Below, one piece after another: positions 1-61,541 of a stretch of 61,541 nt of DNA (position 1 is the first letter of the stretch; each line of letters opens with the position of its first letter). The notes beneath the pieces were generated by a model. The model saw only the letters and a list, made by a program, of their open reading frames with translations. It was not told the DNA's origin and made no database searches. Position numbers and translations under genes: made by a program. Origin of the DNA: Neolentinus lepideus HHB14362 ss-1 (taxonomy: Eukaryota; Basidiomycota; Agaricomycetes; Gloeophyllales; Gloeophyllaceae); assembly GCA_001632425.1 (NCBI GenBank), contig KV425582.1:268000-329540 (forward strand), read 5' to 3'.

Positions 1-314
1 CGCATTCGAACTATGCAAACTCTGATCTCCGCACTCGTCCATCCGCACTTGTGCCCTAGTAGATCAGCGTACCGCAGGGACTGGCGACGAGTCTAGTCGG
101 TTGGTCGAGATTGATCAAGACTTGCGTGTTCAGCTCCCTGAATACCACCTCACTCCCAAATGAAATACCTCTCTATATATACAACAAAAATCCTCGTGAT
201 ACTGGGGAGACAGGCTGGGCGGAAGAACAGTCAGAAATGCAGCATTAGTATAGAGTCCTTTGGTCAAACTACTATAAATCCTTCAGTCACATAATCACAT
301 GAGACAGGATGCAC
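1..314. other. Region with no recognised gene
   Basis: I see no open frame with family resemblance here. It may hold the 3' end of the kinase gene on the minus strand: its last readable exon ends at a TAA (315-317) that overlaps a good splice donor (GTAAGT), so a further exon could lie in this stretch. Confidence 0.4.
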
Positions 315-1716
315 TTACTCTATCTGTGGCAGCACCCTTTCTGGTTGGTATTCATCGTCGACGTCCAATGCCTCTCGCTGGCGCTTCAACGACGCAATCT
401 TGTGAGGAGCCAGCCTTATGTCCTCAGGAGTCTGCTTTCTGCGCCAACTCCCTGGTGCGGGGTACACAGCCAGATCTTGAGGCCACGGTCGGTGCCAGAG
501 GCCGTACAAGGCAAAGACCGTCAGATGGTGTAGAGCGGAGGATGTGTTGGAGCGAGTGGCGGAACAGTCCGTAGATGTGCGAGTAAGGGGCATCAAGCAA
601 GCTTACATCGACCAGTTTCTGATAGCTTGATACGAGCGCGTTGCGCATCGCTTGCAAAGAGAGGAGCAGTTCTTGGGGCAGGAACTCCTCGTGCCCGAAG
701 CGTTGCATTATATCGCAATATACCTCCTCACGGGAAAGAAACATTAGACGATGTACCTTGAAGTCAGTAGCCCCGCTATGAAAGAGATAACCGGCCATGC
801 CCATGCAATCCGGCCCTTCGATGTGTGTCGTGGCGAACCACATTAAGATCCAGAAAAGAGATTCGACGTCATGGACGAAGTTGTGACGGATTACAGCAGA
901 ATTGGGTCGCAAATGGCCTTCAGCCCGCTTTTGCTGCAACTGCTGCACGGAGTTGCGGGAATCTGTATCCTGTGGCTGGTTAAAGTGACGATAGCCGACC
1001 TGCAGCTCGACAGCCATAAAGATCGCAGTCCCCTGAGTGCCATTATTTCACTTGACTGAGCTGACTCGTGGATGAACACGCCGTTTTTGGATCCCATGAG
1101 CGTCCTCCTACCGTCAAGTCAAATTCCTTTGCATATTCGAGATCTCCCAACATCCCTCTCCCATTGTGAAAGAGGATGTTGCCAGAGCTCACGTCACGGT
1201 GGATCCATGATATCAGGTTCAAGATCTGGAGCGCTGACACAGGCAGTGTATTAGCATGAAGAGCTCGGAGATGATATAAAGGCATCCAACCCAAACGATG
1301 CATCAAGCAGGGCTTGCACAACTAAGTGCAAGTGGTTAAGTTCATGCAATGCAAAGCACACTTCCTTGTACACCACAAAATTTCGCTGTCTCACTGACCC
1401 ATCCTTCTTCCCAGTCGAGTCTCGACTCGTTCTTCTGATGCAGGACGGATGGCTTGTCTGGAAAGGCCTCCCACAAAAGAGTACCCTTATTATCCAAAAC
1501 GAGGCCCTCGCCCTTGAGGGCCAAGATGATCTGTTCGACCTCCTGCTCACCAATGCGGTTCGACGTGTAGCGCTGTAGCCAACAGTCTTTCGGGCCCTCC
1601 AGCATGTCGGGCATCATCATCGCAGCGAATAGTCTGCGCCTGTTGAAGTCGGAGAGTCCGTGCCTAGGCCCTAGCTGCTGTGCGATCTGTTCCACCCGAT
1701 GGCCATACCCGGCCAA
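315..1716 (-). CDS. FunK1-type fungal protein kinase, partial or decayed
   Basis: Minus-strand exons carry the core of a FunK1 kinase, a protein-kinase-like family expanded in basidiomycetes. The catalytic loop HRDVSSGNIL lies near 1190, followed by GMLGDLEYAKEF in the place of the DFG segment, then GTAIFMAVELQ near 1020, the family's activation-segment signature. The HNFVHDVESLFWILMW helix follows near 870. The C-terminal tail DDEYQPERVLPQ ends near 317. The N-terminal half is short for the family: no ATG opens the first readable frame, which follows a stop near 1775. The frame also changes between about 1250 and 1320, just before the catalytic loop, with no clean GT-AG intron that repairs it. 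It is therefore either a truncated gene or a pseudogene. Substrates of FunK1 kinases are unknown. The kinesin gene starts divergently 137 bp away. Confidence 0.6.
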
Positions 1717-1852
1717 ATTCGCTGATGGAGGCGCGACGCGGTCACATGTGTAGTTGGCACACGATCATGTGATACGACGCGTTTCGAACTCCGACACATA
1801 TTGAACACGCCGTTTCCACATTCCACATTTATCTTTGTCACCGACATCCGCA

Positions 1853-4800
1853 ATGGCAAGCAAAGCAAAGCCAGCGATCTCAACGCGCTCATCAACTCGC
1901 ACCAAACCCACGACACAACCCACAACCACGACAGCAGCTCGAATAACACGTGCTGCCGCTACAAAGTCGACCGCGCCAGCACCATCAACGACTACAAAGA
2001 AGGTGACCGCTGCTAGGAAGCCATTACTGAACAGGAATGCTTCGCCCGAAATCACGCCTGCAGTCGCAAAGAAACCAGCAGCTAAAACGTCGAAGTTGGT
2101 GGCAAGCAACAGTGTCTCTTCCAATAGTGGATCGGATGCAGACAAAGAGCCAATAAGGGTGCGTGTTGCAGCCATCGCATTAGAATAGACTATTGACGAT
2201 CTTGTAGGCATATCTCCGCATCCGTCCCCACTTGGGCGACGACTCGCCCACCTCGTCCCCTTACCTCGAGCCCCTCTCTGACACCGCCGTGCGCATGACC
2301 GACCCCTCCCAACCCTCCCAAGATAATCAACTCCACCGCGTCCGCTTATCCGCCGCTGCACCTTCCTCCATTTACACCTTCTCCCACGTCTTCCCTACGA
2401 GCACCCCGCAGTCCGAGTTTTTCACACAGACGACGTTGCCGTTAGTACAGGACTTGCTGGACGGGCAGAACGGCTTGTTGTTTGCGTATGGAGTGACGAA
2501 CTCGGGCAAGACGTACACGGTACAAGGAGGGAATGAGGAAGGGGGCGCAGGAATTTTGCCTCGGACACTAGATGTTATTTTCAACAGTATAGAGGGATTG
2601 CACGCTAAGCATCGGGTGAGTAATGTAGTTGGCTGTAGCAATGTCATAAGCTGATAATTTCTCCAGTACCGCCCGGTCCGCCTGCAAGGCATCGAAGAAG
2701 CCGACCTGTCATCCACTCCCCACTCTACGCCTGCGCCGCCAAATGAACCTGCCCTTGCCGACGTCCTCGCCGCACATGTCGAAGACCCCACAGAATTGGA
2801 CATCGACCCTACTGTACTTAAACTCGACCGCAACTACGAATACTCCGTCTGGCTGTCCTACACCGAGGTGTACAACGAAAAGGTGTACGACCTCCTGCAC
2901 ACGGTCAACTGCTCGAGTGAAGGAAGTAAGACTATTCGCCCATCGTTCGTACCTGCACTCGCAAATGGCGGAGGAGGGAATACAAATTCTTTACTGCTGA
3001 CGCGGAAAGCACTGCCTGTCAAGCCATCGCCAGCTAGTGACTCCGGGGATACGATCAGTCAGGGGAAGTACGTTGCTGGCCTACGACAGATACAGGTGAA
3101 TTCTGCCGCTGAGGCGAAGGCACTAGTGAAACTGGGTCAGCTCCACCGCCGGGTCTTTGGTACCCTCGCGAATAGCCAGAGCAGCAGGAGTCACGGCATG
3201 GTGACTATCAAGATCTTAAGGAACCACCGAGGCGAACGCAATGACCCTACTGCCTACCAAACCTCCCGCCTCACCCTTGTTGATCTTGCCGGCTCCGAGC
3301 GCACCAAGTACACCCACACGACCGGCGACCGCCTCAAAGAAGCCGGCAACATTAACAAATCGCTCATGGTCCTAGGGCAATGTATGCAGGTCCTCCGTGC
3401 CAACCAGCGACGGGTCGCCCAAACCCTGCAAGCAGCCGGGAGGAGCGACACGCGTGACACCAAGCGCGCCATGGCAGTGGTGCCCTTCAGGCATAGTAAG
3501 CTCACGGAGATACTGATGGACTACTTTGTGGGCGAGGGGAAGGCGGTGATGATTGTGAATGTGAACCCATATGACACGGGGTATGACGAGAACTCGCATG
3601 TCATGAAGTTTGCGGCAGCGGCAAGGGAGGTGTGTACGAACCCGGTGCCTGCCCCTCTGCATAGGGCGCCATCGCCGATGAAGAGGAGCCAACAGAAGCC
3701 TACCCAGACTAGACCAGGGCTGCATGGTATTGGGTTCGCGCCAAACCGGAGGAAGGTCACTTTATCTTCAGTTGGTGTGGATAGGAAGGTTAGCAAGACG
3801 CAGTTGGAAATTGTCGAAGGTGCGTGGTCTGTTCAGTAAAAGACTAGCACTATGCTCACTTGGCCATACAGAGGATGAAGAGGTCGGTGAACCCGGGGAG
3901 GACGAGGAGGAAGAGCCTCTCGATCCCATGGTCGATGCTCTTTTCGAAGAGATCGACATTCTGCGCTTGCAGGTACGTAGCGGCCGCTGTTAACAGGACT
4001 GCTCAGCGCTCACCTCCGCACCTCTAGCTCGTGGAGGCCCACCTGCGATGTGCCATGATAGAGGCCGAAACGCGGGAAGAAGTCATGAAGGAGATGGACG
4101 AGAGGATGCGGGATATGGAGCAGATGTTCACGAGGCGGTTGATGAATGAGGTGAACAATTCTTCTTTGATTTCGAGATGATAGACGTGTGACTATTGACA
4201 AGATTGCGCGCAATGAGATGAAGACCGATGCGAAGATCGACATGCTGCATCGTGCTGGTGCATTTGGGAAGGCTCCTCAACCTCAGTCGAGTCAGTCTAA
4301 GCGAGAGGAAGTAGGGGACAGCGAAGGAGGTACGAGCGAGATGGACGATGTTGAGAACAGTCTAGTGAGAGGAAGCGCATCAACTGTCCGATGTGCCTTT
4401 GACTCATGTTCTATAAACTTAGTGTGTGGACGAGGACGATGTCGAGCCTGCATCTTCTGCACCTTCTCATTCATCTTCGGCTGCCTTATCCTCTCCCCTG
4501 GGACGGAAAGCTGCCGGCAAACGCAAGCAATCAGTGCCTATCGTCCAACACGTTCCCGATGGTCCAGAAGCCCTCCCACTTCCGTCGGAGGACGAGGACG
4601 GTGCCACTGAAGTCACAGAAGACATATCCGAAGCAGGAGACGACGAAGAGGAAGAGGATGAAACGATGGAGGATGACGACGAAGAGCACACGGAGAATAA
4701 CGACGACGATGAGGATTGGGCGCCCAAAACGGTCAAGGAAGCACCCCGCAAGGCAAGGAAATCGGCGGAGTCCTCAACTTCCCAGTCAATCGGGGCCCCC

Positions 4801-5243
4801 ACGAGGAAGGTACTCAGAATGTCGGATTTTGACGAATCCAGCTCTGAGGATGAGATATCGATGTTGCCAAGGTCTCCGACAAAGAAAGGTGGACGAGCAC
4901 TTAGGGCGAAGCCTAGAGTCGTGTTGTCTGATGACGAAGAGGATGAAGAGATCGCGTTGCCCACGCCTCGTCAGCCAAAGAAATCTACCGGGCTGGAGAG
5001 TAAGCTGAAGAGTGTGTCATTGTACGATGACGAGAGCGATAAGGACGAGGTTGTGCCTGTTGAGGGAGGTAAGAAGAAGAAAAGGTGAGCCAATTCTTTA
5101 GACTGCTACACTTGTCTCGTTATTCACGTGAGGGTAGGATACTCAACAGGAAAGCTGTAGTGACTGAGGACCAGATCGAGAAGATGTCGAATGAGCAGAC
5201 GGGAACGAGGCCCGTAAGAAGGGTTACCCGGGGTATCAGATGA
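1853..5243 (+). CDS. Kinesin motor protein, kinesin-6-like
   Basis: An ATP-driven microtubule motor of about 1,000 residues in eight exons. Exon 1 (1853-2158) is a basic Ser/Thr/Ala-rich head. The motor begins in exon 2 (2208-2615) with AYLRIRPHLGDD and carries the P-loop GVTNSGKT. Exon 3 (from 2667) has the switch I SRSHG, switch II VDLAGSER and the NINKSLMVLGQC and FRHSKLTEIL helices. The P-loop form GVTNSGKT (rather than GQTGSGKT) and long insertions in the motor are typical of kinesin-6 (MKLP/KIF20), which acts at the spindle midzone and in cytokinesis. A short coiled-coil-like stretch (VEAHLRCAMIEAETREE) follows near 4030-4150. A strongly acidic Ser-rich tail is then interrupted by KKKKR and ends RRVTRGIR. 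The start is the first in-frame ATG. It converges on the methyltransferase gene, 155 bp apart. Confidence 0.9.
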
Positions 5244-5398
5244 AGCGTGTGGTATAGTGGCATCCGGCCTGTGGAATATATGCTCTGGATCTTTTCGCAC
5301 CCTTCTCCGCTATGTAGTTGTGTCGCTGTGAAGAATATTTGATACTGTTATCGTTGCTTTTGTCCAAGTGCGAACACTTCGAGATATGAAAGGGCATT

Positions 5399-6406
5399 TT
5401 ATTGGACAGGAGGCCCATGACTGAATTTCACAACGAATAGATGCTCTCCTCCTGCACGTCGCTGGATGACAACCTGGTGATGCAATGTAGTTCCGTTCGG
5501 CTGGGGGGGTGATTTGATGAGTGGACTCTCCTCACCTCGCTCTTCAGGCCATATCCTTCGAGCATCTTCTTTCGTATGCTTAATATGTCGTTCTGCTTGA
5601 CCGCTACCAGATAAAAGCAGCCGTTCGATGACAGCAAAGACTTGGAATTGGATTCGACGGTGAGTGGAATCGTATACCATATGACATGACCTCACCTCCA
5701 CCATCCCCAGTAATTGGTTGGTGACTTGCATCCCATTCTTTCCCCCTGCCCACGCACCTTGGATGTCTGCGCTGTTCTGCGCTTCCGCAGCTTCTTCGTC
5801 GATTGTGGGGACGTAAGGTGGGTTGAAGAGTAAGACATCGACCGACTTCCTTAGTCGACTGTGCAGTGGGTGGGCGAAGGATGTAAGTACTACGTCCAGT
5901 TCTATCTAGAGCACAACGCAAGAACTGAGCATGTATTCTCCTGGCTTTAGTTTTCATTTGGTCCATACGAACCTTATTTTGCTTCCCTGTTGACACCGTA
6001 CATTTGGTAGCGTGCGGATTGATATCCGTGCAAAGATATACTGTACATACTTATAAAGCATTCACAACATCACAGCTGAACCACCACTCACGCGAGGACG
6101 TGCAACCGAGTAAGGCGCCTAGAAAAGAAGAGGCGCAACCAGAGCCAGAGCTACCGCATGATCATGCAGTCTCTGGCTTTCGGGAGGAAATGAAATGCTA
6201 ACCCAATCTCGAGGCAGATTCTAGGCCGAAGGCTTTTCAGATATTCTACATCCTGTTCTAAGGCATCTAGCAGAATAAACGTGTCCTCTGTAATGTTCAT
6301 TATGATCAGAGAATATTCTTGGATATCCGGATAGCACACCTGCAGGCTCGTAGACATGCTCATAATCTTGACGGGTTAGATGGGAGAGATCCGGTGTAGG
6401 AATCAT
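5399..6406 (-). CDS. MTQ2: eRF1 glutamine N5-methyltransferase (N6AMT1/HemK2 family)
   Basis: An S-adenosylmethionine methyltransferase of about 220 residues in seven exons, close to the usual length. The N-terminus MIPTPDLSHLTRQDYEHVY runs across an intron into EPAEDTFILLDALEQD, a signature of the family. The SAM-binding motif LEIGSGSGC is assembled from two exons, and YLCTDINPHAT supplies the ribose-binding Asp. The catalytic NPPY lies at about 5813-5824. The C-terminus QRRAGGEHLFVVKF is also conserved. In yeast, Mtq2 with Trm112 methylates the GGQ glutamine of release factor eRF1; I infer the same role here. The ATG at 6404-6406 is chosen because the family starts at this residue. The gene shares a 196-bp divergent promoter with RINT1. 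Confidence 0.93.
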
Positions 6407-6602
6407 GGACAACTAAATACAGTCTGATTTCCGGATATCTCTGCAAGCGCCGAAGCTTTTCACTTACAGTAACATCCGGAAGGTGAACTACACGAATAAA
6501 ACATGCGCGCGTTGTCTGAAAGATTCAAAGGCCGAGATTTGTCAGATGTGGCTGAAGAGGCTTTAGCGTGCCCGCTCCACGCGTTTTACTGCTCACACCG
6601 TA
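6407..6602. promoter_or_regulatory. Shared divergent promoter of MTQ2 and RINT1
   Basis: These 196 bp separate the start codons of two divergently transcribed genes, so they must hold both core promoters and 5' leaders. I saw no clear TATA box. Confidence 0.6.
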
Positions 6603-9600
6603 ATGGCATCAGCAGACATCACTAGATATCTGTCTCCTCCGGACCGACAAGCTGCAGTATCTGGGGCGACCGCATTCCTTGACTCGAAGTTTGCTACGTG
6701 GAACGATGTCCAAGCGTCTGACGAGCTAGAGGCTCTGGTCGATGAGAGTCGTGGTATCAGCAAAGAGCTACAGTCCAGAGTGCGTTCCACGAGGGCACAG
6801 ACATTACATCTCTAGTCTCAGACATATGTCATAGCTCAGCTCTCTGTCTCTGAAGCAAATGTCCAAGAACGCATAACGGAGACGCGCTCGTCGGCAGAGG
6901 CGCATTTACACAAGGCGCAGGAGCTGTCGTTACTTCGACATTCGCTAGCTGATGAGTTGTCGTACTTGTCTAATGAGCTTGTATCGGCTCTATCAGATGA
7001 AGCAAAACAGCCAACTTTGCTGGAGGAGATTGAGACCCTTCATCGTAGTTTGAAGGAGGTTGAGACGGTCAAGAGCTACGTGCAAGTCATTGAACGCGGC
7101 CTACGGCTAAGGTATGCAAAAATTTGAATAAGGAACTATTTGAGATCGATATACTCTTTCTAGCGAGGCTTCGGTGCAGGAAGTCACGTCTGCACCGTCA
7201 CATACCTCCATCTCTCGATCCTCTCTTAGCGAATATCAGAAGCTACAAGAATTTGTGGCATCCATCTCCGATGTCTGCAGCGTCGTTGAGGACGGCACTG
7301 GTTCTCAAGACGTGCGTCTGGTGAGCTACGTGGAGTCCATCCGAGAGAACACCTGGAGCAGTATCAAAAATGCATTATTCGCGTGAGTAGTCTCTAATCG
7401 TGTCAGAGAGAAAACTTGCCAAATTCGCTCGCCACAGACCTCTGCTTACCGCTTCTGAGGCTCTCCGATGGCCTATGCGAGTCGACTATGCCGCGGCAAG
7501 CCCCAAGGACAGAAGCAACTTCGAGAGCTCGTTCCTGAATCTTCTGACCCTCCAATCCATGTGGGTGACTGGTATCTCCGTCCTTCGTATCTGAATCTCA
7601 TTCTCATTGATTCATTCCTATATTGTTCGTGGAAACGATACAGCGGGGAGGAATTACATCATCGGTCTCCTTTGCCTGCAAACTCCCGAGCAGGTCTATA
7701 TCCCATCCAAGCCCTGGTACAGCCCGTATCACTTCGATTCAGATACCACTTTGAATCGTCACGGCAAACGAATAGGTTAGACAAGGTTAGTGACGTGCAA
7801 TACTTACATCATTGGAATATAACCTACTAACTAGTCTACCCACATCATCTCTACAGCCTGAGTGGTACTTTGCCCACGTCCTTAACGTCACAACTGAACA
7901 ACGCTCGTTTATTGACGTCGTAGTTCAACATTTAATCGACTCCACTACCTACAAGGGTATAAACGCATGGCGTGAACTTGTCCTGCTCCTCCTCGCTTTG
8001 CCCACCCGCAAGCTCCTCCGCACCATACCGTCGCTACTCGCGCATCCGTCGCTACTGGCACATACGATATACCAGGCGCTGGCATTCGATGCAGCGCTGA
8101 GGGAGGCAGGGTTCGGACTTGCTGGAACGACTGCAAGTAAGAAGTTCCAGACAACACAGAAACCGAGTGGTGCGCAGGCTGAGGAGGACCACTGGCCCGG
8201 GGTTAGTGATCTAATCCTCGGAAGGAGCGAGTGGTTTGAGGCATGGTTGGAAGGAGAGAGGAAGTGTAAGTCATCCATTTGGAGGCGTGCTTTGCAGTAT
8301 TTAGATAACATTTTATCCAGTTGCAGAGGACCAGTACAACGAGTTCATCAGTTCATCAGACGCATGGCTTATTTCTGACGATGATGGAGACGAGGATGGG
8401 CCTATTGATCGATCATTACGTCCGACTAACTCGGCTAGGAGGATAAAAGCATTGATAGAGCAAGTTACAGGTATGCTTTGGTCGATATCTGCAGGTCGAT
8501 TCAACCTTACACATGCTCTCTAACTAGATCGCTATGCTCCTTTACCCTCTAGCACCCACCGCTTTGCTTTCCTCGTCTCCATCCAGCTCCCTCTCCTTTC
8601 GACTTACCACTCGCGAATCTCAGCTTCGCTAGACGCCTTTGAGACTCTGTCCTCTGCCTTCGTGCGGGCTGTCCCCGGTGCCATTACTGTTGGCGGCGGT
8701 GACACGGGAACGGGGGTCAGCATTGGTGACACGAGAAGGCTGACGAACGGGCCGGAGGGGACGCTGCGGCTCGTCAAGGCGCTTGTGAGTGCACGATACG
8801 TGGAGAAAACGATTGTGGACTGGGGAGAGGATACGACCTTCTTGGAGCTGTGGACGGAGATCAACCGGCAGGAACATCTCCGCAAGGCCGCAAAATCGAA
8901 TCTGTTATTGCCGACCGTGGAGTACCGGCCCACAAATGCACCTGACGGGACAGTCTTTGACGAACTAGTGGCGCAGTACCGCAGGCTAGGCAACAGGGCC
9001 GAGGATATGGTCGCTCAGCAGGTGTTCGGTGAGGTGGAGAGTGGGCTGAAGGCACATTGGACGATGATGGCTTCGTGAGTGATTGTGTTCTCTCCCTATG
9101 AGTCTGTCTTCACTCCTTTCCTCTAGGCCCGATCCCAATATTGAGTTCCCGGATGGTGTCACAGTTGCGCCCACTCTTCTCGGCCCGGTAGCTTTGTTAT
9201 CTTCGCACCTTAGATTCCTCCAGACGTCGCTGCCAGAGACGACGTACACGGTTCTCTACAGACGCATCGCGTCCCGGCTCTGCACGCATATATTACAGCG
9301 CGCTGTGTTGTACCGCGGACGTCGGAGGTTGACGCTGCAAGAGGGTCAGGCTGTGCAAAGAGAGTGCGGCCTGTGGATCGACGCATGTCAGCTTGGGTCG
9401 GTTGCTCGGTCAAGGGTCGAGGCGCCGTGGAGGAAGCTCATTATGGCGGCGAGGGTGGTAGGTGCGGAAGGGGAGCGGTGGGACCGGGTATGTGATGCTA
9501 CATTTGGAACCAAAGGGCAGTCGGACTGGGAGGAGGTCATGACGGAGACATTGGGGTATTGTGAGCTAGCAAGGGAGGAGGTGATGCAGATTCTGCGTAT

Positions 9601-9622
9601 GAGGGAGGATTTTGCTCAGTAA
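6603..9622 (+). CDS. RINT1: RINT1/Tip20 family vesicle-tethering protein
   Basis: A subunit of the Dsl1/NRZ complex that tethers COPI vesicles returning from the Golgi to the endoplasmic reticulum. The protein is about 850 residues, in roughly nine exons with introns near 50-70 nt. The N-terminus (MASADITRYLSPPDRQ) leads into a long helical stretch. The most diagnostic segment is in the middle: LYPIQALVQPVSLRFRYHF, then RQTNRLDK, then PEWYFAHVLNVT across an intron, the known core of the RINT1/TIP20 domain. The acidic FAEDQYNEFISS segment and a helical C-terminus ending ILRMREDFAQ follow. The ATG at 6603 opens the longest consistent model. I place it in the family with high confidence; whether it is closer to metazoan RINT1 or yeast Tip20 I cannot say. 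Confidence 0.88.
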
Positions 9623-9836
9623 GGACCGCAGCTGAGTTCTTCACGGTTTGTCGTACTTTCAGCGGTATTACTGTCGCCTCTCAGCCGTGTCAGCATGCTC
9701 TGTACATCAGGACCTGGGCTTCACGTATGCGAGTCGATTCAGTCCATTAATGGATACAGAGATACACTAATACATCACAGTGCAAGGTACATAACAATAC
9801 AGAATCCAAAACAAGCTTCAGACTTCACCGCGGCCT

Positions 9837-12583
<2,747 letters not shown>

Positions 12584-14724
12584 GGTCGGTGTAGGAGGGT
12601 GGTGATGGTCGCGTCGTAAAAATGTAATTAGTGGTCGACGCGTCGACGTTGCGCGAATGAGCCTGCCCTACACCTTACGTAACCCTACTTCGGCGCTTAA
12701 ATTCCTCAGTGTATACAACCTACATGCATCATTACTCTTCGCCTGCTATGGAACTGCGCGCAACCCACTACAGATTGTGATGGAAGAATATTCACGATTG
12801 TCCCTGCCAGGCTACCTTCATGTCTAATTTCGGGACGCGACGGCCGCTCCATACCCTCGAGAACTGATTCGGTACTGGCCTCTCCTGAACGCGAACTTGC
12901 AGTCGGCTATGGCAGTTTTATTTCGGTATGGGCTGTGCCTGCTATGCCTTCCCTGAAGCCACCTCATGTCTAGGATATTTTGGTCGATCTGTCTACTATG
13001 GATTCGACCGTGCTTGATGCGTATATCCCCTCCGATCAACATATCACATTTATTGTTGACAAACGTGCGAGGAGCGCTTATTATCGTCGGATCGTTTGGC
13101 CGTTCATGGGTCTTGTGCTGCTCCCAAAAGACTTGCAACGATCTCGGTTCCGAAATTAGATGCACAGGATTACATTCCAGATCGCTTCTCTCTATGCTCC
13201 GACCTACACTTTCATGGGCGTCATTACTTTGAAACTGGTTGTCCTCTATGTTCCGGTAACGCTTGGGACGTCGGTGCCGCGCGTTTCTATGCGTTCAGTT
13301 CTAGGTTGCCAATGGTGTCGTTATTGTCTGACATGTCCTACATTTGGCACTCTTGTTGGAGCCCGGGCAGGGAGACTATCACAAGTGAGTGTGATATTTT
13401 GTTTGTCAGCATGAGTATCCAAAAATACTGAACACGCTAACCCTCAAACCTTTGTATTGCACTCGGGGTCCAGTGCCATAATCTCGGATCGTAGCCAACT
13501 TTGTTCCTCGAACAAAGCACACGACGGTCGCCACTCAACCCAATCAAACCATGTCCCCATGCGCGGGACTGGATGACGCGGCAATGCACCAGACAATTAA
13601 TCATGCCGCCTTCTGGGCTCCCACTATTCAAGGACTTCTTCATCTCAGCGCGGTAGGATCTCGGGCCTTGAAGCTTGTTTTCCCTCATGAATCCTGGCCC
13701 CTGGCGACTGCGTGCATGTTTAGCATGCGAGCGGCACGGGCCAGTGTTCTACGCTTGGGATACAAACTTTGTGCGCCCAATTGAGAAGCGTGCTTCTCTC
13801 TTGCCTGGACCGGAGGATGCTCGAAGCTTTGCAGGGCAGGGCTGATTGGATGTCCCGTCAATGGTTCTGTCTTCTATCTTCCTTTACGTCTCGAAAGCCC
13901 TGGCTCGTGCAACCTTCGATATTTAATATTCAGGCTTGACATCAGCCCAACCCTGCAGTGAGTGGCCTGACTTTCTCCGATAATGTAGTGGGTTACGTGA
14001 GAGTATTTGGACGTCCTGTGATGCTTTCTATTGGCGCATGCGGCCATCGCCTGTCACAGGTCGTTATTCCGGGCTCGGCGTCGCCATTGGTTGAATGCCA
14101 CAGAACATTCGAGCGCCTTCCGACCGACGCGGATGGACGGACTATAGCCTTCAAGGACGCGGGAGTGGAGCGTCGCCGTGGCCGCTCCACACAACGCGAC
14201 CTGCCCGAACCCCGACGGACAGGCACAAGAAGCGCAGATGGTACTTCGGCCGATCTGTGAAATCCGGCTAGCTATGGATACAGGGGAAAAAGGGTAAGGA
14301 AAATACCATATGCATTCGGCGATAGCACCGTAGTATAATGAATTGCAGATGGTAGTACAGTGACGGGAAGGATATAGCAACTAATCACAACACTAACACC
14401 GATAACTACGAGTAAAGAATATATTCAAACAAATCCAGACAGATCACACTGTTAGAAAGCGGAAATGGGGGAAGGGGCCGAGGGGTTGTTTAAAAGACTG
14501 TACGAGTGCAGAACATCTCCACGATCTCGAAAAGAGATCGCGACGAAACGAGCAGAATCCGAGATAGGGGTGCCTCCATGAGCAGGAGCGGAGGCCTTTG
14601 GAAGACATGAGTCCAATTAGCGTTCAAGGCAGTTATCTATGACGACGGCCCTCGAGTTTAGGAGACATTAATGACAAGGCACAAGGCACACACCTGCTGA
14701 AGCCCGAGTCTATCGTCAAACCGA
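12584..14724. other. Gene-poor interval, nothing recognised
   Basis: About 2.1 kb between the MCM3 start and the peptide-precursor gene. Several frames of 60-115 codons are open on both strands, but none shows a conserved motif, signal peptide or convincing exon chain. The first 100-150 bp must contain the MCM3 promoter. Confidence 0.5.
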
Positions 14725-15240
14725 CTACCAATCCGTACCGGGGGCAGCCTCGCGCTTCCAGTCGGTCCCGGGCTCGGGCTCTCGACGCCAGTCGGTGCCC
14801 CTCCTCCAGTCTGTACCAGGCTCAGCCTCGCGCTTCCAGTCTGTCCCCCGCTTCCAATCGGTACCGGGCTCAGGCTCCCGGCGCCAGTCCGTGCCCCGCT
14901 TCCAGTCGGTACCACGCTTCCAGTCCGTGCCAGGCTCTGGCTCGCGTTTCCAGTCAGAGCCAGACCCTGGCTCGCGTTTCCAGTCGGTTCCACGCCTCCA
15001 GTCGGTATTACCCCGCTTCGCATCCTCCTGCAAGACATTGAGAATAATGATACAATAACAGAAGAGAAGGACGCACGATCGCGGTCCGTTCAACAAGAGA
15101 CGGATCTGCCTCTGGCGTCTATATCATAGATCAGGACGGTGAGAACGGAGACGGAGACGAGCAGGACGTACGGGGAGACCAGAGGCAAGGACGGCGAATA
15201 GGAGAATGAAGATGGCCAAGTAGGACTTTGAGAGGAACAT
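14725..15240 (-). CDS. Secreted repeat precursor with Kex2 sites, alpha-factor-like layout
   Basis: A three-exon gene encoding 137 residues. Exon 1 (15240-15172) is a signal peptide, MFLSKSYLAIFILLFAVLAS. Exon 2 (15118-15077) is a short pro-segment (TPEADPSLVERTAI). Exon 3 (15027-14725) opens with EDAKR and then carries 12 units, every one ending in Asp-Trp. The first 11 are followed by KR or RR and the last by the TAG stop. In order: GNTDW, GTDW, EPGSGSDW, EPEPGTDW, GTDW, GTDW, EPEPGTDW, GTDW, EAEPGTDW, GTDW, EPEPGTDW, EAAPGTDW. Both introns (53 and 49 nt) have GT-AG ends and phase 0, so the model reads cleanly. Dibasic sites are cut by the Golgi protease Kex2, and X-Pro/X-Ala leaders are removed by Ste13-type dipeptidases; I infer release mainly of GTDW. 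The units lack a farnesylation CaaX end, so this is not a classical basidiomycete lipopeptide pheromone. Receptor and function are unknown. Confidence 0.85.
14728..15012 (-). repeat. Twelve tandem peptide-coding units of two lengths
   Basis: Imperfect tandem repeat inside the last exon of the precursor gene. Basic units are 18 bp (GTDW plus a dibasic pair) and long units 30 bp (with an EPEP, EAEP, EAAP or EPGS leader). The DNA differs between units: all four Gly codons and three Thr codons are used for the same Gly-Thr. Confidence 0.9.
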
Positions 15241-15289
15241 GATGTTGGGTTGCCGATAGCAGTGGATTAAAGAGCGACGAAGGTGAGCA

Positions 15290-15300
15290 AATTTAAATAA
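15290..15300 (-). promoter_or_regulatory. Candidate TATA-like box of the precursor gene
   Basis: On the minus strand the sequence TTATTTAAAT lies about 50-60 nt upstream of the ATG at 15240. The spacing is plausible for a fungal core promoter with a short leader. Support is the motif and distance only. Confidence 0.4.
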
Positions 15301-18300
15301 GCCGGGGTGGAGATAGATGAGAGCGCACCTGCCGTTCCCCTGGGCCACTTTGCCGGGTGCCGGTCACGTGCGTGAATAACTTTAGTCGGACTCGGGGCTT
15401 TTCCCGCAGATGCACGCTCCCATCACTGTCAATTCGCCGGCGCCACCACGGTCCTCGCCTTCAAGCTGCAGGACTCTGCCCTTTCCATTTCCCCATCTCG
15501 ACATGCCATCGTCTCATTGCCTCAGGTAATTCCCTCTCCTGCTCAGGGCACCATCGACCTAGTCATGTGGCATGAACGCTATATCATCACAGATCTTATC
15601 GACAAATCTTCCCTATCTGCCGTACGCCCGTTGCGAGCTATGACATCCTTGTAATTATAGTTCATTGACGACACGTGTAAATGCAACACTCCTCGAACAT
15701 ATGCCTCCAGCACCCGCTGTTCAAGGAAAGGATACACGCCCATAACCTAATTTCTCGTCCAAGGACATCGTACGGCGTCATCACCGGACATGTAAAGTGG
15801 GTTAATCAAGGGGTCGCACTCAGTCGATCTGATTGTGCAACAGACTGAGCCGATAAGCGATCATCCGGCGGGTCCTGTCCCGATTCCCGCAAAGGCCATC
15901 GTGTTTCCAGCGGAGTGTCTATCACTGGTTGAGTCTGGCTGGTGCTGAGCTGCTCAATGATGATCGTCCTAGGCTATGTCGGCGACCCACTTTTCCGTCG
16001 AGCTGGCATCTGGACAGTCATGCGACGCTATTCACGCGCACTAAACCATAGTCGAAGGAAGGATTATGTGCGGAACAAGTCTGGAACATAGCGCCGCGAA
16101 GATTTGCAATCACCTTGCTATGGAAGGAATCGCCCGTAAACTGTAAGTGCTTGTGGTGCTTTGACGTTTCCGAGGCAAAGCACTTTCGGAGTTGAATTCG
16201 AGCCGTTTCTAGTTGACATCTGTCGGTAGCTCATGTATACCTAGGATATTCATAGGACGGGTGCATATGCATCTGTTGCCATGTATCACAAGATTGAATC
16301 CCATTTAGCCCTCATCATCAGCTATGTGTATGTTGATCTCAAACCGTGGTTATGATTCCGCTGTTAGCAGCAACTGTAACAGAACATGTCATGCCACCCT
16401 CGCGATACACTCCCAGCCCAAGTCTATCGTGGGTGCGTTCCAGCAAGGACTTACCAGTCCTATCATCAACTATTCTCCTTCTGGCGCAACGGAGTCTGCC
16501 TCAGGCGCTCCACTCTCCCGAAGCCTCGTGGGTGGTTTCCCCGCAAATAAGTCATCATTTGTATTTTCTGGTCTCGTGCGTGGCTGAAATAGCATGAGAG
16601 ATTCCCAGAGGCACGCCTTCCTCTTCAGCGCGACTCACCGACACATGTACAAGAAAACATACATGCAAGTCAGTGAACAGCGGAAACCGGTGAACACGGC
16701 GTAAGAAGCTTCAAGCTTATGCGCAACGCAATCTCATTGTGATTGGCATGATGTACCAGAAGATTACTAGACATCAGATCGGAGGGAACAGCGTATGCAC
16801 GGCGGTGGATGTCAAACTTCCTCTCCTGGCTGCAGTTGACAAGTCTTCTCTCGGCGCCGTCCTGACAAGCCAGCTTCCTCGATCAGGCTCCGAGGAACAG
16901 GAATGTCGGTGAGAAGGGGTCTGCTAATGCGGGTCTTGAAACAGGAAGCCAGCAGGCATGGCACGAGCGGAACGCCTCGTTAAGTATGGCAAACGTGTGT
17001 CTATTTCCGTCTCGCCAGCAGCGATAACTGACTGAGATTTCCGAAACATGCCTCGTTATAGGTAGATGAAGGCAAATCAGAAATCCAGAAGCAGAGAAGA
17101 TCGTGCACCGACGCGGTCCTGGAAAGCAGGAGCTAAAGACGCCGGAAAGTGGACGCGCAGGCGACAATCTGCGATGCCTTCGATTATGAGCCAGCCGGGC
17201 ACATTAATATTCTCCGGTGTTGAGTACGCACCCGGCCCTTTGTGGCGCCCAGGAAATCCGCGAAATCACGTACACCCCTTGCGCGGAGAGTCGACGAGCA
17301 CTTCTTGCCAAGTTGCCACCGCTTGTCGATCGGCATTCTCGGTGTTCGGCGCAACGTTGGATATGCATCTCGTCATGGGAAAAACCATCGGACATGGGGC
17401 CACTCGGAGGAGTGTGCACAGTGGCAAAATGACAGGATGTTGGGCTCGGGAGACTTCGAGCTGTTATCTGTGTCAGATGCTCATGCCATAGGCAATAGTG
17501 GCTGCCGGCCAGTGCTACAAGTGGTGCTAGCAGCTCTGGACTACGCGAAATGACGTGTAATTCTGACTTGATGGTGAGCGCATAGATAACCAAACCTTGC
17601 GACTAGACGGGGGTTTGAATGGTTTTCTGATCCCTGGATATCGAGACGTAGCTGGCTCACCTAGAGTGGGGCTTACCCCAATGCGGCCGTCCTATCTGAT
17701 AGTCATGAACGCGTAGCGTCGAACAGGTACTGATGGCATTCCAACGTTAACATCAAGGGGATCGCGCCACTCCACAGCAGTTGAGTGCACACCGTACGCG
17801 ATCGCAGTGTGCATGCGAGGTCGGAGTGAGGCGTCACCGGAACGGCCGTATGTCGTGATCGGAAGTTACCGGTATGTTTGACTGGAATGGCTGATGGCAA
17901 CCCGCCTGCAATTAAATTGCGTCTTGTGGATACGGACACCGGCTGGACATACCAGCTGACGGGACCGACGATTGCATCTCGACCCTCCGGCGCTCGTGGG
18001 TCATAGAAGGCACGACGATTTCTGTTTGTTCTGTCCGACGCGGACAACGATGCTGTCCGAAACTCCGAGGCCCTTGGCGGGAAGGAAGTGAGGTGAGTCT
18101 CAGAGCTCGATTGACGATACGACACGAACACTGTTAATGCTTATTGGATGCGACGGTGTCGCAGCCAAGGTGTTTGACCCACGCTGCTCCGACTTATTCA
18201 TGTTCCTTGGCCATCGAGGTCCGCAAAGTACGGGCTTTGATTCTGTCAATACTGGTCCTTTGCTATCATTGAAAACTTATTTTGACAGACATTACATGGC

Positions 18301-20193
18301 CAGCGCCGGGGCCGCGGCGAACGTAGCTACCGGTAATTTGCAAGGTATGCTTTACTACTGACGAAGTTTAATGTTAATGTTAACGTTCACCTACCGACTG
18401 GTGACTCAGAAATAACGGCATTGGATGTATCTCGTTATTTGTCTCTTGCGCTGAAGAGCGGCGGACTCATAGATGATTCTTTAGGCCGACGGCTTCCGTG
18501 ATTCCCTCCCAGTCAAGTACGGTCCTCTTGGAATTTGGAAACTTCTGAACGACTGTTCTAATGGCGCGGTCGTGCATTACACTGGCACAACACGACCTCC
18601 AATAGGACATTGGTATGATACGTGATGCATGAAGACATGGACAACTGCGCATTTGTAATTCACGACTGACCAAGACAATTTCACGACACGGCCAACATAT
18701 CAGACGATCTAACGGCATTTTCTCTCATACGCGGGACACACTGGACTCTCCACAAGGTACGCCGTATGGCGTGTCTGTAAAGTACGTCCTCAAGTCAGCC
18801 GTGCTACGCCCACATACGATAGCAGCTCATCTTCCTTAATTCACGGAGGCTATTGTTCCAGGTAGTCACCAGATGCGGGAGTTGTGTACGTGATCACCCC
18901 TTCATTCAGCCACGTATGTCCGCCGCAACCGACTGCTATGTATTCTGGCTCGATGGCTCGATGGCTAGTTGATGATGGGTGCTGCGTCCATGCGTCGGCG
19001 CACATTCCCGAGCAGAAGTTCTGTTGGAAAGTAGCTCCCAGGAGGCTTGACGACAAACATTCGTTCTATCTGAGCAAAACCGACAAGGAGATATGATGTA
19101 AGTGTTCAGCCTCGACTATGTGGTATGTCAAAGTCATTTAAGCTCATAACTATCATCTCGATGATTATTTCACGCTGGTAATCCGCACACTGACACCCCT
19201 TATGCCAGTGACATCATTCTATGCTAAGTGAAAACATGAGCAACGCGTGCTATGGATTGACAGGTTGTTCAGGCGAATTTCAACGCATGAGCAACACATC
19301 AGACGTCTCCGATGGCATTTCCCTCTTGCGTGTTGGTCTTCAAATTCACTGTGAGGTGGTTTTTGTGCACTTGTCCTTCAGTGCGATATAACTGGAACTC
19401 GGAGATGGTGCGTAGATGTACAAATGTAAAACTAATTCAATCAGGCGTCGTTATGCGTTTTGTGCCGCTCTCCTACGTGCACATAATTTCGCGCTTACCT
19501 TCCATGGAGCAGCGGAGGCCTCGATGGCCCAGCGATGACTGATTAGGATCTCCAGGGTTCGTAAAACCTATCCGCCGATGCGCATCTCCGGGCCGGGGAA
19601 TATTGACCACGATGGCAGAGTTGGAATGTCTTGCGACAACAGTTCTTTCCGCCCGAGCAAGCCAGGACTTGTCTGACAGCCCAGGTTATTGGTTGACTGG
19701 TCAGAACCAGTCGGAACAGCTGTCTCATTTCTGTCTTCGCCCGCCCCTTTCCCTCTACTCGGTCTATTGCACGGGGTCGTCACTGAGGAACCCCATGTTG
19801 GACCGGTGCTCGGCTTCTGCCATAGTCCTCCTTTCCTCGGATAATCCATGGATACAAGAAGATCGTCGCAGCGCTTTTCGAGATTCATATCGAGGTCTTA
19901 TCAGGTTTCCTATTATCAGAAGATGGATTCAAGCTCGACATGAGATACACGAGGCAAGTCATACTAAGTCAAATGAAGATGCCTGACATTATCGGTCGCT
20001 ACATGGACCACGAGACCACGAAAATCTGAACTATGAAGACCAAGGGTCGATAGCATATGAATCAATGACGTTCTCGAACCCATGCCGACAGGACCATATG
20101 ATACTGGTGCTCATCAGAAGCAATACCTAGTACTAGATTTAATCGTCTCTGGACTCTTTCGAGAACACTAGACCACCCCAGTGTGTCTCCTGG
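15301..20193. other. Gene-poor interval of 4.9 kb, nothing recognised
   Basis: Only short open frames occur, on both strands (the longest are 126-142 codons, near 17066-17491, 17703-18131 and 19603-19986), and none resembles a family known to me. No terminal inverted repeats or transposase motifs were noticed. Two segments near 18700 and 19300 look weakly alike (both read CATCAGACG or similar, then a GGCATTT motif), which might be an old duplication. Confidence 0.4.
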
Positions 20194-21984
20194 CTAGCTT
20201 AACACTCGCCTAACACTCGCCGACCTACTCCTGTTTGGCCTACTGGCAGTATCGTTGTCCTGCTCTCGTTCGCGGCCCCCTTTCCTAGCGTCGAACAATC
20301 TTCCGACTGGAAATATTCGCTGCAGGAAGGGTTTCTTGAACGACAATGACCCCGAGCCCGATGTTGAAGGGCGGGAAAGTGCAGGTGAATATTTGGTTGA
20401 CGATGTCGACATCGAAGGCGACATTTGCGTTGAGTTCTGAGAGACCAAGTAAGTAAACGGTTAGTCCCGACATTGGGTTGGGCGCTCACAGTTCTCCTGC
20501 CCTGCGTATATTCGCCTGGACCAGGGCCAGTATAGTACATCTCAGAAGCGGAAGTCCCACTGTCATGCCTGATTCTGGCCCTCGGTGGGGCTGGGCGCCC
20601 GTTTCTTACGCCCACTGTGTCATCTTCAAACCGAGCTCGTAACCGAGCCTCGGGTTGCGGGACCGGGTATCCCCTTGAGTGCACGGAAGCTCTTGATTGA
20701 GTACGCGGAGGTACGTTCTCGACACCAGGCAGACTGCTGACACCGACACCGACTGTGGCATTCGCCGGTGGAGGGGGAGGCAAGCTTTTGCTTCTATAGT
20801 TACGACGACCACGTTCACCCTCAGGCTTAGTGCTAGAAGATCTCTCGCGCTGTCCGGATGTCCGGGCGCCTCCGTATTCCGTGTTGTACCCATAGCCATA
20901 AAGTGGCTGGCGTGTCTGGTAATCCTGTTCGCCAGCGCGAGTGGATTGGAGTCTTGCCGGTGCTGAGTGGGAGAATGCTACACCCGGAGGTGCCGGATGT
21001 GAGGCAGTCGTTGTCGCTGATGGCCTTGACTTATGGGTTAGCTGTTGCTGACGGACAACAGGATGCTGCTGCGATGACTGTCGATTGCGGTATTGAGTGT
21101 AATCAAGGCCCTCATAGGTCCCTGGTGTGCGAGATACGTGTGTAAATGTCTTCTCTAATTATCCGGTACGAAACTACTCACCTGAACCAGCCGCTGTTCG
21201 CTGTGTCAAGGCGTAGGATTGAGGCGCGACATTTTGGTCTTTGGTTTGAGGCAGACTTTGTGGTGTGTACCCAAAGCGGGCGGACACTGGCTCGGAGACT
21301 GAGAGACCCAACCTTGGAGATGATGGACGAATGGTTTGTGCCTTCTCATAAGGAATAACACTATTTTGTTCAGTAACATTCGGTAATTTGTTTGGACGTG
21401 ATGCGTCTGCCTCATTAGCTCTCGCATCATGCTTTTGTGGAACGGGTTGCAAAGGTGGTAAAACACGTATTTGTTCTGGAAAATCTGGAGTAGGAGGGCC
21501 GTAATTGTAGAAAAATGTTGGGCGTATAGGCGGCGGAATAGTGGTTTTAGGATGCAGCACGTTCGAGGCTGATGCGGACCGACCGCGGATAGCTCGGGCG
21601 GGACGCGCTTTTCACGCGTCACAGTTAGGTCACCTCCGGAGGCATTGGATGTAAGATATATTACACACCATGGTGGTCCTTCTCTTCAAGGGATGGCTCG
21701 ATAATGACATCCGGTCTCCCATCATCGAATCTCAGCACCATCTTCGGCGGCACGGAATATATACTTTCATTGTCGTATTCATCGTCTCCTTCAACGGCGC
21801 CACTAGAATCCGAAAGGAATGATGGAATACGTGAAGGAGGCTGAGATGGAGAGTAGAAATAGTCGGCAGGGTTATGAGGTTGGGCTGCATGGGATTTCAC
21901 CCAATTAGCAACGCGCTTTCGAGACGCGACATAGCTGGCAATATTTCGAGGTCCAGGTTCGTAGTCGTGTTCATAGTCTGTCAT
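20194..21984 (-). CDS. Hypothetical low-complexity protein
   Basis: A multi-exon gene of roughly 500-560 residues that I do not recognise. Exon 1 (from 21984) starts MTDYEHDYEPGPRNIASYVA and has KRVANWVKSHAAQPHNPADY, then an acidic stretch and PPKMVLRFDDGRPDVIIEPS. Exon 2 starts after an intron that ends near 21612 and is Pro-rich (PPPIRPTFFYNYGPPTPDFP). Later exons are rich in Ser, Arg, Gln and Pro, with poly-Pro (LPPPPPANA) near 20780. The last exon is Ser-rich and ends with a basic tail (RSRSASVRRVLS) at the TAG 20194-20196. The long disordered regions and absence of membrane segments suggest an intracellular scaffold or regulator; that is a guess. Continuity across introns and a conserved-looking first exon support a real gene. 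Confidence 0.65.
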
Positions 21985-23199
21985 CGTAGAATAGTGAGGA
22001 ATAAACAGTGAATAATAGCTTAATAGTTAGTTGGAGGGGGAAGGAGAAGAGCACTAGGTACATTGGCCAATGAAAGCTTTAATGGCAAGTTGCGACCTCG
22101 GCACCAGAACCTAGACACTGCGTGACTCTGTTCGCAGCATCGGTCATACAAATAGAATGGTTCAACTCTATGTTTGTCGGTTCACGGGAAGATTGCAGAG
22201 CGCGCGAGGAAGGAGACGCCCAGCGGCATCCGCCACCGACACCCGTTTTAGGCAAGAGTTGGTCTCCCGGACGTGCGCATGGTCCGCGTGGTCCCAAAAG
22301 TCCCGATGGTGTTGGGAACGAGCCCTGCTTTGCACCAAACTCCCGCGACAGTGTCTCCTTTCCCGACGACTGCGAGCGGAAATGAAAGTTCTCTCTGCCT
22401 CGTGGATCTAATATCATTTCCCGCTGACCCGCCCTGATCACAAGATGTCTGATATGCCATTGTCTCTGGAAACGCTATTACTTACGGCGGCTGAGACAGC
22501 TCGCTGCAGTGGATTTTGAAGACAAGACGTGTCCACTGTCATCGTTGTTGAGCATGAGACACTGACCCAACGTCAGAAACACCTAGGGGTTTGTGAAGTA
22601 AATTCTGGTTCGGCCCAAGGATCGGATTCACGCCCGCTCCACTTGACCGAGCTCCATCTATCCGAGCCATAACGGTACCATTTTGAGCTCTGTACTATTC
22701 TAGGTTGATATCAGTATTAAGCTCTCTACCCTGCGTACCACCCTATTACCCCAGGATGCCGCTCCCGACCAGGACCGTCCTCGTTCTATAAATCCGAAAG
22801 AATTCCAAAGGTTTATAAAAGATATCAGACAATCTACCTGGATCCAAATTCGCTCTACATCTGCTGATGTTCTTGCCAACTGGCTGCCCGGTTATCCAAT
22901 CTTTGCTGGCTCAAAACGCGGGAGCTCGATGGAGCCAGGGCAGTCAGCGTTTAATCAGCGTATCCATGGTTTCCTTATATGCATCGGACCAGCAGCGCCG
23001 ACGGGTCTTCCCTGTGGCTTCCCACAGATATCTCTCGCGCGAATTCGGTACCTTTTCGGCGACTACAAATTCCAGTTTCGCGGACTGATTCCAGGGCATG
23101 ATCCGTGCGATACTATTTGATCAGTCTTGTATAAAAACTTTTTACAGAGCTGTTCAATTTAGGCAAAAAAGTCAGAATTTGGATGGATCTCTTGGAGGC
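21985..23199. other. Interval with no recognised gene
   Basis: About 1.2 kb upstream of the hypothetical gene and before the nested transposon. Short open frames near 22079-22460 and 22867-23120 have no family features. It presumably includes the promoter of the minus-strand gene. Confidence 0.45.
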
Positions 23200-23258
23200 A
23201 TTAGTGCCCTACAGTTCTAGATACAGTTTTCGCTTTCTGTCGCTTTCTGGGAAAGCTG
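23200..23258 (+). repeat. Left inverted repeat of the outer element
   Basis: Pairs with 31900-31958 in inverted orientation over 59 bp with two mismatches. It contains the repeated word CTTTCTG. Confidence 0.85.
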
Positions 23259-23448
23259 AAGTCAGAAAGCAGCTCCGGACTTGAGTGTACCTCACCCAGA
23301 ATCCTGCTTTCTCGCCACGTGTAGCCTCGTGTAGAACGAGATCGTGACAGCGTCACTCCTGTGCGGTCAAACGGGTGATGCCGGTAGAAACTCAGAGTGA
23401 GACCTGACGTCCACAGGCTGCTGCAGTATGAGGTTATGGTGTCTCAGA

Positions 23449-23483
23449 CCCAGTGAAAATCGCGTCTATAACAGTCGATAGTA
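23449..23483 (+). repeat. Left terminal inverted repeat of the Tnp2 transposon
   Basis: Exact 35-bp inverted match to 31702-31736. The same sequence recurs at 24783, directly after the N run. Confidence 0.9.
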
Positions 23484-23839
23484 ACAGATAGTAGCCGATA
23501 ACCTGAGCGTGAACACACCGTTAACGACATTAAAATATAATCTGGTAATACAATAGAATTTTTTCCTTATCTGACGATACACATCGTTAATGATATATTC
23601 ACTGCATGTAATACGGTGGTAATAGATCATAATCGCATAGAAAATATCCGGTGCTGTGTCCTCTGATCTTTTCTTGATCTTTTCAGTTCGATAATACTTG
23701 ATACACATCGATTCATCAGAAGGTACGATACAAAACAATCTATAGTAAAATGTACAGCTTGTCCCCCTTCCCCTCACTGCCTCCACCCCATCCCATTCCA
23801 CCTCGTATCCACGTTCGGGCTTGAGTGAGTCACAACGGC

Positions 23840-24347
23840 CTAGGCTGATGTTGCAGTGCCCACCACGTTTTTCTGTACCATTCACGAGTCAGTGTAGTAT
23901 TCACAGTGCAGCGTAGCCTCAGAACTTACAATTTTCTTAGCACGAGTTGTAAGCTTCTGTTGTAGCGCGACATTAGCGGTAGCTTACAAAAATAAATGTG
24001 GACACTCACATTATATTCTTTACTATTCTTACTCAGAATGCCCCAGTGAAGCTTCCAGTCCTTCTCGCGACCTCCGGGATTTGCTTCGCACCACTCCTGC
24101 AATGCCAGGTTCCTGGTAATGTGATGAGCTCAAGTCTAATGACACCATTAGCTTACTTACTTAGGTGTATTGCCAAGTACTGGTGATACCATGACAATGT
24201 CATTGTCACCGTTGGTCCTCTGCCGTTTGGCTGAGGTCTTGGAAACACCTGAGGTCACAGCCGCATCAGGAGTGGTGGCAGTCGGAGCAGTGTTGGGAGC
24301 AACAGTGGCCAAAGTAATGGTGGCAGTAGAAGTAGCAGTGGTCGAAG
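23840..24347 (-). pseudogene. Cut-off copy of the transposase C-terminal exons
   Basis: This repeats the last exons of the transposase gene: the Ala/Thr-rich stretch, SVSKTSAKRQR-like basic run (here GVSKTSAKRQRTNGD), NLALQEWCEANPGG and the final TAG (23840-23842). The upstream part is lost in the N gap. It is probably an assembly or allelic duplicate, not a separate gene. Confidence 0.7.
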
Positions 24348-24782
24348 NNNNNNNNNNNNNNNNNNNNNNNNNNNNNNNNNNNNNNNNNNNNNNNNNNNNN
24401 NNNNNNNNNNNNNNNNNNNNNNNNNNNNNNNNNNNNNNNNNNNNNNNNNNNNNNNNNNNNNNNNNNNNNNNNNNNNNNNNNNNNNNNNNNNNNNNNNNNN
24501 NNNNNNNNNNNNNNNNNNNNNNNNNNNNNNNNNNNNNNNNNNNNNNNNNNNNNNNNNNNNNNNNNNNNNNNNNNNNNNNNNNNNNNNNNNNNNNNNNNNN
24601 NNNNNNNNNNNNNNNNNNNNNNNNNNNNNNNNNNNNNNNNNNNNNNNNNNNNNNNNNNNNNNNNNNNNNNNNNNNNNNNNNNNNNNNNNNNNNNNNNNNN
24701 NNNNNNNNNNNNNNNNNNNNNNNNNNNNNNNNNNNNNNNNNNNNNNNNNNNNNNNNNNNNNNNNNNNNNNNNNNNNNNNNNN
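24348..24782. other. Assembly gap (435 N)
   Basis: A run of N between the two copies of the transposon end. The sequence after it resumes exactly at CCCAGTG, the transposon terminus. Confidence 0.99.
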
Positions 24783-25685
24783 CCCAGTGAAAATCGCGTC
24801 TATAACAGTCGATAGTAACAGATAGTAGCCGATAACCTGAGCGTGAACACACCGTTAACGACATTAAAATATAATCTGGTAATACAATAGAATTTTTTCC
24901 TTATCTGACGATACACATCGTTAATGATATATTCACTGCATGTAATACGGTGGTAATAGATCATAATCGCATAGAAAATATCCGGTGCTGTGTCCTCTGA
25001 TCTTTTCTTGATCTTTTCAGTTCGATAATACTTGATACACATCGATTCATCAGAAGGTACGATACAAAACAATCTATAGTAAAATGTACAGCTTGTCCCC
25101 CTTCCCCTCACCGCCTCCACCCCATCCCATTCCACCTCGTATCCACGTTCGGGCTTGAGTGAGTCACAACGGCCTAGGCTGATGTTGCAGTGCCCACCGC
25201 GTTTTTCTGTACCATTCACGAGTCAGTGTAGTATTCACAGTGCAGCGTAGCCTCAGAACTTACAATTTTCTTAGCACGAGTTGTAAGCTTCTGTTGTAGC
25301 GCGACATTAGCGGTAGCTTACAAAAATAAATGTGGACACTCACGTTATATTCTTTACTATTCTTACTCAGAATGCCCCAGTGAAGCTTCCAGTCCTTCTC
25401 GCGACCTCCGGGATTTGCTTCGCACCACTCCTGCAATGCCAGGTTCCTGGTAATGTGATGAGCTCAAGTCTAATGACACCATTAGCTTGCTTACTTACTT
25501 AGGTGTATTGCCAAGTACTGGTGATACCATGACAATGTCATTGTCACCATCGGTCCTCTGCCGTTTGGCTGAGGTCTTGGAAACACCTGAGGTCACAGCC
25601 GCATCAGGAGTGGTGGCAGTCTGAGCAGTGTTGGGAGCAACAGTGGCCAAAGTAATGGTGGCAGTAGAAGTAGCAGTGGTCGAAG
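24783..25685. repeat. Second copy of the duplicated transposon end
   Basis: Near-identical to 23449-24347. Unlike that copy it continues without a break into the rest of the transposase gene. Confidence 0.9.
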
Positions 25686-28600
25686 CGGCAGAAGCAGCAT
25701 CAGAAGAAGCAGTGGTCAAAGCGGTGGTTGAAGTAGCGGTGATCAAAGTAGCATTGGAAGTAGCATCGGAAGTAGTGGTGGCAGTCCAAGCGGCAGAAGA
25801 AGCGTCAGAAGAAGTGGTGGCTGAAGTAGCAGTGATCGAAGCAGCAGCAGCAGTCGAAACAACAGCGGTCAAAGCAGTGGAAGTCAAAGGAGGAGTGGGG
25901 GTTGAAGAAGCACTGGGAGGGGTAGTGTTGCGAAGAACAGGTCGAGGAGGCAGGGGAGGAAGAGGTATAGTTGGACTAATAGCAGCCCTAGGGGTGATTA
26001 CACGTAAGTACAGCAAAGAGAAAGCGTTCAAGGGCTTACAGAGGATCAACAATCTCAAAGTCATCATCGTCATCTTCCTCTACCCGAGAGCGTTTGGATC
26101 TCTCTCTCTCTGAGCCCTCGTCAGCCTCATCATCACCAGCAGACCTCTTATGTGATGCTGCACTGGTGTCACCATCACCGTCAACCTCCTCGTCATCACC
26201 ATCCTCACCATCATCCTCACTATCCTCCTCTACCTCGTCATCATCTCCACAAGAAGCCCAGTTGAAGAGACCCCGCTGGATCCTGTTTCTGCGCCAAGTA
26301 GGGTAATTGTCAATAGCGGCCTGCTCAACCTTCCAAGAGTTTGCACAGAGACGGAGGACTGCAAAGCGGCTCTCAAGCTCTGACGCAAGCACTTGCCTGA
26401 GGTCCGCACTAGCACCGGTGCCCCATTTCCTAGGAAGTAAGCCCTTGTCCGACATACCAACCCACACGCCACGGAGCGCCTTCCGGATCTCGGTCCCCAA
26501 GTACCCGTCAATGGGTTCACCATTCTCGTATACCACATAGAGCATCTTCACATTAATACCCTGTGAGGAGCGAGAGCGCCCCTTCTTGCCCTTCGAAGCA
26601 GATGGATCTGTGACGCCGAGCAGTTCCTTCTTCTTTACAGTCCAGCTTCCCTTGTACCAGTAGAGCTGATCCAATTCAGCTTGAGTCATCTTCGCCGGGT
26701 CTGGGAAAGGTGCGCCACTGGGAAGGGGGGCCAGAGCGCCCACTGAATCATGCCCAAGTGCTCGGCCAAGCGTGTCAGCACTGTTGAGTGAATCTGACAG
26801 CTGGTCGTATGCCTTCCTGCTCAAGCATGTCATTAGTAGGCTCATTAGAATGCAGATATTGAACAATTACTTATAAGTTTCAGCTTCTACCCTCAATTTC
26901 ACGTTGTCTTCCTTGGCCTTGAGAAAGTCGAGTTGAACCTTTTGATATGCATGGTAAAGTTGGATATATGCACCATTTTTTGACTGACAGAGAGACAGAT
27001 GTGAGGCAGAAGCAATTACTTGAATTAGACCTCGCCAAACATGACTTTGCCATTGACCTCAATCTACAGAGCATCATAAGTGACCTTACATTCAAACAAT
27101 GGATAAGGTCTATACCTTCACGTTGCGAGATGTGCGAATCTTATTTGTTGGCTTCAAAAGCTCCTTCCAAGCAGATCTTGCTATCTGACCAGTAGGAAGT
27201 CGAAGACGTGCCCATCGTGTAACCTCCATCACAGGATCAGCAGATGGGCCGTTATGTTGATGCATATAGTCACCCAGAGCACGAGCCTCGGAATTGCTTA
27301 CAGGACGAGATGTACCATCAACAGCCCGCAAGAGAACATAGGAATCACCAATAGGGAGTGAGCCACGCGGGTGGATGTTCTTTGGTGGGACAAGATCAGG
27401 AACCATTGCCTTGAGCGCATTCAGCTGTGCTCGACGGACACCACGCTGCATGATATTAGCATACGGAAGCGTATCGGAGTGCATCTCAGCACCCATAATC
27501 TGTATAGCACCCTCGCAGGTGTACTGTGAACGGCAAATGTCAGGACCATGGCGTACAACTTCGGCAGGCAAATGAAGGACTGTATGAACAGAGGGTCGTA
27601 CAAAATGAAGGCGGCTCTTCTTGCGCTGGTAGTACAGGAGCTCGAAGTCTTGCACCCAGTCTATCAATGCTTGCTGTGCTGCCTGGAGTTCTACAATTGA
27701 GATGCGCTTCTGAAAGAGAATTCGAATCGCAGAAACAAGACGACAGAAGTGTTTCCAGTAATGCTTTGGTAGGATTTCATAAAAGACACCAGGGCCAATG
27801 ACGTAGAAATACTGCAAGAATTCAGTTGCCTTATATCCACTGTTGATCTTCTTTTCTGGGTTTCGTGGTGGTCGATCAAAGGAACCAGGAAGATATGGTG
27901 TTGCTGCAGCAACGGCAAGACCATGTTGCTTCCATGTTTCTCCGGTAAGACATATCCAGTCCCAGGTATTGTGATTATCTTCAGGATCACATTCAAACGT
28001 TCCACGCCAGAGCGGAATGAGGAGATCCGGGATATTAAGAAGTGGAAGATGCATTATATCAGTCGAAAACATGGATGGAACACCGAGAGAGCGTGGTAGC
28101 CCACTGAGGATACTAGGCCTACATATTCCCGTCTCCAAGCGACGGATCTTGTACTGCGTAGCATTGGGGGAAGTCATTACGTAGCGCAAACTGCTGGTAT
28201 ACTCTTGATTCGGGTTTCGACAGATCAGTGATGGGTCATCAAATGAAATGTCTGGATGGGTGCAGCCTTCAACAATATAATCTTCTTCAATCGGTTTAAG
28301 TCGTACAGGGAAGTATCGACTCTCGGGTTTACGCCGTCCGGGAAGTTTGCACCAGACCCGGCAACCACGTCTGCCCTGCGCTCCGACTAAGCCGCTGAGC
28401 AGAGCCATTGCTGGACCATCGGCAAGCCCCAGCAGAAAAAATGGTCTTGATATGAATGTTCGGTCAATTTTTGCATCCCAAATACGTAGCCCTTCATTCT
28501 GCAAGGCAGCGACATGGTGGAGACCTGGGAACATGAATGATTCGAGATGCTTTGGCTTGTTCGGACCTGGGATGAATCCACCGAAAAGGACATGGTGCTT

Positions 28601-29692
28601 CTTGTACCGCTGCTCGGGGTTGTGATCTGCTACCAGCCATATATACACCCAACAGTCAGAAGCCTTATATCGATAGAGTTGGGCACCATCAATAGAAAGC
28701 ATAAGAACCATGTCGTCAGGTCGAATGTCGCCTCGCTTGACAGCGTTAAGGTACTCTTTGCCGCAGAGAACATCGTCATAGAGTGAGACAGATCCTTTGT
28801 TCACCTTCAGCTGATCGACGAGCTCCTTTGTCTTCCTCTCACGATATCGCATATTGTCTGCCCCTTCTGGAGTTCGCCAAAGTGACTGAAGCTGCGGGCC
28901 AACTGGAATGGTATAGAACTCTTGACGAGGTACCTTCTTCTTTCTTGTGCTTCTCTGTAGGTCATACCGGCTCAGCCTGCAGGTCGGACACTGAGTTGCA
29001 TTCAACCAGAGCCCAGTATATGCTATGCACCCAGTTGGGCACATATGATGGATGAGGGGTACAATACCAGTCAGATCTTCAAGTGCGCGCATCGCCCGAG
29101 CAAAAGAGAGCATCTGAGAGTCCGGGTGACGCCGCATGTAGCTCTGATAGATGCTCGTGTAGATTGATTCAGCACCATAGCCGATCGAGATGAGAATATC
29201 AAGCGAGAAGCGTACATCAGGGTCAGTTATAGCCAGCTGCTGCTCAGGAGGGTTCCGAAGGCGTGCTGTATACTCTGGACCTAAGCTATTGTGCTCATCA
29301 CTCAGTAAGGCGGCTTTGAGTAGAGCGATAAATTCATTGTTTATCTTGCAGTCTTTGATACGAGACTCTTCTGTAAGGCCTGCGCCCGGGTCAAGATCCT
29401 CTGAGTCATCTGGTGGTGCAGCAAAGGTCGCAGAACCAGCAGAGTCTGGATCATTGTCAGCATCATCGAGGCTACCAGGATCAGGACGTTCTTCCCAAGA
29501 TGTCGCAGCCGTGGGGTCACCAGCATCAGCAGTAGAGTCATCAATAGACCCAGCGGAAGCATCCTGAGAGTCACTTTGAGCATCACTAGAGCGGTCACGA
29601 TCAGGATTCTGTGTTGTCCCTTCCTGAGAAGCGTCAAAGTCAATTGCGAAATCACTAGGCAAATTGGCATCATCTGGCAAGTCGATATCCAT
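25174..29692 (-). CDS. Tnp2-type transposase with acidic and Ala/Thr-rich tail
   Basis: The main exon (29692 to about 27115) encodes about 860 residues. It starts MDIDLPDDANLP with an acidic head. It then has a zinc-ribbon-like CPTGCIAYTG...CPTCRLSRY, the segment LMLSIDGAQLYRYKASDCW and FGGFIPGPNKPKHLESFMFP, then FFLLGLADGPAMALLSGLVG and MFSTDIMHLPLLNIPDLLIP. These are the core of basidiomycete Tnp2/Transposase_21 proteins; SIDGAQ and LADGPA are candidate acidic catalytic sites. Short exons (IEVNGKVMFGE, then SKNGAYIQLYHAYQ) follow, then KKAYDQLSDSLNSADTLGRA with a very acidic stretch, an Ala/Thr/Ser-rich stretch, NLALQEWCEANPGGREKDWK and an end at the TAG 25174-25176. All joins are GT-AG and keep frame. 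I merge these into one gene of about 1,400 residues; the tail could instead be a second gene. Confidence 0.8.
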
Positions 29693-31257
29693 AGCTTCAT
29701 TCTACAGATGCATTAGGTACAAATGGGAAAGCAATACTCGACGTAGTACTTACCTTGATAGCGGGAATATCTCCGCCTCTATTAGTACCAGAGTCACCGG
29801 GAATAGCTTGACCAGCAGCGTTCAGAGAGACGGTGACAGGCTACAACACACAACAACCACCAAAAACACCTAGAAAATGCGGAGGGAACTCCGTCTAATA
29901 GTGTCAGTAGTTGAAGGGCAGAAGGGTAAAGCTCGGGGGAGGTGAGGAATGCAAAACAGAACACTAAGTGGCACCGTATATCTCTTTGTGAGTAGACCCA
30001 GACGCTCTTCAACTCTTCTAGCTCCCTAACTCCCTTACTATACGTGTCTCGGCGCCGACTCAACGCTTCTCGGAGGGTTCTCGGAGCCGGGCTAGACCAG
30101 CTTGTCCTTTTCGGGGACTCGGACGAAAGTCGGACGATAGACTGACAGGTTCCTCCACGCCGGAGGACTTTGATGACGCGATAAGAGGGAACGCCGGTGC
30201 AGAAGACTCAAGAGAGAACGCAATAGGGATGATAAACGCAAAGGTAAACGCAAGACCTCACGCCGAGGTCTTATTAGAACGCAATTCGGACGCAACGAGG
30301 CTTTGAGATGTGAACTGTGAGGTAAAATTCGCTGCTGGAAAGGAATATACAGGACGCCTAAAGTACTAAGTGACCCGAAGTCTAAGAAACCGCTAAGTCC
30401 GAGACCGCCTAACGCTCCATGCGTCTACAATCAGAGAATACAACCAGAAATACGCCGCCGAGTCTCGCTAAACTCCCAAGCCGCTCGCCAATCGCCCGCC
30501 GCATACTGCTCTTATTCCGAAGCACTCTAGGCGGGTCAGGAACCGCCGCCCCAGGGAATATCCTTCCATCTTGAGCCCGTACAGCGCCTCGGTGCGTCCT
30601 GACGACTCGTGCTTGATGACCATCGCCTCGAACTTCATAAGGAGGGCTGACCGAGTGTTGCGACGATACCGGATCGAAACGGTGGCACACGGCATCCTAT
30701 CGTACGACGACCAATGACCGCCGAGTTATTGCGAGGTCGGTCGGAAGGTAAGATCAGCTGGTCTGCGTCAGGAAGGCTGATATGAGTGACTCAGCGTGTT
30801 TCGGCGCTTGATGGATGCACCGAGTGCTGCGACTCGCTGCCACGGAGAGAGTAGGCTGAGTTCCGGAGGTTCCGAGGATCGTCGTATCGTATGGAAGGGG
30901 CAGGGTGTTGAGTAAGCGTCGCCGATGCCATCGGTTCCGTCGTCCGAGCGCATAAGCAACATTCGACAACCTCGGCGTATCCTGAGTCATCGAATTGAGT
31001 CCCGGTATAGCACCGACAGGCATGCGGCGCGGCGAAGTGTCCACTGCTCGGCGGTGACGTCAGTATCCGGCGGTGTGCATCCTCGGGTATCGCCGACGTA
31101 TTGAGTCGTAGCTCGGTGAACGCTCGGAGATTCGTCGGTGGTCTCGGCACTTTCCGCATCGTGTCGAACACGCCGAAAACGCGTTTTCAGAGGCTAGCGA
31201 CGCTGGAGGCCTATCAACGGGCAAGGATACTGCAGGTTTCTTTCCCTGCGTGAGTTT
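29693..31257. other. Non-coding part of the transposon
   Basis: About 1.6 kb between the transposase start and the small Cys/His frame. It is rich in CG dinucleotides and in short TCGG/CCGA words, unlike the flanking coding parts. Open frames are short. It may be a 5' leader, a large intron, or subterminal transposase-binding sequence. Confidence 0.4.
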
Positions 31258-31461
31258 TCATTTGCTCTTCTTGGATGGTTTCGTGGTCTTTGCTATTTTT
31301 ACAGCCAAGTCTGCGAGCTTCTTCTTCGCCTTGGTAGCTAGAAACTGTTTGAGTGCCGGAGACTGTTTATCTTCCTCGCGATGCTGGGCATGTCTAATAT
31401 AGGTAGTCTGAGAGACTTCTTTTGCAGGAGCACAGTATTTTTTGCAGTTGCAAGTAGGCAT
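31258..31461 (-). CDS. Small Cys/His frame in the transposon, possible zinc-finger N-terminus
   Basis: A 67-codon frame starting MPTCNCKKYCAPAKEVSQTT, with C-x-C-x4-C and then a nearby His-x2-His (TYIRHAQH), ending in a Lys-rich tail. Tnp2-type transposases often begin with a short Cys/His motif of the form C.C...C...VS..T...H, so this may be the first exon of the transposase or a separate DNA-binding accessory protein. No splice donor that would join it to the main exon 1.6 kb away is evident. Confidence 0.45.
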   Translation of the reverse strand: MPTCNCKKYCAPAKEVSQTTYIRHAQHREEDKQSPALKQFLATKAKKKLADLAVKIAKTTKPSKKSK

Positions 31462-31701
31462 AGTACGTCGTAGGTAAGATGTGTAGTATCTCTCATGGCC
31501 ACAAGACGGACTTAACGAAATCGTGACTCTGGCGACGCCACCGGCAAAAGCAGCCGCCCAGAAAGACTTACTTTTCAGTCAGAATCCAACTTGCCGCTAT
31601 CAGCTTTCTGATAACCTGATGATTTTCCGGACTCAGGCAGCGACGATAGATTTTATAAGATTGTATAAGGTTTGTTCACATTTATAAAGATCCGACTATA
31701 C

Positions 31702-31736
31702 TACTATCGACTGTTATAGACGCGATTTTCACTGGG
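31702..31736 (-). repeat. Right terminal inverted repeat of the Tnp2 transposon
   Basis: Exact inverted partner of 23449-23483. Confidence 0.9.
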
Positions 31737-31899
31737 TCTCAGATGCGGGATATGTGTCTCGCAGATAGTAAAATATGTTTTTCAGCGCGTACAGTACACA
31801 GACATATCTTACGTAAGCTGTAAGTGTGACAAGTCACCGGCGTGGGAGACCGCGTGCAGTGAGAAAACAACTCCAGCTGTGGCGCGTCGCTCTCAGATA

Positions 31900-31958
31900 C
31901 AGCTTTCTCAGAAAGCAACAGAAAGCGAAAACTGTATCTAGAACTGTAGGGCACTAAT
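31900..31958 (-). repeat. Right inverted repeat of the outer element
   Basis: Inverted partner of 23200-23258. Confidence 0.85.
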
Positions 31959-34844
31959 AATTGTTGTTACTATCGTTGGATTCTGTCTGGCCAAATTTGG
32001 GGACTATGCATGAAGTTTTGAAGCTGGAGAGGACACAAAATGATGCCGGCCCATATCGGACGCGAAAAGTCGTCACACGTGGGTCACGCAGCCTACCAGA
32101 GCTTACCGCGCCAATTTAGTCCCGCCTTTGTCACGATTAGGTGCAGTGACCCACTTCGTCCGCAAATCCTCAGCGCTATGGGGTTGATATGGAAGGTGTG
32201 TCTTTCCAAAGCCGAGTGGTGCCGGTGGTGTTTGAGCGTTGAGCTTTTAGATCTACTCGATCATTACACTCACGTTTTCGATGGTATTTCGTTACCATTC
32301 TGATTTCGCAAGCATGCTCTACGAATACACCTATATACCAACCAGTTAAGCTCCTGGTTTCCTAGGATGTCAAAATTGACCAATTCTGTGAAAATCAGCG
32401 TTTTTACGGAACCGGTAAGACGATAGTAATTCTCATTGACTAAGCTCTTGCGTGGTGCTCTAGGGTCCCCAATAACATCGACGAATACCTTTTCAAGATG
32501 GAGGGTTGGATGTTCAGATGGAAAAGGCCACTTCATGTCCGGACTGGCCTCCGGTCTCTGAAACCGATTTTTCTGCCCCGCGGCCCTACAGGCCGTCGCA
32601 GCCACAAAATGCTGTGACAGCTAGCTGCAAAACGATAGGGGTTCTGACAAATGCCAGAACGTCGCTTCCAAGCGCCATCGTCTCAGAGACCCGAGCAACT
32701 CCGACGAGCTTAATAATCCCGAGGTATCTGCCAGAGAGACTCTGAGAGAGTCAACGATGTCCGGATAGCCTTCCTGACTGGGGCCCCAACGGTGTCCGGA
32801 CTATAATTTCGGCCAGATTCAACTCTTGGCCTCTGCTGGCAGGGGTTGTCCCGCGACAACGAAGTCTCGGTACAAAAATTACCCTGATCATACACATCCG
32901 CTCCAATTGCTGGCTGCGTTGCAAGTGTAGGTGGCTCTCCCGCCACAAGAAGACATGACAGCACTGCCTAACACCGCGGTGCTGAGATAAGGAGGTATTT
33001 CGGGTGCTCTTCTAGAATAATATAATCTATATGGAGACTGAATGAGGTTCTCCAGCTCAAGGACACTACTACTGGTCCTGAGCAAGTCTAGAAGCCTAAT
33101 GCATGAATAGGGCTATTCAGATCTGTGATGTGCGGTGGAGGAGTGGACCTGTTGGACAAGATACTGGAGTACGGTCCCACCTTAGCTGTTTCATGATTAT
33201 TCTGTCGATACAGAGTGCAGTCGTTTACTGACTGGAAATACTGACGTCTCTTCAGGAGGTGGTGTAGAGCGTGCCATTTCAAACATGACAGCCTAGAGGT
33301 AAACTGTCAGATTTCTTCTCTGCACGATATTTCTCACATGCCCTTCGATATAATAGATACCTCAAAGGCAATGACACAGTGACAACTTTGCCAACCGGTC
33401 AGTAAGGTCTATATAATCCTGACATCGCTCTGACTCGTAAGAACTGGTGCTACAAACTTACCAGGGATAGGCTTCGACATGCAAGAGTGTCCCTTGCCTG
33501 GCTATTCCGTTTTCGCAGTCCAAAAAAAACGGATCTAAGTGAGTCTAACCGAGGAGCCTCCTGGTTCCTGACCACCTCGCGCGGCATCCTCATGTCGTCG
33601 CCGTATCTGGCGCTGCCGCGTATCTCAGACTGAGACACTTTCAGCAGAAGGGACGCAGACCTGGGGACAGCATGTCGAGAAAGGGGCTCCGTTTCTTCCT
33701 CTCCGACGTTCACTTGCTGCCCTTCCAGGTGTAGAGTCGCGCTCATGTCACGTCTCTTCCTACGTCTGATGTATCTTCGTCACTGTCCTCACAGCGGCGC
33801 GTATTCGTGCCTGGCTAATTAAATACGAGCGAATAGCTGCTTGCAGGTGAGCATTCTCGGATATTACCCGTTGACATTCTCAAACTGCAGATCTTGAATA
33901 GGTTCGTTAATATGGCTAGGTTGTTGTACATCGTAGTGACGGCGTTCTAGGTGCAGGGTTGAGGCCTTATCATACGGCAGTTGAATATTTCAATCTAAAA
34001 TTATCACGTCGTTATAGCAGTGGGTGCAACTGCCCTTCCCTTTACCCAGCGCCCTCGTCTTGTAGGAATGTGGAGGAGCGTGCCGTACCATTGTATCCTC
34101 ATCCCTCAAATATGCGTCAATTAAGACTCCATATCCTCTGCATGGTAATGCCAGTCTTATTCGTCCCGTAGACTGCCCCGGACCGATAGAAGAATGAATC
34201 CTGCAGTTCTGACTGAGGCGCAACCGAAGCGACCGTGGTACCGAGGCATCTTAATACAGACCATCGCCCTGAGAAGTGTCACGATGCGGGAGATTCAAAA
34301 AGTTTATTGACCGCAATCTGCCTTCGAGTAACGGCAAGTAAGGTCTAGACAAGCACCACCGATCATATACATAAGCTTACATTCAATCAAGAACCAATTG
34401 GAGAGGGTGACACTGAAGAAGCATCTTACAGAGTTCGGATCCTGGAAGAGTATGCTTCCTATGACGACATTTGATGGCTCGGCGCAACACCAACCGCTAT
34501 CTTCGTATCTCAAATTTTTGTGGAGCGGAAGCAATCAAAGTTTGTCAAGGGGGCCAAATCTGAGAGGACAAGTCCTGTAAAAAGAGGATCATCGTAATCT
34601 CCTGATAGGTGATCGACTGGATCAGCACGAACACCAAAACATCATTCAACGAGGGCTTCTACCGGATGATCCTTGTGAACGCTGACTGAAGTTTCCCATT
34701 TACGGCCACGGTCGTGCGCGCGCGAGCAGGGCACCGATAATCCCAAGACCAACTTTGAATTTAAACACACAAAGAACACCGACAGCCGTGAGGATACACA
34801 AGCAGCCGAATCGGCATTGTATACATACTAAAAAGTACACAGGG
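31959..34844. other. Interval of 2.9 kb with no recognised gene
   Basis: Between the transposon and PRP17. The longest frames (99 codons on the minus strand at 33450-33746 and 111 codons at 32270-32605) show no motif I know. The composition is more AT-rich than in the flanking genes. It may contain old, decayed repeats. Confidence 0.4.
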
Positions 34845-36908
34845 TTAATCCTACAAGCCCACGGAGTTAGTCAATGAGGAAGATGGAGAAAGAACTAAAA
34901 CCAGATACTCACCCATAATTTTATCAGCCCATCCCACGACGCGGTGACCACCTTCGACTAAGCAATAGAAAGCAGAGACATTAATAATTTATAGCGTGTT
35001 CTTTTTGGAGTGAAACTCACAGTCTCGTGCGGTAACCATTCATGCGCGATGACTACCTTGGAATGGGCCTTCAGTCTCTTCTTTATCCTACCCGTCTTCC
35101 ACTCCCAAAATACAACATTGCCCTCAGCGTCCCCGCTTGAGATCCACTTTCCATCAGGTGAAAAGCCGACCTGGCATGCATAACCAGCGACCGTATGACC
35201 AGCGAAACGTTTTTTGCGGTTCTGTCGGAAGGTATCCGTGCTGTAGATAAGGATCTGGTTGTCTAAGGATTGCGCGGCGAAGTACTTGTCTGTGGGAGTA
35301 TATCTAGTTAGAATAAGTTATCCGGCAACGTGACGCGCAGCACGTACTGGATGGATGTAGTGTCACAGCAGGCATCGAATGCATATATGGCTCGGCGATA
35401 TACTTGATTACCACCGGGATATCCCAGTCCCAGGCACGAATCGTTTTGTCGTCTGAGGTCGTGACAAACCGGCGGTTCTCATCCACAAAGGTAATGGTAT
35501 TCACAGGACCGAGATGTTGATCGTATTCTTGGGTGATCTCGCCCGAGTTCATGTCGTACTTAGGCGTAATCAGCCAATCATGTGAAGAAGCATGTTTACG
35601 TGATACTCACTTGGACGATCTTCTTATCGCTCATACCGGCTAGGAAGATGTGTTGCTTGTCCTCATCCGGATGAAACCTTATGCAGTACGGGATTTTGCC
35701 GCTACTAAAACGCTTCAGGCATTGCCCAGTCTCCGTGTCCCATAACTTCATTGTTCGGTCGTAGGAACACGAGAGGAACTTGCGACCATCGTTGGAGAAT
35801 GCTAGATCCTTCACGGCTTTCACGTGGCCGTGGAATGTCCGTACGCAGTTACCATGTGTGTAGACATCCCAAAGCTGCAAGTATCATGAGTGCGATCCAA
35901 ATAAGCACTAGCACCACCTACCTTGATCTTCGTATCCATCGAGCCACTCAACATAAGATGGCCGGTATTTGGGAAGAGACGGATGACCGAGACAGCGTTC
36001 GTATGACCAGTCCAAGTGTGCACGCAAACCTTCGGAATGAAACACTCTTGGGAACCTGGCTCTTCCTGTAACTGCGGTGCCTCCGATACCGGTGGGTGCA
36101 TGTATGTTCGGCCCTGATAATCCGCCATTGACTTGCCGTGGAAAACTGATGTCTCCTGACCAGGCGCGCCGCGTTTCGGCTTCGCTTTCTTCGTCTTCAC
36201 CTCTTCCTCAGGCTCCTCCTCTTCTTCCTCCTCTTCCACGTCTGCGCCTTCAGGCATGATACTTTGCGGTTCATCACCTTCCCACGATGCCCATGGCCCA
36301 ACATATGCACCCTCGCCATCGACAATTTCTAAATCTCCTTTGGCGTTTCTCTTTCGTTTTAGCTCCCTTACCCGCTCCTTCGGTACTGCGACTGACCCCA
36401 AGGTAGCATATCCATTAGCGGCGGCCGCCTCAGCGTTCCCTAGAATGGCCGGGGCGCTGGGATCTATTGATGGGTTGGCCGAGTATCCAAGGATCGAGTA
36501 AGTCAAATGCTGTTGCCTAAAAGCGTGATCTGTCATCTCCTGCTCCTCCACGTGTCCCGCTAACGCGTTCTGCGTAGCAAATCGATTTGTCGGGCCGAAA
36601 GGGTTTTCGGGACCCTGTGTGGGAAGGATCATGGACTCGAGCGGGATATTGACATGCATTTGGGTGTCGGTTGGACGGGTGATGAGGGAGGTTTGGTTTA
36701 GGGGATCCTGCAGGCAGTCAGACTTACCTCACCAGGCCTCTAAGAGTGAGACGCGCACCTCAGCGAGAACATCTGGAGCTGCATTCGACACACTCGGGCG
36801 CGACGGCTCCTCCACGCGCAGTTTCTTTGCAGCCGGCAAAGACGAAAGGCTGAACGCATCCTGGCTGATAGAATGGCCTACCTCTTCGTCAGAGGAATAG
36901 TCAATCAT
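34845..36908 (-). CDS. PRP17: Pre-mRNA splicing factor PRP17/CDC40 (WD40 protein)
   Basis: A nuclear WD40 protein of the spliceosome needed for the second catalytic step; about 570 residues, matching the family. The start [14 protein letters not shown] (ATG 36906-36908) is followed, after one intron, by [20 protein letters not shown], a family hallmark, and by an acidic insert with poly-Glu near 36220. [20 protein letters not shown] comes next. The WD repeats begin with [20 protein letters not shown] and go on with [51 protein letters not shown] and [13 protein letters not shown]. The final Asp and stop come from a tiny last exon (GATTAA, 34845-34850) that completes the usual KLWD end. It is divergent from the Myb gene, with 228 bp between start codons. 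Confidence 0.93.
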
Positions 36909-37136
36909 AACACAAGTCGAAAGTGCTGCCAGACGTGTAGAACAACGACAACCCGATCGGACTGCAGCGTTAGAGGCAACTTCAAGTTTGGAACTCGGAG
37001 CCGCGCCACAGCTTCCATGCGTCACAGTAACCGAACTGTGATTGTCACAGTAAGTTCGGAGGCAGTCTCTGAGAATTTGGGCCAAATAGGGACAATGTCG
37101 ATTAACCTATGTTATGCTCTGCCCACCCGATGAGAA
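36909..37136. promoter_or_regulatory. Shared divergent promoter of PRP17 and the Myb/zinc-finger gene
   Basis: 228 bp between two divergent start codons must contain both promoters. I see no clear TATA box; CACAGT-containing words recur. Confidence 0.5.
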
Positions 37137-39660
37137 ATGATGGAGAGGAACGTCGGAAGGCCCTGGACCGCTCAAGAAGATGCACTACTCAGGCAGGCCG
37201 TAGCGATTCACGGAGAAAACGATAACTGGAAGACCATCGCCCAATTCGTTCCAGGCAGAACTAATAAAGCGTGTCGCAAGGTATGACTTTCCCGCCATCC
37301 CCAAACACTCCATGGGGTTCATCAGGCGCTTTTACTAGAGATGGAGGCATTCTTTGTCACCCAATGTGAAGAAGTCCGCGTGGACGCAGGAGGAAGACGA
37401 GTTACTGTTGCGGCTTTATGCGCAACATCACACGAAATGGTCGCTTATTGCGCGTCAGATTCCCGGTCGCACAGACGATGCCTGTTCTAAGCGGTACAGA
37501 GAGGCCTTGGATCCAGCTTTGAAGAAGAGTGAATGGACTCCAGAGGAGGACACGGTATTATTAGATTTATACCAGCGACTCGGCGGCAAATGGGGTCAGA
37601 TTGGGCAAGAATTGACTCGCAGCGGTCTGGCATGTCGGAATAGGTCCGTCTTTTCCGTTGTGCTACCTCGCGCTATTTCTGCGAGATAGGCTAACCTACC
37701 CTCCTTACCTTAGGTGGAGGTTGCTCGAGAGAAAGAAGACGCACGCCCAAACTTCTGTCACTCTTGATCCGGCGCCCGCGGTTCAAAATACAGTGCCCCC
37801 ATCTGATTCCTCCGTGCAGTCGTCCTGGCCCGATCTTCCAACCCTCGACGTCTCATATTGGGACCCATATGTCACGGATACCAGCTCCACTTCTCTATCT
37901 GTACCACCAAATGAGGTGGGAAGTCCCGGCATAGATGCCAGTCATGGGATAATACCTAGGTCCGATCCTCCGCCATTCCAATATACTTCATCCTCCTTGA
38001 GTTCTGCGCTGTCTACTCCGCGACGCCAGCTGAGGTTATCCCCAGCACAGCCTCTTGAGGGCGACCAGCAGACTCCGCAATTCAGTTATGAAGTCTCTAG
38101 CAGTCAGATAAACGTAGACTGCAATCTAGAGGCCGGTGATAACCACATAAATGCCGCGAGGCCCCCAAATTTACCTGACCATAACGCTGCGTACCTTCAA
38201 CAGCTGCAACCCAATCCTCAGGCCTTTACTCTACCCGACGCTTACCCTCGCGTTAATGCCGTTTCCCGCAGCTATGGCAATAATTCTATCCAGAATGTTC
38301 AGATATCTTTGGGCGACGACCGTGCACCGCAGTCTTCTGCTATAGTCTACGTTCATGGCGCTCATGAGCTGCGAGATGATCATGGCGATATTGTCATGAG
38401 GGATGGCAGTCCGAATAACCATCGAAGCATGTCCTTTCATCAGAGTATGCCTGGTTCGTCTGACCGCGGCGTCTCAGCTATGTCAATCTGTATACCTGAC
38501 GCGTCAACAAATCATGAGGCTGGCTCGATGAGCGACGTATGTCCGTCTCCTTACTCGTCGTATGCCCGTGTGGTAGTGTCTCCTGGTCCTCCAGCTGTCA
38601 TCCAGCTTTCACCAGCGGAGCCGAATCTTCCTAGGCAGATTTCGTCAGTGCGCTCGCGATCATCGGATTTCCGTCGCCGAGGACAAAGTCAGCCATCCGC
38701 GCCTAGGGCTCAGAGCGCCCGAAGAAAGCAAAGTGACCGACCGAGGAAGTTGGATGCTGGTTTGCCCGTCTCGTCAGAGTAAGCAGAGATCCATTTTCAT
38801 TCGGTGATTAGCATTGTCCGGATTCTTACTGATCTTCTTGATTACTTCATAGTCTATCCATCAAAGCATATGCATGTGGTCATCCCCTCTGCTGGCTGCC
38901 GTCAGCATCCAAGAGTACTTCCGTGTTCGCGACGTCTCATGGGCTTTCTGAACACTGCAAAGAGCGGCATGCAGACATGAACATTGTAGCGGTCGGCAGT
39001 GGAGGTAATGACCAGCCATTCCGTTGCGGGCTGGATGGGTGTGGGAGGGGTTGGAAGGTACGCCACAGGGACATCTACTTTATTTGCAATTACTCACCTA
39101 TACGTACAGAGTCTGAATGGGCTCCAATATCATTTGCAAGTGTAAGTGTGCTCCACCAATTCTCGTGATCACATCCTGACTCAAGGATGCCATTACGAAT
39201 ATAAAGATCCAAAGCCCACTTCATCAAAGCCATATCGACAGCATCGGCTCCTTCTTCGCCCCCCGCCACGCCTGATGACGAGACTCCCACTTCGGCAGTC
39301 GCGACGACGAACAGCGATAGTGTTGTCGCGAAGGGATCCATCAATAAGAGCGAGAAACGGAAGGAACATCGATGTCCTCATCCGTCATGCCCTAACGTAT
39401 ACAAGCAGCTGAGTGGGCTGAGGTACCACCTTCTACATGTATGTTTGTCTTTAAGGGCCTTTGACCTATCACTGTCACCATGTGACAAGGGTCGCTAATG
39501 AGAGTTGGTGCTTTTTCTCACCATTTTACAGGCTCATCACCATGGGTTGCCGGTCCAACTGTCCGACGTGCCACCCACATTGGCCAGAAAAATTAAGGAG
39601 AAAGAATCGAAGGCCAGGTTCAGGGCATCGTCCAGTCCAGACACGGACATACATCTGTAA
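37137..39660 (+). CDS. Three-repeat Myb protein with C-terminal C2H2 zinc fingers
   Basis: A probable transcription regulator of about 700 residues in seven exons. Three tandem Myb/SANT repeats occupy the N-terminus: GRPWTAQEDALLRQAV...WKTIA, KSAWTQEEDELLLRLY...WSLIA and KSEWTPEEDTVLLDLY...WGQIG. The intron joins AAG|AGATGG and AATAG|GTGG restore KRWRH and NRWRL. A Ser/Pro-rich linker of about 350 residues follows (to 38782). The C-terminus has C2H2-type segments: YACGHPLC..HCKERH, then FRCGLDGCGRGWKSLNGLQYH continuing across a splice into LQVSKAHF, and RCPHPSCPNVYKQLSGLRYH. The NGLQYH/SGLRYH form resembles Sfp1/JAZF1-type fingers. The start is the first of two adjacent ATGs. Targets are unknown. 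Confidence 0.85.
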
Positions 39661-39720
39661 AATGACACGCTTTTCCATCTGTCCACGGAGGGAACGGGCC
39701 TCCGGTATTGACATATTTAT

Positions 39721-40151
39721 TCATTCGCGGGCCAAAACACTTACTGTCACATCTGTACCTTGTTGTCGATATTTCTCTAGTGGTTCTTTAGGCGTATACT
39801 CGGACACAAGATCTTCATGTAGCTGTTTTGTATAATATAGACTGTAGCACCGAATTCGTACATACTTTGCAAGAGCGCGTGCAATCTTGGAGATCATTAA
39901 AGGGACGATAGCTTCAGCACGCGGGGACAAGGTCAGATGAGATCTGTGACAATCGCAGCAAAGGATACGTATCCCTATGTATAACAAATCCCGGCCGATG
40001 AGAAACGTCGCCGAGACCAACCGTGCTGAGCTGGGTACCTACCGATGCATGTCTGATGCTCAACATTGACGTTTATGAAACTTTCACCGGTCCAAAGTCG
40101 AACCCGTAGACAGTAGGTTTGATGGATTCGTTTCACTTCTAACGACTCCAT
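39721..40151 (-). CDS. Small hypothetical protein
   Basis: A two-exon model of about 120 residues that I do not recognise. The ATG at 40149-40151 gives MESLEVKRIHQTYCLRVRLW. A GT-AG intron of about 70 nt joins CIG to IRILCCDCHRSH, and the frame runs to ARE and a stop at 39721. A Cys-x-Cys-x2-Cys-like cluster (CCDCH) is visible, but no known domain. It converges on the Myb gene, 60 bp apart. The smooth splice and length of open frame are the only support. Confidence 0.4.
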
Positions 40152-40353
40152 GGTACAGGATCGGAAAACAAAGGCTTTAAAGCGACCAAGACCAAATGCG
40201 GATTGAATAGACTGGGCGTACGTAGCCACGACTCACTGTGAAAAACTTTGTAACAAAGAAAGATTGGTCATCGTCCGGCTCCGGCACCGAATTGTGATGC
40301 TCTAGCGTGCGCCGTCAGTCTCAGGCTATTTGAAATAAATGGCCCGAAAACAC

Positions 40354-41532
40354 CTACAAGTCTCTAAGTTGGGGGTCGTTCATCAACTCTGACATAGATG
40401 GGCTCTGTCCAGACTGCATGCGGTTCATCTGAAAGAGGCCGAGGTGTCAATCTAAAAAAGTAGAAACATCAAGGTACGCAGAGTAACGTACCATGCTTGC
40501 AACAGCAGGATTGGACATAAGCTGCTCTAGGCCTCCGTTCGCCATCATCTGCTGGGCTGCCTGCATAAACATGGGATTCCCCAACAGACCGCCGAGGTCA
40601 GGCATCCCACCGGCGCCGGCGCCTCCGCCTCCCATGTTCCTCAGCATGTCTGCCATGCCTCCCATATCACCTAAGCCACCGCCGCCACGGGAGCCTGCAC
40701 TATTTGCGCTAGGGCTCTCCAAGGGAGGCATCTCGTCATCATCATCATCGTCTGGCACAAAGCGAGCTTCAGCGTTCTGTAATCCTGTTTGCAGACTGGC
40801 GTTAGAGGGGTCTTTCTCTAGGCCTTTCTTGAACGCGGAAGCAGAGGCTTTGTAGTCCCCTAGAGAGTAATGAGCGTGTCTGCGGCAACAGGATCACATT
40901 CGTTCAGTCCTATTTAACTTAGAATGACGTATGCGACGCTCACCCTAATCGATGGTACGCTTTCACAAAAGAAGGATCGACCTCAATTGCTTTCTCCGCA
41001 TCGCCGATGGCGGCCAAGTGGTCTCCTTTACTCGAGTACGCAGCAGCCCGATTCGAATAGTACACCGCATTCGTAGCATCCAAGTCAATAGCTTTAGTGT
41101 ACGACGCGATAGCTTCATCGTACTTCTTGCTAGACATAAATGCGTTCCCTTCAGCCTTCGCCTTCTCTGCATTCGCCTTCTCTTGGGCAGAGGGACCCTT
41201 CAACGTTGACGGCGCTGTGCTGGACGATGGAGCGGTTGAAGAATTAGATCCAACCTTGTCTCGAGTCTTCAGGAAGACATCAAATATAGTCTGGAGAGTT
41301 GCAGGCTTGATAGTGAGCTTGTTGCATAGCACCTCGTTTGTAGGATCGACCCCGAAGGCTTCGCCAATGCATTGGACTAATGGCACATCAGAGAAAGCCC
41401 AAATTGAACGGCCGCGAACTTACTGGCAACCTCAAGCCCTTCCCTATCATCCTGCTTGACTGTACCGTCCTGAATGGACTGGTTTAGGAAGTCAATAATT
41501 GAGAGAACGAGCCGTTGCTGCTTTTCCGACAT
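40354..41532 (-). CDS. SGT2: SGT2/SGTA TPR co-chaperone
   Basis: A cytosolic adaptor of the GET pathway that hands tail-anchored membrane proteins on to Get4/5 and binds Hsp70/Hsp90. The start MSEKQQRLVLSIIDFLNQ is the SGT2 N-terminal dimerisation helix. Three TPR units follow: EKAKAEGNAFMSSKKYDEAI, NAVYYSNRAAAYSSKGDHLA and VDPSFVKAYHRLG continuing across a splice into HAHYSLGDYKAS. The C-terminus is Gly/Met-rich (GMADMLRNMGG) with NPMFMQAAQQMM and ends MNDPQLRDL at the TAG 40354-40356, as in the family's substrate-binding region. A second in-frame ATG 29 codons upstream (41617-41619) would give a longer form. The gene is divergent from PRP19. Confidence 0.93.
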
Positions 41533-41624
41533 GAGATGCGGTTCGTAGAGAAATAAACAACTGTCAACAAGCGCGGCGTGTCTTGTACTCTCTTGTACAG
41601 CGTCGGTTTCATCGGCCATCCATT
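41533..41624. promoter_or_regulatory. Very short divergent promoter of SGT2 and PRP19
   Basis: Only 92 bp lie between the two start codons. The SGT2 frame stays open through almost all of it, up to an upstream ATG at 41619. Confidence 0.6.
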
Positions 41625-43267
41625 ATGTTTTTCTGCGCTATCTCGGGTGAAGTCCCTCAGGATCCTGTTGTTTCTGCAAAGTCTGGTCATGTGTATGAGC
41701 GTCGTCTCATTCAGAAGTACATAAACGACAATGGCACAGATCCTGTGACCGGGGAGAAGTTGGAGGAGTCCGACCTCATTGCAGTCAAAGCTAGTACGTC
41801 CGTTTCACATATTCTAGTGATACAGCCGCCGAGTAATAATGGTCAAATAGGCCCTAATGCTGCTCCTCCACGAGCACCAGCGCAGACATCTATTCCGGCT
41901 CTGTTGCAGACTCTTCAGAACGAGTGGGACGCGCTTGTATTGGAAACGTTCGCTCTTAAGCAACAGTACAATGCGACGCGTCAGGAGCTGAGCTATTCTC
42001 TCTATGCACAGGATGCAGCTACTCGTGTTGTGGCGCGTCTGATGAAAGAGCGCGACGCTGCCAGAGAGTGAGTGCACGCCTTTTGCAATGACAGGCTATA
42101 CTCAATAGGCGTTTCCTCAGAGCTCTTGCGAGCGTACAAGCATCGATGGGCATTGCACCATCCGCGGGATTGGGTGGTGATGTCGAGATGAGTGGCGAGG
42201 ATGAAGCAACTGGTGGCCTTCCAGCGGCTATCGTGTCTCAGATTGACGAGACACACCAGACTCTTTCCGCTGCTCGCAAAAAACGCAAGGCCCCCGCTAA
42301 CTACGTAACACCCGCCGAAGTCAAGACTTTCAAAGCCAAGCACACCATTCCTTCCCTCCATTCCGCCTCCCCTGCTGGTATCACATCCTTGGCTGTCTCT
42401 CGCGCGGATCCATCCCACTTCTTGACTGGTGGTAACGATAAAATTGTCCAGCTCTATGACAGGACTACGGACAAAGTCTTAGCCACACTCAAAGGTCACA
42501 CGAAGAAGATCAATCACGTAGCCTTCCGCGAAAAGGATGGCGAACCTACACTGCTACTCTCAGGCGGTGCGGACAAAATCGTCAAGATCTGGTCACACGA
42601 TGGCGCCTCTGGCGAGTATCTACCGAAGCATACCATTAGGACGCACAAGGGAGAAATCACAGGCCTTGTTGTACATCCCACATCCACGATTCTTGCGCTG
42701 TGTTCCCATGACAAATCGTACTCGCTCCACGACTTGACGAACTATAAACAGGTTTTCTTGTCCGCTCCAGCCGATGAACCCTTGACGTCTCTTTCAGTCC
42801 ACCCTGATGGCATGCTTCTGGCTCTAGGTACTCCGGCTTCTACCATTCAAATTTATGATATACGTTCCGGCGGCATCGCCGCCACCTTAACGCCTGAGAG
42901 AAGCACACCGTTCACGGTACACACGACAAGTTTCTCAGAAAACGGCTATCACCTCCTTGCGCCTGATTCCTTGTCCTCCATGGCAATCTGGGATCTCCGC
43001 AAGCCCAAAATCGCGCACTCGATACCCTTGGGTGATGATTTCAAGATCAATAAGGTATCGTATGACTACAGCGCACAATTGCTTGGTGTTGCTGGAAGTG
43101 AGGGTGCGCGGGTGTACGCTCATAAGTCATGGGAGGAGCTGGCTAGTTTCGAGGAGGGAGGTGAGGTCAGCGACCTGGTCTTCGGTCACCAAGGCAAGGA
43201 GATATGGGGTATCAGTGGGAGGGAAGTCCGAGTTTGGGGTTCGGACGAAGCGATGGAGATTGCTTGA
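41625..43267 (+). CDS. PRP19: PRP19, U-box/WD40 ubiquitin ligase of the spliceosome
   Basis: The core subunit of the Prp19/NTC complex, which activates the spliceosome and builds ubiquitin chains; 533 residues. The N-terminal U-box reads MFFCAISGEVPQDPVVSAKS...YERRLIQKYI...DPVTGE. A coiled-coil tetramerisation region follows (LLQTLQNEWDALVLETFALK, then RQELSYSLYAQDAATRVVA). After a 41-nt intron (42068-42108) come RALASVQASMG, a linker with KKRKAP and the WD40 domain, for example FLTGGNDKIVQLYDR, LKGHTKKINHVAF, LSGGADKIVKIWSHDG and LSVHPDGMLLALGT, ending VRVWGSDEAMEIA. The ATG is at the exact family position. Confidence 0.96.
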
Positions 43268-43773
43268 TTGTAAAAGTGCTCCTTATTTTTTGTGTGCGCC
43301 CTGTATGTGTATCGAGTCTGTGATGCTATCGATTGGGGCCGGGACCTGCTCACATGAGCCTCACCGAGACAAAAGTCATGAAGTGCGTTATGGAGAACTG
43401 AGATATTTGGACGCTAGCAGAGTCCAGCTTGGCACTTTCGAAAGGCTTTCTGAAACGTAAGCTGGCAAGAGATATATATGGTATCATCAAAAGCGTCTCG
43501 CTCGTGCATGTCATTTTGTAAGTAATACAGCCAACGTGATGATACAAAAGAATCGTCACTTGAGTCGAAGAAGAGCCCGAGTGAAAGCCCAACCATAAAA
43601 AAAGAGCGGCTCATGCGCTTCCAACTATGGAAAGAAGAAGTGGGGAATGATACAGTAGTAGAGTAATGCTGTACAACGGTCGTGTGATATGCGTTTAGCA
43701 ATAAATGAGTATAATGTCATGCGAATGGTCTAAGACAAACTGGACCTGGCCACGAGCCCCAACTTGTGCGAAC
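43268..43773. other. Interval between convergent genes
   Basis: About 500 bp between the PRP19 and transporter stop codons. It must carry both 3' untranslated regions. I saw no gene. Confidence 0.5.
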
Positions 43774-46527
43774 TCAAGACCACGATGTTGGCCCGAACCC
43801 GTTGACTGGATCAGGCGTCTTCAGAGACAGGCCCATAGCGTCTGCGGTGTTCATCCAGACGTTATTGCCCCACCATGGCAGGTTGATGCCGCCCTTTGGC
43901 AGGGACAACGCGAAGAAGATGATAAGCGTGCCCACAGCGACGCCCGAGTCCAGCGCGGCGGACAAAATGTAGTTGTACCGCATCCACCAGCGGAAGTGGA
44001 AGCGGCGCATCACATACTGGAAGATGAAGCCCGTGAGTGCCCATGCGGAGTAGTTGATGCCGCTCGCAGGAGGAAGCGCGGTGACCCCGGCGAAGAAGAC
44101 GGGCATGTTCACGTAGCGCCACAGAGAGTGGGGGTAGCGGCGCGCAAGGTAGTAGAACGGAATGGGGGCGATGGCGCCGATGAGGAAGAAGAACACGAGT
44201 GGGTAATACAGCGCGCTGGGGGAGAAGAATCGCTTCGGGCCGACGCCACCCCAAATGATGGAAGCCGTCGCGAACACGTTGGACGAGGGGCAAGTGAACC
44301 CGTGCGGCTGGTCCGCCTGGCAAATATCAGGAATGTTCGAGAACATCCACGACTGGACAAGCACAACAACGAAGCAACTGACGACGCTCGCGACCGTCTG
44401 CGCAACGAACATTATCCGCGGGGGCACCTTCATGTAATGGCCAAGCTTGAGATCACCCGAGAACGTCGTCGCCTGCGACACCGTGATATACCCATACGTC
44501 TTGAACAGCATCATCGCGACCGGCCGGCCAGGGAGCATATAGCCCACGATGATCTCGACGAGGGTGTTGATCGGGATCTGCTGGTTCGTGATCGCCTGGA
44601 TCATCGCGGCGGGGAGGGTGAACACGGCGGCGATGAGTAGGGCGATGATGTACGCCCAGGTGGGGAAGTGCGTCGGGTTCGTCTCGATGGCGATGACACC
44701 GAGGACGAAGGCCACGAGACCCAGGACGCCGTACCAGTATGCGGGGACCTCCTTGTAGGCCAACATGAGGCGCGAGTGGACGTCCCGCTCGTCGCGGATC
44801 GTGCGGCGGAATTGGCGAGCAATGTCACGACGGTACCACACTACCAGATGCCTATCAGGTTCCGATCATCAATGAAACTCTAGGGCAGGAGACTCACGGA
44901 AAGTGTGCACGAAAATAGACGTGAAGATGGCGAAGGACGGGCCATATGAGACGGCAAAGGTCGCGGAGAGGAACATGGGTGAGTATGCTTTGTACTTCGC
45001 GAGGTCGAACTCGCCGTTCGTGACGATTGCAGAAACATTGTACTGCATGCCGTAGCGGTCGAATGCACCAGAGGAAGACATGGGCAGGAAAGCCGAGAAA
45101 AAGACATTCTTATCTGTAGAATTCCTAGGATCAGCGTGCGAATAAAAAGATGGTTGGAAGGAAACTGACAGTAAATGATGGGTGTGAGGATCCAGAAGAA
45201 AAAGATGAAAGAGATGAGAGTATTGGCTTCTGCCCACCACTAAGCGAAGAATATCAGCACGGGTTAAATGCCGCGATCCGAGTAAAATACTCACGGGGGA
45301 AACCAAGGGACTCCCAACATACGCGATCATACTCCAGTCAAACGTAAACAAACCCATACCCAATCCCGAGAGGGTCCCAAACAGCTGGTTAACAACCACA
45401 TTATTGGGCGCAATCCAGCACACCCAGTTGAACACACTCAATCCCGTCCACAAGTACCCAGGCACCCAGTACCAGATCAAGCTACAGCAGAACGCCACCA
45501 GGAAGAACTTCTCCCTGCTCCAGTGCCTCCTCTCGCGCCTGCCATAATTCTTATGCAGCGTGTTGAACAGCGCGGCATTGACCAACGCGCCGGGCCAGAT
45601 CATCGAGCTCGGCCAGACGACGAACTGCCTGATCAGGCCCGCAAACGCGTACCCGATGACCTGCGAGGAGATGCACAGCAGGAACTGGTAGCCGAGCCCC
45701 CAGTTCTGGTTGTAGAACACGCGCTGCGTGAGGATCGTGTCCGTCGCGTACGCGCCCATCTGCGTGACGTTGGCCATGACGGTGATGACGGTGTGCTCCT
45801 TGATATTGAAAGGCCCGGGGTTGAGTGACATAGAGAAACGGCCGAGTGTGAGACGTTTCGTGGGGAGGGCCCATTCGAGGAATTTGCCGGCGGGGAGGGC
45901 GGTAAGCTGGATGACGAGGGAGGTAATGAAGACGGAGGGGTCTAAGGGAGGGATTAGTGCGTGGCGGTGAGGATGAGATGAAAAGGAGACGTACATCGTA
46001 AACCGAAGAGTTGGTTGACGCCCGGGACGATGATGGAGACGAGGATACCCAGGAACCACATCCGGAATGTGTTGACGGGCATTAATGGGTCGTCGATGCT
46101 CGCTACAGCGGCCCGCACCTCGGGGTATGGCGATTCACTGAGAAAAGTCAGATTATAAAAGACACAGGGCACATCGCAGAACGTACTCGTTGTATTCAAT
46201 GCCGCTCTTGAAACTAGGCGTACCGGTCGTGCTTCGGTCACTGTCATCTTGGAACTCGGTGTCGACCTCTGTCGTGCCGGTGAATCCTTCAGAGGTCGAC
46301 ATGGTCCGGAACTTCTTCTCGTGGGCATCAAAGCCGCTAGAGACGGATGAGCTCGTAGGCACCACGGTTCTCAGGTCGTAATTGGGATCGTTAAGGTGTT
46401 CCATAAGGATATCATCGACATCTTCTGGGACGTCGGGCGCGGTCCTGCGGAAACGGAACTGAGGGAGGCTTGAGAGATAGCTGGATGCACCGGTGGACCT
46501 GGCCTCCATGTCGTGTGCTGGCTGCAT
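43774..46527 (-). CDS. OPT family oligopeptide transporter
   Basis: A polytopic membrane transporter of about 790 residues that takes up small peptides or related compounds (OPT family: tetra/pentapeptides, glutathione, metal chelates) with protons. The N-terminus (MQPAHDMEARSTG) is cytosolic and acidic. ESPYPEVRAAVASIDDP is the OPT signature before the first membrane segment, and NPGPFNIKEHTVITVMANV corresponds to the NPGPFN-KEH motif. Membrane segments follow through NQNWGLGYQFLLC, TFDWSMIAYVGSPL and KTYGYITVSQATTFSGDLKL, ending NGFGPTSWS at the TGA 43774-43776. Several short introns interrupt the gene. It is divergent from the dioxygenase gene, with 1.24 kb between start codons. The substrate is not readable from sequence. 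Confidence 0.9.
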
Positions 46528-47771
46528 TGTTAACCAGAGAAGGGAGGGGATAAGTGGACGGGTGCCGCAGGACTCGGAGGGGGATCGCGAATAGAGGAGT
46601 TAGCGCATGGAGGGCGGCTTTTTGTGCAATCCTGGGTAACACTGGGCTGATTTGATAGTGGCAGTCATAAGGGGGTTTCGCCCTGACTCGGCGGAAGAAG
46701 CGAGTTGGCAGACGGACGAGACAATTAAAGTTCGTGACGGGTGCTCGCTATCTCAACAAAAGGCCTGGGAAGCGACTGATTACTCTCCATTTCATTAGTA
46801 TCATGGCGTAATGGACGTACCTTTTTGACTATGTCGGGCACTGGCTGCGCTAAAATGAGCAACATTGTATGTTTTCTGAGCGTACAAAGTGCAGCAGCAT
46901 TGCAATGCGGTGTATGCGACATCACCAAACGGGTACACCGCCGGTCACAGCCAGGCATATATCTGGCCTGCGATCTGTCGAATGGGTCCCGAAGCTCTTT
47001 TGTCTTGGAATCTTATTGTCAATGACAATAAGCAGCGGACCCTGTCTAGCATGTGCCGGTGCAGAAGCAAGATCCCGTCCCGATACTCCGTGACTTGCGT
47101 TTGCCTGCACGTGCCAAAGGACCCGGAACCCGGTGGTCTTTCCTGGACGTCTACCACGGACCACATCTCCGCTGCTGCAACTCAGTCTCTCGACATCATG
47201 GCGTGCACCTAGCGCCGCCTCCTTTCCGTGACACAAACGGTTTGTCTTTGTCATAACACTGAGACTGGTCGACTTGACATGTGGCGTGAATCTTTGCTGG
47301 CAACTCTCGTCGTGTTCCATTATGGCACGAATCACAAACCGCGCTGAACAATTGGTAGCTGCTCTGGATCCATCGATTGCTGATAATTCCGCTGTCAGTT
47401 TAGCATTTACTCTCGGACTGTCTTCCAGCTTGGGTTAACTGATCGCTTACTTCTGCACGAACACGATTAACCAACAAAGAGGTCCTAAACGTCATCTCTG
47501 CGCTCCCGGTTCTGATTACATACTTTCGTGCTCGCAACTAGCCTGCAGTGCAGGTGTCCCGGGTTTGGTCTCCGGTGGACCTATGACTTCCATATAAGGA
47601 TGCCACATCTTATCTCATTTCCATAAAAGGGCCTTGAGGATATCGGCATTCGGTGGGCAACGATGGCGTATACCACAGGTTGTATGGCGAATATGTCAAT
47701 CCACGTCTTATATGTCTCCACAGAGATATGTCCGTCCCTATTCGTGCGCGTAACGATCTGCACAACAAACC
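46528..47771. other. Divergent intergenic region, OPT transporter and dioxygenase
   Basis: About 1.2 kb. One 137-codon frame on the minus strand (46922-47335) has no family features. The region probably holds the promoters of the two divergent genes and could contain shared regulatory sites. Confidence 0.45.
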
Positions 47772-49332
47772 ATGGCCACCACAACCGTCACAGAACTCGC
47801 CAGTTCTATCCCCGCGAAGCTCACCTTAAACGGGTCGGCTAACGCAAACGAACAACAAAAGCCTGAGCAGCAGCAGTCACAATACCGCTACACCCACCTG
47901 CTCCCCACCTTTTCCCAGGACCACTACCCGCCGCTGACTCCTTTCGAGCACACCGACCCGGGCCAGCGCGCGCTCTCCCATGCCAACCCCCGCGCGTTCC
48001 TGGACAATGCGACTCGGGTCATAGAAATCACACCTAACCTCGGCACCGAGGTGCACGGTGTGAGCCTCGCGCAGCTCGATGCCGATGCGCGGGACGAGCT
48101 TGCCTTGGAGGTGAGCAATGTCATCAGCCTTTTGTGTGGCCCCCATTGTTCTTATATTGGCCTTGCGAAATCGTGATCGGAACCGTATTTTAGGTTGCAC
48201 GCAGGGGCTTGATCGTGTTCAGGAACCAGCACGAGTTCATTGATGCGGGACCCGAAGCCTACCTCGAATGGGGAAGGCACTTTGGTCGGTAAGTCGTCTT
48301 CTCCTATTGCAAATGTTACACGTATAGTGTGGTATCTTCCTTGAAGCAGGTTTCTTTTGGCTCCCGTCCTTTTGTTGTGTATATATAACAATTGACTCCA
48401 CTTCATATTGGCTTGATACACTGTTGCTGATCCGTGGCGCCTTCCCTACAGGCTGCACATTCACCCGACCTCTGGCCACCCGCAGGGCTATCCAGAACTC
48501 CACCTAGTCTACAAGTGAGTTTCAATCTATCCCAGTTTATCCACACAATCCGTTGTACAGTGTCTGATTGTGTCGCTATTATCAGGGATGGCTCCTCGAC
48601 CTTCAACTACGAACTGCACGACTCCCTCTCGCCCACCGTCTGGCACTCGGACGTCTCTTACGAGCTCCAGCCCCCGGGCTTGACTACCTTCTTCTTGCTC
48701 TCGCAGCCGACAACCGGCGGCGACACCCTCTTCACGTCGCAGGTCTCCCTGCTGCGCACCTTCTCCCCGCAGTTCCGCGAGTTCCTCAAGACACTCAAGG
48801 CCGTGCACTCGGGCGTCGAGCAGGCGAACTTCAGCCGCTCGGGCAAGAGGGGCGGTGTGGTGCGGAGAGAGCCGGTCGAGAATGTACACCCGGTTATCAG
48901 GCGCCACCCCGTCACTGGGGAGGAGGCGTTGTACGTGAACAGGCAGTTCACGAGGAGGATCGTCGGGCTTAAGAAGGAAGAGTCTGGTAGGTCCAAGACC
49001 ACCGATCACCAGATGACGCTGGTTCTGATGCACTCCTCTTAGATGCCATCCTGAAACTGCTGTTTGACCACATCGACAGGAGCGGGGCCAACCAGGCCCG
49101 ACTCAAGTGGGAGCCCGGCACCGTCGCAATATGGGACAACCGCGTCACTGCTCACGTACGTCTCCTATCTATCCTCTTAGCGCCCACTATCTCACGCCTC
49201 ACCGGCATCTAGTCTGCGATCCTCGACTACGGCGAATCAAATGAGACCCGCCACGGCGCGCGGATCACACCACAGGCTGAGAGGCCCATCCCGGCCTATG
49301 AAGGCTTGGATTTGACTAGTGACACTGTGTGA
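47772..49332 (+). CDS. TauD/TfdA-type Fe(II)/2-oxoglutarate dioxygenase
   Basis: A non-heme iron oxygenase of about 400 residues, of the group that releases sulfite from taurine or other sulfonates. It has NATRVIEITPNLGTEVHGVS, then across introns VARRGLIVFRNQHEFIDAGP and LHIHPTSGHPQGYPELHLVY. The iron ligands are the HxD of SPTVWHSDVSYE and the distal His of WDNRVTAHSAILDYGE. RHGARITPQAERP supplies the 2-oxoglutarate-binding Arg. TFFLLSQPTTGGDTLFTS is the typical connecting strand. The C-terminus ends LDLTSDTV. Fungal members of this family (sulfonate/alpha-ketoglutarate dioxygenases) serve sulfur scavenging; the actual substrate is not known. The N-terminal 40 residues are Gln/Thr-rich. Confidence 0.9.
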
Positions 49333-49661
49333 GGTCTTGAAGCTTGAAGCTTGAAGTGTGGAGCTTTGGCCGTGAAAAAGATGAATAATACTATCTTATG
49401 GGTAAAATCTATACTTAGACTTCGTGGATGGATGAAGCGCTGTGTCACCATGGTGCTGTGCCACACTTGATGAACTGTTATGGATGGGGCGCGGGCCATG
49501 AGCGCCGTGCTGTGAGATCAGGATATTCAGCATTGCGTCTGTCAGCGACGTTCTGGGTATAGTCCCCGTCAGTGTTGGGTCCTGCGGAAGGCGGAGACCT
49601 GTGCTGTGAATAAATACAAGTGAGGAAACGTGGACAGTGTGCCCCTCAGTTAGAAGACACT
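49333..49661. other. Interval between convergent genes
   Basis: About 330 bp between the dioxygenase and MFS stop codons, expected to hold both 3' untranslated regions. A short triple repeat of GCTTGAA occurs near 49340. No gene seen. Confidence 0.5.
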
Positions 49662-51714
49662 CTAATCCTCGTGATCATCCTCCTCTTGATATCTATCCGA
49701 GTCGCGGACTAAGAACAGCACCATGCTTGCAGCCACAACAATCGCCTAGACATCCAGCCCGTCTTAGTACCAGTCAAACAAGACTCAAAACCGGCGTTGG
49801 TACACTTACCCCGTGAACCCAGAACACAAGCTGGGGGAAGGTTGAAATAGTCCTGTACAACATTGGGTAAGGACGGAGTGAGGTGTGTATGAGGGTAAAG
49901 TGGCAACTTACGAGGTCAAGATGGTGCCCATAACAATGGGCGACAAGAACGTTCCGAGGCTTGATACCATTTCCACCGCGCCCAGGGCGTCTCCTGTGAG
50001 ACAAAGCACCGTTGATGTTACATGCAGTCGAAATAGTACTGAGGATCATCATACTATACCTTGCTTCAATGGGTGTACAGTCGCCACAACTAGGCTACGC
50101 GCAACAGGGCCGCCACCGCACCCAAACCCAAGCAAAATGATAGCTAGATCACACCGCAGCAATGCGAGTCATGAGTACAGAGAAAAACATCGCCCCAAGC
50201 CCGGAAAGAGAGATACCCACCTAATATCTGTGTAATCCGCGTATTCATATAACCGAGCAGTATATACGCAATAGCGTTGATCGTCCACGACGCAACGGCG
50301 ATGTGCACGTCTAGGCGGTCGCTAGTCTCAGAAATCTCTCCACCCCTGCTGGAAGTCCTGATCGGCTTGGCGCGCAGGTGGTATGGGCGGAGGATGCGCC
50401 GCACGAGGAGTGGGATGATGAGAGTTAGGCAGAAGACGTCGACGAGGCTGAGAGTTGTCAGTACATATCCTGTCTGCAATTCCATGTTAGTACTTTATTC
50501 AAGTGCAATATTCAAGTTTGTTTTGGATTAGGTGAGTAGAACGTAAGACACACTTCAGAGGGCTCATAGTTGTGTTTGGCAGTAAGGAAGAGGACCATCG
50601 ATACCGCGCCGTACGCGTCCGCTAGCTGCGTGAAGATGATGTGCACCGCGCAGTAGAACAGGCGCCAGTTGCGCTTTCCGGTGACCGGGTTTCGAGTGGG
50701 TTTGAACTCTTTTAGCGGCTCCGGCACCACAGTGCGGATGAGGTAGTGTTTGGCCTTGTCCAACCGGCTACCAGCTACAGACACTTCTGCCTCCTGTGCC
50801 TTCGCCTTGCGTTGCCGCCGGAGCTCGTCTCGCTTCTCTTTGGAGAAGGACTCGGGTATGAGTAAAAAGACGTACACCCAGATGGAGGCGAACATCGCTG
50901 CTGATAGGTAGTACACGACAAGCACATTGTGGAAGCGGGTCGTGATGGCACCGCCGACGGTGAAGGAGATGGCGCCACCGAAGACGGACCAGCCATTGAG
51001 TTTGCTTATTGTAGCAGTCCTGCACGAATTAGATCTTCTGAGACAATCCCGCACAATTAATGTGATATGTTTACCTCTCCTCAGCGGAGACCAAGTCGAC
51101 GATGAACATGTTTGCAGCAAAACCAAAGACAGGAGGTTGTGCGAAGGAGCCGCAGAGAATCCATGTGCAGAGGAAGATGAGTTCGAACCAGCCGGAAGCG
51201 AACGTCGATGATACCAGGGACAAGCCGTGACCCATTGCAATGGTAATCAGTACTAGCGTCACTGGTTTTCGCCCGTACCTCGATGCGAAAAGGCTCGCCG
51301 CGCTGTATCCAATAACAGCTAGCAAGCTTGTCAGTAACATTGAATTATTGACTGAATTGACACAAACGAATTCTGCTCACAGCCGAGTCCGTCAGATATG
51401 GATATTGCTGTGAATATAGCAGCAAACGTCTTCTGGACACCTGGGATCGAGCACTGCTCTGTGGATAGTCCGCCATCTGAAGGTATACTGCCTGGGTCGT
51501 TGAGTGTATACCATAGTCGGCAGGCGAATTGATTAACTACGAAAAAGGTGGTAGTACTCGGAAGGATCGTGGCGAGGCGGTAGACAAGTACGACAGGGGA
51601 GATGAGTGTGACGGGAGAGATTCCTGAAGAATAGGGTTTGACCGTCTCCGAGCCTGCTACGCGAAGTAATGCCTGCGTTTCCGAATCAGAGTCAGGCTCC
51701 GGATAGCCGCTCAT
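49662..51714 (-). CDS. Major facilitator superfamily transporter
   Basis: A membrane transporter of roughly 500-550 residues. The start MSGYPEPDSDSETQALLRV (ATG 51712-51714) is followed by membrane segments VVLVYRLATILPSTTTFFVV, then SASLFASRYGRKPVTLVLIT, which contains the MFS loop 2-3 motif (RYGRKPV). GFAANMFIVDLVSAEERTA and NGWSVFGGAISFTVGGAITT follow. A cytosolic loop rich in Lys/Arg/Glu (SKEKRDELRRQRKAKAQE) separates the halves. The second half has LFYCAVHIIFTQLADAYGAV and TLSLVDVFCLTLIIPLLVRR. The acidic tail ends RYQEEDDHED at the TAG 49662-49664. The layout resembles the proton-coupled folate/SLC46 and related drug-type MFS proteins of basidiomycetes; the substrate is unknown. Confidence 0.85.
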
Positions 51715-53257
51715 CGAGTTTGCTCTGCCGGACAAGGTGATCGCTTTCGAGAGCCACAAATGTAGCGAGAGCAGAGCAAGGGAATTCGGCGAACTTACAG
51801 AATTAGTATCGTTATGAAGGTGGGATAAGGGAAAGCAGGCATCAAACTTCTTGCACTAGACCTGGTCGGACTTCTTGGTTACACTCACTCTATCGTGCGA
51901 GTTCCCGTCGAGATCCCGCGTTAGCCAATCACGACGCGATACTGTCTAGGACCGGGATCCGGGCCACTTCAGCATATATTTCCTCTAGCTCCCGCAGACA
52001 TGTATATTTCTATGAAGTAGCTATACAGTCTTGTAGACATCTATCTTGTGAACATTTTGATCCTCTCATCACGCAAATTTATTGAAAATTGAATGAACTA
52101 CATGCAAAGTTTGGAGACAGGTCAAGTGAGCACTGAAACCACGATCCGGGCCACTTTTATCATCATTGTAGTGTGCCCTGTCCTAGCTCTACCTCTACAA
52201 AAGTTATATCATAGGAAAGGTAGACATTGAAAGGATTTGTTTGCATAATATTGCAAGGAACGGGGGCGAGACGGGAGGAGAGTAACAACGTCAAAATGGG
52301 GTGTCTCACCAGATTGAGACACCAAAAGTGCTCCAACTTGTCGGACCCGTCATTCTTCCATTCCTCCCTCAATCCTCTTCAAATTTTGACAGTGGGGTGC
52401 CATAGGGGTGTTCTCAAGATGCGCGCAAGCGGTTTGGTCGAATGTGTTGTATCTGTCGAGATATAGAGGTGGCCCGGATCCTAGGGTGGCCCGGATCCTG
52501 GACTCCCACGGTAGCTCCCGAGCACCGCCACACTACTAATTCATCCGCAATGTGTCCACGCGCGAGCTTTGCTCCGCGAATATAAGACTGACTGCGACTT
52601 GACTGCGACATCTGCAGCTGCTTGCTGGGCCCACAGTTCTTCTATTATATCAACAGTGCGCAGTAGATACGTGGCGCAGCTTTGCATGAAGCAGTCTGCG
52701 CAACTAAATGCGGTCTGGACGCATCGACCATGAATCAAATTCTGATTCCGTGCCATGAGCCTGGGTCCGGGGGAAAATGTGGTGACCGTTTTGGTCAATA
52801 CTAGTACTAATTATAGAGAGGCTCGAAGGAGAAGAACGTGAAGGGCCTTCACCAAGCGGTCGAAGATCGTGCTATATCGGGAGTGCAAAATGGTTCGACA
52901 TAACTACTCAAACATGCACTTACCCGATGATGTTCACTTCCCGGTCGAAATGCTGCTGTAGGCGCAAGCCCACGAGACCTAATAATATATTACGGCTAAG
53001 ATGACACAACCGGCCTACAATTACTGCAAGATTTACTCAACCCAATAAGGCATATGTAAAAATACAATACAAGCGACACGAATCACTAGTAACCTGTGTG
53101 ACGACGAGCTCATAAAGAAATACAAAGAGATCATGCTGCAAGGTCCGTATACAATGCCATGATATTATACTGCAAAGTCCGCGGGTCCACTTACAACACG
53201 CTGGCATAAGACCATAAACCAAGAAACCTTCGTGATCACTCGTAAAGGTTGGTCCTT
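51715..53257. other. Intergenic region with a small inverted-repeat element
   Basis: About 1.5 kb. Apart from the inverted-repeat element at 51955-52498 I saw no recognisable gene; the 85-codon frame at 52541-52798 has no features. Confidence 0.5.
51955..52498. repeat. Nested inverted-repeat element (MITE-like)
   Basis: The word GATCCGGGCCAC occurs twice on the plus strand (51956-51967 and 52143-52154) and twice inverted (52469-52480 and 52486-52497). The outer pair is exact over 13 bp (GGATCCGGGCCAC at 51955-51967, partner at 52486-52498) and the inner pair over 12 bp. The outer interval is 544 bp and the inner 338 bp, with no coding frame. Such symmetry suggests one miniature element inside another of the same family. 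Confidence 0.6.
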
Positions 53258-54388
53258 TCAAGCATCGTCGTCGTGACTGCGGTACCACAGGATACCGCCC
53301 AAGTCTACACCTTTGAGCACAGCAGCCCATTCGTTCGAGGTGAACCGGGCACACCGAGCCTCTGGACCATGAGGCTCTGGTTGGATATTAGACGTTTCCC
53401 CTTCCGAATGTGGAGGGTCCACAGGTCCGTACGCAGCCTGATTATCGACCGAGTCATTCTGGAATCGCCGGATAGCGGCGACCAGATAGTCGCGGTTCTT
53501 GCTCGGCCTCGGCGACAGCAGAGCACCGGCCTTCCGTTCATCGCTGGAGTGCCAGTGCGAACCATCAGCCATTAGAGACGAGGGGACAGTCGATTTAAGC
53601 GCCTCCGCAGAACGATCGGAGCGGGGCGGTGATAGAGGAGTGTCAGAGTCATCAGAGTGAATAGAAGAAAGATCGGTACCGCCAAATGCAGACACTGCAG
53701 AGCTGCTTGCGCTCTGAGATTCTGTTGGCGGCTCCAAATCGGGGAGAAGATCGTTAGGCCGGAATCGGCGTAGAGATCTGAAGCTACTGGGCGTCGCATC
53801 CCAAAGACGCATAAGGTAGCTCCCCAGTCGAACTTGCTCCTATATCGGTGTGACAATCTGTATCATGAAGGACATAACAGGTTTGCTCACTTTAGCATTT
53901 TGATTTAGGAGAGAGGACATGGCCAGGACGGTCGTCCTCAGACGTACGACCAGATTTACGCTTGTCACGAGCGAGACCGAAAGGAACGACAGATCGGAGA
54001 CAGTATTAGTGTGCATCGTTGGACCATAATTTGGAGGCGCTCTGGGGCCGACATAATCCCCTCGGAAATGCACATCGAAAACATTCGCCCTGGGGAGGCG
54101 GGCGTAAGCGTCCTCGTACCTTGGTCGGCCTGGATCCTTCCGGCCTGCGGAGGTGGCTGCTTCTCGCTCAACGAGGCAACGCTCTTCTAGAAATATATGC
54201 TCGCATAGAACGTCTTTTCGTGGGTATACTGTCCACTTGTCATCCTCATATGATGGACGTGGGTAGAACACTGTGGAACATGATGAGCGGGGGTGTAGTG
54301 TGAATAGCAGCATCAGGACCGCACTAGGCAAGATGTTGAGAAACGAAGCATCAGGCATCGTTGAAGGAATCAGTCCTAGGTTTCGCAT
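53258..54388 (-). CDS. Hypothetical protein with a Ser-rich C-terminal half
   Basis: A gene of about 350 residues that I do not recognise. The first exon (54388 to about 53890) starts MRNLGLIPSTMPDASFLNIL, has a short hydrophobic stretch (SAVLMLLFTL), then VFYPRPSYEDDKWTVYPRKD and a second hydrophobic stretch (LSFLSVSLVTSVNLVVRL). After an intron the second exon reads RLWDATPSSFRSLRRFRPND, then Ser/Asp-rich sequence and PSKNRDYLVAAIRRFQNDSV, ending LWYRSHDDDA at the TGA 53258-53260. The two hydrophobic parts suggest membrane association, and the true start may lie further upstream. Support is the long open exons and a plausible splice. Confidence 0.5.
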
Positions 54389-55021
54389 CCGGCTCCCCTG
54401 ATTCTGATTGTTGAGCGGTGGTCGAGAAGTGTGAGGGATAATAGGAACACACTATGCAGCACAACGTTGAAGTATCTTCAGATATCAATTGCCGCCATTG
54501 CATCGCAACTCTAGCCATGCGGGATGAAGTTTTCTACACGATGAGGGGAATCCAGTTGAAAGTCGGACACATATCATGATAAAAACCGTCAGGAGTTTCC
54601 CCTTTGAAAAGAAAGACAGGAAACGTACTAGCTTCAAACACCTCTATGCAAGTGTGACTGTCGAGTGGAGGTACGAGCAGGGAGTGAAGAATAGAGAAAC
54701 AGCAGAGGGGCCTCGACGTGTGTTTGTAATGCTAATGCCACGGAACCAACTGCCCCCGCGAAGAAACCCAGGACCAATGTCAAGCCGAAGCGCTGCACTT
54801 AGGGCTTGATCTTTTCCGGAAGATTGAGCGCGTGACGTCACGCGCTCCTTTTCGATCACATGCTTCTTCTGTTAGTCACGTGATGATCAATTTGCACGCG
54901 TCCGTACCCGTGGCTTCCCTTGGTCCTTGTCATGCTAAGACTCTAAAACATCCGATTCTTGTTCCACCATCTTCTATCAGTACCCTAATCCGTAATACTC
55001 TCCTATCTTAGCCATTACGCC
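54389..55021. other. Divergent intergenic region
   Basis: About 630 bp between the hypothetical gene and the carbonic anhydrase. It includes a perfect inverted pair GAGCGCGTGACGTCACGCGCTC near 54824-54845, which contains a TGACGTCA (CRE-type bZIP) core. No gene seen. Confidence 0.5.
54824..54845. promoter_or_regulatory. Palindrome with a TGACGTCA (bZIP/CRE) core
   Basis: A 22-bp perfect palindrome whose arms GAGCGCG and CGCGCTC surround TGACGTCA. It lies about 180 bp upstream of the carbonic anhydrase ATG. TGACGTCA is the binding site of ATF/CREB-type bZIP factors; that it acts here is inference. Confidence 0.5.
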
Positions 55022-55897
55022 ATGCGTACGCCATTTACTATCTCCAACCGCTCATTGCCGCTATTTATGGGCAGATGGACGCATTCGAAACCCTTCCTAC
55101 TCCCAACACAACACTCCCGCGGAAATCTAACGAAGACACGCGTTATACTTAACAGAAGAAGCATGTCGTCCTCTACTGTAAATTACTTCCTTGCTGCCAG
55201 CGAGGAATACCAGAAGACCTTCGGGGACAAGGGTTCTCTCCAGACCCCGCCAGTTAAGAAGTTGGCCGTAGGTAATGTGATGTGATACTGTGATGATTTT
55301 GGACGCATCTCCATTGAGCCCATCCAGTGACTTGCATGGACTCTCGTATCAAGTAACAGTCTTGTCGCTTGTTAGGCGATAAGCGCTAACTACTCATCCA
55401 GTGTCGTCGCACATCTCGGATTGAAAGAAGGCGATGCCCACATCATTCGGAATGCAGGTGGGAGCGCGTGAGTGTCTCGCTGAAGACGCTATCGCCTTCC
55501 CATAACCGACGTGCATCTTTCAGCAAGGATGCCCTCCGAAGCATCATAATCTCCCAGCGCCTTTTGGGCACTCGCGAAATCGCCATCTTTCATCACACGA
55601 AATGCGGCATGCTTACCTTCTCCACTGATCAGCTCCGACAGATCGTAAAGGACTCGGATCCTGCCGATGAAGGGCTAAAAGCGGTCGACAACATCGACTT
55701 CCTGGAATTCGCCGATCTCGAGGATTCTGTGAAGAAAGACGTCAAATTCCTGCAGAATAACCCCTTGGTGCTTAAAGAGACCAAGGTCACTGGATGGGTA
55801 TACGAAGTGGAGACTGGAAAAGTAAGAGCGATTCGATTACATCAGTATTGTACAGTTACTCACGCACAATATCAAATAGATAAGACAAATCGTGTAA
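55022..55897 (+). CDS. Beta-carbonic anhydrase, probably mitochondrial
   Basis: A zinc enzyme that interconverts carbon dioxide and bicarbonate; about 230 residues in five exons. The zinc-site motifs appear in order after splicing: TCMDSRINV (Cys and the Asp-Arg dyad), GDAHIIRNAGGSAKDALRSI and IAIFHHTKCGML (His and Cys ligands). The C-terminus VTGWVYEVETGK continues after a last intron with IRQIV and TAA (55895-55897). The first 48 residues contain many Arg/Lys/Ser and almost no acidic residues, as in a mitochondrial presequence. A second ATG (MSSSTVNYFLAASEEY, near 55163) begins where the mature family members begin. The gene converges on the first P450 gene, 117 bp apart. Confidence 0.9.
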
Positions 55898-56014
55898 AGA
55901 CGAATCCTAAAGCTCGCTTGATACAATCATATCGCAGATTACTGCTGGATTCTGGTATCTTGAATTATTCTTGTACCATGGTGACCGTAATGACCATCCG
56001 AATGATGATAACTT

Positions 56015-58435
56015 TTATTGGCAAGTGACCATCTTGATCTTAAGAGGCATCGCATCGGAGGGTTCTACGAGACAGATTAATGGTTGCCGACACGAGGAGC
56101 GTCGATTTCTTACTCATGGTCACTGTAGCTGTCGGCTTGGCCTTCTGTCCCTCGTACGTTGGATGGAACTCAAAGTTGGCAATGAGTACCCTGTGCGGAA
56201 GCGATTAGGGATGGGTGCGACATGTCGAGAATCGCACTGTAGATGACACGCACGCAAGGATTGCCTTCATCTCCATGACCGCCATGGTCTTCCCAATACA
56301 ACCATGCGGACCTGCCAGGAACGAAAGCGTGGAGAAAGTAGGGTGATACGACGGAGGTAGGTCGAGCCAGCGCTCCGGCCGGAATCTGTAAAATATCCAT
56401 TGAGCAATGAGAGCGAAGTTAGATCGGCGCTACCAGCTTACTCTTCGGCGTCGTCGCCCCAGACTTCTTTCCATGTGTTGATTGCTCGGATCTTTTGTGC
56501 GGAGTATAGGTAAGAGACAGCACCTCGTAACGAAGAGCAGCCACACTTACAGGGATCGTAAACAAAGTGCCTTTCGGAACGCGAACACCTTCGAACCAAA
56601 GATCTCTACCGGCTTTACGGTACGTAATTGGGACCGGTGGAAGCACGCGCAATCCTTCTTGGCTATAGGAGTCATAAGCAACGCGATAAAGCCAAAGGAC
56701 GCCGCTGTGTTGAATATGCACTCACACGACACAATCCAAATATTTCAGTTCCTTCAGCGTTCTGTAATCGGGCCTGGGATTGGTGGAGATCACTTCGGAC
56801 ACCTCAGCCCGCAGTTTGGACTGTGCTTCCTGGTTGCATGCTAAGAGGTACAAAGTCTACAAAATGTGATCGCTGAGTCCAGAGGGTCAGATTTCGCAAC
56901 AATACATGGCACGAACCCAAGCCAGACCTGACGCCGTTGTTTCATGACCAGCTCCCAAAAACGTGAGCTAAGCATGCGGCATATTCATTTATCAGCCTGA
57001 CTAGCAGCGACTGGACACCCATACCATCTGTTCAATGAGCTCGCGGTCACTCATACGGTAAGCAGAGGGGCTGGCTTGACCCTGCTCCTTGTCTTCTGAT
57101 GTCCTGGCTGTCAGAAGCAGAGACATGATGTCCTTCTTACTGGCCGTATCGGACGAACCCACAACAGCTGATTCGGCAATTTTGGAAGCCAGGATTTCGG
57201 CGCATATTACTCGAATACGTCGCGTAGTGTCCAGCATGGTTGTCAGCGGAGCTGAGACGATCAAAATTCAAAGTAGCATGAGAAACCATCCTGGATGATC
57301 AACTGATTATTTCTTACAGGTAAGAGGGAACTTTCTGAATAAATCTCTATGACGGTAGGCCCAGTCGGACCGAAGCAGAGCGGGGACTCCGGGCAGCACA
57401 ATAAATGAGGTGATCTTTGCTTGGTTCTCTCCGGACTGAAGGTTAAGGAGCTGCTCGTAAGCTATGGCCAACTCATTGTTTGGGTCGAGCAGTGAATTGC
57501 ACTTGTAGCCAAAGGCGGTCTCGCATATGATGTCTAGGGCCACCTTGCTCACTGAAAAATTGGCATGAATCGGTCAGTACGAGCGAAATCCAATATCGGT
57601 GTAGGTTCCAGACGCACCCCAGTCGTAGATGTGGAACTCAGTTCCCCCGGGATTGCTACCTTGGTCAGTCATTTGTGACTTTAACGTCCCAACCAGACTA
57701 ATGCAACAATGCGCTTTTCAATTGTAATTGATGGGTTGCTAACGTATGAGCGTACGTCTCAATAGGTCCATAGTACATATCCGTTTCTACCATCTTTATA
57801 TTAGCTATACATTCAGACATACGGACGTCACAACACGCACGGGCCATCAGATTTGGGATTGAAAAGGCCGGATTCATCACTTTTCTCATCAATTTGTGCT
57901 CGTCTCCTGTGACAGTGAGTAAACCCCAGCCAGCGGCCATACCCAGAATGTTTCTCATGAAGTTGGGCTTGCGTCACCGTTGCTTATGAGCACGATTCCG
58001 CAGTGCCTCCGACTGTTGAGAAACTTACCCGTGGACAGTCCAGCCATTCGCTTACCAATGTCCTTTCAAGTACCTCGGGTTTGACAAGCAGTATACGCTC
58101 TATGCCGAGGGGTCCCACAGCTCTGACATTTGGACCGTATGCCTTCACCCAGTCGCGTTGGAGGATACCGGGTTCAGCACGCGCAATTTCAAGGAAGACT
58201 CCAGTAACGGGATTGCCCAGGGGAGGGCCAGGAAGCTTCCTAAGGGGTGATAGGAAGCGGGGCCACAGCAACACGTTGAAGAATATCTTAAACACGACAA
58301 ATCCTTGCATGACCTTAGAGACGGCCAGAATAGACCTATCGCAATCGCGAACGTACCTGCAACACCAAGCAAAACAAGTTGAATGCTAGTGAAATTCCCT
58401 CGCACGGAGGACAGCATCTTTTCGAGTGTCTCCAT
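56015..58435 (-). CDS. Cytochrome P450, tandem copy 1
   Basis: A microsomal heme monooxygenase of about 540 residues in many exons. An N-terminal membrane anchor (FTSIQLVLLGVAG, then FVVFKIFFNVLLWPRFLSPL) precedes the proline hinge LRKLPGPPLGNP. The I-helix has FLGAGHETTASGL (oxygen-binding Thr), the K-helix EGLRVLPPVPIT (ExxR), then FRPERWLDLPP and the heme loop FLAGPHGCIGKTMAVMEM with the Cys ligand. The end VLIANFEFHPTYEGQKAKPT...TVTM is completed by a last exon KPSDAMPLKIKMVTCQ and TAA at 56015-56017. The start is the first ATG (METLEKMLSS). Substrate cannot be told. It is a close paralogue of the next gene. Confidence 0.9.
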
Positions 58436-58913
58436 TCCGCAGGAGACGAGACGCGCCACAAATGCTCAGCACTCAGCAGTCTGAGTTGATATATAAATCG
58501 CATGTTTACCAGTGCTACTGAGCCGCACAAGTGATAGTCGCGAACAAGCTTTCGACTTCCAAATACTCCACTCCGCCGCCATCAAGTTACACGGCTATCG
58601 CAATACAGACATCATCTGACTTCCATAGTGGAGAACATGGAATCAAGATCTTGATTCTCAGTGCAGCACTGGTTACTAAGGCAATGCAGAGTCTTTGATA
58701 TCAAGCTTGGAGGAATAGATGGCACGGACGACGACAGGACGAATCCGTGCGGAACTCTGCGGAACTCCGCAGACCTGAGTTAGGCAATTTATTAGCCTTA
58801 ATTAATGGCATCGAGTGTAAGACTCAAAGGCGACCCAATCAACTATATTGCTCGTATATGCTACGACATCAAATGAAGTGATCCAACTTGAAGGTAGCAA
58901 GTATTCTAACCTA
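58436..58913. other. Spacer between the tandem P450 genes
   Basis: About 480 bp holding the 3' end of P450 copy 2 and the promoter of copy 1. No gene seen. Confidence 0.5.
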
Positions 58914-61331
58914 CTACGGTGACACGATACGCACAAGAAGGGGCATCGAATCCGCTGGTTCTACAAGAATTCATCGAACGTGAATAAAGAAATAAACCAC
59001 GGTACTCAGTACTTACTCATAGTGACAGTAGCAGTAGGCATCGCGTGCTGTCCCTCATACGCTGGCTTGAAACCAAAGTTCGCAACCAATAATCTACATA
59101 TTACGTTGAGTAAATTATGATACTACACCACTACGATCATGCAAATAGGGGTTACGTACGCGAGGATAGCTTTCATCTCCATAATGGCCATGGTCTTGCC
59201 TATACACCCATGCGGACCTGCAAGAAACGACAAAAAGGAGAACGTGGGATTGTACGCCTCTGGGAGGTCAAGCCAACGCTCTGGACGAAATCTGTACGAA
59301 AATGTCTATTAGAAGTCAGACCTCATGCGGGACTTCGGCCCCATACTCTTCAGCGTCGTCTCCCCAGACTTCCTTCCACGTGTTGATCGCACGAATCTGT
59401 ATTCATAGCTTAGCAGGATGCAGTCCGGATCAGAGGAAGCTAAACGCTCACTGGCAAACAGAACAGTGTACCTTCGGGCACCCAGACATCGTGGAGCCAG
59501 AATCCCGTACCAGTTATTCTGTTAGTTACTGGAACGGGAGGGAGAACACGTAAGCTCTCCATGCTGTGACATCAGACCGGTAGATGATTAGTATGCAATA
59601 TTATGAATAAACACGCGCGTGAAGATATGATACGGTTATATCAGACTCACACAACTGCATCCAAATACTTCATGTCCTTCAGAGTCCTATAGTCGGGCCT
59701 CGGATTTGAAGAGATGACTGCGGAGACCTCGGCGCGCAGTTTCGACTGGGCCTCCAGATGGCTCGCCAAGAGCCACAGAGCCTGTGCAGCCATAAGAACA
59801 CAACGAAGGTAGCAGAAAGAATCACCGACCCAAGAAAGACCCGAAGCTGTCGTCTCATGCCCAGCTCCCAAAAATGTCAGCTACCATCATCACGATCCGC
59901 ATCAGGGCACGTAACAATAATACCTATGGTAAGCGCAAGTGTACCCACCATCTGCTCTATCAAAGCCTGATCTGCCATATGATAACCATCCGCATCTTTG
60001 ACGTTATCGTCTGATGCTCGGGCTCTGAGCAATAGCGACATAATATCTTTCTTACTGGCGGTGTCGGCTGCGCCAACCCCTGCTGTTTCTTGAACTTTGC
60101 GAGCAAGTAGCTGAGCGCATATCGATCGAATTTGGCGCACGGATGTCAGCATGGTGGCCACCGGTGCTAATAGAAAGGGTGTGTGAACTACAAAACGGGG
60201 GTACTGAATCAAAAGGAGACCTACAAAGCCCAGGTATTTTGTTGAACCAATGTCTATGACGATAACCCCATTCAGAGCGAAGCAGCGCGGGGCCTCCGGG
60301 AAGTATCATGACGCCTACAAGCTTCGCGTTGGTTTCATTGGACTGCAGCTCCAGAAGATTTTCGTAGGCAACAGCGAGCTCGTTGTCTGGATTGGTCAGT
60401 GAATTGCAGTCATAGCCGAATGCAGTTCGGCAGATGATGTCGAGGGTGACTTTGCTCACTAGAGCCGACATAGTCAGCCAATTCTTGGTGGTGCGTGAGT
60501 TCTGATGTGCGTGCGTACTCCAGTTGTACATAAGAAATTCCTTCTGATTAATCTGTTCTGCATTCTCAACGATCTCAGTCTTGAGCTTCTTGATGAGACT
60601 GGGTATTGTAGAACGGGTCTTCATTATAATGTAAGAAAGTACAACGTAAACAGAACGCACATCTCTATGGGCTCGTAATACATTTCTGTCTCTTGTGTCT
60701 GGTCTTAGATGGGACTGTGAGAGACATCGAACGTATACTCACGAGACATGAGGTTCGGAATTGAGAAGGCTGGATTCAACACCTTCCTCATCATCCGATG
60801 CTCGTCTCCAGTTACCGTCAACAGCCCATACCCAGCAACCAAACCCAAGATATTCTTCATGAAGCTGGGCTAACATCCTCACGCGATTTAGCGGAGACAC
60901 TTCCGCGTTCTTCGTGTAACTTACTCTCGGGCACTCAAGCCAGCCGCTCACCAGAATTCTGTCTAGATCTGCTGGCCTCATAACGACAAGTCTCTCGACA
61001 CCGATAGGCCCCACGGTTCTGACGAGGGGGCCATGTTCCTTCACCCATTCTCGTTGTATGATACCGGGTTCTGATCTCGCTATAGGTAGGAAGACCCCGA
61101 GCAAAGGATTCCCTAACGGAGGACCTGGCAGCCGTCTCAGAGGAGATACGAAGAAAGGATATATGAATGTCCCATAGAGTGTCCTCAGAAGGAGTGTCAC
61201 TGGACAATCGAATAGTCATCAGGCAGAGCGGCCAAGATTGAGATCGACTCACAAACAAGCAGGAGTAATGTGTACTCGACAGTCTGACGCAGGGAATGTT
61301 CCGTCCACTTCAAGCTCGAGAACTCAGTCAT
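58914..61331 (-). CDS. Cytochrome P450, tandem copy 2
   Basis: A paralogue of the P450 at 56015-58435 with the same motif order and similar exon joins. The anchor (TEFSSLKWTEHSLRQTVEYT, then LTLLLRTLYGTFIYPFF) is followed by LRRLPGPPLGNPLLGVFLPI. Conserved blocks are IARSEPGIIQREWVKEHGPL, GDEHRMMRKVLNPAFSIPNL, FLGAGHETTASGLSW, ESLRVLPPVPVT (ExxR), FRPERWLDLPE and the heme loop FLAGPHGCIGKTMAIMEM. The last exon is KPADSMPLLVRIVSP with TAG at 58914-58916. The ATG at 61329-61331 opens the model. It reads as functional. The substrate is unknown. Confidence 0.9.
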
Positions 61332-61541
61332 GACGAGTGTAAGGATGTCCTTGACGGAAGGCTGCGGTTGCAGGCACGCTACATCGCGCCGTTGGGCCCG
61401 CGTTCACGCTCATTTAGATCAGCAAGCCAAGTATAGGTCGAGAGAGCCAAGCTAGGGTGTGGGCAGAGAGCGAGGAAAGAGACAGGTAGAACTGTACTTA
61501 GCGAGCAGATGCTCGAAATGCAGACGCACACGAAATCGACT
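61332..61541. other. Upstream region of P450 copy 2, window edge
   Basis: 210 bp likely containing the promoter of the minus-strand P450; no other gene seen. Confidence 0.5.

Follow-up and report, generated by a model that had tools for sequence, protein, structure and literature searches.

A repeat-precursor gene with two predicted introns and its paralog

The window analysed here, a stretch of 61,541 nucleotides from the genome of Neolentinus lepideus HHB14362 ss-1, carries on its minus strand (15240-14725) a gene of three exons and two GT..AG introns, whose reading gives a precursor of 137 amino acids (Table 1). The hydrophobic core of the first exon, LAIFILLFAVLA, has a mean Kyte-Doolittle value of 3.28, which by hydropathy resembles that of a signal peptide. 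After the first dibasic site, all 12 segments end in Asp-Trp (DW) and are closed by KR (seven), RR (four) or the stop codon (one). These are the internal repeats separated by Kex2 sites that define Kex2-processed repeat proteins (KEPs), 11 of the 12 units carrying KR or RR. Our reading of the gene and our count of segments agree with a preliminary description of the locus in its coordinates, its signal-peptide-like start, and its 12 DW units, of which 11 end at KR or RR and one at the stop.

Skipping of exon 2, which would leave a single long intron, is also in frame, and hence the junction between signal peptide and repeats is independent of this exon. The model with two introns appears preferable, since the paralog described below has the same architecture. 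Alternative reading frames across the repeat array are likewise open, as expected from unit sizes that are multiples of three. Judged from its sequence, the locus is a real, intact and conserved-looking gene.

Table 1. Features of the window gene (positions in the window) and of its paralog (position in the assembly).
Feature	Position	Strand	Basis
Start codon ATG	15240	minus	exon 1
Exon 1: start codon and signal-peptide-like sequence MFLSKSYLAIFILLFAVLASGLP	15172..15240	minus	translation and hydropathy
Intron 1: 53 nt, GTACGT..ATATAG, phase 0	15119..15171	minus	splice-site reading
Exon 2: 42-nt pro-segment exon, TPEADPSLVERTAI	15077..15118	minus	57-nt counterpart in the same place in the paralog
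Intron 2: 49 nt, GTGCGT..TTGCAG, phase 0	15028..15076	minus	splice-site reading
Exon 3: EDAKR, then 12 DW-ended units from 15012	14725..15027	minus	translation
Stop codon TAG	14727-14725	minus	directly after the last unit
Second DW-KEP gene, predicted product ASDW	G000:C19:206703-206041	minus	protein search of the assembly

When the precursor protein was searched against all 168 contigs of the assembly (33.8 Mb), a single further locus came up, on contig C19. The first exon of this paralog is hydrophobic and is followed by a pro-exon of 57 nt and the exon with the repeats, and the introns of 59 and 58 nt lie in the same places and in the same phase (0/0) as those of the window gene. The paralog contains 16 DW units, the last of them in a terminal QPASDW directly before the stop codon. 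Fifteen of the 16 segments after its first dibasic site end in DW, the sixteenth being EE only, and an extra ASDW unit stands before the first dibasic site, behind a single Arg. By pattern scan, the 33.8-Mb assembly has 24 matches to neighbouring DW-[KR]R-like pairs (12 in the paralog, 10 in the window gene, one on C5 and one on C38), and the same pattern read backwards gave 0. The C38 pair was judged a chance match, a different frame there reading by eye like another protein, as was the C5 match, because it is one lone pair.

The repeat units look old

Between units, the core codons of the window gene differ 22 times at position 1, 11 times at position 2 and 116 times at position 3; the corresponding counts in the paralog are 55, 55 and 234. 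Over the four core codons, pS and pN are 0.758 and 0.055 in the window gene and 0.874 and 0.102 in the paralog, where the pN of 0 for the D and W codons is given by construction, because the units were chosen by DW. The fair figures are those of the first two codons alone, which played no part in this choice, and they yield a pS/pN of 0.732/0.131 for the window gene and 0.757/0.24 for the paralog, the latter pN being inflated by the use of both TCN (11) and AGY (5) codons for Ser. The protein cores are almost constant within the window gene, and the excess of silent differences indicates that the units look old, that their likeness is maintained at the protein level and that recent copying is unlikely.

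Predicted trimming to tetrapeptides

Trimming by Kex2, Kex1 and Ste13 was simulated by cutting after dibasic sites, dropping the basic ends and then removing X-A or X-P pairs. Under these rules 10 of the 12 units of the window gene give GTDW, the product that the preliminary description had thought likely, and the other two give GNTDW and GSGSDW. The Ste13-type spacers EPEP, EAEP and EAAP bring units that differ in length to the same predicted tetrapeptide. Applied to the paralog, these rules turn 14 of the 15 DW segments after its first dibasic site into ASDW and one into ESASDW. The spacers bear the signature of Ste13, with X-A or X-P dipeptides in 11 of 12 cases in the window gene. Over both genes, A or P stands second in 30 of 32 dipeptides and first in one, and all 18 spacers are of even length. 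This phase reached the permutation floor of p = 1e-5 (100,000 shuffles; hand-typed spacers, the final four residues of each unit counted as core, and the first unit, GNTDW, excluded with its odd extra residue), and is as expected for a Ste13-type enzyme.

Both a kexin and a Ste13-like enzyme are encoded in the genome. The kexin, on C12, has S8 and P-domain exons, the former matching kexin 1ot5 at 5.9e-71 and furin at 6e-52, with a membrane segment seen by eye downstream of the P domain. On C62 lies a protein combining DPPIV_N and S9 domains; inspection by eye places a membrane segment close to its N-terminus, and the protein could be vacuolar. The S10 carboxypeptidases, with 36 exon matches in the genome, are resolved to the level of the S10 family and not to Kex1. 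Many of these matches fall within 67 kb (G000:C28:205854-272543), likely a tandem expansion.

We propose that removal of the signal peptide would come first and that Kex2 would then cut after KR and RR. A Kex1-type carboxypeptidase would take off the basic residues, and a Ste13-type dipeptidyl aminopeptidase would strip the E-P, E-A and A-P pairs, whose phase is observed and whose cutting in this species we infer. Ten of the 12 units would end up as the tetrapeptide GTDW, linear and with its C-terminal Trp free, and the paralog would enter the same route to give ASDW. The Kex2-type precursor put forward earlier is supported. That the gene encodes a secreted KEP of alpha-factor-like layout, processed as proposed, is in our view probable, and it is highly probable that such processing yields mainly GTDW.

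Relatives in other fungi and a possible linkage to Prp19

We found 29 related proteins, of which those with a named source are nearly all from Agaricomycetes and one is from an ascomycete. Phmmer gave 12 proteins, 11 of them with DW units (the remaining one, P0012, has none and was therefore dropped before the family counts), and a profile search gave 28, of which 18 were new with respect to phmmer. Ten relatives had gone into building the profile, which makes their E-values in the profile search circular, and two of the ten, P0010 and P0011, had phmmer E-values of just 0.38 and 3.4; among the 18 profile-only proteins, P0148-P0150 have E-values of 0.02-0.64. Proteins with DW[KR]R repeats, for which a search of relatives had been proposed, do therefore exist, and the refutation by their absence from relatives falls away.

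Trimmed cores include GTDW and NTDW in Rickenella (Hymenochaetales; gene model without a signal peptide), GNSDW in Pluteus and GQTDW in the ascomycete Rhizodiscina, as well as LTNADW and ADW. A stop codon stands directly behind DW in 10 of 31 proteins, including the window gene and the paralog, which argues that a free C-terminal Trp is a natural end. Among Trp-ended units 153 of 172 close in DW, and 28 of 31 proteins are mostly DW, figures that do not gauge the frequency of DW among KEPs because the queries were DW-rich. Leaders were compared for 18 of the 29 relatives, 11 being omitted. The window leader reached z above 4 with P0002, P0006, P0008, P0137 and P0143, and the paralog leader with P0001, P0006, P0137, P0140 and P0142. 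This suggests two putative leader lineages of DW-KEPs, P0006 and P0137 fitting both leaders.

The window also holds a Prp19 gene (ORF 42092-43267), about 26 kb from the DW-KEP, whose product is 91% identical to Prp19 of Heliocybe sulcata (Gloeophyllales), the next best match being at 80%. Both genes were assigned to one contig in Blastosporella zonata (Prp19 C0991_008819 and DW-KEP C0991_008822, contig of 266,899 bases) and in Tricholoma furcatifolium (H0H92_003883 and H0H92_003887, respectively, contig of 118,918 bases). The shared contig was deduced from equal contig size, in a comparison of 22 of the 29 relatives with 62 of 120 listed Prp19 proteins in which two agreed. Four species had both proteins in hand; the pair is linked in Blastosporella and Tricholoma, whereas in Amanita thiersii and Auriscalpium vulgare the proteins found sit on contigs other than that of Prp19. 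These data suggest that DW-KEP and Prp19 may form a conserved locus, although the two linked species are Agaricales of one suborder. P0011, on the same contig as Prp19, has a z of just 1.4 against the window leader, and hence its orthology rests on linkage.

Comparison with described precursors

The view of the preliminary description that this would be an undescribed class of precursor is not supported. PMC6339444 already describes Basidiomycota KEPs with Ste13 signatures, and PMC9769878 reports the detection by mass spectrometry of the linear products SGTGEASAADW from Lentinula and SGVAADW from Pleurotus. The window precursor is a KEP with a Ste13 signature and as such belongs to a class in print in these two papers. 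Like the -AADW KEPs of PMC9769878 (Pleurotus ostreatus 1091723, P. eryngii 1439342 and Lentinula edodes 2599), it is a (here predicted) secreted precursor with KR/RR-separated repeats and a DW-ended core, and it shares X-A/X-P Ste13 motifs with those of Pleurotus. On the other hand, their detected peptides are of 7-11 residues and end in AADW, whereas four residues, GTDW, are predicted here. That paper also mentions, with reference to its Fig. S10, further homologs that carry Ste13 motifs and whose C-termini are similar; close relatives of the window gene may be among them.

The putative alpha-type pheromone-like KEPs of Basidiomycota in PMC6339444 also combine an alpha-factor layout with a Ste13 signature, a likeness judged on layout, and the fungi that have them do not mate by alpha pheromones. 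Ascomycete alpha-factor precursors share with the window gene a signal peptide or signal-peptide-like start, a pro-segment, Kex2 sites and X-A/X-P spacers, but the core is here a tetrapeptide and the genome gave no STE2 match with a model that had no working control. Ustilago Rep1 is likewise a basidiomycete precursor of Kex2-processed repeats; its peptides are of 37 residues and lack a Ste13 signature in the account of PMC6339444, so that the predicted four residues are shorter, as had been stated earlier. Precursors of the ustiloxin type (dikaritins) have Kex2-processed repeats and very short cores too, but the window gene has no UstYa gene nearby and no Tyr in its core. What is new is this member itself, a predicted product of four residues, the pairing of GTDW with ASDW and the possible linkage to Prp19. 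Among the literature matches listed for the string GTDW, none was by title a fungal peptide, and among those listed for DW peptides, no title or abstract start gave a function or receptor; nor do the parts of PMC9769878, PMC6339444 and PMC7329392 drawn on here give one for alpha-factor-like basidiomycete KEPs.

Possible functions of the peptides

We infer that the product is most likely a linear secreted signal and not a mating pheromone. Our main reading, to which we give a probability of about 45%, is that the fungus senses its own peptide, as a non-sexual signal. PMC9769878 reports no phenotype after deletion of six KEPs in C. cinerea, within the conditions that its authors tried; this argues against a vital self-signal in the case of those KEPs.

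It is possible, if more tentatively, that the same precursor and linear peptide act on other organisms, be they competitors, bacteria, animals or plants. The authors of PMC9769878 favour a role towards the biotic environment because their kep deletions were phenotype-free, yet their synthetic peptides showed no antibacterial effect against the strains that were tried. Furthermore, the cores are nearly constant within the gene and GTDW recurs in Rickenella, whereas peptides engaged in an arms race would often be diverse.

We consider it decidedly improbable that the gene encodes a RiPP precursor of the ustiloxin (dikaritin) kind, whose product would be cyclised or modified in some other way. 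Ustiloxin-type precursors are KEPs as well, UstYa genes exist in the genome (11 exon matches), and in PMC7329392, 17 of 76 KEPs that resemble six putative alpha-pheromones of basidiomycetes have DUF3328 genes close by, the Pleurotus AADW precursor 1091723 being one of these six. However, the UstYa match nearest to the window gene (C32:190393-192121) is about 90 kb away, and there is none inside the window or on the paralog contig C19, so that the UstYa/DUF3328 neighbourhood of a dikaritin is missing there; the GTDW core offers no Tyr, and linear forms are what PMC9769878 detected for the AADW peptides.

A mating pheromone of this fungus is very improbable: the layout is alpha-factor-like, but the 23 STE3-type receptor exon matches lie on C88 (20) and C6 (3) and the KEP genes on C32 and C19, and the STE2 model, again one without a working control, matched nowhere in the genome. 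As had been noted in setting the gene apart from CaaX pheromones, the protein terminus is GTDW, and the CaaX motif expected of a basidiomycete mating pheromone is absent. The STE3-type cluster on C88 (G000:C88:49518-106500) is probably a pheromone-receptor mating locus. Least credible of all is that an open repetitive stretch mimics a precursor with no gene present: the array is open in other frames too, but the silent-site excess is in the precursor frame, the paralog is spliced the same way, relatives occur in other orders and the window leader resembles that of Pluteus P0006.

Returning to a non-sexual signal, we advance with rather low confidence the wider proposal that free C-terminal Asp-Trp peptides are old, mushroom-wide non-sexual signals borne by at least two gene lineages, that the lineage with the LP-type leader (GTDW here) has been kept near Prp19 across Gloeophyllales and Agaricales, and that a putative receptor reads the C-terminal DW. 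The locus offers two paralogs, very short predicted products and clear processing rules, making synthetic GTDW and ASDW directly testable, and it is a clean case for probing the role of a fungal KEP group that lacks a functional explanation; the Prp19 linkage is a possible orthology handle for DW-KEPs.

Other genes and repeats in the window

Scanning 30 of the window's ORF pieces for domains identified kinesin, MCM, RINT1, WD40/Prp19, TPR/SGTA, OPT, TauD and MFS domains, together with weak protein-kinase and carbonic-anhydrase matches, and no peptide-modifying enzyme among these pieces. The OPT-type oligopeptide transporter (43774-46134) is located some 28 kb from the KEP. Proteins of the OPT type transport short peptides, and uptake of GTDW by this route is an idle possibility. 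Between the KEP and Prp19 sits an 863-codon ORF (27110-29701, minus strand) matching Transposase_21 (tnp2) with an E-value of 1.5e-7. Two near-identical direct copies (421 of 423 bases), at 23466-23888 and 24800-25222, are about 1.3 kb apart and are possibly the ends of a mobile element.
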